Made by a program: the position numbers and the translations under genes. From Pseudolabrys sp. (GTDB lineage Bacteria; Pseudomonadota; Alphaproteobacteria; Rhizobiales; Xanthobacteraceae), in the NCBI GenBank assembly GCA_022841665.1, contig JALHRB010000010.1, forward strand, positions 1 through 64,000: 64,000 nucleotides of DNA, read 5' to 3'. Below, piece after piece: positions 1 to 64,000 of the stretch (positions within the stretch are counted from its first letter, which is position 1; each line of letters opens with the position of its first letter). The notes under the pieces are model-generated. The model was not told where the DNA came from. It made no database searches and saw only the letters and a program-made list of their open reading frames with translations.

Positions 1-424
1 TATCCGGTTCATTCGCCTTGCATCAAGTCACCAGGCCCAGCGAGTAGATCTGGAAGGGGGAGAGACGTTGAGCATGGCGAGCACGAACGTCCTGTGCTAT
101 GAACGGTGACGGTCTTTTCTCGCATCGGCGAGCAGTGGCCCGCATGGTTGGTGGCGCGAAAAATTGACCGATCGTTGTCGATAGACGATGAAACCGCGCT
201 AAATCCAAATCGCGCGAATTTTCCTTTGAAATCAGAAGCAAAAAAATTTGACGGACTGACGGTCGGATTTAGACCGTCAGTAGAAAACTTTTGCGTATAA
301 AAATCAGCACGTTACGATGCATTGAGAGAATCGAGTGGGAGTGATCCTCGACACGGCGCGATTCAGCGAACGTTAAGCGGTTCCGGCGCAGCGTCGGGCG
401 GCCTTCAATCGCCGGAGACTTTCG
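1..424. other. Intergenic region with no credible gene
   Basis: The open frames here have no recognisable protein character and I call no gene. The stretch around 180-300 is clearly richer in A and T than the rest of the window, which fits a promoter region for the hydrolase that starts at 425. It holds one clear structure, the inverted repeat at 256-280. Confidence 0.6.
256..280. promoter_or_regulatory. Perfect inverted repeat upstream of the hydrolase gene
   Basis: The arms CTGACGGTC and GACCGTCAG are perfect 9-bp complements around a 7-base AT-rich spacer. The dyad lies about 145 bp before the hydrolase start in an AT-rich patch. A TATAAA-like stretch at 295-300 follows it. The form fits an operator for a dimeric repressor such as TetR or GntR types, but no regulator gene lies next to it. 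A weak hairpin in a transcript is the alternative. Confidence 0.4.
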
Positions 425-1642
425 ATGCGGAAATTGGTTCTTGCGCTGGCCGCCACGCTTCTTGCCTGGGGCGTGACCTGCGGGGCCTCGCCCGCGCTGG
501 CGCAGGACAAGGCGCCCGTTCGCGTCACCTCGGACGTGCAATATGAGTATCTCGACCGCTGGGATGTCCAACGGTTGAACAAGATACTCTCCGTCGATAC
601 GCCCAAATTCGTCGGCATTCCGGTCAACTACAGCGCGGCGCGCAATGCGGTGAAGCTCTACCGCGTCACCTATTCGTCGGTGGTTCCGGAGCGCGGCAAC
701 AGGCCGATCGTGGCGACCGGCCTTATTGCGGTTCCCGACGTTGCCGACACGAAATTCCCGATGGTGTCGTACCAGCATGGCACCGTGTACGGGAAACAAG
801 AGGTGCCGTCGTTTCCCGAGCAGTCGCCCGAGACGCAGTTGATGATCGCGCAGTTCGCCGGGCAGGGCTACATCGTCATCGGCGCCGACTATTTCGGCAT
901 GGGCGCGTCGAAGGAGCCGGAAGGCTACATGGTCAAGGCGAGCCACCAGCAGGCGACCTACGACATGTTGCTCGCAAGCCGCGCCGTGCTCGATCACATG
1001 AAGCTTGCGAGCGGCAAGCTGTTCATCGGCGGCTGGTCGCAGGGCGGCTTCGTCACCATGGCCTTCCTCGAGAAGCTGGAAAGCGCCGGAGTGAAAGTCA
1101 ATGCGGCGGCGACGGCCAGCGCACCGGTCGACATCTTCGTCGCGCTCAACGGCTTTCTCAACTTTCCGCGCAAGATCGATGCGGCCTGGGTGAACTCGCT
1201 CTTCATCCTGTCGTCGTTCGCCTTCGAGAACTATTACGGCGTGCCGGGGCTGGCGCGCTCGCTTTTCAACGACGCGTATTATGACGTCGCGCGCAAGGCC
1301 TATCTGCGCGAGCCGTTCAATGTCGGCGACGTGCCGACCGACCTGCGCAAGCTTATCAAGCCTGACTATTTCATCCCGCAGTTCTTCGCGGAGTCGGCCT
1401 ATGGCAAGCTCGTCGCGCAGACGACGGCCTACCGCTGGATCATCAAGTCGCCGGTGCGCAATTACTACGGCGAGGCCGATGAGGCGATTGCCGTCGGACT
1501 CGGGCAACTGGCGATGACATATCAGCGCGCCATCGGCAACGGCAATCCAGCGGTCGAGGCGATCTCGACCGGGCAGACCTCACACCGCGGCACTTATGCA
1601 ACCGCGGTGCCGCAGTGGAAGGCCTGGTTCGACGGATTGTGA
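425..1642 (+). CDS. Secreted alpha/beta hydrolase, secretory-lipase-like
   Basis: A 405-residue exported hydrolase. Residues 1-26 form a signal peptide (basic start, hydrophobic core, ALAQ end), so the enzyme should act in the periplasm or outside the cell. The nucleophile elbow GWSQG puts the serine at residue 205. Asp352 (in GEADE) and His387 (in QTSHRG) sit in the right order and spacing to complete a Ser-Asp-His triad. Overall length and layout resemble the secretory lipase group (fungal Lip type and bacterial relatives) that cleaves lipid or other esters. The gene stands alone: an intergenic region precedes it and yghU converges on it 18 bp downstream. The substrate cannot be told from sequence; it could equally be a carboxylesterase or polyester depolymerase. 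Confidence 0.75.
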   Translation: MRKLVLALAATLLAWGVTCGASPALAQDKAPVRVTSDVQYEYLDRWDVQRLNKILSVDTPKFVGIPVNYSAARNAVKLYRVTYSSVVPERGNRPIVATGLIAVPDVADTKFPMVSYQHGTVYGKQEVPSFPEQSPETQLMIAQFAGQGYIVIGADYFGMGASKEPEGYMVKASHQQATYDMLLASRAVLDHMKLASGKLFIGGWSQGGFVTMAFLEKLESAGVKVNAAATASAPVDIFVALNGFLNFPRKIDAAWVNSLFILSSFAFENYYGVPGLARSLFNDAYYDVARKAYLREPFNVGDVPTDLRKLIKPDYFIPQFFAESAYGKLVAQTTAYRWIIKSPVRNYYGEADEAIAVGLGQLAMTYQRAIGNGNPAVEAISTGQTSHRGTYATAVPQWKAWFDGL

Positions 1643-1660
1643 AGCGAGGGCGAAGGCCGG

Positions 1661-2536
1661 CTAGCCGGCTTTCGCGATCTTGTCCTGCGTCTTCGTCTCG
1701 AAGTCGCTCGCGTCATGCCGCTCGTGCAACTGGCTCGACGGTTCGCCGCTGATGCGGTTGACCATGCGGCCGCGCTTCACCGCGGGGCGCGCGAGCAGCA
1801 TGTCGGTCCAGCGCAGCACGTTCTTGTACTCCTGCGCGCCGAGGAATTCGGCGCCGTTGTACAGCCAGTTCTTGATGAGGCCGCCGTACCAGGGAAAGAT
1901 CGCGATGTCGGCGATGGTGTAGCTGTCGCCCGCGACGTACTGCCTCTCGGCGAGCCGCCGGTCGAGCACGTCGAGCTGGCGCTTCGCTTCCATGGTGAAA
2001 CGGTCGATCGGGTATTCGAACTTGGACGGCGCATAGGCGTAGAAATGGCCGAAGCCGCCGCCGACATAGGGTGCACTGCCCATCTGCCAGAACAGCCACG
2101 ACAGACATTCGGCGCGCGCCGCCGGCTCGGCCGGCAGGAAGGCGCCGAACTTTTCCGCGAGATAGAGCAGGATCGCGCCCGACTCGAACACGCGAATGGG
2201 CGTAGGCCCGCTGCGGTCCATCAGCGCGGGGATCTTGGAGTTGGGATTCACCCCGACAAAGCCCGAGCCGAACTGTTCGCCTTCGCTGATCTTGATCAGC
2301 CAGGCGTCGTACTCCGCGCCCTTGTGTCCTAGGGCGAGCAGTTCTTCCAGCATGATCGTGACTTTCTGGCCGTTCGGCGTGGCCAGCGAGTAAAGTTGAA
2401 GCGGATGACGGCCGACCGGCAGCTCCTTGTCGTGCGTCGGGCCGGCGATCGGCCGGTTGATGCTGGCGAATTTCCCGCCGTTGGGCTTGTTCCAGGCCCA
2501 AACCTTGGGCGGTGCGTATTGGGTCGTCTCGGTCAT
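1661..2536 (-). CDS. yghU: Glutathione S-transferase family disulfide-bond oxidoreductase YghU
   Basis: A 291-residue protein very close in wording to E. coli YghU along its whole length: the PKVWAWNKPNGG start, GPTHDKELPVG, the TPNGQKV element at residues 53-59, VNPNSKIPAL, the FGHFYAYAP stretch and the ending LHERHDASDFETKT. YghU enzymes have an N-terminal thioredoxin-like domain and a helical C-terminal domain, bind two glutathiones and reduce disulfides and organic hydroperoxides in the cytoplasm. As in that family, the TPNGQ element replaces the usual catalytic Cys, Ser or Tyr of glutathione transferases. It is monocistronic, convergent with the hydrolase upstream on the map and divergent from the ArsC-like gene. 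Confidence 0.9.
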   Translation of the reverse strand: MTETTQYAPPKVWAWNKPNGGKFASINRPIAGPTHDKELPVGRHPLQLYSLATPNGQKVTIMLEELLALGHKGAEYDAWLIKISEGEQFGSGFVGVNPNSKIPALMDRSGPTPIRVFESGAILLYLAEKFGAFLPAEPAARAECLSWLFWQMGSAPYVGGGFGHFYAYAPSKFEYPIDRFTMEAKRQLDVLDRRLAERQYVAGDSYTIADIAIFPWYGGLIKNWLYNGAEFLGAQEYKNVLRWTDMLLARPAVKRGRMVNRISGEPSSQLHERHDASDFETKTQDKIAKAG

Positions 2537-2735
2537 TTCCGTCTCCTGGCTCCCATGCGGGAGCCTGCGATGTGTCGGCGTCTGTCCATGAATACATCGT
2601 CGACCCGCGTGCCGTCGCCTCGCCCGGCGGCATGGCTGCCGGCTGTTATTGCTTCGTCATGAACCCTGGCGCGTGGCGGCGTGCAGAATCGTTGTGCTAT
2701 GATTTGTGCATATAGGAAATATGTTGGTCGATTCC

Positions 2736-3092
2736 ATGCCCATCACGATCTACGGCATCAAGAACTGCGACACCATGAAGAAGGCGCGCGCCTTCCTCGA
2801 CAAGCACAAGGTCGACTACGCCTTCCACGACTACAAGAGCGCGGGCATCGAGCGCGGCAAGCTGGAAGGTTGGGCGAAGAAAGTGGGCTGGGAGACGCTG
2901 CTCAACAAGGCCGGCACCACTTTCAAGAAGCTGCCCGACAAGGACAAAGAAGGCCTCACCGAAAAGAAGGCCATCGCGCTGATGCTGGCGCAGCCCTCGA
3001 TGATCAAGCGGCCGGTGCTGGAATTGCCCGGCGGCAAGCTCTTGGTCGGCTTCAAGCCTGAGCAATACGCCGCGGCCGTGAAGATCGGTTGA
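2736..3092 (+). CDS. ArsC/Spx-family (YffB-like) thioredoxin-fold protein
   Basis: 118 residues from the start chosen here. The sequence opens with TIYGIKNCDTMKKA, the first beta strand and helix of the ArsC/Spx fold, with one cysteine (Cys11) and no CxxC. It ends with the family stretch IKRPVLELPGGKLLVGF. This group covers arsenate reductases, Spx regulators and the uncharacterised YffB type; the short length and single Cys fit YffB best. The start at 2736 matches where relatives begin. An ATG at 2721, preceded three bases earlier by AGGA, would add five residues and cannot be excluded. There are no arsenic genes nearby, so arsenate reduction is not supported by context. Confidence 0.8.
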   Translation: MPITIYGIKNCDTMKKARAFLDKHKVDYAFHDYKSAGIERGKLEGWAKKVGWETLLNKAGTTFKKLPDKDKEGLTEKKAIALMLAQPSMIKRPVLELPGGKLLVGFKPEQYAAAVKIG

Positions 3093-3117
3093 AGCGTGCG
3101 TCGCGCCGCCCGCTGCC

Positions 3118-5106
3118 TCAGCCGAGGGCCGTCTTGGCCCGGTTCGCCTTGCCCTCCGCCTCCGCCGGCAGATTTGCGACGAAATCCTTGAGCAAATTGG
3201 CGTTGACCTCGGTTGCGGATACGGGCCGCCCGAAGAAAAATCCCTGCACCTGGTCGGCTTCCGCGTCGTAGAGGAAGTCCACCTGCTCCGCCGTCTCGAC
3301 GCCCTCGACCGTCACGCGCATATTCATCTGGCGGCCGAGCGCGATGATGGTCTTCACGACCGTTTCCACGTCATGGCCGGATCGCTCGAAGCTTTCCATG
3401 AAACTGCGATCGATCTTGATCTTGTCGAAGGGGAATTTCCAAAGATAGCTCAGGCTGGAATAGCCGGTGCCGAAATCGTCCATCACGATCGAGACGCCGG
3501 TATCCTTCATCCGCTGCAACGCCGCGAGCGTAGCTTCGCTGTTCCGCAGGAGTAGCGATTCCGTGATTTCAAGCTCGAGCCGGTGCGGTTCTAGCCCCGA
3601 CAGGCCGAGGGCTCCCGCCACGATTTCCTCGATCCTGCCGGATTCGAATTGTGCCGGTGAAAGATTGACCGCGACGGTCAGATGCGTTGGCCAGCTCTTG
3701 GCCGTTCGGCAGGCCTCGTTCAGCACCCATTGCCCGACCTTGTCGATGACGCGCATTTCCTCCGCCATCGGAATGAATGTCGCCGGCGGAATGTCCTCTC
3801 CGTCCGGGCCGGACAGACGCGCCAGCGCCTCGAACCCGATCAGCTTCTTGCCGTTCATTTCGAACACCGGCTGATAGTGGAGGGTGAAGCCGTCATTCGC
3901 GATGGCATGGCGGATGATGCGTTCGAGCCGAATGCGCGCCTGCAGGGCATCATCCATCTCCGGCGAGAAGAAGCGGATGGCGCCGCGCCCGGTGACTTTC
4001 GCGTTGTAGAGGGCAAGGTCGGCACTCTTCAGCAATCGCTCCGGCGTGAGGCCGTCTTTAGGCGCGAGCGCGATGCCCACGCTCATCCGCGGCAAGATCT
4101 CCTGCTCCTTGAAGTAGGTCGGCGGGCTGACCACCTCAACAATCCGCCGTGCAAAGTTTTCGGCTTGGCTTTGCTCGACAACGGCGGTCTGCACGACGAC
4201 GAACTCGTCGCCGCCGATCCGGGCAACCGTATCCTCCAGACGGCTCATGGCTTTCAGGCGCTGGCCGATGGTGGTGAGCAGGAAGTCGCCGGCGTCATGG
4301 CCGTGTGTGTCGTTGACTTGCTTGAAATGATCGAGATCGATGAAATGGACGGCAATCATCGTTCCTGTGGAGGGCAGCACTGCTACCGCGTTTTGGAGCC
4401 GTTCGATCAATTGGGCTCGGTTCGCCAGCCCCGTCAACACGTCGTGGTGGGCGAGGAAGCGAATGCGTCGGTCGGCCTGCTGTTTCTCCCGCGTGCGGAG
4501 GTACCAGGCGACTGCGGGGACCGCGAATGCGAGGCCGGTGAGAAGGCAAAGCGCGATTGCGGAAGCCCACGATACGTTGACGATGACCTGTGCCGCCTGG
4601 GCCTGATTGACATAGGCACCGACGACGGCGACGGCTTTGCCGTTGACGACCGCAGGCACATAGGCTTCCGCATAGCGCTCCGGAAGGCCAGATCTTGCGC
4701 CACGCTTGATGTCCACGACCGCCTTGCCTTGCGCGATCGCGCGCGCGGCCTCGGCGCTGAATTCGGACAGCTCTACTGGCGCGATCTTGTCGGGCTCGAC
4801 CGTGAGCTGAGAATAGCCATAACGGTTGAAAATAATGTAGCGAAAGACCGTGTTGGATTTACGCGTCGCCCGGAAGAACATCAGGCTTGCCGAGGACGGC
4901 TGCTCACCGGCGGCGATCTGACCCAGATCGTTCACGTTTTCCGCCACGAGCTGCGCCCAATGGTGGGCGATGTTCTGAACGTATTCGTTGATCAGATAGT
5001 CGGTCGTCGTGCGGACGATCGTCCACGTGCCGGCGGCGAGCAAGGCAATGGTCAGAACGAAAAGCGCGACGGCACGGCGGAATGATATGTCCGAGAGAAA
5101 CGACAT
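3118..5106 (-). CDS. Membrane-bound diguanylate cyclase/phosphodiesterase (GGDEF-EAL)
   Basis: 662 residues. Two membrane helices (about 11-33 and 176-202) enclose a periplasmic sensor region of about 140 residues; GGDEF and EAL domains follow. The GGDEF motif at 298-302 is intact, with an RxxD inhibitory site (RLED, 289-292) five residues before it. The EAL signature GFEALARL (424-431) and DDFGTGYSSL are also intact, so both making and breaking c-di-GMP are possible, although one activity is often silent in such hybrids. The start at 5106 was chosen because it begins just before the first helix and only two bases after the stop of the solute-binding protein gene. That spacing implies joint translation and suggests the binding protein feeds a signal to the periplasmic domain. 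Confidence 0.88.
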   Translation of the reverse strand: MSFLSDISFRRAVALFVLTIALLAAGTWTIVRTTTDYLINEYVQNIAHHWAQLVAENVNDLGQIAAGEQPSSASLMFFRATRKSNTVFRYIIFNRYGYSQLTVEPDKIAPVELSEFSAEAARAIAQGKAVVDIKRGARSGLPERYAEAYVPAVVNGKAVAVVGAYVNQAQAAQVIVNVSWASAIALCLLTGLAFAVPAVAWYLRTREKQQADRRIRFLAHHDVLTGLANRAQLIERLQNAVAVLPSTGTMIAVHFIDLDHFKQVNDTHGHDAGDFLLTTIGQRLKAMSRLEDTVARIGGDEFVVVQTAVVEQSQAENFARRIVEVVSPPTYFKEQEILPRMSVGIALAPKDGLTPERLLKSADLALYNAKVTGRGAIRFFSPEMDDALQARIRLERIIRHAIANDGFTLHYQPVFEMNGKKLIGFEALARLSGPDGEDIPPATFIPMAEEMRVIDKVGQWVLNEACRTAKSWPTHLTVAVNLSPAQFESGRIEEIVAGALGLSGLEPHRLELEITESLLLRNSEATLAALQRMKDTGVSIVMDDFGTGYSSLSYLWKFPFDKIKIDRSFMESFERSGHDVETVVKTIIALGRQMNMRVTVEGVETAEQVDFLYDAEADQVQGFFFGRPVSATEVNANLLKDFVANLPAEAEGKANRAKTALG

Positions 5107-5108
5107 GT

Positions 5109-6119
5109 TCAATTGTCGCCCTTGCGGAAGCGCGCGATCTCGGCGCGCGTGTGCGCGAGGAGGTCCCGGTTGCCGCGCCGCAGCTGCGCCCATTGCTCGA
5201 TCACCGAGTCGAAGACGCGCTGACTTGTCTCACGGTCGGCATCTGTCGGCGCGACAATGTTACGCCGCGGATCGGTCGTGATTTGCGCAATGACCTCCTT
5301 GTTCCTCGCCGTGTAGGACGCCGCCGATTGCTTCGAAAGCCAGTTGCCGCTGTATTTGCGGATGATGGCCCGGGCCTGTGGCGGCAGGCTCTCGAACTTC
5401 TGGCGGTTCATGACCAGCGCGGTGGGCACGGCGCCGATTTCCAGCAAATAGTGATTGCTGGTGACGCGGCCGAAGCCGAATTCGAACAGCATGGCGGGCG
5501 GGACTGTTGCGGCGTCGATCTTTCCCTGCGAGAGCGAATCCATCGTGCTGTTGATCGGCAGCATCACCGGGATCGCACCCAGTTTTTGGAGCGTGTTGAT
5601 CTGGACGGCGTTATTGACGCGGATCGTCTGCCCCTTCAGATCGGCCAAAGAGGCCGTCCGCTTTCGACTATTGATGGTCTCGCTGGCGGAAACAAAGGCG
5701 CCGATAACGAAGAAATCCTGGAATCCTGTCAGGGCGCCGGCGTCGGCCAAGCGGCTAAACACATGGGTTGCTTCGCTTTCGTCGTGGAACAGTCCGGGCA
5801 GTTGCAGCACTGCGCTGTCCGGGAAGCGCTCGGGAAAATAGCCCGGCACGATAAAGGCGATGTCGGCTTGACCGCTCGTGACCAGTTCCGGCTGCTGCAG
5901 TTGGGCGGCGCTGATGGCGCCGCTGAAATACGCCTCGATTTCGACGACGCCCTTGCCTTCGGTATTCACCGCGTCGATGAACGGCTTGATCGAATAGAGG
6001 TAAATATTTGAACGGTCGGAGGTGTAAAATGAGAATTTGAGCGTGACCGGCTCGGCCCCCGCGTGGGCCGGAAGCAGCAGGAATACGGCCAGAGCGCTGC
6101 GGAAAAGCGTCTTGAGCAT
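5109..6119 (-). CDS. TRAP-type (DctP-like) periplasmic solute-binding protein
   Basis: 336 residues with a signal peptide at 1-22 (LLLPAHAGA end). The body has the DctP pattern: an opening strand LKFSFYTS, a middle part with LADLKGQTIRVNN and QINTLQKLGAIPVMLP, then MDSLSQGKIDAA and ALVMNRQKFESLPPQAR. These proteins bind carboxylate-type ligands in the periplasm and normally pass them to DctQ/DctM membrane subunits. No DctQ or DctM gene lies here. The next gene is the GGDEF-EAL enzyme, two bases downstream. A sensing role, presenting ligand to that receptor, is therefore more likely than transport, though transport with distant partners is possible. Confidence 0.85.
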   Translation of the reverse strand: MLKTLFRSALAVFLLLPAHAGAEPVTLKFSFYTSDRSNIYLYSIKPFIDAVNTEGKGVVEIEAYFSGAISAAQLQQPELVTSGQADIAFIVPGYFPERFPDSAVLQLPGLFHDESEATHVFSRLADAGALTGFQDFFVIGAFVSASETINSRKRTASLADLKGQTIRVNNAVQINTLQKLGAIPVMLPINSTMDSLSQGKIDAATVPPAMLFEFGFGRVTSNHYLLEIGAVPTALVMNRQKFESLPPQARAIIRKYSGNWLSKQSAASYTARNKEVIAQITTDPRRNIVAPTDADRETSQRVFDSVIEQWAQLRRGNRDLLAHTRAEIARFRKGDN

Positions 6120-6263
6120 GATTGCCTCTGAATCGGCTCTCTGCGGTCCAGCCGCTGTTGGAGGCTATTTGACCCTTAATATATTTCCGAAAGCTTGTGG
6201 CGAAAGTAACAACTACGAGGGTCGAAGTCCGGGAAAATACGTAATCTGACCGGTTCCATGGAA

Positions 6264-7091
6264 CTACCGTCCCGCCGGCACGGCCAGGAGCGGGCAGGGC
6301 GCGCGGCGCAGCACGCGCTCGGTGGTCGAGCCGCGCAGCGCGTCGAGAAAGCCATGGTGGCCCGCCGTCGGCATGCCGATCAGGTCGGCCGGCCAGTCAT
6401 TGGCGACGTCGACGATGGCGTCCACCGCGTCGCCCTTGCGCAGCGCCACCGGCGTGCGGCGATGCGAGTCGCCGCGCTCGACCGCCGGCGCGGCGTGGCC
6501 GGCATGCAGCAGCCGTTCCTCGGCGTCGATGCCGGCGATCAGGCGGGCGATGCCCATGATGGTGTCGATGGCGGCCGTCGGCTTCGGCGTGTGATCGACC
6601 GGGATAAGCACGTGGCGCAGCCGCACCTCGCCGCGCCGCTCGTCGACGAAGCCGCGCACCTTGGCCGGCACGAACAGTGTCGGCGTGCGGCTGTGGCGCG
6701 CCAGGGCCTCGGCCACCGACCCGTGCAGCCAGCGCGCCACGCCCTGCCGTCCTTCGGTCGCGAGCACGATCAGGTCGGCCGCGTGCGTGCGCAGGTAGTG
6801 GACGATGCCTTCGAGCGGCGCCTGCGGCACCATCTCCACCTTGCGCACGGTCATGCCGAGCTTGCGGGCGATCGCCTCGGGCGGCTCGTCGGCGTCCATC
6901 AGGCCCCAGTCGGCGAGCGTGCGGCGGACATGCGGGAAATGCTCCCATTCGTTCATGTCGTGCGCGCCGGCGACGTGCAGGACGGTCAGCGTCGCCTTGG
7001 CGGCGAGCGCGATCTTGAGCGCATGGGCGAAAGCGCCCGCGCTCGCCTCGGAGAAATCGGTCGGGTGGACGATTGATTGGATAGCGATCAT
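6264..7091 (-). CDS. Tandem-domain universal stress protein (UspA family)
   Basis: 275 residues with two UspA folds, about 1-150 and 155-275. The first begins with the usual IVHPTDFSEAS strand and has ATEGRQG-x6-GS. The second ends with AGHHG-x6-GST followed by the closing strand PCPLLAVP. The G-x2-G-x9-G(S/T)-like pattern in both halves suggests ATP-binding-type Usp domains. These cytoplasmic proteins accumulate in stress, starvation or low oxygen. Regulation is unusually readable: a TATAAA -10 at 7111-7116 and an FNR/FixK-type box at 7139-7152 upstream. It stands alone and is divergent from prfC. Confidence 0.88.
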   Translation of the reverse strand: MIAIQSIVHPTDFSEASAGAFAHALKIALAAKATLTVLHVAGAHDMNEWEHFPHVRRTLADWGLMDADEPPEAIARKLGMTVRKVEMVPQAPLEGIVHYLRTHAADLIVLATEGRQGVARWLHGSVAEALARHSRTPTLFVPAKVRGFVDERRGEVRLRHVLIPVDHTPKPTAAIDTIMGIARLIAGIDAEERLLHAGHAAPAVERGDSHRRTPVALRKGDAVDAIVDVANDWPADLIGMPTAGHHGFLDALRGSTTERVLRRAPCPLLAVPAGR

Positions 7092-7138
7092 GGGGGCCCT
7101 TTCGCTTTCCTTTATAGCGGGCGCGCCGGCTCGGCATT

Positions 7139-7152
7139 TTGAGCGGGATCAA
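7139..7152 (-). promoter_or_regulatory. FNR/FixK-type box at about -41.5 of the usp promoter
   Basis: On the minus strand the sequence reads TTGATCCCGCTCAA, which matches TTGA-N6-TCAA of the Crp/FNR/FixK family. A TATAAA -10 element lies at 7111-7116; a start about seven bases beyond it, near 7104, puts the box centre 41.5 bases upstream. That is the textbook class II activator position. The usp start codon lies at 7091. The same box lies about 50 bp before the prfC start on the other strand, so it could also affect prfC. Confidence 0.5.
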
Positions 7153-7199
7153 GGCCTAGCCCCTTGATCCTGGCCCCTTTCCCTGCCACATGCGGCCTT

Positions 7200-8831
7200 A
7201 TGAACAAGCCGCTTTCCGCCGCCGATTCCGCGCCCGATACGGCCAGTTTGACGCCGCTCGCCGCCGAGGTCGAGCGCCGGCGGACCTTCGCCATCATCTC
7301 CCATCCGGACGCCGGCAAGACCACGCTGACCGAAAAGCTGCTCCTGTTCGGGGGCGCCATCAATCTCGCCGGCCAGGTCAAGGCCAAGCGCGACCGCCGC
7401 TCCACCCGCTCGGACTGGATGGCGATCGAGCGCGAGCGCGGCATCTCGGTGGTCACCTCGGTCATGACCTTCGACTACGACGGCCGCGTGTTCAATTTGC
7501 TCGACACGCCGGGCCACGAGGACTTCTCGGAGGACACCTACCGCACGCTCACCGCCGTCGACTCGGCGGTGATGGTAATCGACGCCGCCAAGGGCATCGA
7601 GGCGCGCACGCGCAAGCTGTTCGAGGTGTGCCGGCTGCGCGACATCCCGATCATCACCTTCATCAACAAGATGGACCGCGAGAGCCGCGATCCGTTCGAG
7701 ATTCTGGACGAGATCGAGAAGACGCTGGCGCTCGACACCACGCCGATGACCTGGCCGATCGGCCAGGGCCGCGACTTTGCCGGCACCTATGACATCGCGT
7801 CCGGCGAGATGCGTTTGGTCGGTGAGAACGACAAGACGGTCGACCGCCAGCCGCTCGATCTTTCCGCGCTTGCGGCGAAGAACCCGATGCTCGACGCCAA
7901 GGCGATTGCGGAAGAGCTCAAGCTCGTCAAGGAGGCCTGCCGGCCGTTCGACCTATCGGCATTTCGCGAGGGCCACCTCACGCCGGTATACTTCGGCTCG
8001 GCCTTGAAGAACTTCGGCGTCAAGGACCTGCTCGACGCGCTCGCCTCGTTTGCGCCGCCGCCGCGCGCGCAGACCGCGAACGCGCGCACGGTCGACCCGC
8101 ACGAGAACCAGATGACCGCCTTCGTTTTCAAGATCCAGGCCAACATGGATCCCAACCACCGCGACCGCATCGCCTTCGCGCGCCTGTGCTCGGGCAAGCT
8201 GCGCCGCGGCATGAAGGCCAAGCTCACGCGCACCGGCAAGCCGGTGACGCTGTCGGCGCCGCAGTTCTTCTTCGCGCAGGATCGCTCGGTGGCGGACGAG
8301 GCCTATGCCGGCGACGTCGTCGGCATCCCCAACCACGGAACCTTGCGCATCGGCGACACCTTCACCGAAGGCGAGGACCTGGCCTTTCTCGGCGTGCCGA
8401 ACTTCGCGCCGGAAATCCTGCGCCGCGTGAAGCTCGGCGATCCGATGAAGGCGAAGAAGCTCAAGGAGGCCCTCCAGCAGATGGCGGAGGAGGGCGTGGT
8501 GCAGGTGTTTCGTCCGCTCGACGGCGCGCCCGCGCTGGTCGGCGTGGTCGGCCCGCTACAGCTCGACGTGCTGAAGGTGCGGCTGGCGGAAGAGTACGGC
8601 CTCGACATCGGCTTCGAGCAGCCGGAATTCCAATTGGCGCGTTGGATCGCCTGCGACGACCGCAAGAAGCTCGACGACTTCGTGTCGGCCAACTATTCGT
8701 CGGTCGCCGAAGACCTCGACGGCGACAAGGTGTTCATGGCGCGCAACCAGTTCCTGCTCGACTACACGCGCGAGCGCGCGCCGGGGCTGGTGTTCACGGA
8801 CATCAAGGACGTGAAGAAGGCGGCGGCTTAG
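7200..8831 (+). CDS. prfC: Peptide chain release factor 3 (RF3)
   Basis: 543 residues. RF3 is a translational GTPase that removes RF1/RF2 from the ribosome after termination. The P-loop SHPDAGKTT lies at 34-42, followed by DTPGHEDFSEDTYR (switch II) and NKMDRE (G4). The rest has the RF3 middle and C-terminal domains (ANMDPNHRDRIAF, RNQFLLDYTRERAPGL). The ATG at 7200 was preferred; an in-frame start at 7164 would add 12 residues with no family support. The last 96 bases recur in part at 13929-14021, so the 3' end of this gene looks like a recombination or insertion point. The gene itself is full length and seems intact. Confidence 0.93.
   Translation: MNKPLSAADSAPDTASLTPLAAEVERRRTFAIISHPDAGKTTLTEKLLLFGGAINLAGQVKAKRDRRSTRSDWMAIERERGISVVTSVMTFDYDGRVFNLLDTPGHEDFSEDTYRTLTAVDSAVMVIDAAKGIEARTRKLFEVCRLRDIPIITFINKMDRESRDPFEILDEIEKTLALDTTPMTWPIGQGRDFAGTYDIASGEMRLVGENDKTVDRQPLDLSALAAKNPMLDAKAIAEELKLVKEACRPFDLSAFREGHLTPVYFGSALKNFGVKDLLDALASFAPPPRAQTANARTVDPHENQMTAFVFKIQANMDPNHRDRIAFARLCSGKLRRGMKAKLTRTGKPVTLSAPQFFFAQDRSVADEAYAGDVVGIPNHGTLRIGDTFTEGEDLAFLGVPNFAPEILRRVKLGDPMKAKKLKEALQQMAEEGVVQVFRPLDGAPALVGVVGPLQLDVLKVRLAEEYGLDIGFEQPEFQLARWIACDDRKKLDDFVSANYSSVAEDLDGDKVFMARNQFLLDYTRERAPGLVFTDIKDVKKAAA
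8736..8780 (+). repeat. Direct repeat within the prfC 3' end (left copy)
   Basis: These 45 bases of prfC match 13929-13973 at 44 of 45 positions by hand count, in the same orientation. Similarity begins abruptly at an in-frame ATG and falls to about 32 of 45 in the bases that follow. The pair brackets the ABC-importer/lyase/GntR cassette and could be a recombination core or attachment-site-like sequence. Confidence 0.75.
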
Positions 8832-8860
8832 TTCCCGCGTGCGGCGCGTATCGTCCGGAC

Positions 8861-9733
8861 TCAGCTTTCGGGATGCTCGCGTTCAAACGCCCAAACCCGT
8901 TCGAAACCCATCAGACGGGAAAAATCGTCGAAAGAGTACATCTCGCCGGTCCACGATTTGCTGGAACCCTTGGATCGGATTTCGCCATAGACGGAGCGTA
9001 GCGCCGCGCCCATGGCCAGGAATCCGGAGCCTGGAAAAATCGCCAGCTTGAACCCCAGACGCTCAAGCTCCGCCCGGTCGAGGATCGGGGTGCGCCCTCC
9101 TTCCACCATATTGGCGACCAGCGGCACGTCGAAGGTCCGGCCGATCTTGGCCATCTCCTCTTCGCTCTCCGGCGACTCGATAAAGAGAACGTCGGCGCCG
9201 GCCTTCAGGAAAGCCTCGCCGCGGCGCAGCGCCTCGTCGAGCCCGAGCGAGGTGCGGGCGTCGGTGCGGGCAATGACGAGAAAGTCCTTCGAGGAACGCG
9301 CTTCGACCGCGACCTTGATCCGGCGCGCGGCGTCGGCAATGGGCACCACGCGCCGGCCCGGCGTATGTCCGCATTTCTTCGGGTATTCCTGATCCTCGAT
9401 CTGAATCGCCTGCGCACCGGCGGCCTCGTAGCCCCGCACCGTGAAGTCGACATTGAGAAGGCCGCCATAGCCGGTGTCGCCGTCGGCGATCAGCGGCGTC
9501 GCCGTGCCGGATGAGATCCGGTGCACCCGCTCCGCCATGTCGGTGTAACTCGCCAGGCCCGCATCCGGCAGACCGAGATAAGAGGCCACGACCCCATAGC
9601 CGGTCATATAAAGCGCATCGAAGCCCATCTCGTCGGCGATGCGCGCGGAGATCATGTCGAACACGCCGGGCGCCGAGATCAGGCCAGGCTGCTTGAAGCG
9701 GGCGGACAATTTCCGTGTCTTGTCTTGAGTCAT
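8861..9733 (-). CDS. Isocitrate lyase/PEP mutase superfamily enzyme
   Basis: 290 residues, the size of the small lyases of this superfamily (methylisocitrate lyase, 2,3-dimethylmalate lyase, oxaloacetate decarboxylase, carboxyPEP mutase). Visible motifs are the metal-binding ADGDTGYG (Asp84, Asp86), QIEDQEYPKKCGH with the catalytic-loop Cys121, and VIARTDAR. KKCGH favours C-C bond lyases over true PEP mutases, whose loop differs. The reaction is probably splitting of a 2-hydroxy- or 2-oxo-dicarboxylate. It is the last gene of the ABC-importer operon: 33 bp separate it from the permease gene at 9767, so it probably acts on the imported compound or a product of it. It converges on prfC. Confidence 0.8.
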   Translation of the reverse strand: MTQDKTRKLSARFKQPGLISAPGVFDMISARIADEMGFDALYMTGYGVVASYLGLPDAGLASYTDMAERVHRISSGTATPLIADGDTGYGGLLNVDFTVRGYEAAGAQAIQIEDQEYPKKCGHTPGRRVVPIADAARRIKVAVEARSSKDFLVIARTDARTSLGLDEALRRGEAFLKAGADVLFIESPESEEEMAKIGRTFDVPLVANMVEGGRTPILDRAELERLGFKLAIFPGSGFLAMGAALRSVYGEIRSKGSSKSWTGEMYSFDDFSRLMGFERVWAFEREHPES

Positions 9734-9766
9734 AGTTTGAATACGGCCTTCCAGCAGATGCGCGCT

Positions 9767-10501
9767 TTACGCGACGCGATGATGCAAGCGGTGGTCGAGC
9801 CAAAGCAGGATTGCGCTGGCCGAGACGGCGACGACGGCAAGGAGAAGGATCGTCGCCATGATGGTGGGCACGTCGTGCAGGCCGATGGCGTTCATGATGA
9901 GAAAGCCGAGCCCGCGCTGCGAGGCGAACATCTCACCGATCAGAACGCCCAGCAATGTCAGCGAGAAGCCGATGCGCAGTCCTGATACGATCTCGGGAAG
10001 GGCGCCCGGGATGACGACGGTCAGCAAAGTTTGGCGGCGCGACAAGCGCAGCACGCGCGCGGTTTTGAAATGGACATTGGCGAGGTTGCGCACGGCATTC
10101 ATCGCGAAGATGGCGATCGGAATAATGCCGTGGATCGTGCCGAACGCGATTTTGGCGGGCAGCCCGAGGCCGAAGATCAGCAGGATGAGCGGATAGAGCG
10201 TCACCTTGGGCAGGCTATAGATGGAGACCAGGATCGGCTCGGCCACCTCCGCGCCGGTGCGGTTGAGCCCGAGACCAAGGCCGATCGCGAGCCCGCCCAA
10301 AATCGCCAGCAGAAGCGCATAGACGAAGGCTTTGCCGGTTTCCGCCGCGTGCGGCCAGAACTGCGCGCTGGTGAGCATGCTCCACGCTTTGGCGGCCGTG
10401 CCGGCGGGCGACGTCAGCGCGAAGGGCACCGCCAGATGCAGCAGCTCCCAGGCCACGAGGCCGCCGGTCAACAACAGAACGATATCGAAGGTGCGCTTCA
10501 T
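9767..10501 (-). CDS. ABC transporter permease, nitrate/sulfonate/taurine type
   Basis: 244 residues, about six membrane helices, with the inner-membrane component signature of SsuC/TauC/NrtB permeases (the segment around GALPEIVSGLRIGFS, which contacts the ATPase). It is the second of two non-identical permeases in this operon; its start lies directly after the stop of the first (10503), so the channel is probably a heterodimer. It serves the importer made with the genes at 10503, 11249 and 12097. Confidence 0.85.
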   Translation of the reverse strand: MKRTFDIVLLLTGGLVAWELLHLAVPFALTSPAGTAAKAWSMLTSAQFWPHAAETGKAFVYALLLAILGGLAIGLGLGLNRTGAEVAEPILVSIYSLPKVTLYPLILLIFGLGLPAKIAFGTIHGIIPIAIFAMNAVRNLANVHFKTARVLRLSRRQTLLTVVIPGALPEIVSGLRIGFSLTLLGVLIGEMFASQRGLGFLIMNAIGLHDVPTIMATILLLAVVAVSASAILLWLDHRLHHRVA

Positions 10502-10502
10502 G

Positions 10503-11252
10503 TCAGCGCCCCCACCGGCGCATCAGCCGGCGTTCGTAACTGTAAAATAGGGCGTTCACGACGGTGACAAGAACGATGACGAACAACATCAAGGCGTACA
10601 TCGTGCCGTTGTCGAAATTGTTGAAGGCGTAGGAAATGGAATAGCCGAGGCCGGAAGAAGCCATGATGAACTCGGCCGCGATGACGCCGATGAAGCTGTA
10701 AGCGATCGCCAGCTTGACGCCGGTGAACAGGTAAGGGATCGCGCTCGGCAGCTTGATCCGCAGCGCCGCCGCTGCCGGCCCCATATGGTAGATCGCCGCT
10801 GTCCGCACGAGCACGGGAGGAATGCGGTCGAAGCCGTTGAGGGTGGCGATGATCATGGCGACGACGCCGAACAAAAAGCCGATGGCGATGATCGCGCCGC
10901 GTCCGAGTCCGAACAGCACAATGAACAGCGGATAGAAGGCGAAAAACGGCAATGCGTAATAGCTCGCCAGGAACGGGTCGATCGCTCGGCGCAAGCGCGG
11001 AAAGGCATGGATTGCCGCGCCGATGGCAAAGCCGCCTGAAACCGACAGCACCAGCGCGATCGCCACGTTGCCGAGCGTCTCGGCAATATCGGCATTGGCC
11101 TTGCCCGAGGCGAGTAGCCACGCCAAGCGCACCGCCATGTCCGATGGCGCGATCAGCACGCGCGGTGAGATCGCTCCGGTCCGGCACAGTGCCTCGACCG
11201 CCAGGATGAAGCCGGCCACGAAGAAAAGCCGCAGGAAACCGATCCGGGTCAT
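10503..11252 (-). CDS. ABC transporter permease, nitrate/sulfonate/taurine type
   Basis: 249 residues from the start at 11252, which overlaps the ATPase stop (ATGA-type coupling). An earlier in-frame start would add 18 residues without membrane character. Six helices are apparent; the cytoplasmic loop contains KLPSAIPYLFTGVKLAIAYS, the coupling-helix region of SsuC-like permeases. It pairs with the permease at 9767, with which it shares fold and size but not close sequence. Confidence 0.85.
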   Translation of the reverse strand: MTRIGFLRLFFVAGFILAVEALCRTGAISPRVLIAPSDMAVRLAWLLASGKANADIAETLGNVAIALVLSVSGGFAIGAAIHAFPRLRRAIDPFLASYYALPFFAFYPLFIVLFGLGRGAIIAIGFLFGVVAMIIATLNGFDRIPPVLVRTAAIYHMGPAAAALRIKLPSAIPYLFTGVKLAIAYSFIGVIAAEFIMASSGLGYSISYAFNNFDNGTMYALMLFVIVLVTVVNALFYSYERRLMRRWGR

Positions 11253-12073
11253 GGACCCGCCCCTTGCCGGATGGCCTTCAGGGATTCGTCCCGCAGGACC
11301 GACCACAGCCGCGCGGTGATGTCGCCGAAGGCCGCATTGGCGGCGATGCGCGAATCCCGCTCGCGCGGCCAGCGGGTTTCTATTTCTTCGATGATCCGCC
11401 CCGGCCGCGCCGACATAATGCCGATGCGGTCGGACAGCATCGCGGCCTCGTCGAGGGCATGGGTGATCAAGAGAACGGTGGCGCCTGTCTCGCGCCAGAC
11501 CTTCAACAGCTCGTCGCCCATGATCAGGCGTGTTTGCGCATCGAGCGCGCCGAACGGCTCATCGAGCAGAATCATGCGCGGCTGCATCACCAGCGTGCGC
11601 GCGATGCAGACGCGCTGGCGCATGCCGCCGGACAATTGTGCCGGGTAGGCCTTGGCGAAGTCGACGAGGCCCATCAGCCGCAATGCATGATCGAGCCGGC
11701 GCGCGATTTCGGCCGCATCGACACCCGTCCGGCGCAAGCCGAAGACAATATTGTCGGCGACAGTGAGCCAGGAAAAGCTCGCGTCCTCCTGGAACACCAC
11801 GCCCACGCCGTCAGGCACGCGCCCGTCGAGCGGGCGTCCCTCGAACAGAATTTCGCCGGTGGTCGGCCGCGACAGGCCGGCCAGCACATCGAGCAACGTC
11901 GACTTGCCGCAGCCCGAGGGGCCGATCACCGAATAGAATTCGCCGCGCCGCAGGCGCAGGTTGGTTTCGGCAAGCGCCTGCACGCCCGCCGATCCGCCGC
12001 TGCCGCCGTAGACGCGGGTGACGCCCCGCATCTCGGCATGCACGTCGGTCCTGCGCGTTTCGCGCGCAGACAT
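11249..12073 (-). CDS. ABC transporter ATP-binding protein, nitrate/sulfonate/taurine type
   Basis: 274 residues from the ATG at 12073. Walker A GPSGCGKST is at 51-59, followed by the Q-loop VVFQEDASF, the signature LSGGMRQRV, Walker B ILLDEPFGALD and the switch His in LLITHALDEA. This is the SsuB/TauB type that powers import across the inner membrane. The open frame runs on upstream over the binding-protein gene, but that part has no protein character. It lies between the binding-protein gene (24-bp gap to its stop) and the first permease gene (overlap). Confidence 0.92.
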   Translation of the reverse strand: MSARETRRTDVHAEMRGVTRVYGGSGGSAGVQALAETNLRLRRGEFYSVIGPSGCGKSTLLDVLAGLSRPTTGEILFEGRPLDGRVPDGVGVVFQEDASFSWLTVADNIVFGLRRTGVDAAEIARRLDHALRLMGLVDFAKAYPAQLSGGMRQRVCIARTLVMQPRMILLDEPFGALDAQTRLIMGDELLKVWRETGATVLLITHALDEAAMLSDRIGIMSARPGRIIEEIETRWPRERDSRIAANAAFGDITARLWSVLRDESLKAIRQGAGP

Positions 12074-12096
12074 GCCGGCCTGCAGCACGGCCCCGC

Positions 12097-13041
12097 TCAG
12101 TTCAGGTAGCTGGCGTCGACGACCTTGCTCCAGTCGACCTTGCCGTCGATTTCGCCTATGATCTGCAGTCCTTTCACCATGTGATCCATGGCGTCGTATT
12201 CGAAGTCGCCGGCGCTCCAGTATTTCAACGCGATCAGGTTCTTGACCGCGCCGAGGATGACTTTCTCGTCGGCGCCGTAATGCTTCGCCACGATCTTGGC
12301 GGTCTCTTCCGGATTGGCGTAGACGAACGCGACCGCCTTCTTGCGCGCCTGCACCAGCTTGCGCAGCTTGTCCTTGTTGGCCTTGGCGTACTCGGCCGTC
12401 GTCACGCCGACCGTCTGCACCATCGTCGGCAATTCGTCCTTGACCAGGAAGACCGGCTTGAACTTGCCCGACACCTTGGACCAGATCGGGTCCATGACCG
12501 GAGCGGCCACCACCGCCTTCTGCTCCACCATGGTCAAGCCGCCACCAATTCCGCCAGCCGCGACGGTCTCGACCTTGATGCCGTGCTTTGCGGTCACCAT
12601 CGTCAGCAGCATGTCGGTCACCGATTTCGGCGACGTGAAGGCCACCTTCTTGCCGGCCAGATCCTTGACCGACGCGACGCCGGAATCGGGCGTCGTGACC
12701 CACAGAATTTCACCGGCGGTGCGTACCCCGGAATGGACGATCTTGAGATCGATGCCCTGCTTCATGGCCGCGAGCGCGGCCGACAAGGCGACCTCGCCGT
12801 AAGGCAGGCTGGAGGCCATCACGTTGCGCACGGTGGTGCCGCCCCCCTTGGAGGTGAGCACGCCGTCGATGTCGAGTCCGGCCTCTTTGTAATAACCTTT
12901 CTCGATCGCGACCGCGTAGGGCGCGCCGTACATCAGCACGCCCCAATGCGTCACGCTGATCTGCTCGGCGGCGACCGGCCGCGGCATCCCGACCGTGAGC
13001 GCCAACGCGACAATGAACGCGAGCCTGTACACAATGACCAT
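12097..13041 (-). CDS. ABC transporter substrate-binding protein, NMT1/SsuA type
   Basis: 314 residues with a signal peptide (1-25, PRPVAA end). The mature part has the NMT1/THI5/SsuA pattern: ISVTHWGVLMYGAPYAVAIE, KGYYKEAGLDID, VKDLAGKKVAF and the GGTT ligand loop near residue 70. It captures the substrate in the periplasm for the permeases encoded downstream. First gene of the operon, divergent from a GntR regulator with a TGTATACA dyad between them. The ligand is not readable from the sequence; sulfonates, aromatic acids and pyrimidine precursors are all known for this family. Confidence 0.85.
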   Translation of the reverse strand: MVIVYRLAFIVALALTVGMPRPVAAEQISVTHWGVLMYGAPYAVAIEKGYYKEAGLDIDGVLTSKGGGTTVRNVMASSLPYGEVALSAALAAMKQGIDLKIVHSGVRTAGEILWVTTPDSGVASVKDLAGKKVAFTSPKSVTDMLLTMVTAKHGIKVETVAAGGIGGGLTMVEQKAVVAAPVMDPIWSKVSGKFKPVFLVKDELPTMVQTVGVTTAEYAKANKDKLRKLVQARKKAVAFVYANPEETAKIVAKHYGADEKVILGAVKNLIALKYWSAGDFEYDAMDHMVKGLQIIGEIDGKVDWSKVVDASYLN

Positions 13042-13127
13042 GACCGCCTCCCCATGCGAATGATTATTTATTGCATTTCAGCCAAAAGCGCCTGTTCGTT
13101 GCTCGATCTCTTGGCCCTTGGGACTAT

Positions 13128-13140
13128 GATGTATACAATG
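13128..13140. promoter_or_regulatory. Candidate GntR operator
   Basis: The self-complementary octamer TGTATACA (13130-13137) sits in GATGTATACAATG. FadR/VanR-type GntR proteins commonly bind short dyads of the form TTGTATACAA. It lies 87 bp before the binding-protein gene and 32 bp before the gntR gene, where one dimer could repress both. Confidence 0.5.
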
Positions 13141-13171
13141 CCTTCCGCTGTCTAGCTGGTCGTTGGCGATT

Positions 13172-13852
13172 ATGAACAAACCCGAACGCCTGCGGGCGAC
13201 CGATGTCGCGTACAGCTCGATCCGGCAGGGGCTGGCGGCGGGACGCTGGCCGGCCGGCTCGCATCTTCGCGAAACCGAGCTTGCCGCCGAGCTCGGCATC
13301 AGCCGCACGCCCGTTCGGGAGGCGCTGCGCAAGCTCGCCAGCGAACAACTGGTCCAGTTCGAGCCCCATCTCGGCGCGCGCGTTCCGGGCTGGTCCGATC
13401 GCGACCTGGAAGAGATCTTCGCCCTGCGCGTCGAGTTGGAGAGCTTCGCGGCGGGGCGGGCGGCGCTCCATGCCAGCCCGGGGCAGGTGGCCGTGCTGCG
13501 CCAGCTCGCCCAGGACATCGAGCACGCCGCCTTCGGCGGCGCCGAGCCGGACTATGTCAGGATCACGGAACTGAATAACCGCTTCCACCGCCTGATCGTC
13601 GCCGCCGCCGGCAACCGGCGCTTGGACAGCCTGATCGCCACCCTCATCGACATCCCGCTTGTCGTGCGAACCTTCGCGCGCTTCGATCGGCAGGCCATGG
13701 CACGCAGCGTCAGCCATCACTTCGACCTGGTTGAAGCCATCGCAGGCGGCAATGCCGATTGGGCCGTGGCCGTGATGCGCGCCCACATTCACGCGGGCCG
13801 GCAGGTCATGCTGGGCACGCCGGCGGGCGGCAGCGCGGGGCAAGCGGATTGA
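13172..13852 (+). CDS. GntR-family transcriptional regulator (FadR/FCD type)
   Basis: 226 residues from the ATG at 13172; a TTG nine bases earlier is less likely. The winged helix-turn-helix covers about 8-75 with the hallmark LRETELAAELGISRTPVREALRKL region. The C-terminal all-helical FCD domain shows the spaced histidines (NNRFHRL, SHHFDLVEA, MRAHIHAG) that bind a metal and help hold a small organic acid. It is divergent from the ABC-importer/lyase operon and is probably its local regulator, sensing the substrate or a breakdown product. Confidence 0.88.
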   Translation: MNKPERLRATDVAYSSIRQGLAAGRWPAGSHLRETELAAELGISRTPVREALRKLASEQLVQFEPHLGARVPGWSDRDLEEIFALRVELESFAAGRAALHASPGQVAVLRQLAQDIEHAAFGGAEPDYVRITELNNRFHRLIVAAAGNRRLDSLIATLIDIPLVVRTFARFDRQAMARSVSHHFDLVEAIAGGNADWAVAVMRAHIHAGRQVMLGTPAGGSAGQAD

Positions 13853-13928
13853 GCGAGCCTCGGTCGCGCGCCCCGGTAACGGGCGCCAAAATCGCGCGGT
13901 AGCGGCGCGGTCTTGCATTGCCCGCCGC

Positions 13929-14021
13929 ATGGCGCGCAACCAGTTCCTGCTCGACCACACGCGCGAGCGCGCGTTCGGCCTCGCCTTCACCGACATCAAA
14001 GACAAGCAAAAGGCGGCGTGA
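13929..14021 (+). pseudogene. Relic of the prfC 3' end (RF3 C-terminal 30 codons)
   Basis: The 30 codons from the ATG at 13929 to the TGA at 14019-14021 encode a copy of the RF3 C-terminus: 25 of 30 residues match prfC at 8736-8831 (differences Y/H, P/F, V/A, V/K, K/Q). At DNA level 44 of the first 45 bases match, then only about 32 of the next 45. Nothing upstream of the ATG resembles prfC, and I see no helix or motif that would make it a stand-alone gene. It is best read as the displaced 3' end left when the cassette between the two copies was inserted; a partial duplication is the alternative. Confidence 0.85.
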
Positions 14022-14072
14022 GTTGCCTTATCATGCCCGAAAAAGAGCGGGCATCCGGCGCATGGCGCGCGA

Positions 14073-14594
14073 TCAGTTCAGCATCACGAAGTTCGCCTGA
14101 TCTTCGGCATTCGCCTTCATCAGCGCCGCCGACTTGCGCCGCGCCGGGCCGTAGTAATCGGGTTCGATGACCATCGGGCGCGGCATGAACAGCACGGAGA
14201 CCATCCGGTCCAGCAGGCCCTTGGACGAGACCGGCTTGAGCAGGAATTCGTTGACGCCGACATTGATGGCTTCGGCGACCTTCGCGCGCTCGCCATGGCC
14301 GGTGAGCATGATGACGGGCGTGTCGGGATAGGGAAAGGTCGTCGGCGCGCGCAGCATGCGCATGAAGTTCGGACCCTTCATTCCCGGCATTTCCCAATCG
14401 AGAATGACGACGTCGGGCGCGCGGTTGCACACCGCCTCGAGGCCCGCCGTTCCATCCGGCGCGTCGTAGACTGTCCGCACGCCGATGGCGGCAAGCAAGG
14501 TGCGCACGAGCTTGCGGCTGCCCGGATCGTCGTCGACGACCAGGACTTTGATGTTTGCGAGACGCAAAGCGAGAGCTGCAGGAGCGATATTCAT
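14073..14594 (-). CDS. Response regulator with receiver domain and short C-terminal extension
   Basis: 173 residues from the ATG at 14594 (the frame extends 17 codons further without support). The CheY-like receiver spans about 14-130: acidic pair Asp21/Asp22, phospho-acceptor Asp66 in VVILDWEMPG, the Thr of IMLTGHG and the Lys of FLLKPVS. The remaining 40 or so residues (MPRPMVIEPDYYGPARRK and on) match no output domain that I know. No kinase gene lies beside it. It probably signals by protein contact. Confidence 0.88.
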   Translation of the reverse strand: MNIAPAALALRLANIKVLVVDDDPGSRKLVRTLLAAIGVRTVYDAPDGTAGLEAVCNRAPDVVILDWEMPGMKGPNFMRMLRAPTTFPYPDTPVIMLTGHGERAKVAEAINVGVNEFLLKPVSSKGLLDRMVSVLFMPRPMVIEPDYYGPARRKSAALMKANAEDQANFVMLN

Positions 14595-14736
14595 GGTGGG
14601 TTTCAGACGCGAGATTGAACCGATATCGCTGAAATTAAAGCACAAGGGTGTCGCGATCCGTTGAAAACGCCGGCTGCAATTGTGCCGATTGCGTCAACCA
14701 TTTGTTAGTCATGCGCGGGCGGCCCTGTGCCTGGCC

Positions 14737-15726
14737 TCAGTTCACCTTCACGCCCGCCGCCTCGATCACCGGCGCCCAGCGCGCGATCTCGCCGTCGATC
14801 TGCGCGCGGAATTGTTCAGGCGAGGATCCGACGGCCTCCATCAGTTGCGTCGCCAGCTTGGCACGCGCCGCCGGCACCCGCACGATCGCCACGACGTCGG
14901 CGTTGATTCTGTCGACGATTCGCTTCGGGGTGCCGCCGGGCGCGATCAGGCCGTTCCAGGCGTCGGCCTCCACGTCGATGCCGCTTTCCTTCAGCGTCGG
15001 CACGTCAGGCAGGAACGGCGAGCGCCTGGGCGTCGACACGGCGAGCATCTTCACCTTGCCGGCTTGCGCCTGCGGCGTAACCGAGATCGCGGGCAGGCAG
15101 GCCATCTGCGCGTCGTTGCGGATGACGGCCGTGATCGCCTGCGGCGACGACGTGTAGGGCACGTGCACGAGCTTGGCGCCGGCCTTGATGGCGATCGCCT
15201 CCATGGCGAGGTGCGAGAGCGAGCCGTTGCCGATCGAGGCGAAATTGTATTTGCCCGGATTGGCCTTCAGCAGCGCCACCAGTTCGGCGACGGAGGCAAC
15301 GCCAAGCTCGTTGCTCACCGCCAGCACGCTCGGCTGCGTGACGAGTTGCGTCACCGGCGCGATGTCCGTCTTCGGATCGTAGGGCAGCTTGGCGAACAGC
15401 AGCGTGTTGGTGGCGAGCGGGCCGCCGATGCTGACGCCGACGGTCGAGCCGTCGGGCGCGGCCTTGGCCACCAGATCGGTGGCGAGGTTGCCGCTCGCGC
15501 CCGGTCTGTTCTCGACCACGAATTTGCTGTCCGGATACTTTTGGGCGAGCCCGTCGGCGACCACGCGCGCAATTATGTCGGGCGTCGAGCCGGGGCCGAA
15601 CGGCACCACCACGTGCACGGTTTTCGGCGGCCAGACCGGCGTGGCATCTTGGGCGCATGCCGGCGCCGCGGCGGAAAGCAGCAGGGCGAGGACCGGCAGC
15701 CAGCGTTTAAAGGGATTTGCGGTCAT
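14737..15726 (-). CDS. Tripartite tricarboxylate transporter substrate-binding protein (Bug/TctC family)
   Basis: 329 residues from the ATG at 15726. Signal peptide at 1-25 (SAAAPACA end). The Bug pattern is clear: PPKTVHVVVPFGPGSTPDIIARVVADGL near the start, NRPGASGNLATDLVAKAAPDGSTV, then LAVSTPRRSPFLPDVPTLKE. It would bind a carboxylated compound in the periplasm. The TctA/TctB membrane partners are absent, which is common for this expanded family in alpha- and betaproteobacteria. It is monocistronic and divergent from the NnrU-family gene. Confidence 0.88.
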   Translation of the reverse strand: MTANPFKRWLPVLALLLSAAAPACAQDATPVWPPKTVHVVVPFGPGSTPDIIARVVADGLAQKYPDSKFVVENRPGASGNLATDLVAKAAPDGSTVGVSIGGPLATNTLLFAKLPYDPKTDIAPVTQLVTQPSVLAVSNELGVASVAELVALLKANPGKYNFASIGNGSLSHLAMEAIAIKAGAKLVHVPYTSSPQAITAVIRNDAQMACLPAISVTPQAQAGKVKMLAVSTPRRSPFLPDVPTLKESGIDVEADAWNGLIAPGGTPKRIVDRINADVVAIVRVPAARAKLATQLMEAVGSSPEQFRAQIDGEIARWAPVIEAAGVKVN

Positions 15727-15820
15727 CGGAAAATGTCCTCTGCCGGGCGCGGACTTGCATAACCCGCCGCTATCCTCTACTGCGGCGCATATAAAATAGG
15801 CAATCTGGCGCGAGTGCAGC

Positions 15821-16402
15821 ATGGGCTTGAGCGTCCTCATTCTCGGGCTGGCGGTCTTCCTCGCCAATCACCTGTTCGTCACGTTCCGCGGCGCGCGCGC
15901 GGCGGCCATCGCCCGCCTCGGGCTCAACGGCTACCGCTTTCTGTTCTCCCTTGTTTCGCTCTTAGGCCTTGTCCTCATCGTCTGGGGCTACGGCGCCTAC
16001 CGCGCGCAAGAGTGGATCGACGTCTGGTCGCCGCCGGCCTTCATGCGCCACGCCACCGTCGGCCTGATGCTGTTCTCGGTGATCCTGATGGCCGCCGTCT
16101 TCATCCCGAGCCATATCAAGGCCAAGGCGAAGCATCCGATGCTGGCCTCGGTGAAGATCTGGGCCTTCGCGCATCTCTTATCGAACGGCGATCTCGGCTC
16201 GATTCTGCTGTTTGGGACGTTCCTCGGCTGGGCGGTTTATGCGCGCATCGCCGCCAAGCGGCGTCTAGACGCCGTGCTGCCGGTCGCGCCGCCGGGCTGG
16301 CTCAACGATCTGATCGTGGTCGTGCTCGGCGTCGTCCTTTATCTCGCGCTCGGCTATGTCTTCCACCCGATCGCGATCGGCGTGCCGGCGTTCACGCGCT
16401 AA
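15821..16402 (+). CDS. NnrU-family integral membrane protein
   Basis: 193 residues with about five to six membrane helices. It has the NnrU family wording: a helix followed by HLFVTFRG, RLGLNGYRFLFSLVSLLGL, the SHIKAKAKHPML loop and KIWAFAHLLSNGDLGSILLFG. Relatives include NnrU, first seen beside denitrification genes, and the plant 15-cis-zeta-carotene isomerase Z-ISO, which holds haem. The conserved His residues before the HLLSNGD helix and in the SHIK loop suit haem or metal binding. No nitrogen-oxide genes are nearby, so a denitrification role is not supported here. panB follows after 39 bp. Confidence 0.82.
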   Translation: MGLSVLILGLAVFLANHLFVTFRGARAAAIARLGLNGYRFLFSLVSLLGLVLIVWGYGAYRAQEWIDVWSPPAFMRHATVGLMLFSVILMAAVFIPSHIKAKAKHPMLASVKIWAFAHLLSNGDLGSILLFGTFLGWAVYARIAAKRRLDAVLPVAPPGWLNDLIVVVLGVVLYLALGYVFHPIAIGVPAFTR

Positions 16403-16441
16403 CGAATGTTGCTGTAAAGATCACCGCCAAAGGTTGTTGCA

Positions 16442-17269
16442 ATGTCCGTGCAGAGCGAAATGAGGCGGCTCACCGCGCCCGACATCCATGCCCGCAAGGG
16501 GGGCGAGCCGATCGTGATGCTGACCTCCTATCATGCGCATACGGCGGCGCTCGCCGACAAATACTGCGACGTGATCCTGGTCGGCGACTCGCTCGGCATG
16601 GTCATGCACGGCATGGAGACCACCGTGCCGGTCACGCTCGACATGATGATCGTGCAAGGGCGCGCGGTGATGCGCGGCTCGAAGCGCGCGCTGGTCGTGG
16701 TCGACATGCCGTTCGGTTCCTACGAGGCGTCCAGGGAGCAGGCCTTCATGAGCGCGGTGCGCGTGCTCAAGGAAACCGGCTGCGGCGCCATCAAGCTCGA
16801 GGGCGGCAAGCGCATGGCCGAGACCATCCGCTTCCTGGTCGAGCGCGGCGTGCCGGTGATGGCGCATGTCGGCCTCACGCCGCAGGCGATCAACGTGCTC
16901 GGCTCCTTCCGCGCGCAGGGGCGCGACGAGGCCGACTGGGGCCGCATCGAGGAGGACACGCTGGCCGTGTCCGAGGCCGGCGCCTTCTCGGTGGTGATCG
17001 AGGCGGTGGCCGAGCCGCTCGCCCGCAAGCTCACCGGCGCGGTGCCGATCCCGACCATCGGCATCGGCGCGAGCGTGGCCTGCGACGGGCAGGTGCTGGT
17101 GATGGAGGACATGCTCGGCCTGTCGCCGCGCGTGCCCAAATTCGTCAAGCGCTTCGGCGACCTCGGCCCCGGTATCGAGAAGGCCATCGCCGACTATGCC
17201 GCCGAGGTCCGGGCCCGCAGCTTCCCGGGTCCCGAGCATGTCTATCCAATGAAGGGCAAGAAGCCCTAA
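16442..17269 (+). CDS. panB: 3-methyl-2-oxobutanoate hydroxymethyltransferase
   Basis: 275 residues, the usual PanB length. It transfers a hydroxymethyl group from 5,10-methylene-THF to 2-oxoisovalerate, giving ketopantoate on the path to pantothenate and CoA. Visible elements are the start of the barrel ([15 protein letters not shown]), [11 protein letters not shown] with Asp49, [10 protein letters not shown] with Asp88, and IKLEGG with Glu120, all consistent with the metal and ketoacid site. PanC is not in the window. The gene probably runs on from the NnrU-family gene, or has its own promoter. Confidence 0.94.
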
Positions 17270-17380
17270 GGCGCTGATTCTTAACGAATCTCGGCGAAAA
17301 CTTTGCCTTGCGGCCGCCACATCGTTAGGTTACGCCGCAATCCGCCTGACGGGGGCGGATAAAGGGGTTTGGAGCCGTTC

Positions 17381-18037
17381 GTGGCCGATATTTTTCATGA
17401 AGTCGACGAGGAAGTCCGGCGCGAGCGGCTGAAAAAGCTGTGGGACCGCTACAGCATCGTCATCATCGCCGCCGCCGTCCTCGTGGTGGCCGGCATCGGC
17501 GGCTGGCGCGGCTACGAGTATTGGGTGGCCAAGAAGGCCGCCGAGGCGGGCGCCCAGTTCGAGGCCGCGGCAACGCTGGCCGAGCAGGGCAAGCATGCCG
17601 AGGCGGAGGCCGCCTTTGCCAAGGTGGCGGCCGATGCACCCGGCGGCTATCGCACGCTGGCGCGCTTCCGCACCGCCGCCGAGCTCGCTCAAGCGGGCAA
17701 GAATGACGAGGCGGTGAAGGCCTACGACGCGCTCGCCGCCGACGGCGCGCTGGGCCCGCTCTGGCAGGAGCTCGCCGCGGTGCGCGCAGGGCTGCTGCTG
17801 GTCGATGCCGCGCCGCTTGCCGAGATGCAGAAGCGGCTTGCGCCGCTCGCCGAGCCCGGCCGCGTCTATCGTCACACCGCGCGCGATCTGCTGGCGCTGT
17901 CGGCCTGGCGCAACCAGGATGCCGCCACGACCCGCAAATATCTCGACATGATCGCCGGCGACGCCGAGACGCCGTCGGGGGCGCGCGCGCGGGCGGACGT
18001 GCTGTCCGCACTCATCGCCGCCGGCGGGAAGACCTGA
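17381..18037 (+). CDS. YfgM-like membrane-anchored tetratricopeptide protein
   Basis: 218 residues from a GTG at 17381, which has GGAG six bases upstream and matches the family start (ADIFHEVDEEVRRERLKKLWDRY). One membrane helix at about 21-43 is followed by a periplasmic helical repeat region (AEQGKHAEAEAAFAKVAADAPGGYRTLARFRTAAELAQAGK). E. coli YfgM works with periplasmic chaperones and the Sec translocon. The neighbour der is conserved, and in many proteobacteria bamB lies between the two; here a short lipoprotein occupies that place. Confidence 0.82.
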   Translation: MADIFHEVDEEVRRERLKKLWDRYSIVIIAAAVLVVAGIGGWRGYEYWVAKKAAEAGAQFEAAATLAEQGKHAEAEAAFAKVAADAPGGYRTLARFRTAAELAQAGKNDEAVKAYDALAADGALGPLWQELAAVRAGLLLVDAAPLAEMQKRLAPLAEPGRVYRHTARDLLALSAWRNQDAATTRKYLDMIAGDAETPSGARARADVLSALIAAGGKT

Positions 18038-18038
18038 C

Positions 18039-18563
18039 ATGCGCAGCATGCGACGCATCGTCCTGATTGCAGTCTTAACCGCGGTCACGCCGGTGCTAGC
18101 TGGCTGCGCCGATTTCGACCTCGACAAGCTCGACGTCTTCGGCCTCGCCGAAAAGAAGAAGCTGCCGGGCGAGCGAAGGGATCTGTTCCCCGAAGGCGTG
18201 CCCGGCGTCACCCAGGGCATTCCACCGGAATACAGGATGGGTGCGCGGCAGCAGCAGGAGGCGGCTGAAGCCGCGGCCGCCGAAGAAGCTGCCAAGACCG
18301 CCGCCGCCCCGCCGCCCGAGGAAGCCAAGCCCAAGCCGAAGCCCAAACGCGTGGCCAAGCCCGCCGACAGCGGCAGCCAGCCGGCGCGCGTCACAGTGCA
18401 GCCCACCCGCAGCGCGCCGCAGGCGGCGCCCGCGCAGGATCCCTGGCAACAGCCTGCCCCGCAGCAACCGGCGCAGCAGCAATCGCCCTGGCCGGCGCAG
18501 AGCCAATCGTCGAGCACCGCACCCTGGCCGTCGGCCCCGCCGCCCGGCACCTTCTCGCGATAA
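18039..18563 (+). CDS. Small lipoprotein with Pro/Gln/Ala-rich tail
   Basis: 174 residues. A lipoprotein signal ends in LAGC with the lipidated Cys at 23. A short conserved-looking part follows (KLPGERRDLFPEGVPGVTQGIPPEY). From about residue 67 it becomes low-complexity: an Ala/Glu-rich helix, a KPKPKPKR stretch and a Pro/Gln-rich end. It starts one base after the stop of the YfgM-like gene and precedes der, so it shares that operon. The basic and proline-rich tail suggests contact with peptidoglycan or extension across the periplasm. I do not recognise a characterised family. Confidence 0.7.
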   Translation: MRSMRRIVLIAVLTAVTPVLAGCADFDLDKLDVFGLAEKKKLPGERRDLFPEGVPGVTQGIPPEYRMGARQQQEAAEAAAAEEAAKTAAAPPPEEAKPKPKPKRVAKPADSGSQPARVTVQPTRSAPQAAPAQDPWQQPAPQQPAQQQSPWPAQSQSSSTAPWPSAPPPGTFSR

Positions 18564-18616
18564 TCATCCGAAATCCGGCGCTGGCGCGCCGTGCCTTCTT
18601 GCGATAGCGACAGGTC

Positions 18617-19978
18617 ATGAACTTCACCGTCGCCATCGTCGGCCGGCCCAATGTCGGCAAATCGACCCTGTTCAACCGGCTGGTAGGGCGGCGCCTGGCG
18701 CTGGTCGACGACCGCCCGGGTGTGACGCGCGACCGTCGCGAGGGCGAGGCGCATCTCGGCGATCTCACCTTTACCGTCATCGACACCGCCGGCCTCGAGG
18801 AGGCGGCGCCCGAAAGCCTGCCCGGCCGCATGCGCGCGCAGACCGAGACGGCGATCGGCCAGGCCGACGCCATCTTCTTCATGATGGACACGCGCGCCGG
18901 CCCGACGCCGACCGACCGCGCCTTCGCGCAGGTCGTGCGCAAGTCGGGCAAGCCGACCGTGCTGATCGCCAACAAGAGCGAAGGGCGGCTGGCCGAGGAG
19001 CGGCGGCTGGAAGCCTACGAACTCGGCCTCGGCGAGCCGGTGGCGATCTCGGCCGAGCATAACGAAGGCATGAGCGACCTCTACGACGCGCTGGTCGAGG
19101 CGCTGCCGGACAAGACCCGCGAGCAGCGCGAAGCGCCCGCGCGCGAAGGCCCGCATCCGATCCGCGTCGCCATCGTCGGGCGGCCGAATGCCGGAAAATC
19201 GACCTTGATCAACCGCCTGATCGGCGAGGAGCGCCTGCTCACCGGCCCGGAAGCCGGCATCACGCGCGATTCCATCGCGGTCGATCTCGACTACGCGGGC
19301 CGCAAGTTTCAGCTCTACGACACCGCCGGCCTGCGACGGCGGTCGCGCGTCGAGGAGAAGCTGGAGAAGCTCTCCGTCGCCGACGCGCTCAACGCCGTGC
19401 GCTTCGCCGAGGTCGTGGTGGTGCTGCTCGACGTCGACAACGCCTTCGAGGAACAGGACCAGCGCATCGCCGACCTGGTCGAGCAGGAAGGCCGCGCCAT
19501 CGTCATTGCCGTCAACAAGTGGGACCTGGCCGAGAAGAAGGCGGGCGCGATCTCCAAATTGCGCGAGCAGGCGGGCGAGAAGCTCACGCAGTTGAAGGAC
19601 GTGCCGCTGGTGGCGGTGTCGGGGCTGACCGGCGAGGGGCTCGACCGCCTGATGCAGGCGATCGTCGACGCCTACGAAGTGTGGAACCGGCGCGTGCCGA
19701 CCGCCGCGCTCAATCGCTGGTTCGAGCAGGCGGTGAGCGCACATCCGCCGCCGGCGGTGTCGGGCCGAAGGCTGCGCCTCAATTACATCACGCAGGCTAA
19801 GACGCGGCCGCCGAGCTTCGTGCTGTTCTGCACGCGCGCGGACGCGCTGCCGGATGCCTACAAGCGTTATCTGTTGAACTCGATGCGCGACGCGTTCGAC
19901 CTGCCGGGCACGCCGATCCGCCTGACGCTGCGCGAGAAGGACAACCCGTTCAAGGGCCGCGCGAAGCGCAAGCATTGA
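18617..19978 (+). CDS. der: Ribosome biogenesis GTPase Der (EngA)
   Basis: 453 residues with the two tandem GTPase domains that define Der. The first P-loop GRPNVGKST lies at 9-17, followed by [10 protein letters not shown] and DTAGLE. The second, GRPNAGKST near residue 193, is followed by [16 protein letters not shown] and [12 protein letters not shown]-like C-terminal domain follows ([34 protein letters not shown]). Der is needed to mature the 50S subunit. It closes the panB/YfgM-like/lipoprotein run and is followed by a dispersed repeat. Confidence 0.95.
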
Positions 19979-19999
19979 GCTGGCGCCACTATGATCACC

Positions 20000-20098
20000 G
20001 TCATCACCCGCGAAGGCGGGTGATCCAGAAGCCACCAACCTATCGGTGAAATAGCGGCGCTGCGGCGTACTGGATGCCCGCTTTCGCGGGCATGACAG
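20000..20098. repeat. Dispersed palindromic element, type A
   Basis: Two hairpins with four-base loops face each other: TCACCCGC/GCGGGTGA (20004-20023) and ATGCCCGC/GCGGGCAT (20074-20093), joined by a less structured middle, with GTCAT and ATGAC at the two ends. It looks like the palindromic elements scattered in rhizobial genomes. It lies 21 bp after the der stop and ends 9 bp from the stop of the SDR gene, so it can form the 3' end of both convergent messages. Confidence 0.8.
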
Positions 20099-20107
20099 CG
20101 GCGTTGG

Positions 20108-20857
20108 TTATGCCGGCGTCCTGAATTCCAGAAATTTGCCCGCCCGATAATCGTACACCTTGCCGCTCTCCGTGCAGGCCGCCGTGCACAGCGGTACGAG
20201 GGCCTTGGCGATGTCTTCCGGCGGCGTCAGCGTGGCGGGATCGACGCCGGGCCAGCCGCTCGCATACATCCTCGTGCGGGTCGGGCCGGGGTTGAACGCA
20301 TTCACCTTTACATTGGTCGTCGCGGTTTCCCCGGCATAGACCTGCACCAGCGCGTTGAGCGCGGCCTTGGTCGCGGCATAGGCGCCGGTATAAGGCTGGG
20401 CTCGCCAGCTCAGGCCCGAGGTGAGGAACACCGCACGGCCGGCGGGCGCTGCCCTGAGCAGCGGGTCCATGGTGCGAATGAGCTGCCAGTTGGCGGTCAC
20501 GTTGACGGCAAAGAGGTTGTCCCAGTCTGTCGGCTCGACATGACCGAGCGGCGATAGCGGCCCGAGAATGCCGGCATTGCCGACCATGATGTCGAGGCGG
20601 CCGTAACGCTCGTGGAGCGCCAGCGCCAGGCGCGCAATGCCGTCCATGTCCTTCATGTCGAGCGGCACCAGGGTCGCGCTGCCGCCGGCCGCCTTGATCC
20701 TGTCGTCGAGCTCTTCCAGGCCGCCGGCGGTGCGCGCGACCGCCACCACATGCGCGCCGGCTTTAGCCAGTTCCAAAGCGAGCGCCGCGCCGATGCCGCG
20801 CGAGGCGCCGGTGATCAGCGCGATGCGGTCGGCGAGGGGTTTGCTGGTGTCGGCCAT
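20108..20857 (-). CDS. Short-chain dehydrogenase/reductase (SDR)
   Basis: 249 residues, classical SDR. The cofactor loop TGASRGIG lies at 16-23, NAG at 94-96, and the catalytic Ser147, Tyr160 and Lys164 are in place (Y-x3-K). The Arg after the first strand (ARTAGG, residue 42) suggests NADP preference. The substrate cannot be read from the sequence. It is transcribed alone, converging on der with a palindromic repeat between them, 55 bp from the response-regulator gene. Confidence 0.88.
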   Translation of the reverse strand: MADTSKPLADRIALITGASRGIGAALALELAKAGAHVVAVARTAGGLEELDDRIKAAGGSATLVPLDMKDMDGIARLALALHERYGRLDIMVGNAGILGPLSPLGHVEPTDWDNLFAVNVTANWQLIRTMDPLLRAAPAGRAVFLTSGLSWRAQPYTGAYAATKAALNALVQVYAGETATTNVKVNAFNPGPTRTRMYASGWPGVDPATLTPPEDIAKALVPLCTAACTESGKVYDYRAGKFLEFRTPA

Positions 20858-20912
20858 CGTCTGTCGGGCCCGCGTGCAGTGGCGCGGGTACGCCTTTCAT
20901 TCATGCCGTCGG

Positions 20913-21287
20913 TCAACGGGAAGGATTCTCGGGCAGCTTAATGCCGAGTTCCGCGGCCGCCTGCAACACCTGCGAGGGCAGATAAGGCTTTTGCAGGAAC
21001 ATGCTGCGCGGAACCGGCGCGGCGCGCTCGGCATAGCCGCTGGCATAGACGACCGGCACCTGCGGGCGCTCGGCGCGGACACGCTCGGCAAGCTGCCAGC
21101 CGTTCATGCCGGGCAGACGGATGTCCGTGAACAGCAGGTCGAGCGGGTCGGAGGGCTTGAGCAAAGCCAGCCCTTCTTCGGCGCTGCCGGCATGAATGAC
21201 ATCAAAGCCGGCAAGCTCAAGCTCGTACACGATCATGTCGCGCACCAGAAACTCGTCCTCGACAACGAGCACGCGGGGCGTCGTCAT
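20913..21287 (-). CDS. Single-domain response regulator
   Basis: 124 residues, a bare receiver: VLVVEDEFLVRD with the acidic pair at residues 10-11, phospho-acceptor Asp55 in LLFTDIRLPG, and the conserved Lys in FLQKPY. There is no output domain, so it acts by phosphotransfer or binding. It begins 4 bp after the stop of the hybrid-type kinase gene at 21292, and the two clearly form a pair. Confidence 0.92.
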   Translation of the reverse strand: MTTPRVLVVEDEFLVRDMIVYELELAGFDVIHAGSAEEGLALLKPSDPLDLLFTDIRLPGMNGWQLAERVRAERPQVPVVYASGYAERAAPVPRSMFLQKPYLPSQVLQAAAELGIKLPENPSR

Positions 21288-21291
21288 GCGG

Positions 21292-22557
21292 TCAGCCCGG
21301 CTGGCCGAGCGGGGAGCCGCCGAGCGGCAGCGCGCTGGCCGCCTCCGCCGCCTCCGACTGCGCGGCTGCGCGCGGCAGGAACAGCCGGACCTGCGTGCCG
21401 CGGTTGGGCGCGCTGACGATGTCGATGTGCCCGTTCGATTGCTTGACGAAGCCGTAGACCTGGCTCAGTCCGAGCCCCGAGCCTTCGCCTACCGGCTTGG
21501 TCGTGAAGAACGGCTCGAACACGCGGCTGAGCACGTCCGCCGTCATGCCCTCGCCGCTGTCGCTCACGCTCAGCAACGTGAAATGGCCCTTGATGCGCTC
21601 GCCTTCGCCGATGACCGGATCGATCAGGTTGCGGCTTTCGATGGTGAATTCGCCACCCTCGGGCATGGCGTCGCGCGCATTGACGGCGAGATTGATGAGC
21701 GCGTTTTCAAGCTGGTTGCGGTCGACCTCGACCGGCCATGCGCCCTGGGCGAGCGCGAACTTGACCTCGATCGTCTCGCCGACCGCGCGGCGTATCAGTT
21801 CGGCCATGCCCTCGACCAGCACATTGGCGTCGAGCCGCTCGGGCGACATCGGCTGGCGGCGGCCGAAGGCGAGCAGTTTCTGCGTCAAGGCGGCGCCGCG
21901 GGCGGCGCCCTCCATCGCGTTTTTGACGCGCCGTAGTGCGTCCGGCTGGTCGCGTAGTTGCGTGTCCAGCCGCTCCAGGTTGCCGATGATGATGGTGAGC
22001 AGGTTGTTGAAGTCGTGCGCAATGCCGCCGGTAAGCTGGCCGACCGCTTCCATCTTCTGCGCCTGCCGCAGCATGTCCTCGGTCTTCAGGCGTTCGGTCT
22101 TCTCGGACTGCAAGGCCGCAAGGGCCTCGTTGCGCTCCTTGATCTGCTGCTTGAGCTCTTCGTTCACCCGGCGCAGGTCGTCGGTCGAGGGGATGGCCAG
22201 CGCCTTGGGCAGCAGCGGCCACAGGCCGACCGCGGTGACGACCGAGAGCGCGGCGGTGACGATCTTGATCAGCGCTTCGGTGCCGTAATCCGGCACCCAC
22301 AAAGTGTAGATCGCCATGAAATGGGTGGTGCCGCAGGCCAGGATGAAGAGCGCAAAGGCCCAGAACACCCAGCCGAACTGGATGTCGTTGCGGTGGGAGA
22401 CGAAGTAGGCAAGCGCGATCGGGATCGAGTAGTAAGCCAGTCCGATCAGCGCGTCGGCGGTGACATGGGTCCAGATCAATTCCGGGCGCCACAACAGGCA
22501 GATGCCGTGCGGCGACAGGCTGCTCGTCTCCCACAATTGTTGCAGGTATTGCAGCAT
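21292..22557 (-). CDS. Membrane histidine kinase with ethylene-receptor-like N-terminal domain
   Basis: 421 residues. Three membrane helices (about 31-53, 62-86, 95-117) form an ETR1-type N-terminus. The residues tied to copper and ethylene binding in plant ETR1 (Asp25, Tyr32, Ile35, Pro36, Ile62, Cys65, His69) each have an identical counterpart exactly ten positions on: Asp35, Tyr42, Ile45, Pro46, Ile72, Cys75, His79. There is no GAF domain; a coiled coil (125-170) leads to the kinase core with His181 in GIAHDFNNLL, the N-box NLAVNARDAM, DSGEGM and GEGSGLGLSQ. The response regulator at 20913 follows after 4 bp. The ligand could be ethylene or another small unsaturated or redox signal; Cu(I) binding is the safer prediction. 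Confidence 0.88.
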   Translation of the reverse strand: MLQYLQQLWETSSLSPHGICLLWRPELIWTHVTADALIGLAYYSIPIALAYFVSHRNDIQFGWVFWAFALFILACGTTHFMAIYTLWVPDYGTEALIKIVTAALSVVTAVGLWPLLPKALAIPSTDDLRRVNEELKQQIKERNEALAALQSEKTERLKTEDMLRQAQKMEAVGQLTGGIAHDFNNLLTIIIGNLERLDTQLRDQPDALRRVKNAMEGAARGAALTQKLLAFGRRQPMSPERLDANVLVEGMAELIRRAVGETIEVKFALAQGAWPVEVDRNQLENALINLAVNARDAMPEGGEFTIESRNLIDPVIGEGERIKGHFTLLSVSDSGEGMTADVLSRVFEPFFTTKPVGEGSGLGLSQVYGFVKQSNGHIDIVSAPNRGTQVRLFLPRAAAQSEAAEAASALPLGGSPLGQPG

Positions 22558-22748
22558 CGAAAACCCCCTGGCTCGATGTCTGCCGTTGATTCGGCTCTTA
22601 TTGTCGTTGACGCAAGCATAGCGTCGGTTTCGCGATGGGGGAAAGCGCTAACGGGGCGCGTGCGACATCGGCGACCGCAGTTCCCGCCGGCCGGGCAACT
22701 GTCGGGTGCGACTGTCGGGTAATGGTCAAACGACCGGTAGGCGCCGGA

Positions 22749-24236
22749 TCAGATCGCCTCGGCCAGCAGCGACAACTGCCGCGGGCTGGAGTCCTGCGCG
22801 CCCTGGTCGGTGAGCGGGGTCGGGTAGTCGCCGGTGAAGCAGTGGTCGGTGAACTGCGGGCGCACGGCGTCGCGCTTCTCGAAGCCCATGGCGCGGTAGA
22901 TGCCGTCGACCGAGAGGAAGGCGAGCGAGTCGGCGCCGATGAAGGCGCGCATGCCTTCCAGGTCGTGCGTGGCGGCGAGCAGCTTGTCGCGCTCCGGCGT
23001 GTCGATGCCGTAATAGTCGGGATGCGTGATCGGCGGCGAGGCGATGCGGAAGTGCACCTCTTTGGCGCCGGCGTCGCGCATCATTTGCACGATCTTGCGC
23101 GAAGTTGTACCGCGCACGATGGAGTCGTCGATGAGCACGATGCGCTTGCCGCCGACCACCGCGCGGTTGGCGGAATGCTTCATGCGCACGCCCTGATCGC
23201 GGATCGCCTGCGTCGGCTGGATGAAGGTGCGGCCGACATAGTGGTTGCGCACGATGCCGAGCTCGAAGGGGATGCCGGACTGTTGCGCGTAGCCGAGCGC
23301 GGCCGGCACGCCGGAATCGGGCACCGGCACGATGACGTCGGCCGGCGTCGAGGACTCCTTGGCGAGCTCGGCGCCCATGGCCTTGCGCACCTCGTAGACC
23401 GGGCGGCCGCCGACGATGGAATCCGGCCGCGAGAAATAGATGTATTCGAAGATGCAGGGGCGCGGCGCCATCGGCGGAAACGGCTTGTGCGACTGCACGC
23501 CGTCCTCGTCGAACACGACCACCTCGCCGTTCTCGACGTCGCGGATGTATTGCGCGCCGATCATGTCGAGCGCGCAGGTCTCGGAGGCCAGGATCGGGCA
23601 GCCGTCGAGCTTGCCGATCACCAGCGGGCGGATGCCGAGCGGGTCGCGCGCGCCGACCAGCTTCTTGTTGGTGAGGCCGACGAAGGCGTAGGCGCCCTCG
23701 AGCTGGCGCAGGCCCTCGATGAAACGGTCGACGAAGCGGTTGCGGGCCGAGCGCGCGACCAGATGCAGGATTACCTCGGTGTCGGTGGTCGACTGCATCA
23801 TGGCGCCGCCGCTGACCAGGTCGCGGCGCAGCTTGATGCCGTTGGTGAGGTTGCCGTTGTGGCCGATGGCAAAGCCCCCGGCGTTGAGCTCGGCGAACAG
23901 CGGCTGCACGTTGCGCAGGATGGTCTCGCCGGTGGTCGAGTAGCGCACGTGGCCGATCGAGGCGGTGCCGGGCAGGCGGTCGATGACCTCGCGCCGGGCA
24001 AAGGTATCGCCGACCAGCCCGAGGCGGCGCTCGGAATGGAAGCGCTTGCCGTCGAAAGAGACGATGCCGGCGGCTTCCTGGCCGCGATGCTGGAGCGCGT
24101 GCAGGCCGAGCGCGGTGACGGCGGCGGCGTCGGGATGTCCGAAGATGCCGAAGACCCCGCATTCCTCGCGCAGGCGGTCCGCATCCGGGTCGAATTCGGC
24201 GGCGGCCGCTGCCAGGTCCTGCGAAGGTTTGTGCAT
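22749..24236 (-). CDS. purF: Amidophosphoribosyltransferase
   Basis: 495 residues. PurF catalyses the first committed step of purine synthesis, PRPP plus glutamine to phosphoribosylamine. A 25-residue propeptide precedes Cys26 (REECGVFGI), the N-terminal nucleophile of the glutaminase domain. The PRPP-binding loop VLIDDSIVRGTTS lies in the C-terminal half. The propeptide and the late HCFTGDYPT stretch match the iron-sulfur type of PurF (as in Bacillus). It follows cvpA in the same operon with a 2-bp gap, the usual cvpA-purF pairing. Confidence 0.96.
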   Translation of the reverse strand: MHKPSQDLAAAAAEFDPDADRLREECGVFGIFGHPDAAAVTALGLHALQHRGQEAAGIVSFDGKRFHSERRLGLVGDTFARREVIDRLPGTASIGHVRYSTTGETILRNVQPLFAELNAGGFAIGHNGNLTNGIKLRRDLVSGGAMMQSTTDTEVILHLVARSARNRFVDRFIEGLRQLEGAYAFVGLTNKKLVGARDPLGIRPLVIGKLDGCPILASETCALDMIGAQYIRDVENGEVVVFDEDGVQSHKPFPPMAPRPCIFEYIYFSRPDSIVGGRPVYEVRKAMGAELAKESSTPADVIVPVPDSGVPAALGYAQQSGIPFELGIVRNHYVGRTFIQPTQAIRDQGVRMKHSANRAVVGGKRIVLIDDSIVRGTTSRKIVQMMRDAGAKEVHFRIASPPITHPDYYGIDTPERDKLLAATHDLEGMRAFIGADSLAFLSVDGIYRAMGFEKRDAVRPQFTDHCFTGDYPTPLTDQGAQDSSPRQLSLLAEAI

Positions 24237-24238
24237 CG

Positions 24239-24838
24239 CTATCGGGTTCCGGTCGTTGGAGCGGGGCTTACCCTGTTAGGCACGTCGGAGCGCTGTTCCG
24301 GCGCGTCGTCCTGGTCTTCCGGCTTGGGCCGCTTGAGTCTCTTCAAGATGGTGCTTTCGGGGTCGTCCGGCAACATGGACATAAGCCATTGTCCCGTACT
24401 TTGCAGCACGACCTTGGATTTCGCCCCGCGCACCCATTCCGGCTGGCTGCGATCCGGGACGAGCCAGGCGAAGAAGAGGAACGCGACGACGACGATAATG
24501 AGGCCGCGGCCGAGCCCGAACAGGAAGCCGAGCGTGCGGTCGAGCGCGCCGACCCGGCTGTCGAGCACCATGTCGGAAATGCGCACGGTGACGATCGAGA
24601 CGATCAGCAACGTCAACAAGAACACGCCGCCGACCGTGACGCCCGCCGCCACCATGTCGCTGGCGAAATACTGCTTCACGATCGGCAGCACGCGCGCATA
24701 AGAGTAGAGCGTGACCAGCGCGGCGACGCCCCAGGCGCCGATCGACAGGATCTCGCGCATGAAGCCGCGGATCATGGCCAGCAGCCCCGAGATCAGCATG
24801 ACCACCAGCAGCAGGATGTCGAGCAAGGTGATCGGCAT
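24239..24838 (-). CDS. cvpA: CvpA-family membrane protein
   Basis: 199 residues from the ATG at 24838; the longer frame adds 11 residues with no helix. Four membrane helices fill residues 1-120, starting with ITLLDILLLVVMLISGLLA; MIRGFMREILSIGAWG and LGFLFGLGRGLI are typical. The C-terminal 60 residues are polar. CvpA was named for colicin V export and is linked to envelope stress resistance. It is co-transcribed with purF, two bases downstream. Confidence 0.88.
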   Translation of the reverse strand: MPITLLDILLLVVMLISGLLAMIRGFMREILSIGAWGVAALVTLYSYARVLPIVKQYFASDMVAAGVTVGGVFLLTLLIVSIVTVRISDMVLDSRVGALDRTLGFLFGLGRGLIIVVVAFLFFAWLVPDRSQPEWVRGAKSKVVLQSTGQWLMSMLPDDPESTILKRLKRPKPEDQDDAPEQRSDVPNRVSPAPTTGTR

Positions 24839-25055
24839 CAGGGGCTCATGCGCTCTGCGGATAGGCGCCATTCGTGGCTTGCGTGGGCGCCACGCCGGCG
24901 CGAATCCGGGACCGCCCGCAAAGGAGCGGAACCGAACGGCGGTTTCGTCCGTAAGAGCTTAATTTTTAAGACCATTTCTGCTCCGCCGGCCAGCGCGAGA
25001 AAGGCCGCCGGAGGCGGTTTCGGTGCCCCGTATATAGCGGGGCATCCCGATGCCG

Positions 25056-26459
25056 TCACCCGTCTTGTCCAGCCGTTTTGCCGGCTTGGTTGAGGCTCCC
25101 GTTAGCGGCGATATCGGCGACCAGGCTGGCGAGACTGCCGACATCGGTCACTTTCAGGCCGCCGTCGCCGTCGGCGCGCGCGGCCTCCGGTACGACCGCG
25201 CGGGCAAAGCCGAGCTTGGCGGCCTCCTTCAGGCGCGCCGCGCTCTGCGCCACCGGGCGGATGGCGCCGGACAATGACACCTCGCCGAAATAGACCGCGT
25301 CGGCCGGCAGCGGCGCATGCGCCAGCGACGACACCAGCGCGGCCGCTGCCGCGAGGTCGGCCGCCGGCTCGTTGATGCGCATGCCGCCGGCGACGTTGAG
25401 GTAGACGTCGTGGCCGCCGAGGCGGACGCCGCAATGCGCCTCCAGCACGGCCAGCACCATCGACAGCCGGCTCTGGTCCCAGCCGACCACCGCGCGGCGC
25501 GGGGTGCCGAGCGAGGAGGGCGCCACCAGCGCCTGGATCTCCACCAGCAGCGGACGCGTACCCTCGATGCCGGCAAAGACGGCGGTGCCGGGCGAGCCGA
25601 GATCGCGCTCGGACAGGAACAATTCGGACGGGTTCGACACCTCGCGCAAGCCGGCGCCGGTCATCTCGAACACGCCGATCTCGTCGGTCGGGCCGAAGCG
25701 GTTCTTCACGGCGCGCAAAATGCGGAACTGGTGCGAGCCTTCGCCCTCGAAGGAGAGCACGGCATCGACCATGTGCTCGACCACGCGGGGACCGGCGATC
25801 TGGCCGTCCTTGGTGACGTGGCCGACCAGGATGATGGCGCTGCCGTGCTTCTTGGCAAAGCGGATGAGCGCCTGCGCCGCGCCGCGCACCTGCGTCACCG
25901 TGCCGGGCGCGGATTCCACCGTGTCGGTCCACATGGTCTGGATGGAGTCGATGATGAGCAGTTTGGGAACCTGCTTCTCGGACACGGTGGCGATGATGTC
26001 CTCGACCGAAGTCTCGGAGGCGAGCTCGACCGCGGCGTCGCGCAGGCCGAGGCGCTCGGCGCGCAGGCGCACCTGGCCGACCGCCTCTTCGCCCGAGATG
26101 TAGACGGCGCGGTGGCCGGCGCGCGCCAGCGCGGCGGTGGTCTGGATGAGGAGGGTGGATTTGCCGATGCCGGGGTCGCCCGCCATCAGCAGCACCGAGC
26201 CGCGCACGAAGCCGCCGCCGGTGACGCGGTCGAACTCGGCGATGCCGGTCGGCAGGCGCGGGGCCTCATGCGCTTCGCCGGCGAGCGGCTGGAGTTCGAA
26301 CAGGCGGCCGCGGCCCGGCTTGCGGCCGGGGCCGGCCGGGCGCTCGGCGCCTTCCTCGGAGAGGGTGTTCCACTCGCCGCAGGCCTCGCACTTGCCCTGC
26401 CAGCGGGACGCCGCCGCGCCGCAGTTCTGGCAGATGAAGGTGAGGTGGCGCTTGGACAT
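25056..26459 (-). CDS. radA: DNA repair protein RadA
   Basis: 467 residues. RadA is a RecA-like ATPase that helps branch migration in recombination. The N-terminal zinc finger uses Cys10, Cys13, Cys24 and Cys27. Walker A GDPGIGKST follows near residue 93, the RadA-specific KNRFG motif sits in AVKNRFGPTDEIG, and the C-terminal Lon-like domain carries VYLNVAGGMRI and LAAAAALVSS. An alphaproteobacterial LexA-type box lies 47 bp upstream at 26506-26520, so induction by DNA damage is likely. Downstream, 217 bp separate it from cvpA. Confidence 0.95.
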   Translation of the reverse strand: MSKRHLTFICQNCGAAASRWQGKCEACGEWNTLSEEGAERPAGPGRKPGRGRLFELQPLAGEAHEAPRLPTGIAEFDRVTGGGFVRGSVLLMAGDPGIGKSTLLIQTTAALARAGHRAVYISGEEAVGQVRLRAERLGLRDAAVELASETSVEDIIATVSEKQVPKLLIIDSIQTMWTDTVESAPGTVTQVRGAAQALIRFAKKHGSAIILVGHVTKDGQIAGPRVVEHMVDAVLSFEGEGSHQFRILRAVKNRFGPTDEIGVFEMTGAGLREVSNPSELFLSERDLGSPGTAVFAGIEGTRPLLVEIQALVAPSSLGTPRRAVVGWDQSRLSMVLAVLEAHCGVRLGGHDVYLNVAGGMRINEPAADLAAAAALVSSLAHAPLPADAVYFGEVSLSGAIRPVAQSAARLKEAAKLGFARAVVPEAARADGDGGLKVTDVGSLASLVADIAANGSLNQAGKTAGQDG

Positions 26460-26505
26460 GGGGAATCGCCCTCGGAATGGCGTCAGGACGCTAAATCGGC
26501 CGTGA

Positions 26506-26520
26506 GAACATTACAAGAAC
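26506..26520 (-). promoter_or_regulatory. LexA (SOS) box upstream of radA
   Basis: The minus strand reads GTTCTTGTAATGTTC, a perfect GTTC-N7-GTTC, the LexA box of alphaproteobacteria. It ends 47 bp before the radA start codon, where bound LexA would cover the promoter. It also lies about 90 bp upstream of the promoter of the small exported gene on the other strand. Confidence 0.65.
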
Positions 26521-26603
26521 ATTTGTTAGGGCATTCTTATCGCCGTATTGGATGCTGGCCTGTTTCGACCATTCGTGGCTGTTTTGCAGCTGGGGTGGCC
26601 AAA

Positions 26604-26645
26604 TTTGCGACGAATCGCCTTTCAGTTGTATAATTATAACTATAC
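26604..26645 (+). promoter_or_regulatory. Strong sigma-70-like promoter with AT-rich dyad
   Basis: A TTGCGA -35 (26605-26610) is followed after 18 bp by a perfect TATAAT -10 (26629-26634). The -10 lies inside the 18-bp near-palindrome GTATAATTATAACTATAC (26628-26645; a single non-complementary position in each arm). A repressor bound to the dyad would block the -10 and the start site. The composition is far more AT-rich than the surroundings. Confidence 0.55.
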
Positions 26646-26665
26646 ATCTTAGGAGGAAGCGCCCT

Positions 26666-26998
26666 ATGTATGCCCTTTGTGTAGCGACATTGTTTGCGGT
26701 CCTCGCGGTTCCGATGAGCGCAGTGGCCACGGACAATGAACAGACAGACGTTTCCGTGATCTTGGCTCAGGCCGGAGGCCCGCCATTCGGAGGCCTTCGA
26801 CCACCGCCGGGCGGCTTTACTCCACCTCCAGGTGGAGATCGGCCTACCTACAACGGCAACAGGCCCACGCCCGGAGAACCACAATACCCCGGTGCGCCGG
26901 GAGAACGAACCAATGGAAGCAGCAACCGAATGAACCCACAGAACGATCCCGATGTTCAACGGGGGATCGAGCGACACCGCCAGCAGTACGGCAGATAA
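26666..26998 (+). CDS. Small exported Gly/Pro-rich protein of unknown function
   Basis: 110 residues from the ATG at 26666, chosen because AGGAGGA sits eight bases upstream; the frame extends 38 codons further but that part is promoter. Residues 1-20 form a signal peptide (VPMSAVA end). The mature chain, about 90 residues, has no cysteine and is rich in Pro, Gly, Asn and Arg: a PPFGGLRPPPGGFTPPPGG repeat-like stretch, then NGNRPTPGEPQYPGAPGER, ending in a polar helix. It is probably unfolded in the periplasm or outside. Strong promoter, strong Shine-Dalgarno and its own terminator imply high or sharply controlled expression. The lower GC hints at foreign origin. I know no family match. Confidence 0.7.
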   Translation: MYALCVATLFAVLAVPMSAVATDNEQTDVSVILAQAGGPPFGGLRPPPGGFTPPPGGDRPTYNGNRPTPGEPQYPGAPGERTNGSSNRMNPQNDPDVQRGIERHRQQYGR

Positions 26999-27006
26999 AT
27001 TCAGAA

Positions 27007-27030
27007 AGGCCGCCCTAGTTGGCGGCCTCT
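27007..27030 (+). terminator. Intrinsic terminator after the small exported gene
   Basis: Perfect 8-bp arms AGGCCGCC (27007-27014) and GGCGGCCT (27021-27028) enclose the loop CTAGTT and are followed by CTTTC. It starts 9 bases after the stop codon and lies in front of the alr stop on the other strand, so it can end both messages. Confidence 0.75.
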
Positions 27031-27054
27031 TTCGCCGCGGAATCTAATTTGATG

Positions 27055-28233
27055 CTACCCCGCCCGATACACCCGGTGATACCGGCGCCCGAGGCTCGTC
27101 AGCACCTCGTAGCCGATGGTGTTGGCGGCGGCCGCCACTTCGTCGACGCCCAACTCGTCGCCGATCAGCGTCACCAGGTCGCCGCGGCGCACGGCGTGGT
27201 CGCCCAAAGCCGTGATGTCCACCGCCAAAAGGTCCATGGAGATGCGCCCGGCGATCGGGCAGCGCTTGCCGGCGGCGACCGCGAAGCCGCCGGGCTGCTC
27301 ATCCGAGGCGCTCGCCGCGCGCAGGTAGCCATCGGCGTAGCCGACCGCCACCACCGCGATGCGGGTGGCGTGGCGCGCCGTAAAGGCGGCGTCGTAGCCG
27401 ATGGTCTCGCCCTTCGGCACGGTGCGGAGCTGCACGACATGGCCGTGCAATTCGACGACCGGCCGCATCGGGTTCGGCCGTCCCGGCGTCGGATTGACGC
27501 CGAACAGCGCCGCGCCCGGCCGCACCATGTCGCAATGCGCGGTCGGGCCTAAAAACACGCCCGACGAATTGGCGAGCGAGGAGGGGATGCCGCGATAATG
27601 CAGCCGCACCTCGCGGAACAGGCGCACCTGGCGGTCGTTGAGCGGATGCTCCGGCGCTTCGGCGCAGGCGAGGTGGCTCATCAGAAGCGTGATGCCGTGG
27701 TTCTCGGCGCGGATGCGCGGCGCGAGCGCGGCTGCTTCGTTCGCGGAGATGCCGAGCCGGTTCATGCCGGTGTCGACATGCAGCGCGGCGCCGCCGTGCC
27801 AGTCCTGCCCCGTGCAGAAGGCGTCCCATTCGGCCAGTTCGACCAGACTGCCGATCACCGGCCTTGCCCGGATGTCGGCATAAGCCGGCGCGGTCGTCGG
27901 CAGCAGGCCGTTGAGCACATAGATCGCCGGGTCTGCGACGGCGGCGCGCAGGCGGCGCGCCTCGTAAAGGTCGGCGACGAAGAAGGTCTTGCAGCCGGCG
28001 CGCGTGAGACGCCGGGCGACCTGCTCGAGGCCGCAGCCGTAGCCGTCGGCCTTGATCACGGCGGCGCATTCGGACGGTGTGGCGCGGCGCTGAAGCGCGC
28101 GCCAGTTGGCCTCGAGAGCGGAAAGGTCGACCGTGAGGATGCCGCCGGCTTCCGCCGCCGGCGGGCCGGCGGTTTCGGTCCTTTGCGCCGGAACGGGTTC
28201 CAGCGCCTTTGTATCGGCCGTGCGGTCGTCCAT
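27055..28233 (-). CDS. alr: Alanine racemase
   Basis: 392 residues. A PLP enzyme that makes D-alanine for peptidoglycan. PLP-binding Lys61 lies in AAVIKADGYGCG, the first barrel helix region; the second catalytic residue is the Tyr of IGYDAAF in the C-terminal domain. DTGMNRLG and LMSHLACA are also family marks. About 30 residues precede the barrel (PVPAQRTETAGPP), a long disordered start. It lies downstream of dnaB, with a palindromic element between them, in the common alphaproteobacterial dnaB-alr-radA order. Confidence 0.94.
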   Translation of the reverse strand: MDDRTADTKALEPVPAQRTETAGPPAAEAGGILTVDLSALEANWRALQRRATPSECAAVIKADGYGCGLEQVARRLTRAGCKTFFVADLYEARRLRAAVADPAIYVLNGLLPTTAPAYADIRARPVIGSLVELAEWDAFCTGQDWHGGAALHVDTGMNRLGISANEAAALAPRIRAENHGITLLMSHLACAEAPEHPLNDRQVRLFREVRLHYRGIPSSLANSSGVFLGPTAHCDMVRPGAALFGVNPTPGRPNPMRPVVELHGHVVQLRTVPKGETIGYDAAFTARHATRIAVVAVGYADGYLRAASASDEQPGGFAVAAGKRCPIAGRISMDLLAVDITALGDHAVRRGDLVTLIGDELGVDEVAAAANTIGYEVLTSLGRRYHRVYRAG

Positions 28234-28277
28234 GGCGAGGGTTTAGCCCCAAGGGGGCGATGCGTCACCCTTTTCCT

Positions 28278-28388
28278 GTCATTCCGGGGCGCGCCGAAGG
28301 CGCGAACCCGGAATCCAGACCGTTTCCGAAGCGTTACGAGCCTTCTGGATTCCGGGTTCGCACGCTGGCGCATGCGCCCCGGAATGAC
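28278..28388. repeat. Dispersed palindromic element, type B
   Basis: Long inverted ends GTCATTCCGGGGCGC and GCGCCCCGGAATGAC, with an inner pair CCGGAATCCAGA/TCTGGATTCCGG, make an extended stem with side hairpins. The same design recurs at 56967-57070. The dnaB stop codon lies only 3 bp from its right end, so it probably forms the 3' structure of dnaB mRNA before alr. Confidence 0.85.
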
Positions 28389-28391
28389 GAA

Positions 28392-29891
28392 TTACATCCG
28401 CTCGGGCAGATGATCCGCGCGCGCAAGCGAGGAGAAGCGGGTGACCGCCCCGTCGAATTGCAGCTCGACCGTGCCGGTCGGGCCATGGCGCTGCTTGCCG
28501 ATGATGACTTCCGCCTTGCCATGATATTTGTCGCTGTCGGCGAGCCAAGCCGCGAACTTTTCGCGCTCGGATTCCAGCGGCTTGCGCATCACGTGGTAAT
28601 ATTCCTCGCGATAGACGAACAGCACCACGTCGGCGTCCTGCTCGATCGAGCCCGACTCGCGCAAGTCCGAGAGCTGCGGGCGCTTGTCGTCGCGGCTTTC
28701 CACCTGACGCGAGAGCTGCGAAAGCGCCAGGATCGGTACGTTGAGCTCCTTCGCCAGCGCCTTGAGCTTGGTGGTGATCTCGGTGATTTCCTGCACGCGG
28801 TTTTCCGAGGACCGCTTGGTCGAGCCCGACAGCAGTTGCAGATAGTCGATCACCAGCAGGTCGAGGCCGCGCTGGCGCTTGAGTCTGCGCGCGCGGGCGG
28901 CGAGCTGCGCCACCGAGAGGCCGCCGGTCTCGTCGACATAGAGCGGCAGGTTCTGCAGTTCGATCGAGTAGTCCTTGATCTTCTCGAAGTCGCTCTCGGT
29001 GATGTTGCCGCGCCTGATCTGGTTGGACGGAATCGCCGTCTGCTCGGAAATGATACGGGTGGCGAGCTGCTCGGCCGACATTTCGAGCGAGAAGAAGCCG
29101 ACGACGCCGCCGTTGACCGTGACCGTATGGCCGTCGGGCTTCACCTCGCCGCGCCAGGCCTGGGCGACGTTGTAGGCGACGTTGGTGGCGAGCGCGGTCT
29201 TGCCCATGCCGGGGCGGCCGGCAAGGATGATCAGGTCGGATTTCTGCAAGCCGCCCATCATGCGGTCGAGATCGTCCAAGCCGGTGGCGATGCCGGACAG
29301 CTTGCCGTCGCGCTGGAAGGCGTGCGCCGCCATGTCGATGGCGGTGGTGAGCGCCTGCCCGAAGCGCTGGAAGCCGCCGTCGTAGCGGCCGGTCTCGGCC
29401 AGTTCGTAAAGGCGGCGCTCGGCGTCCTCGATCTGGCTGCGCGGCGCGAAATCGACCGGCGCGTCATAGGCGACGTTGACCATGTCCTCGCCGACCGTGA
29501 TCAGCGAGCGGCGGATGAACAGGTCGTAGACGGTGCGGCCGTAGTCCTCGGCGTTGATGATGGTGGTGGCCTCGGCGGCGAGGCGGGCCAGATACTGGCT
29601 CACGGTCATGCCGCCGATGTCGATATTGGCGTCGAGGAAGGTCTTGAGCGTCACCGGCGTCGCGGTCTTGCCGGCGCGCACCAGGTCGCGGGCGAGCTGG
29701 TAGATCTTCTGGTGGATCGGCTCGAAGAAATGTTCCGGGTTGAGGAAGTCGGAAACCCGGTAAAAGGCCTCGTTATTGACCAGGATCGCGCCCAAGAGCG
29801 CCTGTTCCGCCTCGATATTGTGCGGGGCGGCGCGATAGAGCGGGGCAGGCTCTTCGGCCTGCTTGCGGACGACTGATTCGACTGGAGCCAT
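28392..29891 (-). CDS. dnaB: Replicative DNA helicase DnaB
   Basis: 499 residues from the ATG at 29891; an in-frame start 51 bases earlier lacks family support. The N-terminal helical domain (PHNIEAEQALLGAILVNNEAF) is followed by a linker and the RecA-like motor. Walker A GRPGMGKTAL lies near residue 228, H2 is in LLVIDYLQLL, and the DnaB hallmarks EITTKLKALAKELNVP and LSQLSR are present. It unwinds DNA as a hexamer at the replication fork. No intein is present. A palindromic repeat begins 3 bp after its stop. Confidence 0.96.
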   Translation of the reverse strand: MAPVESVVRKQAEEPAPLYRAAPHNIEAEQALLGAILVNNEAFYRVSDFLNPEHFFEPIHQKIYQLARDLVRAGKTATPVTLKTFLDANIDIGGMTVSQYLARLAAEATTIINAEDYGRTVYDLFIRRSLITVGEDMVNVAYDAPVDFAPRSQIEDAERRLYELAETGRYDGGFQRFGQALTTAIDMAAHAFQRDGKLSGIATGLDDLDRMMGGLQKSDLIILAGRPGMGKTALATNVAYNVAQAWRGEVKPDGHTVTVNGGVVGFFSLEMSAEQLATRIISEQTAIPSNQIRRGNITESDFEKIKDYSIELQNLPLYVDETGGLSVAQLAARARRLKRQRGLDLLVIDYLQLLSGSTKRSSENRVQEITEITTKLKALAKELNVPILALSQLSRQVESRDDKRPQLSDLRESGSIEQDADVVLFVYREEYYHVMRKPLESEREKFAAWLADSDKYHGKAEVIIGKQRHGPTGTVELQFDGAVTRFSSLARADHLPERM

Positions 29892-30029
29892 GTGCGTGCT
29901 TACCCGGAAATTGTGGCATAGCACGCGAAATTCTGGCGGCACGCGTCGTCTGCGCGCTTGTCCCGTAATTCACACGGCTAAATGAGCGTGGGGAATTGCG
30001 AAGGTTTCGCTTGACCGACTGGCTACATG

Positions 30030-30158
30030 CCCCGGACGCGGCGCAGCACGCAGCGCCAGCGAAGTGGTGCGCCGCAGATCCGGGGCCGTGGCGGACATTC
30101 TTTCCGAGACGATCCCGGGTCTGCAGCGCACCGCTGACGCGCTGCGCTGCGCCCGGGA
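30030..30158. repeat. Dispersed palindromic element, type C
   Basis: A different dispersed design: CCCCGGACGCGGCGCAGCAC at one end, GTGGTGCGCCGCAGATCCGGGG in the middle pairing with it, then CCCGGGTCTGCAGCGCACCG pairing with the closing GCTGCGCTGCGCCCGGG. Two stems follow one another. It ends 9 bp from the cfa stop, in the dnaB-cfa gap, the same placement as the other elements. Confidence 0.75.
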
Positions 30159-30167
30159 AAAGCCGTC

Positions 30168-31433
30168 TTACTCGCCCGCCAGTCGCAAAGGCGGCCGGCT
30201 CTGGCCTTCTACGCCGCGCAGGCGCTGCTCCTCGCGCGCGATGTAGTCGCGCGTCATCGGCACCACGCCCTGCCGCTTGGTGAGCTGAATTTGAAAGTTC
30301 ATCATGTTCTGCTCGCGGAACGACATTTCCGACGCGGCCAGGTAGAACTCCCACATCCGCACGAAGCGCCGGTCGTAGATGCGCTCGACTTCCTCGCGGT
30401 GGGCCAGGAAGCGCTCGCGCCAGGCCTTCAACGTCTCGGCGTAATGCAGCCGCAGGATCTCGATGTCCGTGACGAGCAGGCCGGCCTTTTCAATGTACGG
30501 CAACACCTCGGACAGCGCGGGGATGTAGCCGCCGGGGAAGATGTATTTGGCGATCCAAGGATTGGTGATGCCGGGTCCTTCCGAACGGCCGATCGAATGC
30601 AGCACCATCACGCCGTCGTCGGCAAGCAGTTGTGCGCATTTCTTGAAGAAGGTGTCGAAGTGGTTGACGCCGACGTGCTCGAACATGCCGACCGAGACGA
30701 TGCGGTCGAAGGGTCCGGGCACGTCGCGATAGTCCTGCAGCAGGAAGCGCGCGCGGGCGCTCAAGCCTCTCTCTCCGGCGCGGGAATTGGCAATCGCGTG
30801 TTGCTCCTGCGAGAGCGTGACGCCGGTCACCGTGGCGCCGCCGGTCTCGGCGAGATAAAGCCCGAGCCCGCCCCAGCCGCAGCCGATGTCGAGTACGCGC
30901 AAATCCTTGCCGAAATCGGCCGGAGACAGCAGCAGCTTGGCGGCGAGGTGCCGCTTCTTGGCGAGCTGGGCATCGTCGAGCGTGGCGTCGGGGCCGCCGA
31001 AATAGGCGCAGCTATACTGCCGGTCGGCATCGAGAAAGAGCGAATAGAGCCGCCCGTCGAGATCGTAATGATGCGCGACGTTGCGGCACGAACGCTTGCG
31101 CGGATTGAACTGGTCGAGCCGCCGGCGCCAATAGCGCAACAGCGCCTGCGGCCGCGCCCAGTACGGAACCTCAGATCCTTGTCCGAGCGCGATGGCAAGT
31201 ACGTCGGCGATGGTGCCTTGTTCCACCACGAAGGTGCCGTTCATGTAGGATTCGCCGAACTTGAGTTCGGGATCGAGCAGGATGCCCCATTCGGCCGACG
31301 GCGTGGTGAAGCGCACCGAAACCGGCGTGCCGGTGCCGTCGCCGAAAGTAAAAGTTGTACCGCGCGCGGTGGTGACCCTGAAAGTACCCCGCCGCACGAA
31401 CGTCCTGAGCAGAAACTGAAGCAACCGATCCAT
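30168..31433 (-). CDS. cfa: Cyclopropane-fatty-acyl-phospholipid synthase
   Basis: 421 residues. It transfers a methylene from S-adenosylmethionine onto the double bond of membrane acyl chains. The SAM site VLDIGCGWGGLGLYLAE is near residue 183; VSVGMFEHVG and IFPGGYIPALSE are standard in the family, as are the NVAHHYDL start of the catalytic domain and MWEFYLAASEMSFR near the end. Typical length is 380-420, so it is complete. It stands alone, between a type C repeat and a 240-bp region before the CxxCH gene. Confidence 0.93.
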   Translation of the reverse strand: MDRLLQFLLRTFVRRGTFRVTTARGTTFTFGDGTGTPVSVRFTTPSAEWGILLDPELKFGESYMNGTFVVEQGTIADVLAIALGQGSEVPYWARPQALLRYWRRRLDQFNPRKRSCRNVAHHYDLDGRLYSLFLDADRQYSCAYFGGPDATLDDAQLAKKRHLAAKLLLSPADFGKDLRVLDIGCGWGGLGLYLAETGGATVTGVTLSQEQHAIANSRAGERGLSARARFLLQDYRDVPGPFDRIVSVGMFEHVGVNHFDTFFKKCAQLLADDGVMVLHSIGRSEGPGITNPWIAKYIFPGGYIPALSEVLPYIEKAGLLVTDIEILRLHYAETLKAWRERFLAHREEVERIYDRRFVRMWEFYLAASEMSFREQNMMNFQIQLTKRQGVVPMTRDYIAREEQRLRGVEGQSRPPLRLAGE

Positions 31434-31676
31434 CGGCCGCCTCCACGCTTACACCCTGGCCTCTGCCGCCGACGTCAGCGACAGGCCGTAACTCTTCGGA
31501 CCTAGGTATTTAATCGGGAAATTCGGTCTGCGGCAATGCCACATTTCATCGCTCGCATGCATTTCGGAGGAGTGGCTCACAACCGGGCGAATATGCGCTA
31601 TCAAGGCCGTGAATCGCGATTTGCGGGCCCCCGCAGCCGGACGGAGCGCGGGCGGCGAGGCGGAAAGGTCAAGAGG

Positions 31677-32225
31677 ATGATGGGTTTACGTCGGATCTGC
31701 GGGCTGGCGCTGGCGGCTTATGCGCTCGCCGCGGCGGCCCCGGCGGGGGCGCAGGACAGTCTCGAGCGCGGCAAGACGCCGGCGCAGCTTTACGCGTCGG
31801 ACTGCGCCATCTGCCACAAGTCGCCCTACGGCCTGTCGAAGGCGGGCGGGCTTTTCGGCCTGCAGGGCTTCCTGCGCGAGCACTACACGACCAGCCGCGA
31901 GACGGCGGGCGCGATCGCGTCCTATCTCGCGGCGATCGATCGCGAAGCGCCGCCGCCGCAGCGCGGCCGGGCGACGACGACCAAGCGCGCGCCGAAGAAC
32001 GAGAAGAAGCCCGAAGCGGGCGATGCCAAACCCGGCGACAAGCCGGCGCAGGCCCAGACCCCGGAGTCGAAGCCGTCCGAGCCCAAACCTGCGGATGCCA
32101 AACCGGCAGAGGTAAAGCCCGCCGAAGCGCCCAAATCTGCCGAGGGAAAGCCCGCCGAGCCGAAGCCTGCCGAGCCCAAGCCCGCCGAGGCGAAGCCTGC
32201 GGGCGAGGCGCCTAAATCCGAGTGA
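31677..32225 (+). CDS. Exported CxxCH (cytochrome c-like) protein with Lys-Pro-Ala-Glu tail
   Basis: 182 residues from the ATG at 31677 (a second ATG follows at 31680); AAGAGG precedes it. Signal peptide to about 26 (APAGA end). One haem-binding motif CAICH (Cys43, Cys46, His47) lies in a short globular part of about 65 residues (LYASDCAICHKSPYGL, LFGLQGFLREHYTTSRETAGAIASYL), cytochrome c-like in pattern, with no obvious Met ligand. From about 85 on, the chain is made of charged proline repeats (KPAEPKPAE and variants), a rod or wall-associated tail. It interrupts the minus-strand run between cfa and rplI. Partner and redox role are unknown. Confidence 0.72.
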   Translation: MMGLRRICGLALAAYALAAAAPAGAQDSLERGKTPAQLYASDCAICHKSPYGLSKAGGLFGLQGFLREHYTTSRETAGAIASYLAAIDREAPPPQRGRATTTKRAPKNEKKPEAGDAKPGDKPAQAQTPESKPSEPKPADAKPAEVKPAEAPKSAEGKPAEPKPAEPKPAEAKPAGEAPKSE

Positions 32226-32232
32226 CCCAAAA

Positions 32233-32262
32233 GAAACGGCCCTCCACGTGGAGGGCCGTTTC
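32233..32262. terminator. Bidirectional terminator, 30-bp perfect palindrome
   Basis: Every base from 32233 to 32262 is part of a perfect inverted repeat with no spacer; arms start GAAACGGCCCTCCAC. An RNA from either strand would fold into a stem of about 13 pairs with a four-base loop, with A and T runs at the ends. It starts 7 bp after the CxxCH gene stop and lies 25 bp from the rplI stop, so it serves both. Confidence 0.8.
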
Positions 32263-32287
32263 GCATTCAATCATATGCCGCGAAGGA

Positions 32288-32944
32288 TCAGGCCTCCTCG
32301 GCCTTTTTCTTCTTGGACGCCTTCTTCGGAGCTTCCTCGGGCGCGGCCTCGGCGGCGGGCTTCTCCTCGCCTTCGGCGGCGGGCGCCGCCTCCTCCTCGA
32401 AGAAACTTTCCGCGGTGGCGAGCGCGGCCGCGGATTCCTCTTCCTCATCGGTGCGGCGGACGGTCACGTCCTCACCGCGCTTGATGCGCTCGGCCTCGTC
32501 GGCGCTGCGGGCGACGACCACGGTGACCGACACCTCGATCTCGGGATGCAGCGCGAGCGGCACCTTGTACTGGCCGATGGTCTTGATTGGCGCGTCGATG
32601 GCGACCTGGCTGCGCGCGACTTCGGCGCCGTCGTCGTTGATCAGCCGGGCAATGTCGCGGGTGGTGACCGAGCCGAACAGCTGGCCGGACTCGCTGGCCT
32701 GGCGCAGCACGATGAAGCTCTTGCCGTCGATCTTGGAGGCAAGCTTGCCGGCCTCGCCCTTGCTTTCGAGGTTCCTCTTTTCGAGCTCCGCCTTCATGCC
32801 CTCGAAGCGGGCCTTGTTGTCCGCGCTGGCGCGCAGCGCCTTTCCGCGCGGCAGCAGGAAATTGCGGGCAAAGCCGTCTTTCACGCGCACGACGTCGCCC
32901 ATCTGGCCGAGCTTGCCGACGCGTTCGAGCAGGATCACTTCCAT
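32288..32944 (-). CDS. rplI: Large ribosomal subunit protein bL9 with extended C-terminal tail
   Basis: 218 residues, against about 150 in E. coli. The bL9 core is normal: [34 protein letters not shown], the long linking helix, then [11 protein letters not shown] and [17 protein letters not shown]. After about residue 150 comes a tail of some 65 residues that is acidic ([20 protein letters not shown]) and ends in lysines ([12 protein letters not shown]). Tails of this kind are frequent in Rhizobiales bL9, but their role is not known. It follows the DUF2232 gene in the rpsF-rpsR-DUF2232-rplI operon. Confidence 0.95.
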
Positions 32945-32991
32945 TGTCGTTACTCCTTATCTGAGACCTACGGGTTCATGGTTTCGGTGAA

Positions 32992-33978
32992 CTAGGACAT
33001 AGCGGGCGGGCCGCGCTTGCGCGCCACGCGCGCGCGCAGGCCGACGATGCCGTCGAGGAGGCCGAGCAGGCTGAGCACCAGCATCGGCCAGCCGAACACG
33101 AACACGGCGGCGTAGACGCTGCCGATCAGGAACGGCCGCGCGCCCATGCCGCGCGTGATGGCGTGCAGCACGGCAAAGCCGAGTACGCCGTAGGCGATCA
33201 GCAGGCTCGCCGACAGCACGCCGGCGACGATGCCGAGCATGCCGTCGAGAAAGCTCAAGGCCACGGCCAGCGCGAGCGCGGCCGCGGTCGTCGGCGGGAA
33301 GGTCATGGCCGGGATGTCGGGCCAGGGCCGCGTCAGGCGGCCGGAGAATTTCACCACGCGGCCGGCGATCCACAGGTTGAAGATGCTGGTCAGCGTGGCG
33401 AGCACGGCGGCCGCCGGCGGGATCACCACCACCATGAACTCGATCAGCCGCTGTACATTGCTCACGCCCGGCAGCGAAATCGGCTGGTCGGCGGCGCCGC
33501 CGGTTTCGACGCGCAGCATGCGCGTGAGCGCAGCGCGCAAGCCGCTGCGGAAGCTTTCGCCGTCGAGGCCGAAATTGGGGATGGTGACCAGCACGATGGC
33601 CGCGGCGACAACCGACGCCCACACCACCAGCCGGCCGGGCGGGTACCATTCGAGCGCAGCGCCGCCGGGTCCCGCCGCGGGCGCCTCGACCGGGCGCGCC
33701 AGCATCGCGAGGTAGCCCAGCCACCAGGCCGGTACCCCGGCGACCGCGAGGAAGGCGACCAAATAGAGCGGGCCGAACATCGCGCCGAGCGCGGCCGCCG
33801 CGAACAGCGCGCCGACGAGCGCCGACCAGTGGCTCCAGCCGAGCCCGGCGATCATCAGCGGCAGCGGCGCGAGATAAAACAGCGCGATCGACAGCCACGA
33901 GCCCGACATCACCGAGGCGAACAGCAAAGCCGCCGCGGCGCCGGCACTGATACCAATGAGTGCGATCTGTATCATCAC
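32992..33978 (-). CDS. DUF2232-family membrane protein
   Basis: 328 residues with about eight hydrophobic helices spread over the whole chain. This family (related to Bacillus YybS) sits between rpsR and rplI in many alphaproteobacteria, exactly as here. Function is not established; the YybS group resembles substrate-specificity parts of vitamin transporters in topology, but no ligand motif can be read. Gaps are 47 bp to rplI and 95 bp to rpsR, so it shares their message. Confidence 0.85.
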   Translation of the reverse strand: MMIQIALIGISAGAAAALLFASVMSGSWLSIALFYLAPLPLMIAGLGWSHWSALVGALFAAAALGAMFGPLYLVAFLAVAGVPAWWLGYLAMLARPVEAPAAGPGGAALEWYPPGRLVVWASVVAAAIVLVTIPNFGLDGESFRSGLRAALTRMLRVETGGAADQPISLPGVSNVQRLIEFMVVVIPPAAAVLATLTSIFNLWIAGRVVKFSGRLTRPWPDIPAMTFPPTTAAALALAVALSFLDGMLGIVAGVLSASLLIAYGVLGFAVLHAITRGMGARPFLIGSVYAAVFVFGWPMLVLSLLGLLDGIVGLRARVARKRGPPAMS

Positions 33979-34073
33979 GAGCTGTCCCGCTCCTTATGAG
34001 CGGTTAGAGGCGGAACCATTCCGCCCCAACCATCGGCTCCCGGGTGTCCCCGCAAGCCGCGTTTTCACTTCAC

Positions 34074-34325
34074 TTAGCGAATGACGTAAGGCAGCAGGCC
34101 GAGGAAGCGCGAACGCTTGATCGCCTGCGCGAGCTCACGCTGCTTCTTGGCCGAGACCGCGGTGATGCGGCTCGGCACGATCTTGCCGCGCTCGGAGACG
34201 TAGCGCTGCAAGAGCTTCACGTCCTTGTAGTCGATCTTCGGCGCATTGGCGCCCGAGAACGGGCAGGTCTTGCGGCGGCGGAAGAAGGGACGGCGGGCGC
34301 CGCCGGCTTGCGATCCGAAAGCCAT
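34074..34325 (-). CDS. rpsR: Small ribosomal subunit protein bS18
   Basis: 83 residues. The bS18 core is complete: [48 protein letters not shown] and [11 protein letters not shown]. It pairs with bS6 on the 30S platform. The N-terminus has an RRKTCPFSG start typical of alphaproteobacteria. It begins 2 bp after the rpsF stop, so translation is coupled. Confidence 0.97.
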
Positions 34326-34327
34326 GA

Positions 34328-34768
34328 TTATTCCTCCACCGCTGCGGTTTCGATGGCGTCATCGTCGCGCCGCGGACGGCGCTCGCCGCGGTCGCGGTCG
34401 CCGAAGCGGCCGCCACGATCGCCACGGTCGCCGCGCTCGTCGCGGTCGGACTTGCGCATCATCGCGGAGGGGCCTTCCTCGAGCTCCTCGACGCGGATGG
34501 TGAGATAGCGCAGCACGTCTTCCGAGAGCCGCTCCTGGCGCTCGACTTCGTTGAGCGCGGCGGCAGGCGCGTCGACGTTGAGCAGCGTCATGTGCGCCTT
34601 GCGGTTCTTGTTGATGCGGTAGGAGAGGGACTTCAGTCCCCAATATTCGGTCTTGGTGACCTTGCCGCCCATCTGCGTGATGACGCCGGACAGCTGCGTG
34701 GTCAATTCCTCGACCTGCTGGCCGCTCAGATCCTGGCGGGCCATATAGACGTGTTCGTACAACGGCAT
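34328..34768 (-). CDS. rpsF: Small ribosomal subunit protein bS6
   Basis: 146 residues. Family marks are [32 protein letters not shown] and the E-rich helix [23 protein letters not shown]. The C-terminal 40 residues are a charged Arg/Asp/Gly tail ([18 protein letters not shown]), common in rhizobia and probably disordered, near the bS18 contact. First gene of the operon; GGGAAAGG serves as Shine-Dalgarno. A hairpin in the leader is listed separately. Confidence 0.97.
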
Positions 34769-34819
34769 GGAATGCCTTTCCCTGTTAACCCAAGTCCTCG
34801 GTCCTGGCGCCTAGCCCCT

Positions 34820-34841
34820 CGAGCCCTTCGGGAAAGGCTCG
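34820..34841 (-). promoter_or_regulatory. Hairpin in the rpsF leader, candidate autoregulatory site
   Basis: On the minus strand CGAGCC pairs with GGCTCG around CTTTCCCGAAGG-like inner bases, giving a stem of about eight pairs with one wobble, 52-73 bases upstream of the rpsF start. Leaders of rpsF operons in many bacteria carry a stem bound by the bS6:bS18 complex. I cannot confirm the required bulged CCG, so this is only a candidate. Confidence 0.3.
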
Positions 34842-34998
34842 AACGCTCAGAAGGCGGAAGCACGGGACGCCGGGCAAGCAGCCCTACCGGTATTCGCCGG
34901 CCGTCCGTTCAGCTCCCAACCAGGATCGACGGAGTGCGCGGGTTATATGGGGTTTTCTTAGAAAAGCAAGGACGGCGGGCGGGTTCCGGGAGCCCGGC

Positions 34999-35223
34999 CT
35001 ATGCCGCCCGGCCGCCGGTATTGCCCTGCAGCCGGTCGGCGAGCTTGACCGCCAGATTGACGCCCTCGCGGATCTGGCCCGCGGTCTGCGCATCGGGGGT
35101 GCCCCGGCGCGCCCTGTTCAGGGCCTCCAGCAGGCGGTCGAGGTTCGCGGCCAGCAAATGCTGGCGGAATTCGGGATCGATGCGCGCCCGCGCGAGGTCG
35201 TCCTCGGTGACCAAGTCGAACAT
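34999..35223 (-). CDS. Conserved hypothetical small protein
   Basis: 74 residues: MFDLVTEDDLARARIDPEFRQ at the start, mostly helical and hydrophilic, no signal peptide, membrane helix or cysteine. Length and helical make-up are typical of the short cytoplasmic proteins seen near rpsF/fabD in Hyphomicrobiales. It stands divergent from fabD with 143 bp between them. Function unknown. Confidence 0.6.
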   Translation of the reverse strand: MFDLVTEDDLARARIDPEFRQHLLAANLDRLLEALNRARRGTPDAQTAGQIREGVNLAVKLADRLQGNTGGRAA

Positions 35224-35366
35224 CTTTCGCCTTCCAGGATGGCCGAAAGGTTACCCGAAAGAGTCTTGTTGTCCGGTTACCGGAGCGGCTCAACTTGACA
35301 GAACCCCGATTAGCGGTGTCATTCGGCCCGTTTTCCAAAGGGTTCGAGGCGAAAAAGGCGAGGCGC

Positions 35367-36311
35367 ATGGCGGTCGCGTTGGTATTTCCGGGGCAGGGCA
35401 GTCAAACGGCCGGCATGGGCAAGGCGCTCGCCGAGGGCTTTGCCCCGGCCCGCCAGGTCTTCGAGGAGGTCGATGCCGCGCTCGGCGAGAAGCTGAGCAC
35501 CGTCATCTTCGAGGGCCCGCAGGACACCCTGACGCTCACCCAGAACGCCCAGCCGGCGCTGATGGCCGTCTCGCTCGCGGTCATGCGCGTGCTGGAGGCG
35601 GAGGCCGGCTTTGACCTTGCGCGCGACGCCAAGTTCGTTGCCGGCCATTCGCTCGGCGAATATTCGGCGCTCGCCGCCGCCGGCACGTTCAGCGTCGCCG
35701 ACGCCGCGCGCCTCCTGCGCACGCGCGGGCAAGCGATGCAGAAGGCGGTGCCGGTCGGCGTCGGCGCCATGGCCGCGCTGATCGGTCTCGAATACGACGC
35801 CGCTGCCGCGGTCGCCGCGGAGGCGGCGCACGGCCAGGTCTGCCAGGCCGCCAACGACAATGGCGGCGGCCAGGTGGTCGTTTCGGGCGACAAGGCCGCG
35901 GTCGAACGCGCCGTCGAGATCGCCAAGGCCAAGGGCGCCAAGCGCGCCATGCTGCTGCCGGTGTCGGCGCCCTTCCATTGCGCACTGATGGCGCCCGCCG
36001 CCGGCGTGATGGCGGAGGCTCTCGCCAAGGTTTCCGTCAAGGCGCCGGTCGTGCCGGTCGTGTCGAACGTGCTGGCGAAAGCGGTGCAGGATCCGGCCGA
36101 GATCGTGAAGGCGCTGGTGGCGCAGGTCACCGGCACCGTACGCTGGCGCGAGTCGGTCGCCTACATGGCGCAGCAAGGCGTGACGCAGTTCTACGAGATC
36201 GGCGCCGGCAAGGTGCTGAGCGGCCTGATCAAGCGCATCGCAGACGGCGCGACCGGCAGCGCCATCGGCACGCCGGACGACATCGCCGCATTCAAAGCCG
36301 CGCGCCAGTAA
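35367..36311 (+). CDS. fabD: Malonyl-CoA:ACP transacylase
   Basis: 314 residues from the ATG at 35367, where the family start (ALVFPGQGSQTAGMG) begins; the frame opens 24 codons earlier. It moves malonyl from CoA to acyl carrier protein. The nucleophile Ser95 lies in GHSLGEY and His204 in PVSAPFHCALM. First of the fabD-fabG-acpP-fabF set; fabG starts 24 bp downstream. Confidence 0.96.
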   Translation: MAVALVFPGQGSQTAGMGKALAEGFAPARQVFEEVDAALGEKLSTVIFEGPQDTLTLTQNAQPALMAVSLAVMRVLEAEAGFDLARDAKFVAGHSLGEYSALAAAGTFSVADAARLLRTRGQAMQKAVPVGVGAMAALIGLEYDAAAAVAAEAAHGQVCQAANDNGGGQVVVSGDKAAVERAVEIAKAKGAKRAMLLPVSAPFHCALMAPAAGVMAEALAKVSVKAPVVPVVSNVLAKAVQDPAEIVKALVAQVTGTVRWRESVAYMAQQGVTQFYEIGAGKVLSGLIKRIADGATGSAIGTPDDIAAFKAARQ

Positions 36312-36335
36312 GGACGCGCGAAAGGGGAATTCATC

Positions 36336-37073
36336 ATGTTCGACCTGACCGGCAAGACCGCGCTCGTTACCGGCGCGACCGGGGCCATCGGCGGCGGCAT
36401 CGCCCGCGCGCTGCACGCGCAAGGCGCCACGGTTGCGATCTCCGGCACACGCCGCGAGCAGCTCGACGCGCTTGCCGGCGAATTGGGGAGCCGCGTGCAC
36501 GTGCTGCCCTGCGACCTGTCCGACAAGGATGCGGTCGAAGCCCTGGTGCCCGCGGCCGAAGAGAAGATGGAGAAGCTCGACATCCTGGTGGCCAATGCCG
36601 GCGTCAACAAGGACAACCTGTTCGTCCAGCTCAAGGACGAGGACTGGGACAAGGTCATCGCGGTCAACCTGACGGCGACGTTCCGGCTCACCCGCGCCGC
36701 CGTGCAGCGCATGATGCGCCGGCGCTGGGGCCGCGTCATCGGCATCTCCTCCGTGGTGGGCTTCACCGGCAATCCGGGCCAGGGCAACTACACCGCCTCC
36801 AAGGCCGGCATGGTCGGCATGATGAAGTCGGTCGCCGCCGAATATGCCAAGCGCAACGTGACGGCGAACTGCATCGCGCCCGGCATCATCGCCAGCGCCA
36901 TGATCGACCGCCTCAACGACAAGCAGCGCGAGGGCATCATCGCCCGGGTTCCCGCCGGCAAGCTCGGCACCCCGCAGGACATCGCCGCGGCGGCGGTTTA
37001 TCTGGCCTCCGAGGAGGCCCAATACGTCACCGGGCAGACCATTCACGTGAACGGCGGGATGGCGATGTTTTAA
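36336..37073 (+). CDS. fabG: 3-oxoacyl-ACP reductase
   Basis: 245 residues, SDR fold. Cofactor loop TGATGAIGGG near 12-21, NAG at 87-89, catalytic Ser138, Tyr152 and Lys156, and the FabG ending VTGQTIHVNGGMAMF. It reduces 3-oxoacyl-ACP with NADPH in each elongation round. AAAGGGG precedes the start. acpP follows after a 236-bp gap that probably holds its own promoter. Confidence 0.95.
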   Translation: MFDLTGKTALVTGATGAIGGGIARALHAQGATVAISGTRREQLDALAGELGSRVHVLPCDLSDKDAVEALVPAAEEKMEKLDILVANAGVNKDNLFVQLKDEDWDKVIAVNLTATFRLTRAAVQRMMRRRWGRVIGISSVVGFTGNPGQGNYTASKAGMVGMMKSVAAEYAKRNVTANCIAPGIIASAMIDRLNDKQREGIIARVPAGKLGTPQDIAAAAVYLASEEAQYVTGQTIHVNGGMAMF

Positions 37074-37309
37074 GCGCAAAGCCTTGGCATTTCAGGGCTT
37101 GTCCGGGTAGGCTCGCCCGCGCTAGTCAACGCAAATGAAGTGTGGTAACCGAATTTCGGCCCGGCTGGGGCGGCCGACCAGGGAAGCAGCAAGCGAGCGC
37201 TTCACAGTCGGGTTTCGTCTCAACCAGCGTCAGCCACGACGAGGCCGTACCGCGATGGCCGCGATCCTGCCCGGACCGCAGCCCAATCTAAAAAGCACGA
37301 GGTTGAACG

Positions 37310-37549
37310 ATGAGTGACATTGCCGAGCGGGTGAAAAAGATCGTCGTGGAGCACCTGGGCGTGGAGCCCGACAAGGTGACGGAACAAGCGAGCTTCATCG
37401 ATGATCTTGGCGCCGACAGTCTCGACACCGTCGAGCTCGTGATGGCCTTCGAGGAAGAATTCGCCTGCGAAATCCCCGACGATGCGGCCGAGACCATTCT
37501 GACCGTCGGGGACGCGGTCAAGTTTCTCGAAAAGAACGCCAAGAGCTGA
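37310..37549 (+). CDS. acpP: Acyl carrier protein
   Basis: 79 residues, strongly acidic. The phosphopantetheine site is Ser37 in [13 protein letters not shown]. The start [14 protein letters not shown] and the end [11 protein letters not shown] are standard. It carries growing acyl chains for fatty acid and lipid A synthesis. Sited between fabG and fabF as in many proteobacteria. The 236-bp region before it contains no gene; very high acpP expression usually relies on a separate promoter there. Confidence 0.97.
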
Positions 37550-37642
37550 GCACGCGCGCTCGCGCCTGCCCGCCCGGCCTACATCAATGCCGATGAGCTG
37601 TATGCAGGGCGGCGGCGCGATTCATTTCGCTCGGAGCCGGTC

Positions 37643-38908
37643 ATGAGACGTGTCGTCGTCACCGGATTGGGGATGGTCACGCCGCTCGGTTGCGGCGTCG
37701 AAGCCACGTGGTCGCGCCTGATCAAGGGCGAAAGCGGCGCCAAGAAGATCGACAAGTTCGACGTCTCCGACATCTCGGCCAAGATCGCCTGCTCGGTCCC
37801 GCGCGGCGACGGCAGCAACGGCACCTTCAACGCCGACCAGTGGATGGAGCCGAAGGAGCAGCGCAAGGTCGACGACTTCATCATCTTCGCCATGTGCGCG
37901 GCGCGTCAGGCGCTCGACGACGCCAATTGGCGTCCGGCCAGCCAGGAAGATCAGGTCGCGACCGGCGTGTTGATCGGCTCGGGCATCGGCGGCATCGAAG
38001 GCATCGCCAAGACCGCCATCGATCTGCACGAGAAGGGCCCGCGCCGCGTATCGCCTTTCTTCATTCCCGGCCGCATCATCAATCTCGCCTCCGGCTTCGT
38101 CTCGATCGAGTTCGGCCTCAAGGGACCCAACCACGCGGTGGTCACGGCTTGCTCGACCGGTGCGCATGCCATCGGCGATGCCGGTCGCATGATCGCACTC
38201 GGCGATGCGGACGTGATGGTGGCGGGCGGCGCCGAATCGCCGGTCAACCGCATCTCGCTCGCGGGTTTTGCCGCGCTGCGCGCGCTGTCGACCGCCTTCA
38301 ACGAGGAGCCGACGCGGGCTTCACGTCCTTACGACAAGGCCCGCGACGGCTTCGTCATGGGCGAGGGCGCCGGCGCGGTCGTGCTGGAAGAGCTCGAGCA
38401 CGCCAAGGCGCGCGGCGCCAGGATCTATGGTGAGCTTATCGGCTACGGCATGTCGGGCGACGCCTATCACATCACCGCGCCGACCCCGGATGGCGACGGT
38501 GCCTTTCGCTGCATGAGCATGGCGATGAAGCGCGCCGGCATCGAAGCGGGCGACCTCGACTACATCAACGCGCACGGCACCTCGACGCCGCTCGGCGACG
38601 AGATCGAGCTCGGCGCGGTGCAGAGGCTGGTCGGCAACGCTGTCGGCAAGATCTCGATGTCTTCGACCAAGTCCTGCATCGGCCACCTGCTCGGCGCCGC
38701 CGGCGCGGTCGAGGCGATCTTCTCGATTCTGGCGATTCGCGACAAAGTCGCTCCGCCGACTATCAATCTCGACAATCCGTCGGTCGAAACGCCGATCGAC
38801 CTCGTTCCGCACAAGGCGCGACAGCGCGACATCGACGTCGCGCTGTCGAACTCGTTCGGCTTCGGCGGCACCAACGCCTCGCTGATCTTCCGCCGCTACA
38901 GCGCGTAA
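37643..38908 (+). CDS. fabF: 3-oxoacyl-ACP synthase II
   Basis: 421 residues. Condenses malonyl-ACP with acyl-ACP. Catalytic Cys170 in TACSTGAHAIGDA, with the two active-site histidines in NAHGTSTPLGD and SCIGHLLGAAGAVE; the ending NSFGFGGTNASLIF is typical of KAS II. It follows acpP by 93 bp and precedes mltG. Confidence 0.96.
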   Translation: MRRVVVTGLGMVTPLGCGVEATWSRLIKGESGAKKIDKFDVSDISAKIACSVPRGDGSNGTFNADQWMEPKEQRKVDDFIIFAMCAARQALDDANWRPASQEDQVATGVLIGSGIGGIEGIAKTAIDLHEKGPRRVSPFFIPGRIINLASGFVSIEFGLKGPNHAVVTACSTGAHAIGDAGRMIALGDADVMVAGGAESPVNRISLAGFAALRALSTAFNEEPTRASRPYDKARDGFVMGEGAGAVVLEELEHAKARGARIYGELIGYGMSGDAYHITAPTPDGDGAFRCMSMAMKRAGIEAGDLDYINAHGTSTPLGDEIELGAVQRLVGNAVGKISMSSTKSCIGHLLGAAGAVEAIFSILAIRDKVAPPTINLDNPSVETPIDLVPHKARQRDIDVALSNSFGFGGTNASLIFRRYSA

Positions 38909-39110
38909 GGGCCGGGCCGGCTTAAGTTTTCCCCGGCCGGTCCCTCGGATTCGCCATATTTCTTCCTAACCTGCGGAGCCTTCTGCTACTTTTCGGTTCC
39001 CGCCGCGGCGGGCCATGGGCGCACCGCGCCTGCGACACGCGCCGCCCGTTCGGCCTCGACAGGAGTTGCTTGCACGTGCGTTTTTTGGTCGTGACAAGGG
39101 GAGCGGGCGC

Positions 39111-40346
39111 GTGACGTCAATTCCGCCCGGTAACGGGGCCGCCCGCGCGGCCGGGCCGCTGCCGCCACCCGAAAGTAAGCCGACCGTGCCGAAGAGCCCG
39201 CGCGCCGCGCTTGAGCCGGAGCGCGTGCCGCCCCCGAAGAAGCATTCCAGGCGCGTGCGGCATCCGCTCGTGATCGCGGGCAATGCCATCTTCACGGTGC
39301 TGGTGCTGGTCGCGATCGTGCTCGGCGGCGGACTCTATGTCGGCAAGGAGCGCTTCGTAGCGCCTGGGCCGCTGAGCGCCGACAAGATCGTCAACATTCC
39401 GCGCGGCTTCGGCGTCCGGGACATCGCCGACCTGCTGGTGCGCGAAGGCGTCATCGATCATCCTTACGTCTTTATGGGCGGCGCGATAGTGCTTAAGGCG
39501 CGCGGCGACGAACTCAAGAGCGGTGAATACCAGTTCGCGCGGCATGCCAGCATGGCCGACGTCATCGGCACCATCATCGAGAACAAGGTGGTGCAGCATA
39601 ACTTCACGGTGGCCGAAGGCCTCACCTCCGAGCAGATCATCGCGCGGCTCTTGGAGAACGATGCGCTCAGCGGCCAGATCAAGGAAATCCCGCGCGAGGG
39701 CACGCTGCTGCCCGAGACTTACAAGTTCACCCGCGGCATGACGCGCGATCAGATCGTCCAGCGCATGGCGCAGGCGCACAAACGCGTGCTGCAGGAGGTG
39801 TGGGAGCGGCGCATGCCGGACCTGCCGATCCGCTCGCCGGAGCAACTGGTCACGCTTGCCTCCATCATCGAGAAGGAAACCGGCCGCGCCGATGAGCGCT
39901 CGCGGGTCGCGTCCGTCTTCGTGAACCGGCTCAAGACCAAGATGCGCCTGCAATCCGATCCGACCATCATCTACGGCCTGACCGGCGGCAAGGGCTCGCT
40001 CGGCCGGCCGATCATGAAGAGCGAGATCGAGCAGCCGACGCCCTACAACACTTACGTGATCGACGGCCTGCCGCCGGGTCCCATCGCCAATCCCGGCCGC
40101 GCCTCGCTCGAGGCGGCCGCCAATCCGGCGCGCACCAAATATCTCTATTTTGTCGCCGACGGCAGCGGCGGCCACGTGTTCTCGGAGACCTATGCCGAGC
40201 ATCTGAAGCACGTCGCCAAGCTGCGCGCGATCGAGCAGGACGCCGCGCTTCCCGTCGCGCCCGCGCCTGCGTCCGCGCCGGCGGCCGCGCCCACGCAACC
40301 GCCTGCCGCCAACAGCGATGGCCGGCGCAACGGCGTCCGGCGGTAA
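39111..40346 (+). CDS. mltG: Endolytic murein transglycosylase MltG
   Basis: 411 residues from a GTG at 39111, chosen because AAGGGGAG lies seven bases upstream; the frame opens 32 codons earlier with no protein character. A cytoplasmic Pro-rich start is followed by a membrane helix (about 57-79), then a LysM-like part and the YceG catalytic domain. The active-site Glu is residue 254 in ASIIEKETG; LKTKMRLQSDPTIIYGL and PTPYNTYVIDGLPPGPI are family marks. It cuts nascent glycan strands and sets their length. A Pro/Ala tail ends the protein. It follows fabF, the frequent fab-mltG link in alphaproteobacteria. Confidence 0.93.
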   Translation: MTSIPPGNGAARAAGPLPPPESKPTVPKSPRAALEPERVPPPKKHSRRVRHPLVIAGNAIFTVLVLVAIVLGGGLYVGKERFVAPGPLSADKIVNIPRGFGVRDIADLLVREGVIDHPYVFMGGAIVLKARGDELKSGEYQFARHASMADVIGTIIENKVVQHNFTVAEGLTSEQIIARLLENDALSGQIKEIPREGTLLPETYKFTRGMTRDQIVQRMAQAHKRVLQEVWERRMPDLPIRSPEQLVTLASIIEKETGRADERSRVASVFVNRLKTKMRLQSDPTIIYGLTGGKGSLGRPIMKSEIEQPTPYNTYVIDGLPPGPIANPGRASLEAAANPARTKYLYFVADGSGGHVFSETYAEHLKHVAKLRAIEQDAALPVAPAPASAPAAAPTQPPAANSDGRRNGVRR

Positions 40347-40437
40347 CGACCGGCGCGCTGCGCGCGCCCTTGTGAGCGGCGGGGGCCGCCGCTAAGGTCG
40401 CCGCGATTTCGATCCAGCAGAACGAGACCTTGCGACC

Positions 40438-41325
40438 ATGGCGTTGTCGAGCATGACCGGTTTCGCGCGCGGCCAAGGAGTTGCCGACGCTTACGCCTGG
40501 AGCTGGGAGATCAAGTCGGTCAATGCCAAGGGATTCGACCTGCGTTTCCGCCTGCCGCCGGGCTGGGACGCGGTCGAGGTGCCGGCGCGCACGCGCGCGG
40601 CCGAGAAGCTCTCGCGCGGCACCGTCTATGCCAATCTCAGCGTCGAGCGCAAAGGCGTGGCGCCGACCGTGAAGGTCAACGAGCCGGTGCTCAATGCCGT
40701 TCTCGCCACGCTCAACCAGCTTGCCGGCAAGGTCGAGGCCGCGCCGCCCGCGCTCGACGGTATCCTCGCGCTCAAGGGCGTGATCGAGATCACCGAGGAG
40801 GACGAGCGCGAGGAGGATCATCGCGCAGCTGAGGCCGCCATTCTCGCTGGATTCGAGCAGGCGCTCGCGGCACTCATCGCCATGCGGCAGGAGGAGGGCG
40901 CCACGCTCGGCCGCGTGCTGTCGGCGCGGCTCGACGAGATAGCCTCGCTCTCCGGCCGCGCGGAAGCCGCGCCCGGGCGCAAGCCGGAGGCGATCAAGGC
41001 GCGGCTGGCCGAACAGGTGGCGACCTTGCTCGCCGCCTCGCAGCGTTTCGATTCCGACCGCCTGCATCAGGAGGCGCTGATGCTCGCGGCCAAGGCCGAC
41101 ATCCGCGAAGAGCTCGACCGGCTGGCCTCGCACGTTGCGCAGGCGCAGAAGCTGTTGGCCGACGGCGGCCCGGTCGGCCGCAAGCTCGATTTCCTGGCGC
41201 AGGAACTCAACCGCGAATCGAATACGCTGACCGCCAAGGCCAACGACGTGGAACTCACCAATATCGGCCTCGGCTTGAAGGGCGTGGTCGAGCAGTTCCG
41301 CGAGCAGGTGCAGAACCTGGAATGA
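40438..41325 (+). CDS. YicC-family protein (endoribonuclease-type)
   Basis: 295 residues. The family start SSMTGFARGQG and the ending [24 protein letters not shown] are complete, with FLAQELNRESNTLTAKAND before it. YicC proteins are reported to cut or direct the decay of RNA. The last codon overlaps the gmk start (ATGA at 41322-41325), the conserved yicC-gmk coupling. The gene starts 91 bp after mltG. Confidence 0.9.
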   Translation: MALSSMTGFARGQGVADAYAWSWEIKSVNAKGFDLRFRLPPGWDAVEVPARTRAAEKLSRGTVYANLSVERKGVAPTVKVNEPVLNAVLATLNQLAGKVEAAPPALDGILALKGVIEITEEDEREEDHRAAEAAILAGFEQALAALIAMRQEEGATLGRVLSARLDEIASLSGRAEAAPGRKPEAIKARLAEQVATLLAASQRFDSDRLHQEALMLAAKADIREELDRLASHVAQAQKLLADGGPVGRKLDFLAQELNRESNTLTAKANDVELTNIGLGLKGVVEQFREQVQNLE

Positions 41326-41996
41326 ACAACGACGAACCCGACATCAAGCGCCGCGGCATCATGCTGGTGCTGTCTTCGCCCTCCGGCGCCGGCAAGACGA
41401 CGCTCTCGCGCAACCTGCTCGAGCAGGAAAACATCGACGATCCCGGCAAGCTCGAATTGTCGGTGTCGGCGACGACGCGCGCGCGCCGCCCGAGCGAGAT
41501 CGACGGCGTCCACTATCATTTCCTGAGCAAGCGCCAGTTCGAAAGCATGCGCGACCGCGGCGACCTGCTGGAATGGGCGGAAGTGCACGGCAACTATTAC
41601 GGGACGCCACGCGAGCCGGTGGAAAAAGCGCTCGGCGAAGGCCGCGACGTTTTGTTCGACATCGATTGGCAGGGAACGCGGCAGCTCTTGGAAAAGATGC
41701 GCGACGACGTGGTGACGATCTTCGTGCTGCCCCCGTCGGCGCAGGAATTGAAAGCCCGGCTGGTGCGCCGCGCCGAAGACAGCGACTCGGTGATCGCCGA
41801 GCGGCTGAAGAACGCTGCCGAGGAATTCCTGCACTGGAACGAATACGACTACATCCTGGTCAACCGCGATCTCGACAAGAGCTTCGCGCGGCTGCGCGCC
41901 ATTCTGATCGCGGAGCGCCTGAAGCGCGTGAAGATGCCGAATCTCGAGAGCTTCGTCGGCAAGCTGCTCGCCGACCTGAAGAAGATCACGCCGTAG
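41322..41996 (+). CDS. gmk: Guanylate kinase
   Basis: 224 residues. Phosphorylates GMP to GDP. P-loop [13 protein letters not shown] near residue 16, GMP-binding [17 protein letters not shown] and [12 protein letters not shown], lid region [17 protein letters not shown]. It begins inside the last codon of the yicC gene. Its last 11 bases overlap the 3' end of rsmA on the other strand, so no separate terminator fits between them. Confidence 0.95.
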
Positions 41997-42846
41997 CGGC
42001 CGGCGCGCGCGCCGCGTAGAGCCGCGCCAGCGTCACGAAGCCTTCCACCGGGATTTCCTCGGCCCGCGCGGTCGGCGCGATGCCGGCGGCCTCCAGCAAC
42101 GCGCCGGTGTCGACGCCGAGCGATTTGAGGCTCTGGCGCAGCATCTTGCGGCGCTGCCCGAAGGCGGCTTCGGTAATGCGTTGCAGGGCCGCACTGTCGC
42201 AGGGCAGCGGCACCGGCCGCGGCGTCAGCCGCACCACCGAGGAGGTCACCTTCGGCGGCGGCACGAAGGCAGAGGGCGCCACGTCGAACAAAATGCGCGC
42301 CTCGGCGCGCCAGCCGGCCAGCACCGCGAGGCGGCCGTAATTCTTGCCGCCCGGCCGCGCCACGATGCGCTCGGCCACCTCGCGCTGGAACATCAGAACG
42401 AGGTCGTCGTACCAGGGCGGCCACGGCTCGGCGGTGAGCCAATCGACCAGAAGCGCGGTGGCGATGTTGTACGGAAGGTTGGCGACCACGCGCGCCCGCT
42501 CGGGGCCGAGATGGACGCGCACATCGACGTCAAGCGCATCGCCGGCGACGACGTCGAGGCGGCCGGGATAGCGCGCGGCGATCTCGGCCAGCGCGGCGAG
42601 CGCGCGTTCGTCGCGCTCGACCGCGACCACGCGCCGCGCGCCAAGCGCCAGCAGCGCGCGCGTGAGCCCGCCCGGGCCGGGGCCGATCTCGACGACGGTG
42701 ATGTTCTCCAGCGGCTCGGCCGCGCGCGCGATGCGCGCGGTTAAGTTGAGGTCCAGCAGGAAGTTCTGGCCGAGCGACTTCTTGGCCGACAGGCCGTGGC
42801 GGCGGATCACGTCGCGCAGCGGCGGCAGATCGTCGATCTGGGCCAT
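41986..42846 (-). CDS. rsmA: 16S rRNA dimethyladenosine transferase RsmA (KsgA)
   Basis: 286 residues. Dimethylates two adjacent adenines near the 3' end of 16S rRNA. SAM site [15 protein letters not shown], active-site NLPYNIAT, and the C-terminal helical domain ([13 protein letters not shown]). The start lies directly against the pdxA stop, in the conserved lptD-surA-pdxA-rsmA order. Its 3' end overlaps gmk by 11 bp tail to tail. Confidence 0.95.
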
Positions 42847-43875
42847 TTACTTTGCCGCCGCGAGCGCCGGCTCGATAGCGGAGAGACGCGCGGCGAGCTT
42901 GAGGGCGGCGACGAGACTCGACGGATCGGCCTTGCCGCTGCCGGCGAGGTCGAAGGCCGTGCCGTGGTCGGGCGAGGTGCGCACGAAGGGCAGCCCGAGC
43001 GTGACATTGACGCCGTGGTCGAAGGCGAGCGTCTTGATCGGGATCAGCGCCTGGTCGTGATACATGCACAGCGCCACGTCGTAGGTTGCGCGCGCCTGGG
43101 CGTGGAACAGGGTGTCGGCGGGCAGTGGCCCGCGCGCGTCGATGCCTTCGGCGCGCAGTTGCGCCACCGCCGGCGCGACGACCGCCGCGTCTTCCTTGCC
43201 GAGCGTGCCGTCTTCGCCGGCATGCGGGTTGAGGCCCGCGACGGCCAGGCGCGGGCGCGCGATGCGAAAGCGCGCGGACATGTCGCGCGCGACGATGCGC
43301 CCGGTCTCGACGATCAGCCGCGTGCTGAGCGTGCCGAACACGTCCTTGAGCGGAATGTGGATGGTCACCGGCACCACGGCGAGCTCCGGCGCCCACAGCA
43401 TCATCACCGGCATGACGGGTTTGCCCGTGGCCTCTTCCGCCAGCCGCGCCAGGAATTCGGTGTGGCCGGGATCGGTGAAGCCCGCGCGATACAGCACGCT
43501 CTTGGCAATCGGATTGGTCACCACGGCGGCCGCACGGCCCGCCAGCACGTCCGAAACCGCGCGCCGGATGGAGGCGATCGCGGCTGGCGCACTCGATGCA
43601 TCCGGCGCCGCCGGCGCAGCGGTAGCTTTGACGTCGAGGGAAACGACCGGCAGCGCGCGCGCGAAAGCCTCGTTCGCCTGCGGCGGCGTTACCGGCGCGA
43701 CCGGCACGTCGAGGCCGAGCGCCGCGGCGCGCCGGCGCAGGAAGCCGGCGTCGCCGGCGACATAGAACGCAGGAACGTCCAGCGCCTTGCGCCGCTGCCA
43801 CACCGCCAAAGTCAGGTCGGGGCCGATGCCGGCCGGCTCGCCAAGCGTCAACGCAAGGGGGAGCCCGGCGCTCAT
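42847..43875 (-). CDS. pdxA: 4-hydroxythreonine-4-phosphate dehydrogenase
   Basis: 342 residues from the ATG at 43875, which overlaps the stop of the surA-like gene (ATGA); the frame continues upstream without protein character. Catalyses the NAD-dependent step of vitamin B6 synthesis. Family marks are LGEPAGIGPD, DPGHTEFLARL with a metal His, GLNPHAGEDG and MYHDQALIP with the second His, and NVTLGLPFVRTSPDHGTA. Operon: lptD, surA-like, pdxA, rsmA. Confidence 0.95.
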   Translation of the reverse strand: MSAGLPLALTLGEPAGIGPDLTLAVWQRRKALDVPAFYVAGDAGFLRRRAAALGLDVPVAPVTPPQANEAFARALPVVSLDVKATAAPAAPDASSAPAAIASIRRAVSDVLAGRAAAVVTNPIAKSVLYRAGFTDPGHTEFLARLAEEATGKPVMPVMMLWAPELAVVPVTIHIPLKDVFGTLSTRLIVETGRIVARDMSARFRIARPRLAVAGLNPHAGEDGTLGKEDAAVVAPAVAQLRAEGIDARGPLPADTLFHAQARATYDVALCMYHDQALIPIKTLAFDHGVNVTLGLPFVRTSPDHGTAFDLAGSGKADPSSLVAALKLAARLSAIEPALAAAK

Positions 43876-44807
43876 TTGTATTCGATCATCGCCTGCTTGC
43901 GGATCTCTTCCAGGAACTTCTTGGATTCGGCTTCGAACCGCTTGTTGAATATCTGCTCGCGCGCCTCGCGTTTGGCCGCCGTTTCGGTGCTGCTTTCCTT
44001 CTTGGCGCAGAGCGCGAACATGGTGATGCCGTTGGCGGTGACTTCCGGCGCGGTCAGCCGGCCGATCTCCATGCTGCCGAGCAGGTCGCGCAGCTGCGCG
44101 GGCAACTCGGCCGACGAGCGGCTCACCGGCTCGCGCACCGCTACGTCGCGCAGCGAGCGCGCGAGCGCCAGGCCCTCGTTGCACGTCTGGAAACGCGCGC
44201 GCAGATTCTCGGCGATCTGCCGCCGGCCTTGCGCCACGCCTTCGCTCGCGCCGCTCGGAACGACCACGGTCACCGGATAGAGCGTGTAGATGTAGCCGAC
44301 AGTATTCGCATCGCTCGAGCTCAGCACGCTGGCGATGTCGCTTTCGGCGACCTGCAGGCTGGAGCTGAATTTGCCGCGCACCAGCGCATTCCAGGTCAAT
44401 TCGGAGCGGATGCGCGCTTTCACAGCGGCGGCGGAGATGCCGGCACGTTCCAGCACCTGAACGAATTGCTGCGGCGTGAGGCGCTGGCGCGCCGCCATAC
44501 TGTTGAACGCGTTATCAATGTCCGCATCCGACGTTTCAAGCCCGTAAACCTTGGCGCGCGCGATCTTGAGCCGGTCGTCGATCAGCTCCCGGATCACGTC
44601 CTGGCGTGACGGCGCTTTTGGGCTCGACGATGCCAGCAGCTTGGTGCGTTGCTGGATGTCGAGCTCGGTGATCGGCGAGCCGTTGGCGACGACGACGACT
44701 TGGGCGCGCGCCGGCGCGGCCAAGCAGACGGCCGCCAGCGCGGCGGCCGCGCAGGCGGCACGCAGGCAGCGTAAACGCAAGGTCGGGCTTAAGCTCATCT
44801 TCGTCAT
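43872..44807 (-). CDS. SurA-like periplasmic chaperone
   Basis: 311 residues from the ATG at 44807 (44798 is possible). Signal peptide ending AAPARA. The SurA N-domain follows: VVVVANGSPITELDIQQRTKLL, LIDDRLKIARAKVYGLE, LTPQQFVQVLERAGIS, IRSELTWNALVRGKF. E. coli SurA has 428 residues and two parvulin domains; here the second part is short and I see no clear parvulin signature, so the isomerase activity is doubtful. It lies between lptD and pdxA, the place of surA in proteobacteria, and should help outer-membrane proteins such as LptD to fold. Confidence 0.85.
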   Translation of the reverse strand: MTKMSLSPTLRLRCLRAACAAAALAAVCLAAPARAQVVVVANGSPITELDIQQRTKLLASSSPKAPSRQDVIRELIDDRLKIARAKVYGLETSDADIDNAFNSMAARQRLTPQQFVQVLERAGISAAAVKARIRSELTWNALVRGKFSSSLQVAESDIASVLSSSDANTVGYIYTLYPVTVVVPSGASEGVAQGRRQIAENLRARFQTCNEGLALARSLRDVAVREPVSRSSAELPAQLRDLLGSMEIGRLTAPEVTANGITMFALCAKKESSTETAAKREAREQIFNKRFEAESKKFLEEIRKQAMIEYK

Positions 44808-44861
44808 CGCGGAATCCAATTGCGTTAGTCGTTCAATCGCGGAACGCGCGCCGCCCAATCG

Positions 44862-47351
44862 CTACAGACCGCCGAAGCCGCCGACGGACTGGCTCACGGA
44901 GGTGCCGCCCAGCGTGCGCAGGCTGAGCTGCAGCATGATCGCATGGTTGGCAGCGACGTTTCCGCTGTACGTGTAATTTGTAATGTAATTCACGGCCAAG
45001 ATGAGGCAATCGTCAATGTAGCCGAGGCCGAGCCGGGTCTGGTCGAACTTGCCGGCATTGATGTCGTAGCGCGCCCCGCCCAGGGCGACCCAATTGTCGG
45101 TAAGCTTGACCTGGCCGGTGCCGAGGATGCCCTGGCGGCGCTCCAGGAAGCCCAGTTCCGGCTGGGCGGCATAGTCGCCGTACAGCACCCCGACGTCCCA
45201 ACGGGCGAAGCGGGCACGACTTTCCAGCTCGAAGCGTCGCACCATCAGGTTGTCGTTGTCGAAGCGGAAGCGCGAGGTGAAGGAGAAGATGCTGTTCGGC
45301 TGATAAGCGAGGCGCGCGACGTAGTCGGAGCGGGTGGTGTCGAGACCGCTGCCGAGGCCGGTATTGGTCGTGCCGCCCTGCGCGTAGGAGTTCTGCCCGA
45401 ACAGCTGGTAGGACTGGCCGAACAGCGCGTTGACGAAGCCGCCTTGGTTGAACTGCGCGGTGTACTGGACGCCGTAGTTGGCGCGCCCGCCGCCCTCGAC
45501 GCGGTCCCAGCCGGAGAACTTGTCGACGCGGAACAGGTTGCTGTCGTCGAAGGTCAGGCTCTGCGCATCCTCGTTCGGCCAGCGCCCGATCTGCGTCTCG
45601 TTCGGGCGCGCGATCACCTGCGCGATCGGCTCGACCGTCTGGGTGCCCCAGGACTGCACGTTGACGAAGGGATAGCGATATTCGAGACCGACCGTCGACA
45701 TGGCGCGAACCAGATTGGTATCGCCGGTGTCGATGTAGTTCGACACGCCGGGATCGTTCTTGATGTGCATGGCGCCGGCGTCGGCGCGCACCGAGGCGAA
45801 GGGAGTCCACACCTGACCGAGCGAGTCGGTCATGCTGCGCCGCCAGTGCGTCTCGGCAGTGAAGCGGCTGTAGGTGCCGGGCGCGCCGCGCAACAGGCAG
45901 TTGGCCGAATTCTTGATCGCCGGGTCGGCGGTCTGCGAACACGTGCCGGAGTTGAGCGCGTTCTGCGTGATCGCGTCGAAATTGGCCTGGTCGCGCGTCA
46001 GGCTGGTGAAGTTGATGTTGTAGCCGAGCTCGCCGCCGAGAACCGGACGGTCGAACGTGTAGGTGTAGTCGAGCACCGGATGGATGACGGGAATCTGCTT
46101 TTGCGCGTCGGATTCCGAGAAGCCGAGATAATGGATGGCGCGCACGTCGAAAAAGCTGCGGCTGCCTTTGCCGCTCAGGTAGAGCGTCGAGACGCCTTCG
46201 CTTCTCTGGCTGGTGAGCGGATCGGTGACGCGATAGCGCGACAGGTTCGGGTTGTAGTCCTGCAGGAACGTGCGGTCCGACAACAGCAGCGCATCCCAGC
46301 CCCAGATCCACTTGTCGTTCAGGGCGAACTGGCCGGTGCTCTCGACGCTGCCGCGATTATCGGTGTAGCCGGGGGTGGAGGTGCCGTCGCTGCGCTGGAA
46401 GTAGTTCTTGTCGAACTGGTGGATGCCGGCGGCGCGGATGGAGTAGGCACCGTTGATCAGGCGCTGGCGATATTCGCCCTGCAGCAACGGCCCCTGCTTG
46501 GTGGTGATCATCGGCGCGAAGGTGAAGTCGTAATCCGGCGCCAGCGCCCAGTAGTAGGGCACTTCGAGGCCGACGCCGTATTTCGAATTCGACGACAGCG
46601 TCGGCATCAGCACGCCGGTCTTGCGCTTGACGGTCGGGTCCGGGCCGGAAAGGTAAGGCAGCCACATCATGGGCATGCCGAAGAATTCGAGGCGCGCGTC
46701 CTCGAAATACATCATCTTCTCGCCCTGATCGTGAATGATGCGCGCGGCCTTCACCTGCCAGAGCGGCGGCTTCTTCGGATCGTCCTTGCAGGCCTCGCAG
46801 GCGGTGTAGACGCCGTTATGGAAGACCGTAAAGTTGCCCGAGCTGCGCTCGGCGCGCGTCGCCGCCATGCGCGTCTGGTCGGGCGTGTCGAGGCGCAGCG
46901 AATCCACGAAGCCGTCGCGGTAATTGTCCGACAGATCCATGACCGCGCCATAGGTGACCTTGCCGTCCTCTTCGGTGAGCCGGACGTTGCCTTCCGCGTG
47001 CAACCGCTTGGTCTTCTGGTCGTAGATGACGCGGTCGGCTTCCAGCGTCGAGCCGCCGTAATAGATCTGCACGTTGCCAACGGCGGAGACGCGGTTGTTG
47101 GTGTAGTCGTAATTGATCTCGCGCGCCTGCACGAGCATCTGCTGCTGCTGGCCGGACCTCTCGCGCTCGATGGCGATTTGGGACTTGGGCGGCGGTCCCG
47201 GGCTCGGCGGGAAAGCGAGCGTTTGCGCTGCCGCCGGCGCAGGGGCCAGCAATCCCCCACAGACCAGAAGGCCGAGGAGGGCAGCGGCAAACCCGGCGGC
47301 GCCGCAACGATACGAATTGGGCGTTGGTGGACGAGCGCAAGCCCCCGCCAT
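44862..47351 (-). CDS. lptD: LPS-assembly outer membrane protein LptD
   Basis: 829 residues from the ATG at 47351, which overlaps the lptG stop by one base in an ATGA pair. A signal peptide (to about AAAQ, residue 43) is followed by the periplasmic LptA-like domain (VQAREINYDYTNNRVSAVGNVQIYYGG, repeats of GNV) and a barrel from about 220 on, ending in a strand-rich C-terminus. A Cys pair CEACK lies in the N-terminal domain, with further Cys in the barrel (SGTCSQ, NSANCLL, DDCLIL), matching the disulfide need of LptD. It inserts LPS in the outer leaflet with LptE, which is not here. Confidence 0.93.
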   Translation of the reverse strand: MAGACARPPTPNSYRCGAAGFAAALLGLLVCGGLLAPAPAAAQTLAFPPSPGPPPKSQIAIERERSGQQQQMLVQAREINYDYTNNRVSAVGNVQIYYGGSTLEADRVIYDQKTKRLHAEGNVRLTEEDGKVTYGAVMDLSDNYRDGFVDSLRLDTPDQTRMAATRAERSSGNFTVFHNGVYTACEACKDDPKKPPLWQVKAARIIHDQGEKMMYFEDARLEFFGMPMMWLPYLSGPDPTVKRKTGVLMPTLSSNSKYGVGLEVPYYWALAPDYDFTFAPMITTKQGPLLQGEYRQRLINGAYSIRAAGIHQFDKNYFQRSDGTSTPGYTDNRGSVESTGQFALNDKWIWGWDALLLSDRTFLQDYNPNLSRYRVTDPLTSQRSEGVSTLYLSGKGSRSFFDVRAIHYLGFSESDAQKQIPVIHPVLDYTYTFDRPVLGGELGYNINFTSLTRDQANFDAITQNALNSGTCSQTADPAIKNSANCLLRGAPGTYSRFTAETHWRRSMTDSLGQVWTPFASVRADAGAMHIKNDPGVSNYIDTGDTNLVRAMSTVGLEYRYPFVNVQSWGTQTVEPIAQVIARPNETQIGRWPNEDAQSLTFDDSNLFRVDKFSGWDRVEGGGRANYGVQYTAQFNQGGFVNALFGQSYQLFGQNSYAQGGTTNTGLGSGLDTTRSDYVARLAYQPNSIFSFTSRFRFDNDNLMVRRFELESRARFARWDVGVLYGDYAAQPELGFLERRQGILGTGQVKLTDNWVALGGARYDINAGKFDQTRLGLGYIDDCLILAVNYITNYTYSGNVAANHAIMLQLSLRTLGGTSVSQSVGGFGGL

Positions 47352-48436
47352 CACCCGTCCTCCTGGTACAACAACGCAATAAACCCCGTCAGGCCGCCGA
47401 CGAGCACGGGCAGCCAAGCCGCTGCCACCGGGTGCATCAGCTCAGCCTTCGTCAAATCCTCGGTTACCTTCGACAAAACATAAAGCAGAAAGCCGGCGCC
47501 GACGCCACTTAAAACCATCTTCTGCACCCCGCCGAACCGGAAGAACCGTAAACTGACGGCCGCGGCAAGGAAAACCATGGCAGCCATCAAAAATGGCCGG
47601 GCAAGAAGCTTTTGGAACTGCAATCTATAGCCTGAGGCTACCAGTCCTGCGTGCTCGGCGATTTTGATATACAGCGGTAATTCCCAGAAAGGGACAGTTT
47701 CGGGTGTGGCAAAGCTTTCGCGGACCTGCTCGGAGGTCAGGTTTGTCTTCAACCGATACTCGGCCCGGTCGGCCGGCAGGGTGCCGAGCACATAGATCCG
47801 GGCGTCCAGAAGGCGCCACAGGCCGGGTTCCAGGACCGCGGCACGCGCATCGACCCGGTTGAGGAAGCGGCCCTCCTTGTCGAATGAGAAGACGGTGACG
47901 CCGTTGAGCGAGACGCCCTGGTCGCGGCTCGACTTGGCGTTGATGATCGCCTGACCGTCGTCGTTGCGCTGGCTCAGCCAGAACGGGCCGCCGCTCTGCG
48001 CGTCGGTGCTGCGGCCGAACAGTTCGGCTTCGAAGCGCTTCGAGCGCTCCTGCAGCAGGGCCGAAATCGGATTGTAGACCGTGGTCGCGACCACGCCGAA
48101 CAGGAAGGCGACCATCACAGCGGGGGCGATGAACTGCCAGGCCGACATGCCGGCCGAGCGCGCCACGACCAGTTCCAGCCGCCGCGACAGGTTGAGGTAG
48201 CACGACATCGCGCCGATCAGGACGCAGAACGGCAGGATGCGTTCGGTCACTTGCGGCACGCGGTAGAACGACGTCTTGGCCACCAGTATCGCCGAGACGT
48301 TCGGGACGTCGCTCGCGCGCCGCATCATCTCGATGTAGTCGATCAGCGCCACCAGCCCGAATATGCCGAAGAACACGAGCAGCACCGCGCTGAGGAAGCG
48401 CAGGCCGAAATAGCGGGTGAGGGTTCCTGCGATCAT
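47351..48436 (-). CDS. lptG: LPS export ABC transporter permease LptG
   Basis: 361 residues from the ATG at 48436. Six membrane helices, three at each end, flank a periplasmic beta-jellyroll. The start GTLTRYFGLRFLSAVLLVFFG, LVALIDYIEMMRR and the ending PVLVGGLTGFIALLYQED are family marks. With LptF and the ATPase LptB it lifts LPS from the inner membrane. The start lies 4 bp after the lptF stop, and its stop overlaps the lptD start. Confidence 0.93.
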   Translation of the reverse strand: MIAGTLTRYFGLRFLSAVLLVFFGIFGLVALIDYIEMMRRASDVPNVSAILVAKTSFYRVPQVTERILPFCVLIGAMSCYLNLSRRLELVVARSAGMSAWQFIAPAVMVAFLFGVVATTVYNPISALLQERSKRFEAELFGRSTDAQSGGPFWLSQRNDDGQAIINAKSSRDQGVSLNGVTVFSFDKEGRFLNRVDARAAVLEPGLWRLLDARIYVLGTLPADRAEYRLKTNLTSEQVRESFATPETVPFWELPLYIKIAEHAGLVASGYRLQFQKLLARPFLMAAMVFLAAAVSLRFFRFGGVQKMVLSGVGAGFLLYVLSKVTEDLTKAELMHPVAAAWLPVLVGGLTGFIALLYQEDG

Positions 48437-48440
48437 CGGG

Positions 48441-49601
48441 TCAGGGCGTGGCGAAGCGCCGCGCGATGCGCTCGGTGAGCGTCGCGACGGCGTTGGACAG
48501 GAAGACGGGCGGCTCGAGGATGAGGCCGCGGCGGATGACGAAATAGCCGAACGCAAAGGCGCTCAGGATCGCCACGTATTGCACCGCCAGCATCCACGGG
48601 ATGGTGGCGCCGAATACGGTGGAGGCAAAGCCGATCAGGCGCAGCAGCGCCACGCCGCCGATGGCGCCGACCATCGACAGCGTGCGGCTCTGGCGCGTGG
48701 TGCGCGGCGCGCCGAGATAGGCATAGGCGATGGTGACGAAGGCGAGCGGATAGAACGGCGCGATCAGCCGGTCATGCATTTCGGCGCGGAACTGGCCGGG
48801 CTGCTCGAGGTAGAGCGGGTCTTTGGGATCGGGGAACACGAGCTGCCACAGGTAGCGCTCGCGGATCGAATACTTCACCGCCTGCGGCCCGCCGGCGAAC
48901 TGCGACAGGTCGAAGGCATAACGGTCAAACACCACCATGGCCGGATCGCGCTGCGTTGCCTCGTGCCGCTGCACGATGCCTTTCTGCAGCACCAGGAACG
49001 TGCCCCGCTCGTTGTCGACCAGATCGCCCACCTCCGACAGCACCGTGATGCGTTCTTTCGGATTGCGCCGGTCGTCGAGGAAGATGCCGAGCAACTGCCC
49101 GTTCGCGCGCCGCTCGCGAATGTGGATGGTCACTCCGTTTTCGATCTGGGTGAAGCGGCCCGGCTGCACGATGGTGCTGACCACATTGGCGCGCACTTCG
49201 GTGAGCCAGTCGCGCAGCATGCGCAGGCCCTTGGGCGCGAAATAGGCGCTGATGGCCCCGACGATGAGCGAGACCGCGATCGCCACCGCCATGAAGGCGC
49301 GGAACAGCAGCCAGGGCGACATGCCGGCGGAGTTCATCACGATGATTTCGGAATCGGTCGACAGCTTGTTGAGCACATGCGCGGCTGCGATCAGCAGTGC
49401 GATCGGCGCGATCACCAGCACAAGCAGCGGAACGATCAGCCCGGTGATGCCGACGAAGACCAGGATGGTCTGGCCCTGGTTCGTCATCAGGTCGAAGTCG
49501 CGCAATGCCTGCGTGACCCAGATGACCGCGGTCAGGCTGATGAGAATGATCGCGAACGCACCGAAGGTGGTGCGGAAAATATATCGGCTGATGGCTCCCA
49601 T
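48441..49601 (-). CDS. lptF: LPS export ABC transporter permease LptF
   Basis: 386 residues from the ATG at 49601; the upstream frame over the intergenic region is spurious. Same layout as LptG: helices at 11-33, 56-78 and 98-120, a periplasmic domain (TEVRANVVSTIVQPGRFTQIENGVTIHIRER), and three C-terminal helices. First gene of the lptF-lptG-lptD-surA-pdxA-rsmA run, divergent from pepA with 410 bp between them, where promoters for both sides must lie. Confidence 0.93.
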   Translation of the reverse strand: MGAISRYIFRTTFGAFAIILISLTAVIWVTQALRDFDLMTNQGQTILVFVGITGLIVPLLVLVIAPIALLIAAAHVLNKLSTDSEIIVMNSAGMSPWLLFRAFMAVAIAVSLIVGAISAYFAPKGLRMLRDWLTEVRANVVSTIVQPGRFTQIENGVTIHIRERRANGQLLGIFLDDRRNPKERITVLSEVGDLVDNERGTFLVLQKGIVQRHEATQRDPAMVVFDRYAFDLSQFAGGPQAVKYSIRERYLWQLVFPDPKDPLYLEQPGQFRAEMHDRLIAPFYPLAFVTIAYAYLGAPRTTRQSRTLSMVGAIGGVALLRLIGFASTVFGATIPWMLAVQYVAILSAFAFGYFVIRRGLILEPPVFLSNAVATLTERIARRFATP

Positions 49602-50011
49602 CCGCTGACGACGTCCCCCGACCGGCATGACCCGGCGTTGCGCCGGCATCCCCCCGCCGGCACAGCGCGCATCGTAAACCCAGGCCCGGTTTACGTTTAC
49701 CTTGATCCGTCCACAAAGTGGCCGGGCAAAGGCAATCCCGCCAAGCATGCACAACAAAAAGTTAAGGCGGGAGCGGACCTTAGCTGGCCTTTTGGTGCGC
49801 TGCGGGGCCGATTCTGGCAAGCGGTACGGCGTTCCTTTTTGTCGCCTCCGGACGTGCGCCGGAAGCGAGGACGGCGGCGGCTGTGAAAAGGCGCCCGGCG
49901 AAGCGCCTTTGGGGCTTTGCAGAGGGGGAAACGGCGCGCCATATGGGGCCGGTTCGCTCCGTTACATAGCCGGCCGCCGGCCGCGCCCTCCCAGGATAAG
50001 GAACTCGTTCA
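49602..50011. other. Intergenic region between lptF and pepA
   Basis: 410 bp without a credible gene. It must hold the promoters for the LPS-export operon leftward and pepA rightward. An AT-richer patch at about 49745-49775 (CATGCACAACAAAAAGTTAAGG) is the best promoter candidate. I see no dyad or known box. The pepA Shine-Dalgarno (AGGATAAGGA) closes the region. Confidence 0.6.
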
Positions 50012-51514
50012 ATGGCCGATACCCTGACGCTCGGATTTGGCCCCTTCGCCGCGCCGGCCCGCGGCGTTCTGGTCGTGTTTTGCGACGATGGGTTGAAATT
50101 TGGTCCGAACACCCGCAAGGCGCTGGGCGCGGCTGCCGATCTGGTCGCCCGTGCCGCCAAGGCCGAGCGCTTCACCGGCAAGTCCGGCGCGGCGCTGGAG
50201 CTGATCGTGCCGGAGGGGCTGAAGGTCGGGCGGCTGGTCGTGATCGGGACCGGCAAGGTGGCGGACCTGAAACAGAAGGACTTCCTCAAGCTCGGCGGCC
50301 TGGCCATGGGCAAGCTGCCGGTGGCCGCGAGCGAGGGCACCGTCTTTGCCGAGCTGCCGGCCGGCGCCATGAAGCCGGAACAGGCGGCCGACGTCGCGCT
50401 CGGCGTGCGCCTGCGCGCTTACGCCTTCGACCGCTACAAGACCAAGCGCAAGGAGGACGAGAAGCCGCCGGAAATGCGCAAGGTGACGGTGGCGGTCGGC
50501 GACGCCGACGCCGCGCGCAAGGCTTTTGCGCCGCGCTCGGGAGTCGCCGGCGGCGTGCTGATGGCGCGCGATCTCGTCAACGAGCCGGCCAACGTCCTCT
50601 ATCCGGAAGAATTCGCGCGCCGCACCCAGGCGCTGAAGAAGACGGGCGTCGCCGTCGAAGTGCTCGACATCAAGGCCATGCAGAAGCTCGGCATGAACGC
50701 GCTGCTCGGCGTCGGCCAGGGCTCGGCGCGCGAAAGCCGCGTCGTGGTGATGCGCTGGAACGGCGGCAAGGCCGGCGACGCGCCGCTCGCGTTCATCGGC
50801 AAGGGCGTCTGCTTCGACACCGGCGGCATCTCGATCAAGCCGGCGGCCAGCATGGAGGACATGAAGGGCGACATGGCGGGCGCGGCCTGCGTCACCGGGC
50901 TGATGCAGGCGCTGGCCGCGCGCAAGGCGCGCGTCAACGCCGTCGGCGTCATCGGGCTGGTCGAGAACATGCCGGACGGCAAGGCGCAGCGGCCCGGCGA
51001 CATCGTCAAGTCGATGTCGGGCCAGACAATCGAGATCATCAACACCGACGCCGAAGGCCGCCTCGTGCTGGCCGATGTCATCTGGTACACGGCCAAGCGC
51101 TTCAAGCCGAAATTCATGATCGATCTGGCGACGCTCACCGGCGCCATCATCGTCGCCCTCGGCCAGGAATACGCCGGCATGTTCGCCAACAACGACCAAC
51201 TTGCCGAGCGCCTGAGCAAGGCGGGCGAGGCGACCGGCGAGAAGGTTTGGCGCATGCCCTTGGCGCCCGAATACGACAAGATGATCGACTCGAAGTTCGC
51301 CGACATGAAGAACACCGGCGGCTCGCGTTGGGGCGGCGCCATCACCGCGGCGCAGTTCATCAAGCGCCATGTCGACGACAAGACGCCGTGGGCGCATCTC
51401 GACATCGCCGGCACCGGCTTCGACAGTCGCCAGAACGACATCAACAAGAGCTGGGGCTCGGGCTGGGGCGTGCGGCTCCTGGACCGGCTGGTGGCGGATT
51501 TTTACGAGAAGTGA
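50012..51514 (+). CDS. pepA: Leucyl aminopeptidase (cytosol aminopeptidase)
   Basis: 500 residues. Removes N-terminal residues from peptides as a two-metal hexamer. The metal and catalytic motifs [27 protein letters not shown] and [12 protein letters not shown] are intact; the N-terminal macro-like domain fills about 1-165. In E. coli the same protein also binds DNA in plasmid dimer resolution. It starts the pepA-holC unit, into which a toxin-antitoxin pair has come. Confidence 0.95.
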
Positions 51515-51552
51515 AAGCTTTGGTGCCGGCGCTCGTTATGGTACGCTAAATC

Positions 51553-51777
51553 ATGGTGAAAACGCTGGAATTGGCGCTTAGCAAAGTGGCGGCGTTGCCG
51601 GATGCTGCTCAGGAGCAGATCGGGCGTGAGTTGCTCGACCGTGTCGACGCTCTCACGCGTCTGCGCGCGGAAGTCGAAATTGGCATTCGCGAGCTGGATG
51701 CGGGTGAGGGACGTCCTCTCGATATCGAAGATGTAATCAAGCAAGCTCGCGACGAGCATGCCCGCAAGTCCCCGTGA
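51553..51777 (+). CDS. ParD-like antitoxin
   Basis: 74 residues, acidic and helical. The ending LDAGEGRPLDIEDVIKQARDEH is the usual C-terminal arm of short antitoxins that wrap ParE/RelE-fold toxins; the N-terminal part (LALSKVAALPDAAQEQIGRELLDRV) should form the dimer. Its stop lies inside the toxin gene, a 20-bp overlap, the tight arrangement of type II modules. The antitoxin usually represses its own promoter, which would fall in the 38 bp after pepA. Confidence 0.72.
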   Translation: MVKTLELALSKVAALPDAAQEQIGRELLDRVDALTRLRAEVEIGIRELDAGEGRPLDIEDVIKQARDEHARKSP

Positions 51778-52072
51778 ACTTGTATTGGCTCCGACGGCCC
51801 GGCGCGATCTGCTCGATATATGGTTCTACTTCGCGGGCGTAGGCTCTCCTGAGGTTGCCGAACGCTTGCTACGCGACATCGACAAGGCTGCGAGCCGGTT
51901 GCTTCGCCATCCGATGGCTGGGCGGCCGCGCGAGGACATTGCCCCGTCCATTCGCTCAGTTCTTGTTCGGCCTTATGCAATCTTGTACCGGCCGAGCGAG
52001 CTAGTTATCGAAATTGTGCGTGTTCTACACACGCGCCGTGACTTTGCCACCGCTTTTCCGGACGATGTGTGA
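51758..52072 (+). CDS. ParE/RelE-family toxin
   Basis: 104 residues. The fold markers are clear: LVLAPTARRDLLDIWFYFA (first strand and helix), AERLLRDIDKAASRLLRHPMAGRPRED, then SVLVRPYAILYRPSELVIEIVRVLHTRRD, the closing sheet with the conserved Arg and Leu-His. Members poison gyrase (ParE) or cut mRNA on ribosomes (RelE); the PRxDI-like and VRPYxILYR parts favour ParE. Overlap with the antitoxin gene, and holC begins 16 bp later, so the module is transcribed with a replication gene. Confidence 0.8.
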   Translation: MPASPRELVLAPTARRDLLDIWFYFAGVGSPEVAERLLRDIDKAASRLLRHPMAGRPREDIAPSIRSVLVRPYAILYRPSELVIEIVRVLHTRRDFATAFPDDV

Positions 52073-52088
52073 GCGTCGATAAGCAGCC

Positions 52089-52541
52089 ATGACCGAGATA
52101 CTCTTCTACCACCTGCAAGGCCAGAAGCTGGAGAACGTGCTGCCGTCGCTGCTCGAGAAGTCGCTCGAGCGTGGCTGGAAGGTTGTGGTGCAGGGCGCCT
52201 CCGAGGAGCGCATCGACGCGCTCGACGCGCATCTGTGGACCTATCGCGACGACGGCTTCCTGCCGCACGGCACCTGGCGCGAGCAGGACAGCGCCGCGCA
52301 GCCGGTGCTGCTCACCGTCAACGACGGCAATCCGAACGAGGCCAGCGTGCGCTTCCTCATTGAGGGCGCGGCCGTGCCGGCCGACGCCGAGGCCTACCGG
52401 CGCATCGTGCTGTTGTTCGACGGCGAGGACGAGGAGGCGGTGGCCGCCGCCCGCGCGCATTGGACCGAGGCCAAGGCGAAGGGCTTCGACGCCACCTATT
52501 GGCAGCCGGACGAGCAGGGCCGCTGGGCCAAGAAAGCGTGA
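52089..52541 (+). CDS. holC: DNA polymerase III subunit chi
   Basis: 150 residues. Chi links the clamp loader to single-stranded-DNA-binding protein. Start EILFYHLQGQKLENVLPSLLEKSLERGW, the DAHLWTYRDDGFLPHG region and VLLFDGEDEEAVAAAR are typical. In alphaproteobacteria holC normally comes straight after pepA; here 574 bp with a toxin-antitoxin pair separate them. Confidence 0.92.
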   Translation: MTEILFYHLQGQKLENVLPSLLEKSLERGWKVVVQGASEERIDALDAHLWTYRDDGFLPHGTWREQDSAAQPVLLTVNDGNPNEASVRFLIEGAAVPADAEAYRRIVLLFDGEDEEAVAAARAHWTEAKAKGFDATYWQPDEQGRWAKKA

Positions 52542-52690
52542 GCCGGGCTGGGCCATTGGCCTAGTCGGCCTTTGACCGAAGGTCGCGAGCCCCTTCCGCC
52601 CCGGCGCAGAAAGCTTGCCCGGCGCCACGGAGATGACGCAAAATAGGTTATAAGGGACAAGCAGATACGCCCGCCGGGGAACCTGAAATC

Positions 52691-53296
52691 GTGCTGCCGC
52701 ATCGCGTCACCAATCTAGCGCTTGTCTGCGCCCTTGCCCTCGGGCTGGGCGGCTGCGGCGGCGCTAAAGTCTTCGACGACAAGAACGAGGGCGGCTGGTT
52801 CTCCAAGCCGGTCAATCTCTTCTCGAAGCCCGATTGGGCGCGGCCGGTCGATGCCAAGGGCGCCGACCTCGGGCCGAAAGGCCCGGTGGGAGCCGAAGAG
52901 CTGGTCAATGCCGACGGCAGTTGCCCGCCGGAACCAGGGCAGGCGCAGGCCGCGGCCGCGCCCGCCGACCGGCCGGTCGGCTCGCCCGCCGGCGACCTCG
53001 CCAGCGCGCCGATGCCGGCTGCCGGCGAGCCCGGCAGTTCGCTGGTTCTCGGCGGCATCGCGCTCGGCATGACCGAATGCCAGGCCGTGCGCCGCGCAGG
53101 CGCCCCCGGCAATATCGCGATGAGCGCCGACGACAAGGGCGAGCGCAAGGTCGTGCTCACCTATCTGAGCGGGCCGTGGCCCGGCATTTACACCTTCTCC
53201 GCCGGCCGCCTGAAGGTGGTCGAGCGCGCGCCCGAGCCGCCCAAGCCCGTCAAGCCTGCGCCGAAGAAGAAGCAGACCGTCAAGCGCGCTTCCTGA
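52691..53296 (+). CDS. Conserved hypothetical lipoprotein
   Basis: 201 residues from a GTG at 52691. Lipoprotein signal ending LGGC (Cys22). Then a conserved-looking part NLFSKPDWARPVDAKG, a Pro/Ala-rich spacer, and a C-terminal module of about 60 residues: LGGIALGMTECQAVRRAGAP, KVVLTYLSGPWPGIYTFSAGRLKVVE, whose GMT...V...G.P pattern recalls the small BamE/SmpA-type fold. The end is basic (KPAPKKKQTVKR). It probably sits in the outer or inner membrane facing the periplasm. Function unknown. Confidence 0.72.
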   Translation: MLPHRVTNLALVCALALGLGGCGGAKVFDDKNEGGWFSKPVNLFSKPDWARPVDAKGADLGPKGPVGAEELVNADGSCPPEPGQAQAAAAPADRPVGSPAGDLASAPMPAAGEPGSSLVLGGIALGMTECQAVRRAGAPGNIAMSADDKGERKVVLTYLSGPWPGIYTFSAGRLKVVERAPEPPKPVKPAPKKKQTVKRAS

Positions 53297-53456
53297 TTGG
53301 CCGTCCTGTCCTCCGGCGCCGCCGCGCGCCGGACCTGGCCCGCAGGTTGTTGTGCAACGGTTTGCAGCCGCTCGTTGCGCCGTTTCTTTGGTTAGCGGAT
53401 TTTTAAGGCGGGCGGCTAAGAATCACTCGATTCTAACTTGGTCTTACCCGCGCACC

Positions 53457-53783
53457 ATGCCTCGCCTCTACCGCGCCTTCCCGATCCTGCTTTGCCTGGT
53501 GCTCCCTCTGTCGGGCATTGCGGTCAGCGTCAGCATGGCGGCACCGAACGAGGAAGGCGCCGTCGCCGCCGTCTTCCCGCCGTGGTGGTCGGCGTCGCGC
53601 GCCTTCGCGGCGGCGGGCAATGCCGGCGACGTGCTTAACAGCGGCACCTTCTTTTTTGTCGTCGTCGTGCAGTCGCAGCGTCCGGGTCTCGGCGACCGAC
53701 TGCGGGCTGAGGGCGCGCTCCTTCTCCTTAATCCGCTAGCCGTCGGAGGCTGCGAACCATCTTCGAGGAACCAGAATGTCTGA
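53457..53783 (+). CDS. Small exported protein of unknown function, overlapping the chemoreceptor gene
   Basis: 108 residues from the ATG at 53457. Signal peptide or membrane anchor at 1-28 ([19 protein letters not shown]). The rest is short: [17 protein letters not shown], a hydrophobic strand FFFVVVVQS, and [12 protein letters not shown] near the end. Its last 8 bases (53776-53783) overlap the start of the chemoreceptor gene, so the two are probably translated together. An AGAATC/GATTCT dyad lies at 53419-53434 before it. I do not recognise the family; a periplasmic partner of the receptor is one possibility. Confidence 0.62.
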
Positions 53784-55044
53784 AGTTACGCTCGATCTCG
53801 CCGTTCTGCGCCGCATGGCGCTGCGGCTCATCCTCGGCACGATCTGGCTGCAGCCCTTCCTGATCGCGGGTGCCTGCTGGATTTATGACACGGCGTTCTT
53901 GCTCCCGGCGGGGACCGCGCTCGCGATCGCAGGCGCGGCGCAGGCCGCCGCGTATTGGGACCCTGACGGTGGGCCGGGGCGGATCGCTGCCGGCGTGTCG
54001 CTGATGACTTTGATCTCGGTCCTCGTCGGCGTGTTGAGCGGCCAGCCGCTCCAGGTCGACATGCATATGTACTATTTCGCGGCGCTGGCGTTGCTTGTGG
54101 CCACCTGCGACTGGAAGGTCATCGCGGCAGCGACCGCGACGGTGGCCGTCCACCACATCGCGCTCAATTTCGTCCTCCCCTCGCTGATCTACCCGGGTGG
54201 TTCCAATCTGTTTCGCTTGGCGCTGCACGCGGTCATTCTCCTGCTCGAAGCCGGCGTGCTTATATGGTTGGCTTTCACCGTGGAGAAGATGTTCGCCGCT
54301 GTCATGGCAGCGACGGCGCGTGCGGAAGAAAACCATCGCGCCGCCGAAACAAGCCATCGAGAGGCGCTCGAGGCGGTGGCCCGCGCCGAAGAGGCGCATC
54401 GGCTGTACGAAGAAAACCAGCAGCAGTCGGCCGGCGAAAGAGAAGAGGCCGAAAGAGAACAACGCCGCGTGCTGGCAGACATCGCCGCGACTGTGAAGCA
54501 CAACGCGGAGAGCGCGGCCCAAGCCGACCAGTTCGCGGCCGGCACGTCCGCGGTGGCGGAACGCGGCGGCCGGGTGGCCACGCAGGCCGTCGAGGCGATG
54601 TCACGCATTGAAGAGGCCTCGCGCAAGATTTCCGACATCATTGCAGTGATCGACGAGATCGCGAGGCAAACCAACCTGCTGGCGCTCAATGCCGCGGTCG
54701 AGGCGGCCCGCGCCGGCGAGGCCGGCCGCGGGTTCGCGGTCGTCGCCACCGAGGTGAGGGATTTGGCGCAGCGTTCATCGCAGGCGGCCAAGGACATTAA
54801 GGAGCTGATCACGAACAGCTCGAACCAGGTGCAGGAAGGGGTCACGCTCGTGAACAGCGCCGGGGCCTCGCTGGTCGAGATCGTGGACTCGATCAAGAAG
54901 GTGACGAGCATTGTGTCGCAGATCGCCGCGGCCAGCGGCGAGCAGGCGCGGGGGCTGGAGCAAATCAACAAGGCACCAGGATCTTCGGGCGAAGCGATAC
55001 AGGGGGACGGCATCGGCGACCGCGCGACTGAACTCGCAGCCTGA
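53776..55044 (+). CDS. Methyl-accepting chemotaxis protein with multi-helix membrane sensor and abnormal C-terminus
   Basis: 422 residues. Five to six membrane helices (about 12-165) form the sensor; [14 protein letters not shown] and [12 protein letters not shown] carry paired histidines. A charged coiled coil (170-240) leads to the signalling domain with an intact hairpin tip ([26 protein letters not shown], then [15 protein letters not shown]). Normally the second helix runs on for some 35 residues after EQINKA; here it turns into [22 protein letters not shown] and stops. In another frame the same DNA reads [14 protein letters not shown], like the usual receptor ending, so a frameshift or small deletion is likely. 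The tip should still reach CheA and CheW, but the helix bundle may be weak. Confidence 0.82.
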
Positions 55045-55056
55045 CGAAGAGGCCTT

Positions 55057-56919
55057 TCAGGCGCTTTCCAAGGCCGAACTGGCGGCGAGCCAGTCTTCTT
55101 CCGCCGCCGCGATCGCCGCCACCACATTGGCGCGCGTCTTCGACAGCTCGGCCGCGCGCGCCGGATCGGTGGCGAACAGCGTGCCGTCGCCGAGCGTCTT
55201 GTCGAGCTTGTCGAGCTGGCGCGTGAGCTGCGCGATTTTGTGCTCGGAATCGGTCACGCGCTTGCGCAGCGGCGCGGTCTCGGCGCGCTTGTCGGCGGCG
55301 GCGCGTCGCGCCTCGGCGCGGTCGACCTGCGGCGGCGCCTTCGCCGCGCTCTGCTTGTCGCCGGAGAGCACGAGCTTGCGGTAGTCGTCGAGGTCGCCGT
55401 CGAAGGCCGCGACCTTGCCGCCTTGCACCAGCCAGAGCCGGTCGGCGCAGGCTTCCAGCAGATAGCGGTCGTGCGAGACTAGGATCACCGCGCCGGGATA
55501 ATCGTTGATCGCCTCGATCAGCGCGCCGCGGCTGTCGATGTCGAGATGGTTGGTCGGCTCGTCGAGGATGACGAGATGCGGCGCGCTGAAGGTCGCCAGG
55601 CCCAGCAGCAGGCGCGCCTTCTCGCCGCCCGACAGGCTCTTGATCAGGGTGTTGCCGGCCAATCCTGAAAAGCCGATGGCGCCGACGCGCGCGCGCACCT
55701 TGGCCTCCGGCTGGTCCGGCATCAGCCGGCGCACGGCGTCGTAGGGGCTTTCGTTCTCGTCCAGCTCGTCGAGCTGGTGCTGCGCGAAATAGCCCACTTT
55801 GAGGGTAGACGCGCGCGTCACGCTGCCGTGCATGGGGTCCAGCCGGCCGGCCAAGAGCTTCACCAACGTCGACTTGCCGTTGCCGTTGGAGCCGAGCAGG
55901 GCGATGCGGTCGTCGTTGTCGATGCGCAGCGACAGGCCCGACAGCACGACGCGCCCGTCATAGCCGACGGCGACGTCGTTGGTGGCGATGATCGGCGGCG
56001 ACAACAGCTTGTCCGGCGCGGGGATGTTGATCTCGCGCACGTCGTCGATGGTCAGCGCATCGATCGGCTGCAGCCTGGCCAGCATCTTGAGGCGCGACTG
56101 CGCCTGCCGCGCCTTGCTGGCCTTGGCGCGGAAGCGGTCGACGAAGGCTTGCAAATGCTTGCGCTGCGCCTCCTGCTTCTTGATGGCCTTCTGGTCGAGC
56201 ACCATGCGCTCGTGGCGCTGGCGCTCGAAATCCGAATAGCCGCCCCGGTAAAGCGTGAGCTTCTTGGCGTCGAGCGCCAGGATCTGGTCGACCGCGGTGT
56301 CGAGCAGGTCGCGGTCGTGGCTGATCACGATCAGCGTGTGCGGATAGCGCGCCAGATGCTCCTGCAGCCAGAGCGTGCCTTCGAGGTCGAGATAGTTGGT
56401 CGGCTCGTCGAGCAGCAGCAGGTCCGGCTCGGAGAACAGCGTCGCGGCGAGCGCGACGCGCATGCGCCAGCCGCCGGAGAATTCGGTGCAGGGCCGTTGC
56501 TGGTCGGCGGTCGAGAAGCCTAAGCCCGAGAGGATCGCGGCGGCGCGGGCCGGCGCCGCATGTGCGCCGATGTCGGCAAGCCGGGTCTGGATCTCGGCGA
56601 TGCGGTGCGGGTCGGTCGCGGTTTCGGCTTCCTTGAGGAGCGACGTGCGCTCGCTCGGCGCACTCAGCACCACCTCGATCAGGCTCTCCGGCCCGTTCGG
56701 CGCCTCCTGAGCGAGGCGCCCGATGCGCCAGCGCGGCGGGATTTCCACCGAGCCTTGCTCGGCGTGCAACTCGCCGGTGATGACGTTGAACAGCGTCGAT
56801 TTGCCGGTGCCGTTGCGGCCGACCAGGCCGACGCGCGCACCCGGCGTCACGCGCGCGGTGGCGTTTTCAATGAGCGTGCGGCCGGCAATGCGGACGGTGA
56901 GGTCGTCGATCAGGAGCAT
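55057..56919 (-). CDS. ABC-F family ATPase
   Basis: 620 residues, two ABC domains in one chain and no membrane part. Walker A motifs GRNGTGKST (34-42) and GSNGNGKST near 345; signatures FSGGWRMRV and LSGGEKARL; both LLLLDEPTNYLDLE and VILDEPTNHLDI. The linker between them (ERMVLDQKAIKKQEAQRKHL) is the P-site-reaching region of ribosome-bound ABC-F proteins. A C-terminal coiled coil (RKRVTDSEHKIAQLTRQLDKLD) resembles YheS. It probably aids stalled ribosomes. It converges on the chemoreceptor gene with only 12 bp between. Confidence 0.9.
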   Translation of the reverse strand: MLLIDDLTVRIAGRTLIENATARVTPGARVGLVGRNGTGKSTLFNVITGELHAEQGSVEIPPRWRIGRLAQEAPNGPESLIEVVLSAPSERTSLLKEAETATDPHRIAEIQTRLADIGAHAAPARAAAILSGLGFSTADQQRPCTEFSGGWRMRVALAATLFSEPDLLLLDEPTNYLDLEGTLWLQEHLARYPHTLIVISHDRDLLDTAVDQILALDAKKLTLYRGGYSDFERQRHERMVLDQKAIKKQEAQRKHLQAFVDRFRAKASKARQAQSRLKMLARLQPIDALTIDDVREINIPAPDKLLSPPIIATNDVAVGYDGRVVLSGLSLRIDNDDRIALLGSNGNGKSTLVKLLAGRLDPMHGSVTRASTLKVGYFAQHQLDELDENESPYDAVRRLMPDQPEAKVRARVGAIGFSGLAGNTLIKSLSGGEKARLLLGLATFSAPHLVILDEPTNHLDIDSRGALIEAINDYPGAVILVSHDRYLLEACADRLWLVQGGKVAAFDGDLDDYRKLVLSGDKQSAAKAPPQVDRAEARRAAADKRAETAPLRKRVTDSEHKIAQLTRQLDKLDKTLGDGTLFATDPARAAELSKTRANVVAAIAAAEEDWLAASSALESA

Positions 56920-56966
56920 GGGGCCGCCTTGTGGCCGAGGCGGGGCGGGGATGCAATGCCTCTCTC

Positions 56967-57070
56967 GTCATTCCGGGGCGCGCACGAAGTGCGCGAGCCC
57001 GGAATCCATAATCCGCAGCGCTGCGGCGTATGGATTCCGGGTCCGGCCCTTTGGGCCGTCCCGGAATGAC
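56967..57070. repeat. Dispersed palindromic element, type B
   Basis: Same plan as 28278-28388: GTCATTCCGGGGCGCG at the left, CCGGAATCCATA/TATGGATTCCGG inside, and CCCGGAATGAC at the right, with the right arm more divergent (GGCCCTTTGGGCC hairpin). It ends 8 bp from the stop of the dehydrogenase gene. Confidence 0.85.
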
Positions 57071-57078
57071 AGAGAGAG

Positions 57079-58155
57079 TTAGGCGAGCGCCTCAGCCACC
57101 GCCTTGCCGCACTCCACGGTGTTCGCCGGCCCTTTCAGGTCGCGCGTGCGCAGCTTCTCCTGCGCCAGCACGGTCTCGATCGCCTTGACGACGGCCTTGG
57201 CAGCCTCCGGCTCGCCGAGGTGGTCGAGCATCATCGCGCCCGACCAGATTTGCCCGATCGGATTGGCGATGCCCTGACCGTAGATGTCCGGCGCCGAGCC
57301 GTGCACCGGCTCGAACACCGACGGGAATTTGCGCTCGGGATTGATGTTGCCGGAGGGCGCGATGCCGATGGTGCCGGTGCAGGCGGGGCCGAGGTCGGAG
57401 AGGATGTCGCCGAACAAATTGGAGGCGACCACCACGTTGAAGGTGTCGGGCTTGAGCACGAACAGCGCGGACAGGATGTCGATGTGGAACTGGTTCCACT
57501 TCACGTCGGGATAGTTCTTGGCCATCTCCTTCACGCGCTCGTCCCAGTACGGCATGGTGATGGCGATGCCGTTCGACTTGGTGGCCGAGGTCAGGTGCTT
57601 CTTCGGCGTCGAGCGGGCGAGCTCGAAGGCGAACTTGAGCACGCGGTCGACGCCGACACGGGTGAGGATCGTCTCCTGCATCACGACCTCGCGGTCGGTG
57701 CCGGGAAACGCGCGGCCGCCGATGGCGGAATATTCACCCTCGGTGTTCTCGCGCACGACCCAGAAGTCGATGTCGCCCGGCTTGCGGCCGGCGAGCGGGG
57801 AGGGCACGCCCGGCATCAGCCGCACCGGCCGCAGATTGACGTACTGGTCGAACTCGCGGCGGAACAGGATCAGCGAGCCCCAGAGCGAGACGTGGTCGGG
57901 CACTTTGTCGGGCATGCCGACGGCGCCGAAGAAGATGGCATCGTGCTTGCCGATCTTCTCTTTCCAGTCCTCCGGCATCATGCGGCCGTGCTTTTCGTAG
58001 TAGTCGCAGCTCGCGAAATCGAAATCGTCGAGTTGGAGCTTGAAGCCGAACTTCTTGGCCGCCGCCTCCAGCACGCGCACGCCCTCGGGCACGACTTCCT
58101 TGCCGATGCCGTCGCCGGGGATGACGGCAATGCGGTGGACGCGGTTGGTGCTCAT
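57079..58155 (-). CDS. Tartrate/D-malate-type dehydrogenase (isopropylmalate dehydrogenase family)
   Basis: 358 residues. It opens RIAVIPGDGIGKEVVPEG and has the metal and substrate residues of decarboxylating beta-hydroxyacid dehydrogenases: NLRPVRLMPGV, ATKSNGI with the active-site Lys, and FNVVVASNLFGDILSDLG. VRENTEGEYSAIGG and the LWGSLILFRREFDQYVN region match the tartrate dehydrogenase/D-malate dehydrogenase branch rather than LeuB. It oxidises D-malate, tartrate or a related acid with NAD. It stands alone between two palindromic elements. Confidence 0.85.
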   Translation of the reverse strand: MSTNRVHRIAVIPGDGIGKEVVPEGVRVLEAAAKKFGFKLQLDDFDFASCDYYEKHGRMMPEDWKEKIGKHDAIFFGAVGMPDKVPDHVSLWGSLILFRREFDQYVNLRPVRLMPGVPSPLAGRKPGDIDFWVVRENTEGEYSAIGGRAFPGTDREVVMQETILTRVGVDRVLKFAFELARSTPKKHLTSATKSNGIAITMPYWDERVKEMAKNYPDVKWNQFHIDILSALFVLKPDTFNVVVASNLFGDILSDLGPACTGTIGIAPSGNINPERKFPSVFEPVHGSAPDIYGQGIANPIGQIWSGAMMLDHLGEPEAAKAVVKAIETVLAQEKLRTRDLKGPANTVECGKAVAEALA

Positions 58156-58236
58156 GGGGAGGTCCTCTTGGGGAGAAGATTACTTCGGCGTGTTCCAAGC
58201 ACTCCGCTCATTCCCGCGCAAGCCCACCTCACACTT

Positions 58237-58321
58237 GTCATCGCCGGGCTTGTCCCGGCGATCTCGATCAGGGAGGCAATGCCTTCCTAAGCGGGATGCC
58301 CGGGTCAAGCCCGGGCATGAC
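58237..58321. repeat. Dispersed palindromic element, type A-like
   Basis: Hairpins ATCGCCGGG-CTTGT-CCCGGCGAT and ATGCCCGGG-TCAAG-CCCGGGCAT face each other, with GTCAT and ATGAC at the ends, the design of 20000-20098. It lies between the dehydrogenase start and DinB stop, next to a half element of type B at 58335. Confidence 0.78.
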
Positions 58322-58334
58322 AGGGAGAAGTTGT

Positions 58335-58349
58335 GCGCCCCGGAATGAC
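58335..58349. repeat. Truncated type B palindromic element (right end only)
   Basis: GCGCCCCGGAATGAC is identical to the right end of the type B element at 28278-28388. Its partner arm is missing; the type A-like element ends 13 bp before. It ends one base from the DinB stop codon, so it looks like the stub of an element interrupted or replaced by the neighbouring one. Confidence 0.6.
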
Positions 58350-58350
58350 G

Positions 58351-58875
58351 TCAACTGATCGACGTCAGCCCCACCCCCGTCTCTCGCTGATAGATGATGA
58401 GGTCGAAGGAGGGCGTCGCGTCGTTGCCGAGGATGGACGAGAGCAGCGCGTGCGCCTGGCCGCGGTGGTGGGTCTGGTGATTGAAGAAATGGTCGAGCGC
58501 GGGCGCCAGCGGCTGCTCGATGGTCTGCGGGTTGACCACTGTGCGAAAGCGCAAAATGCGGTTGAGGTCGTCCTCGCTCAGCCGCTCGATATAGCGGCTG
58601 ATGCGCGTGTCCTCGCTGCGCCGCGCCGCCCGCAAGGCCTCGAAATCGTCGTAAAGGATGGCGTCGAGGCCGGGCGGCTGCTCGCCCGCGCCGGTGAAGC
58701 GCCGCATCCAGATACGGTCGCCGACCAGCAGGTGGTTGAGGGTGCCGTGCAGCGACTTGAAGAAGGCGCCACGGTCGGCGCGGTAGTCGGCGTCGGCCAC
58801 CTTGGCGGCCGCCTCGTAGAGCCGCTCGTTGCACCAGGCATTGTAGCCGGCGAACATCCGGTAGCGGGACTTCAT
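58351..58875 (-). CDS. DinB-family protein
   Basis: 174 residues, four-helix bundle. The metal-binding histidines are visible: LHGTLNHLLVGDRIW in the second helix and FFNHQTHHRGQAHALL in the last, the DinB signature. MFAGYNAWCNERLYEAA at the start is typical of the Bradyrhizobium-type members. Thiol-S-transferase or maleylpyruvate-isomerase-like activity is known for relatives, but no substrate can be inferred. Single gene; a truncated repeat abuts its stop. Confidence 0.88.
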   Translation of the reverse strand: MKSRYRMFAGYNAWCNERLYEAAAKVADADYRADRGAFFKSLHGTLNHLLVGDRIWMRRFTGAGEQPPGLDAILYDDFEALRAARRSEDTRISRYIERLSEDDLNRILRFRTVVNPQTIEQPLAPALDHFFNHQTHHRGQAHALLSSILGNDATPSFDLIIYQRETGVGLTSIS

Positions 58876-59028
58876 GCGCTCCCCCGGCTCAAAAGGCCTT
58901 GAAATCGCGGCGGTCTGGCATCGGGCTGACTTGCCCGGCCACCGCCCTCTCGGTATAAGCCGCCGCGGCTTAGCCGTTCCAATGACTATCGTTCAATTCA
59001 CCGATCAATCCCAGTGAAGGATGACCCG

Positions 59029-59451
59029 ATGGCGCGCGAGCGTACCTTTTCGATCCTTAAACCCGACGCCACCGAGCGTAACCTCACGGGTGCCATCAAC
59101 GCCATGATCGAGCAGGCCGGCCTGCGCATCGTCGCCCAGAAGCGCGTGCGCATCACCAAGGAACAGGCCGAGCGCTTTTATGCAGTGCACAAAGAGCGGC
59201 CCTTCTTCGGCGAACTGGTCGCCTTCATGATTTCCGGCCCGGTGGTCGTGCAGGTGCTGGAAGGCGAGAACGCCATCTCCAAATACCGCGAGGTCATGGG
59301 CGCCACCGATCCGGCCAAGGCCGCCGCCAATACCATCCGCAAGGTGCATGCGCGCTCGATCGGCGAAAATTCGGTGCACGGTTCCGACGCGCCCGACACC
59401 GCGGAGCGCGAGATCGCGCAGTTCTTTTCGGAGAATGAAATCGTCGGCTGA
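59029..59451 (+). CDS. ndk: Nucleoside-diphosphate kinase
   Basis: 140 residues from the ATG at 59029, with GAAGGA upstream; the frame opens five codons earlier. It balances nucleoside triphosphates by passing a phosphate through His117 (NSVHGSD). Start [18 protein letters not shown] and end [14 protein letters not shown] are complete. Monocistronic, divergent from the DinB gene. Confidence 0.96.
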
Positions 59452-59575
59452 GGCGTAGGAAAAAGCGCTGCCACGCTTGCGCGCTGGCCAGCGGCTTGCC
59501 TGCCGCGATAGATTGGCTGCCGAGGAACGAATATAAGATCGGCCGAAAAGGCGGATCGCCCAGGAGGAGCGGAAA

Positions 59576-60328
59576 GTGGCTTACATTTGGACGGACATGC
59601 TGCAGCCCGCCTTCTGGATTGCGGTCGGTCAGATCATCTGGATCAACATTCTGCTCTCGGGCGACAACGCGGTGGTGATCGCGCTGGCCTGCCGCTCGCT
59701 GCCGCCGCGGCAGCGCTTCTGGGGCATCCTGCTGGGCGCCGGCGCGGCCGTCCTTTTGCGCATTTTCTTCACCATCATCATCGCGCAGATCATGGGCGTC
59801 CCTTTCCTCAAGCTGGTCGGCGGCGCGCTGCTGCTGTGGATCGCGATCAAGCTGGTCGTGCCGAGCGAGGAGCATGGCGAGGATAGCGTGAAGGCCGGCG
59901 ACACGCTCCTGCGCGCCGTCTGGCTGGTGACGGTGGCCGACATCGTGATGAGCCTCGATAACGTCATCGCCATCGCGGCGGCGGCGGAAACGGCGGCCGC
60001 GCGCGTCGACCTCGCGCACGCGCTGACCATCAAGACGACGCTGATCGTGTTCGGCCTGGCCACCAGCGTACCGCTGATCATCGCAGGCAGCGCGCTGCTC
60101 ATGAAGGTGATGGAGCGGTTCCCGATCCTGGTCTGGGCGGGCGCGGCGCTGCTCGGTTGGGTGGCCGGCGAGATCATCGTCAAGGATGCCGCGGTCGTTT
60201 CCTATCTCGGCGTGGAGTTCGTCGATCGGGTCCACATCTGGACGGCGGCCGCGGGCGCGGTCCTGGTGGTGGCCACGGGCTACGTGCTGGCGCGGATGCG
60301 GCGCGAGCCGGTCGAGAGCGAGGTCTAG
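59576..60328 (+). CDS. TerC-family integral membrane protein
   Basis: 250 residues from a GTG at 59576 with AGGAGCGG upstream. About seven helices. The two TerC motifs with buried acidic residues are present: LLSGDNAVVIALA and VADIVMSLDNVIAIA. Family members move or sense metals; the YkoY/Alx branch exports manganese. No riboswitch (such as the yybP-ykoY Mn2+ type) can be recognised in the 124-bp leader. The molybdopterin gene starts 24 bp later and may share its message. Confidence 0.88.
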   Translation: MAYIWTDMLQPAFWIAVGQIIWINILLSGDNAVVIALACRSLPPRQRFWGILLGAGAAVLLRIFFTIIIAQIMGVPFLKLVGGALLLWIAIKLVVPSEEHGEDSVKAGDTLLRAVWLVTVADIVMSLDNVIAIAAAAETAAARVDLAHALTIKTTLIVFGLATSVPLIIAGSALLMKVMERFPILVWAGAALLGWVAGEIIVKDAAVVSYLGVEFVDRVHIWTAAAGAVLVVATGYVLARMRREPVESEV

Positions 60329-60352
60329 CGGATCGGCTATAGTGGGGGCGCC

Positions 60353-62452
60353 ATGAATCAGACGGTGCGCCTCCCCGACGCCAGGCGGATCGGCCATTCG
60401 GCCTGTCCGCACGACTGCCCGTCCACCTGCGCGCTCGAGGTCGAGCTCATCGACGCGCGCACCATCGGGCGCGTGCGGGGCTCAAAAGACAACGACTACA
60501 CGGCAGGCGTGATCTGCGCGAAGGTGGCGCGCTACGCCGAGCGCGAGCACCACGCCGATCGCTTGCTGCGCCCGCTGCGCCGCGTGGGGCGCAAAGGCTC
60601 CGGCCAGTTCGCTCCGATCTCGTGGGACGACGCGCTCGACCTCGTCGCCGAGCAATTCCTGCAAGCCGAGCAGCGGCACGGCGCCGAAAGCGTGTGGCCC
60701 TATTTCTATGCCGGCACCATGGGCCTGGTGATGCGCGACGGCATCAACCGCCTGCGCCACGCCAAGAAATATTCCGGCTTTCATTCCACCATCTGCGTCA
60801 ACCCGGCCTATGCCGGCTTTGCCGCCGGGGTGGGGCGCATCGCGGGGCCCGATCCGCGCGAGATGGCGAAGTCGGACCTGGTGGTGATCTGGGGCACCAA
60901 TGCGGTGAACACCCAGGTCAACGTGATGACGCACGCGACGCGCGCCCGCAAGGAGCGCGGGGCCAAGATCGCGGCGGTCGACATCTACATGAACGGCACC
61001 ATGGAGCAGGCCGATCTGCCGGTGCTGGTAAAGCCCGGTACCGACGCCGCGCTCGCCTGCGCGGTGATGCATTGCCTGTTCCGGGACGGCAAGGCCGACT
61101 GGGATTATCTCGACAAATACACCGACGCGCCGCGCGAACTGGAAACGCACCTCAAAACGCGCGATCCGGCCTGGGCGTCGCGCATCACCGGCACGCCGGT
61201 CGAAACCATCGAAGCCTTCGCCAGGCTGATCGGCGAGCGCAAGCGCGCTTACTTCCGCCTCGGCTACGGTTTTGCGCGCTCGCGCAACGGCGCGGCCAAC
61301 ATGCACGCGGCGAGCTGCATCGCGGCGGTGACGGGGGCGTGGGCGCTCGAAGGCGGCGGGGCCTTCCACAACAATGCCGACATCTACCGGCTCGACAAAA
61401 CGCTGATCGAAGGACTCGAGGTGCGCGACCCGTCGGTACGCATGCTAGACCAATCGCGCATCGGTGCGATCTTGACCGGCGAGCGCGAAGCCCTGATGGG
61501 CGGCGGACCGGTGACTGCACTGCTGGTCCAGAACACCAACCCGGTGTCGGTCGCGCCCGACCAGAACAAGGTCAAGCAGGGCTTCGCGCGCGAGGACCTG
61601 TTTGTCTGCGTGCACGAGCAATTCATGACCGAAACCGCCACGATGGCCGACGTCGTGCTGCCGGCGACGACCTTCCTCGAGCACGACGACGTCTATCGCG
61701 GCGGCGGGCATCAATACATCATCCTCGGGCCCAAGCTGGTCGAGCCGCCGGGCGAATGCCGCAACAACCACGAGGTGATCGCCGCGCTGGCCAAACGCGT
61801 CGGCGCGTCACATCCGGGCTTCGCCAAGAGCCCGCGCGAATTGATCGACCAGATGCTGCGCGTGTCGAAGCGCGGCACGCTCGAAGAGCTGGAGGCGAAC
61901 CGCTGGATCGATTGCCAGCCGCCGTTCCGGCAGGCGCATTACCTCGACGGCTTCCCCTGGCCGGACGGCAAATTCCGTTTCAAGCCCGAGTGGGAGAAGG
62001 TGCCGTTCCGCAGCCCTTATCAGTCGGGCCCGGTGTCGGAGATGCCGCGGCTGCCGGACTACTGGGCCGCGGTGGAGGAGGCCGATGCCGCACATCCGTT
62101 CCGCCTCGCCACGTCGCCCGCGCGCGGATTTCTGAATTCCACTTTCACCGAGACGCCGACCTCGCTCGCCAGCGAGAAGCGGCCGACGGTGATGATCCAT
62201 CCGGACGATGCGGCCGGGCAGGGGATCGCCGACGGCGATTATGTCGTGCTCGGCAATACGCGCGGCGAGGTGCGCCTGCATGCCAAGCTGTTCGACGGCC
62301 TGCGGCGCGGCGTGCTGATCGCTGAATCGATCTGGCCGAACGCGGCTTACGCCGATGGCAAAGGCATCAACACGCTCACCGGCGCCGACCCGATCGCGCC
62401 TTACGGCGGCGCCGCCTTCCACGACAACAAGGTTTGGATCAGGCGCGCCTGA
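60353..62452 (+). CDS. Molybdopterin-dependent oxidoreductase with [4Fe-4S] cluster
   Basis: 699 residues, DMSO reductase superfamily. The N-terminal cluster site is complete: Cys18, Cys22, Cys26 (CPHDCPSTC) and Cys55 (GVICAKV). VVIWGTNAVNTQVNVM, VLVKPGTDAALACAV and the C-terminal MHPDDA-like and IWPNAAYADGKGINTLT parts bind the bis-molybdopterin cofactor. There is no twin-arginine signal, so it stays in the cytoplasm. No electron-transfer subunit or chaperone gene adjoins it, and the ligand to molybdenum cannot be assigned by eye. Relatives are annotated as formate dehydrogenase-like or biotin-sulfoxide-like; the substrate is open. Confidence 0.85.
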   Translation: MNQTVRLPDARRIGHSACPHDCPSTCALEVELIDARTIGRVRGSKDNDYTAGVICAKVARYAEREHHADRLLRPLRRVGRKGSGQFAPISWDDALDLVAEQFLQAEQRHGAESVWPYFYAGTMGLVMRDGINRLRHAKKYSGFHSTICVNPAYAGFAAGVGRIAGPDPREMAKSDLVVIWGTNAVNTQVNVMTHATRARKERGAKIAAVDIYMNGTMEQADLPVLVKPGTDAALACAVMHCLFRDGKADWDYLDKYTDAPRELETHLKTRDPAWASRITGTPVETIEAFARLIGERKRAYFRLGYGFARSRNGAANMHAASCIAAVTGAWALEGGGAFHNNADIYRLDKTLIEGLEVRDPSVRMLDQSRIGAILTGEREALMGGGPVTALLVQNTNPVSVAPDQNKVKQGFAREDLFVCVHEQFMTETATMADVVLPATTFLEHDDVYRGGGHQYIILGPKLVEPPGECRNNHEVIAALAKRVGASHPGFAKSPRELIDQMLRVSKRGTLEELEANRWIDCQPPFRQAHYLDGFPWPDGKFRFKPEWEKVPFRSPYQSGPVSEMPRLPDYWAAVEEADAAHPFRLATSPARGFLNSTFTETPTSLASEKRPTVMIHPDDAAGQGIADGDYVVLGNTRGEVRLHAKLFDGLRRGVLIAESIWPNAAYADGKGINTLTGADPIAPYGGAAFHDNKVWIRRA

Positions 62453-62468
62453 GGCGCCGAAGCAAAAA

Positions 62469-62489
62469 GCGCGGGCTTGCGGCCCGCGC
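62469..62489 (+). terminator. Intrinsic-type hairpin after the molybdopterin gene
   Basis: GCGCGGGC and GCCCGCGC pair perfectly around TTGCG, 16 bp after the stop; an A-run precedes it (AAAAA) and the DoxX stop lies 27 bp on, so on the minus strand the stem is followed by a T-run and can also end doxX transcription. Confidence 0.65.
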
Positions 62490-62516
62490 CTTCGCTCGAC
62501 GATGTCAGATGTGCGC

Positions 62517-62969
62517 TTAGAGCGTCTTGCCGAGCTTCGCGTCCACCGAATACTGGCCGCCGCCGCGAATGGCGATCATGAAGCACACGATCCCCAGGAA
62601 CAGCACGTACTCGTAGCCTCCGGCGCCGACCGCGAAGCCCTTCGCCCAGTGCGCGGCAAACATCGCAATCAGCAGCTCGATGGCGAGCGCTGCCGCGAAG
62701 AAGCGCGTGAACAGCCCCACAACAAGCGCGGCGCCGCCGACGATCTCGAAGAAGATCGCCAGGACTGCGAACCAGCGCGGCAAGCCATAATTGGTGGCGA
62801 AAGCATTGCCGATGGCCTCCGCGCCGCGCCCCCATTTCGGCCAGCCATGCATGATCATGATCCAGCCGAACACGACGCGGGTGATCGCATAAGCGATCGG
62901 CTCCACCGCCGCGTAGAATCCTGCCAGGCCGGGAAAAATAAGTTTTTCGTTGCTAGTGCTTCCGTTCAC
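62517..62969 (-). CDS. DoxX-family membrane protein
   Basis: 150 residues from a GTG at 62969, with AAGGGGGA just upstream; the frame opens 17 codons earlier. Four helices with the DoxX marks: ITRVVFGWIMIMHGWPKWG, FEIVGGAALVVGLFTRFFAAALAIELLIAMFAAHWAKGF, YEYVLFLGIVCFMIAIRGGG. DoxX relatives are quinone-linked or stress-induced membrane proteins. A single gene, followed by a strong hairpin. The GC-poor dyad at 63025-63042 lies in front of it. Confidence 0.85.
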   Translation of the reverse strand: MNGSTSNEKLIFPGLAGFYAAVEPIAYAITRVVFGWIMIMHGWPKWGRGAEAIGNAFATNYGLPRWFAVLAIFFEIVGGAALVVGLFTRFFAAALAIELLIAMFAAHWAKGFAVGAGGYEYVLFLGIVCFMIAIRGGGQYSVDAKLGKTL

Positions 62970-63024
62970 GTCATCCCCCTTCGTTTCTTGGGCATTTCGC
63001 CGTCCGGCTGGGCGGCACAATGTT

Positions 63025-63042
63025 TTATACTAAAGTCTATAA
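63025..63042 (-). promoter_or_regulatory. AT-rich dyad before doxX
   Basis: TTATACTAAAGTCTATAA has inverted ends TTATA and TATAA around CTAAAGTC, 56-73 bp before the doxX GTG, in an otherwise GC-rich region. It could hold the -10 element (TATAGA or TATAAA on the minus strand) and an operator. No regulator gene is next to it. Confidence 0.3.
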
Positions 63043-63111
63043 CCCCGGGGCCACCGCGGTATTCCGCGGCGCGGGCACAATTCCGTGAGCGGTGGAAAAC
63101 CAGCGGGTATT

Positions 63112-63765
63112 TTATGCTTCCGGGGCCAGAAAGGCGCCGTCTGGCATGGCGGCGCCGTCGGTCCGGCAGCGGCCGGCCACAATGCGCACGCGCCCTTCGG
63201 CAACCAGTTTGAGCGCCAGCGAATAAATCCGGTGCTCGACCTGGATCACCCGGGCGGCCAGCGTCTCCTCGGAGTCGTCATCCCGCACGGCAACAGCCGC
63301 CTGCGCCACGATCGGTCCGGAATCCATCTCCGGCACCACGAAATGCACGGTCGCGCCGTGCAGCTTCACGCCGGCCTCCAGGGCGCGCTTGTGCGTGTCG
63401 AGACCCTTGAACGAGGGCAGGAGGGCGGGGTGGATGTTGAGCATGCGTCCCTCCCATCGCCCGACGAAATCGGCGGTGAGCAGGCGCATGAAGCCGGCGA
63501 GGCACACGATCTCGACGCGGTGCTTTTCCAGCGCCGCCTGCAACGCTCGTTCGAAAGCGGGCCGGTCTTTCCCGAATGTTGTGTGGTCGACGGTCTCGGT
63601 GGCGATGCCGGCGGCGCGCGCGGTGGAAAGCCCGCCGGCGTCGGGACGGTTCGACAGGACCAGCACGATCTCGGCCGGGTAGGTTTTGTCCTTCGCGGCT
63701 TCGATCAACGCCGCCATGTTGGAGCCGCGGCCGGAGATGAGAACGGCGACGCGTTTGCGGCTCAT
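63112..63765 (-). CDS. purN: Phosphoribosylglycinamide formyltransferase
   Basis: 217 residues from the ATG at 63765. Adds the formyl group to GAR with 10-formyl-THF. Catalytic Asn110, His112 (NIHPALLPSFKG) and Asp148 (PEMDSGPI) are present, as are SGRGSNM and LHGATVHFV. The start lies 4 bp after the purM stop: the usual purM-purN operon. Confidence 0.95.
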   Translation of the reverse strand: MSRKRVAVLISGRGSNMAALIEAAKDKTYPAEIVLVLSNRPDAGGLSTARAAGIATETVDHTTFGKDRPAFERALQAALEKHRVEIVCLAGFMRLLTADFVGRWEGRMLNIHPALLPSFKGLDTHKRALEAGVKLHGATVHFVVPEMDSGPIVAQAAVAVRDDDSEETLAARVIQVEHRIYSLALKLVAEGRVRIVAGRCRTDGAAMPDGAFLAPEA

Positions 63766-63769
63766 GCCG

Positions 63770-64000
63770 TCACCCGGCGAGATCGAGCGCGTTGTCGTAG
63801 ACGACGCGCGGCTCGGCATCGGCCTTGATGACCTTGCCGATGACGAAGGACTGTTCGCCGGCCTGTGTGAAGGCGGCGCCGACGCGGTCGGCATCCTTGG
63901 CCGCGGCGATGACGATCATGCCGATGCCGCAGTTGAAGGTGCGCAGCATTTCCGGCTGCGCGATGTCGCCGGCCGCGGCCAGCCATTTGAACACCGGCGG
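63770..64000 (-). CDS. purM: Phosphoribosylformylglycinamidine cyclo-ligase, C-terminal part
   Basis: Only the last 76 or so codons are in the window; the gene continues past the right edge. PPVFKWLAAAGDIAQPEMLRTFNCGIGM and the final VIGKVIKADAEPRVVYDN are unmistakable PurM. It catalyses ring closure to AIR, the step after the FGAM synthetase. It is followed 4 bp on by purN. Confidence 0.95.
   Translation of the reverse strand, partial: PPVFKWLAAAGDIAQPEMLRTFNCGIGMIVIAAAKDADRVGAAFTQAGEQSFVIGKVIKADAEPRVVYDNALDLAG

What the first reader, a model, noticed from the sequence alone, without database searches (positions are those of the whole stretch)
8736..14021. A catabolic cassette bracketed by two copies of the prfC 3' end
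Seen: the last 96 bases of the intact prfC (8736-8831) recur in the same orientation at 13929-14021 as a 30-codon relic with a stop. By hand count the first 45 bases match 44/45 and the next 45 only about 32/45; before the ATG of the relic nothing matches. Between the copies lies one functional unit: lyase, two permeases, ATPase, binding protein and a divergent GntR regulator. Known: prfC is a target for integrating elements (SXT/R391 use its 5' end), and elements that enter a gene's 3' end commonly restore it and leave the old end at the far side. Inference: the cassette came in at the prfC 3' end, by site-specific or homologous exchange inside the 45-base core, leaving this footprint. No integrase remains in the interval.
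Basis: partly seen in the sequence, partly recalled or inferred. Interest (0 to 1): 0.75.

Follow-up and report, generated by a model that had tools for sequence, protein, structure and literature searches.

The report
Imported operon beside displaced gene end
A transport-and-breakdown operon that has moved between bacterial genera sits right behind the prfC gene, and beyond it lies a leftover second copy of the last 30 codons of prfC; this looks like a scar of gene acquisition, more likely by ordinary DNA exchange than by an integrating element.

Summary
Observation confirmed: 8735-8825 and 13928-14018 are 85% identical over 91 nt (44/45, then 32/45). The second copy is a 30-codon prfC 3' end with its own stop, seen in no other of 43 genomes of the genus (Pseudolabrys). 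In 33 related prfC loci the order is prfC - variable stretch - tctC - NnrU - panB; none has the cassette, relic or response regulator there, so 8832 to about 14736 is accessory. The cassette (8861 to about 13831) is horizontally spread: an unbroken 5-kb block, 78-81% identical in DNA, lies in three genomes of two other genera, and its lyase is closer to those (85-88%) than to the one found in the genus (76%). The identity step read as a crossover core needs no crossover: 39 of 561 pairs of ordinary prfC genes show a step as large. No tyrosine-integrase match lies on the contig. The relic is no fresh copy of the present tail; it shares a Leu7 unique to this prfC, but its tail type is that of other relatives. 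Best reading (confidence 0.4): one-sided homologous, otherwise illegitimate recombination displaced the old prfC end downstream; which copy is native is unresolved. A faint third copy of the repeat start (14062-14079) is unexplained. Modest interest.

The parts
7200..8831 (+). prfC, intact, peptide chain release factor 3
   Evidence: NCBIfam PRK00741/TIGR00503 far above cut-off; 93-94% to G011 prfC
8735..8825 (+). repeat copy 1, inside intact prfC
8861..9733 (-). lyase of the PEP mutase / methylisocitrate lyase superfamily; its stop is the left edge of cassette homology
   Evidence: PF13714, below every equivalog cut-off listed; PDB best 1zlp petal death protein; edge at 8860/8861
9767..10501 (-). 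ABC permease A
   Evidence: PF00528
10503..11252 (-). ABC permease B
   Evidence: PF00528
11249..12073 (-). ABC ATPase
   Evidence: PF00005
12097..13041 (-). NMT1/THI5-like substrate-binding protein
   Evidence: PF09084
13163..13852 (+). GntR/FCD regulator; right edge of cassette homology falls at 13813-13831
   Evidence: PF00392, PF07729; edge
13929..14021 (+). prfC 3'-end relic, 30 codons and stop (repeat copy 2, match from 13928)
14033..14054 (.). hairpin ATGCCCG-N8-CGGGCAT between relic stop and response-regulator stop, no T run
   Evidence: sequence; 7 such motifs in 1.02 Mb of fetched loci, 3 of them in the window
14062..14079 (+). near-copy of the first 18 nt of the repeat, 16/18; its last 7 nt overlap the end of the response-regulator gene
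14073..14594 (-). response regulator (receiver domain), accessory at this place
   Evidence: PF00072; best homologs 62-64%, elsewhere in genomes
14737..15762 (-). tctC receptor gene; synteny with relatives resumes here
   Evidence: PF03401; orthologous position in 26 of 33 loci
15821..16402 (+). NnrU-like gene (label recalled, not scanned), next syntenic marker
   Evidence: downstream of prfC in 30 of 33 loci; 58-76% in the 19 of 20 loci that have it

Best explanation
A foreign operon was captured behind prfC by one-sided homologous recombination. Incoming linear DNA paired with the chromosome inside prfC (homologous end) and was joined at its far end, without homology, to a point 30 codons before the old prfC stop. 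The chromosome keeps one complete prfC, whose last codons came in with the new DNA; the old end of the gene, with its stop and whatever followed it, was pushed about 5.2 kb downstream and is the relic. By domains the operon imports an organic acid and splits it with a C-C lyase, under a divergent GntR regulator. Shown: insertion at this locus, horizontal spread of the operon, a second diverged prfC end, no tyrosine-integrase match on the contig. Inferred: that the relic is the old native end, that the intact end is the imported one, and the one-sided mechanism.
For: Insertion: 0 of 33 related prfC loci have cassette genes or the response regulator there; prfC-to-tctC spacing is 1-160 nt in 14 and 0.8-2.6 kb with other open frames in 12 of the 26 loci with tctC. 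Horizontal: unbroken 5-kb block in L250, L251 (one genus) and L252 (another), edges at 8860/8861 and 13813-13831, with no prfC-tail match there; lyase 83-88% in six genomes of four other genera, 78% in a seventh, against 76% in G001, the only other genus member at E <= 1e-130 in that sample of 391; Pseudolabrys copies do not form one clade (split support 85). Relic of this lineage: Leu at residue 7 (CTG) occurs only in this prfC and the relic among 35 sequences, and the relic's core is 44/45 to own prfC against at most 41/45 to any other. Relic not a fresh copy of the present tail: at site 50 it has the base of 28 of 33 relatives where own base is in none, at site 62 the base of 28 where own base is in 4, and its tail is of the DKxK type of G052, G017, G054, G009. 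PF00589 matches lie on four other contigs only. Precedent for displaced 3' ends by this mechanism in Vibrio T6SS and Rhs loci (PMC5361080, passages).
Against: The intact tail fits its sister species about as well as the gene body does (42/48 to G011, body 0.893), so nothing marks it as imported. The likelihood test puts the relic best beside G017+G054 (p-AU 0.92); 9 of 17 placements, own prfC (0.35) and G052 (0.42) among them, are not rejected, while the base of the WIN+G011+G052 clade is (0.014). No genome with the predicted donor order (prfC followed by the lyase) or the predicted prior order (prfC followed by the response regulator) was found. Cassette homology in other genera ends at the lyase stop, so no prfC anchor has been seen attached to it.
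Confidence: 0.4

Rival explanations
1. The relic is a foreign prfC end, from a Pseudolabrys of the G017/G054 kind, that arrived with the response regulator (and perhaps tctC) in a separate recombination; the cassette entered beside it before or after.
For: Best likelihood placement of the relic is sister to G017+G054; relic is 77/90 to each of G054 and G017, 76/90 to own prfC; tctC is nearest to G017/G054 in identity and does not group with G011/G052 in its tree.
Against: tctC does not reject grouping with G011/G052 (p-AU 0.17); Leu7 is shared only with own prfC.
Confidence: 0.25
2. An old local duplication of the prfC end in this lineage, later split by the cassette and left to drift.
For: Leu7 shared only by the two copies; placement beside own prfC is not rejected (p-AU 0.35).
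Against: Of 14 substitutions between relic and own prfC, 10 have the relic base in at least 2 of 33 relatives, and at one of them own base is in none of the 33, so the relic is not simply a decayed copy of the present tail.
Confidence: 0.15
3. Integrase-mediated insertion at a site in the prfC 3' end, integrase since lost; copies are attL/attR, and the faint copy at 14062 a further att.
For: The relic and a third partial copy begin at the same prfC base (the C before the ATG); geometry of gene-end insertion.
Against: No PF00589 match on the contig, 4 elsewhere (serine recombinases and transposases were not sought genome-wide); identity step found between ordinary prfC genes; no second prfC end in any of 42 other genus genomes (37 of them with any match); the 5 viral stretches with the exact 18-mer show no prfC (fetched stretches only); cassettes in other genera carry no such repeat.
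Confidence: 0.08
4. Assembly artefact: the genome is a draft of 125 contigs with 4.8% contamination, and the contig may join DNA of two related species near 13928.
For: Draft assembly; copies share an exact 28-nt stretch.
Against: The join at 13928 is cassette-side DNA to prfC tail, which a collapse at the shared 28-mer would not produce; blocks on both sides align to the same genus genomes at similar identity.
Confidence: 0.1

Closest known systems
Displacement of gene 3' ends by homology-facilitated illegitimate recombination (Vibrio T6SS effector-immunity arrays, Rhs orphan 3' ends; PMC5361080, passages)
   Same: Conserved upstream sequence as anchor, new module behind it, old 3' end left downstream, no recombinase invoked
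   Different: The anchor here is a housekeeping gene whose product is not known to gain from the swap; one clear and one faint old end; donor and prior states not found
SXT/R391 elements at prfC (SXT at the 5' end: passage in PMC2297512)
   Same: prfC as neighbour of acquired DNA
   Different: Other end of the gene, no integrase match, 5-kb operon without mobility genes
SGI1-type islands at a gene 3' end (PMC2297512, passages; PMC8409611, abstract start in listing)
   Same: Insertion at a gene 3' end with a repeated end
   Different: SGI1 has an 18-bp att site and an int gene; here the repeat is 91 nt at 85% and no integrase matches on the contig
ABC importer plus PEP-mutase-superfamily lyase operons of Alpha- and Betaproteobacteria
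   Same: Gene order GntR / binding protein - ATPase - permease - permease - lyase is found in Pseudorhodoplanes, Hyphomicrobiaceae RSA4 and Afifella; with the regulator absent or further off in Azospirillum and Azoarcus
   Different: Only the location behind prfC is special here

Membership tests
Site-specific integrative element (attL/attR) | integrase gene in or next to the insert | tested here: not met
   no PF00589 match on contig C10; 4 on other contigs. Serine recombinases not sought genome-wide; genes of the insert itself are assigned otherwise
Site-specific integrative element (attL/attR) | near-identical short core at both ends, beyond what the gene's own conservation gives | tested here: not met
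   39 of 561 pairs of ordinary prfC genes show a step as large; only 1 pair combines core of at least 44/45 with tail of at most 0.72
Site-specific integrative element (attL/attR) | same junction base used by other inserts in relatives | tested here: not met
   no second prfC end in other genus genomes; in the 12 relatives with inserts prfC ends are single and followed by unrelated DNA
SXT/R391 at prfC | insertion in the 5' end of prfC | tested here: not met
   prfC is complete; the repeat is the 3' end
Homology-facilitated illegitimate insertion | homologous anchor on one side only | tested here: inconclusive
   prfC lies on the would-be anchor side, but no donor with prfC next to the lyase was found
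Homology-facilitated illegitimate insertion | a second, older-looking 3' end downstream in the same orientation | tested here: met
   relic at 13929-14021, same strand
Homology-facilitated illegitimate insertion | displaced end is native, new end foreign | tested here: inconclusive
   relic placement not resolved; Leu7 favours native origin; intact tail looks native too
Horizontally transferred operon | intact gene order in distant genomes, tree at odds with taxonomy, patchy presence | tested here: met
Methylisocitrate lyase (PrpB) as an exact function | score over the equivalog cut-off | tested here: not met
   262 bits against 354.4

The most novel reading that the evidence does not exclude
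The prfC 3' end is a repeatedly used capture site: successive imports each replaced the last codons of prfC and pushed the older ends downstream, leaving a string of orphan prfC ends (relic at 13929 and the 18-nt trace at 14062, both beginning at the same prfC base), as in Rhs and T6SS arrays but in a housekeeping translation gene.
Probability: 0.12. Interest if true: 0.5.

Novelty: new member of a known kind. Interest (0 to 1): 0.3.

Why it matters
It is a scar that may show how a metabolic operon without mobility genes enters a chromosome. If the displacement reading holds, conserved gene ends act as landing strips for operons by one-sided homology, and leftover gene ends become a searchable footprint of such events.

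Tried and rejected
Rejected: the identity step as a crossover mark; the relic as a conserved short gene; the response regulator as native neighbour; weak second-site matches as further relics (five opened of fifteen in other genomes: four in gyrA by my reading of the frame, one in an unrelated frame; the other ten were not opened, nine of them sharing the same 12-50 query range or nearly so); a phage link (exact 18-mer in 5 viral stretches, none with prfC in the stretch held); plasmid and phage records with the relic (none at E <= 1e-5). The hairpin after the relic is not a usual terminator (no T run; not among the 7 found). The search for a mosaic right flank was inconclusive.

Errors of mine: one search failed (missing key) and was redone; one search printed its main counts and then failed on a sliding-window print that I did not repeat; the ABC-F sequences were taken in the wrong orientation for some loci, so the 'cat' and 'A' trees and the ABC-F identities of that call are discarded and replaced. 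An earlier count gave G016 a lyase beside its binding protein; one search shows only the binding protein.

Not all genomes were covered: 33 of the 42 other genus genomes gave a prfC locus that I fetched and compared. Of the nine left out, G012, G042, G048 and G049 had no match to the relic; G020 matched only at a weak second-site place; G023, G050, G055 and G058 had a prfC-end match but their loci were not fetched. Several fetched loci end early (G015, G044 and G052 contigs stop before a full NnrU).
Full report
What is there. A 91-base stretch at the end of prfC (8735-8825) recurs at 13928-14018 in the same orientation, 85% identical; the relic query finds no third place in the 3.85-Mb draft genome at E <= 0.001. 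The second copy reads MARNQFLLDHTRERAFGLAFTDIKDKQKAA and ends in its own stop. Between the copies are a lyase of the PEP mutase superfamily, two permeases, an ABC ATPase and an NMT1-like binding protein, all on the minus strand, and a divergent GntR/FCD regulator. The family is Xanthobacteraceae: G441, of the same family, matches a record titled Xanthobacteraceae bacterium.

Is it an insertion? I fetched prfC loci of 33 of the 42 other genus genomes. Downstream of prfC the common order is prfC - tctC - NnrU - panB (NnrU and panB are labels recalled). In the 26 loci with tctC its match starts within 160 nt of the prfC stop in 14 and after 0.8-2.6 kb in 12; the open frames there differ between genomes (by my reading a choloylglycine-hydrolase-like gene, an isochorismatase-like gene and membrane proteins, not scanned). 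In six others without tctC, NnrU lies 58-261 nt from the stop; in the seventh (G044) neither is found in the 1.8 kb left of the contig. None of the 33 has a cassette gene or the response regulator there at over 40% protein identity within the stretch fetched.

Where does the cassette come from? Its binding protein has relatives at E <= 1e-40 in 13 of 42 other genus genomes, at other places: G006 has regulator, binding protein, ATPase and both permeases at 82-87% but no adjoining lyase; G046 and G053 have the transporter at about 75-85% (permease A in two pieces in G053); G001 has binding protein and lyase side by side at about 75%, and G016 the binding protein at 73%. In other genera the whole six-gene unit is found: an unbroken block of 5.0 kb, 78-81% identical in DNA, in L250 and L251 (one genus; L251 is the same contig as L190, Pseudorhodoplanes sp. 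bin.109) and in L252 (another genus). Homology begins at 8860/8861, the lyase stop, and ends at 13813-13831 inside the regulator, in all three. The lyase is 88, 88, 86, 84, 84 and 83% identical in six genomes of four other genera and 78% in a seventh, but 76% in G001, the only other genus member with a hit at E <= 1e-130 in a sample of 391 family genomes (the sample may lack some genus members). In a tree of the four transporter proteins over 20 copies chosen from those fetched, the Pseudolabrys copies do not form one clade (split support 85); the sister of the window copy is unresolved (support 48). The operon is therefore horizontally spread, and the relic is no part of it.

What is the relic? 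First, the step from 98% to 71% identity need not be a recombination mark. Over all 561 pairs of 34 prfC genes the same first 45 bases average 0.875 and the rest 0.738; 39 pairs (7%, not independent) have a step at least as large, and G015 and G019 have 45/45 against 0.71. Against this: that pair is the only one with a core of at least 44/45 and a tail of at most 0.72, so the observed combination is at the edge of the normal range. Second, the relic is not a fresh copy of the present tail: of 14 substitutions, 10 show a base present in at least two of 33 relatives; at site 50 own base is in none of the 33, at site 62 in 4. Third, its tail is of the DKxK type of G052, G017, G054 and G009, while the intact tail is of the DVKK type of G011 and others. 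Fourth, Leu at residue 7, codon CTG, occurs only in the intact prfC and the relic among 35 sequences, and the relic's core is 44/45 to own prfC but at most 41/45 to any other. The third point suggests a foreign or an ancestral tail, the fourth a tail of this lineage. A likelihood test on 17 placements prefers sister of G017+G054 (p-AU 0.92); nine placements are not rejected, among them own prfC (0.35) and G052 (0.42); the base of the clade of this genome with G011 and G052 is rejected (0.014).

Which copy is native? Trees of the prfC body and of an ABC-F gene 46 kb away agree that this genome groups with G011 and G052 (supports 100 and 99), G011 and G052 pairing with each other (68 and 99). 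The intact tail fits that position (42/48 to G011, 38/45 to G052; body 0.893 and 0.889). G011 and G052 themselves differ in tail type, so tail type does not decide. The next native gene, tctC, is nearest to G017/G054 by identity but does not reject the expected clade (p-AU 0.17). What follows each copy is suggestive only: the relic is followed by a hairpin and a convergent gene 51 nt on, like an ordinary gene end, whereas the intact prfC is followed after 29 nt by the lyase stop, where cassette homology begins.

Mechanism. I prefer one-sided recombination: homology in prfC on one side, non-homologous joining on the other, which leaves the old gene end downstream. This has a described parallel in Vibrio T6SS clusters, where the authors propose homology-facilitated illegitimate recombination and mention strings of orphaned 3' regions in Rhs loci (PMC5361080; passages read); the process is reported in E. 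coli conjugation and in three competent species (PMC3240628; start of abstract in search listing). The donor order and the prior order were not found. An integrase origin has little for it: no PF00589 match on the contig (serine recombinases not sought), no core clearly beyond normal conservation, no second prfC end in relatives, and SXT uses the other end of prfC (PMC2297512, passage).

Unexplained. At 14062-14079 the first 18 nt of the repeat recur with two mismatches, and 25 nt match the relic region at 22/25. In 1.02 Mb of fetched, partly overlapping sequence only one other site outside prfC (by my filter) comes within two mismatches. The last 7 nt belong to the end of the response-regulator gene, whose 29 relatives inspected do not share the rest. 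I noticed it after the fact, so the small chance (a few in 10,000 by my arithmetic for a site this near) is overstated, but it could be the trace of an older displaced prfC end.

Function of the operon. By domains it is an importer for an organic acid with a lyase that splits a C-C bond (inference); the nearest solved structures are petal death protein 1zlp, a carboxyvinyl-carboxyphosphonate phosphorylmutase, methylisocitrate lyase and 2,3-dimethylmalate lyase. No exact substrate can be given: the lyase is below every equivalog cut-off listed.

Literature. I searched for prfC insertion sites (7 papers; passages of one read), for homology-facilitated illegitimate recombination (49 papers, 12 listed; passages of one read) and for Pseudolabrys with horizontal transfer (21 papers, 8 listed). 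None of the listed titles describes this locus; I did not read the rest.

Noticed in passing
window 14062-14079: Near-copy (16/18) of the start of the prfC repeat, in frame as MARDQFSITKFA-stop, abutting the response-regulator stop; rare by an empirical null.
   Followed up: partly
L032, L035, L036, L138, L140 downstream of prfC: The prfC-tctC interval of relatives carries varied genes (choloylglycine-hydrolase-like, isochorismatase-like, membrane proteins by my reading): a general variable spot.
   Followed up: partly
L250, L251/L190, L252: Complete six-gene operon as a contiguous 5-kb block at 78-81% DNA identity in two other genera, with edges at the coding limits.
   Followed up: yes
prfC C-terminal ends of L041, L137, L138, L044: DKEK-type tail in four species that do not form one clade in the prfC-body tree; hints at tail exchange or convergence in the genus.
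   Followed up: no
window 18628-18687 and 19165-19224: Two G-domain-like motifs, 85% alike over 60 nt; may be a double GTPase of the Der/EngA kind (label recalled).
   Followed up: no
window 20074 and 58296: Further ATGCCCG/CGGGCAT palindromes like the one behind the relic; 3 of the 7 in 1.02 Mb are in this window.
   Followed up: no
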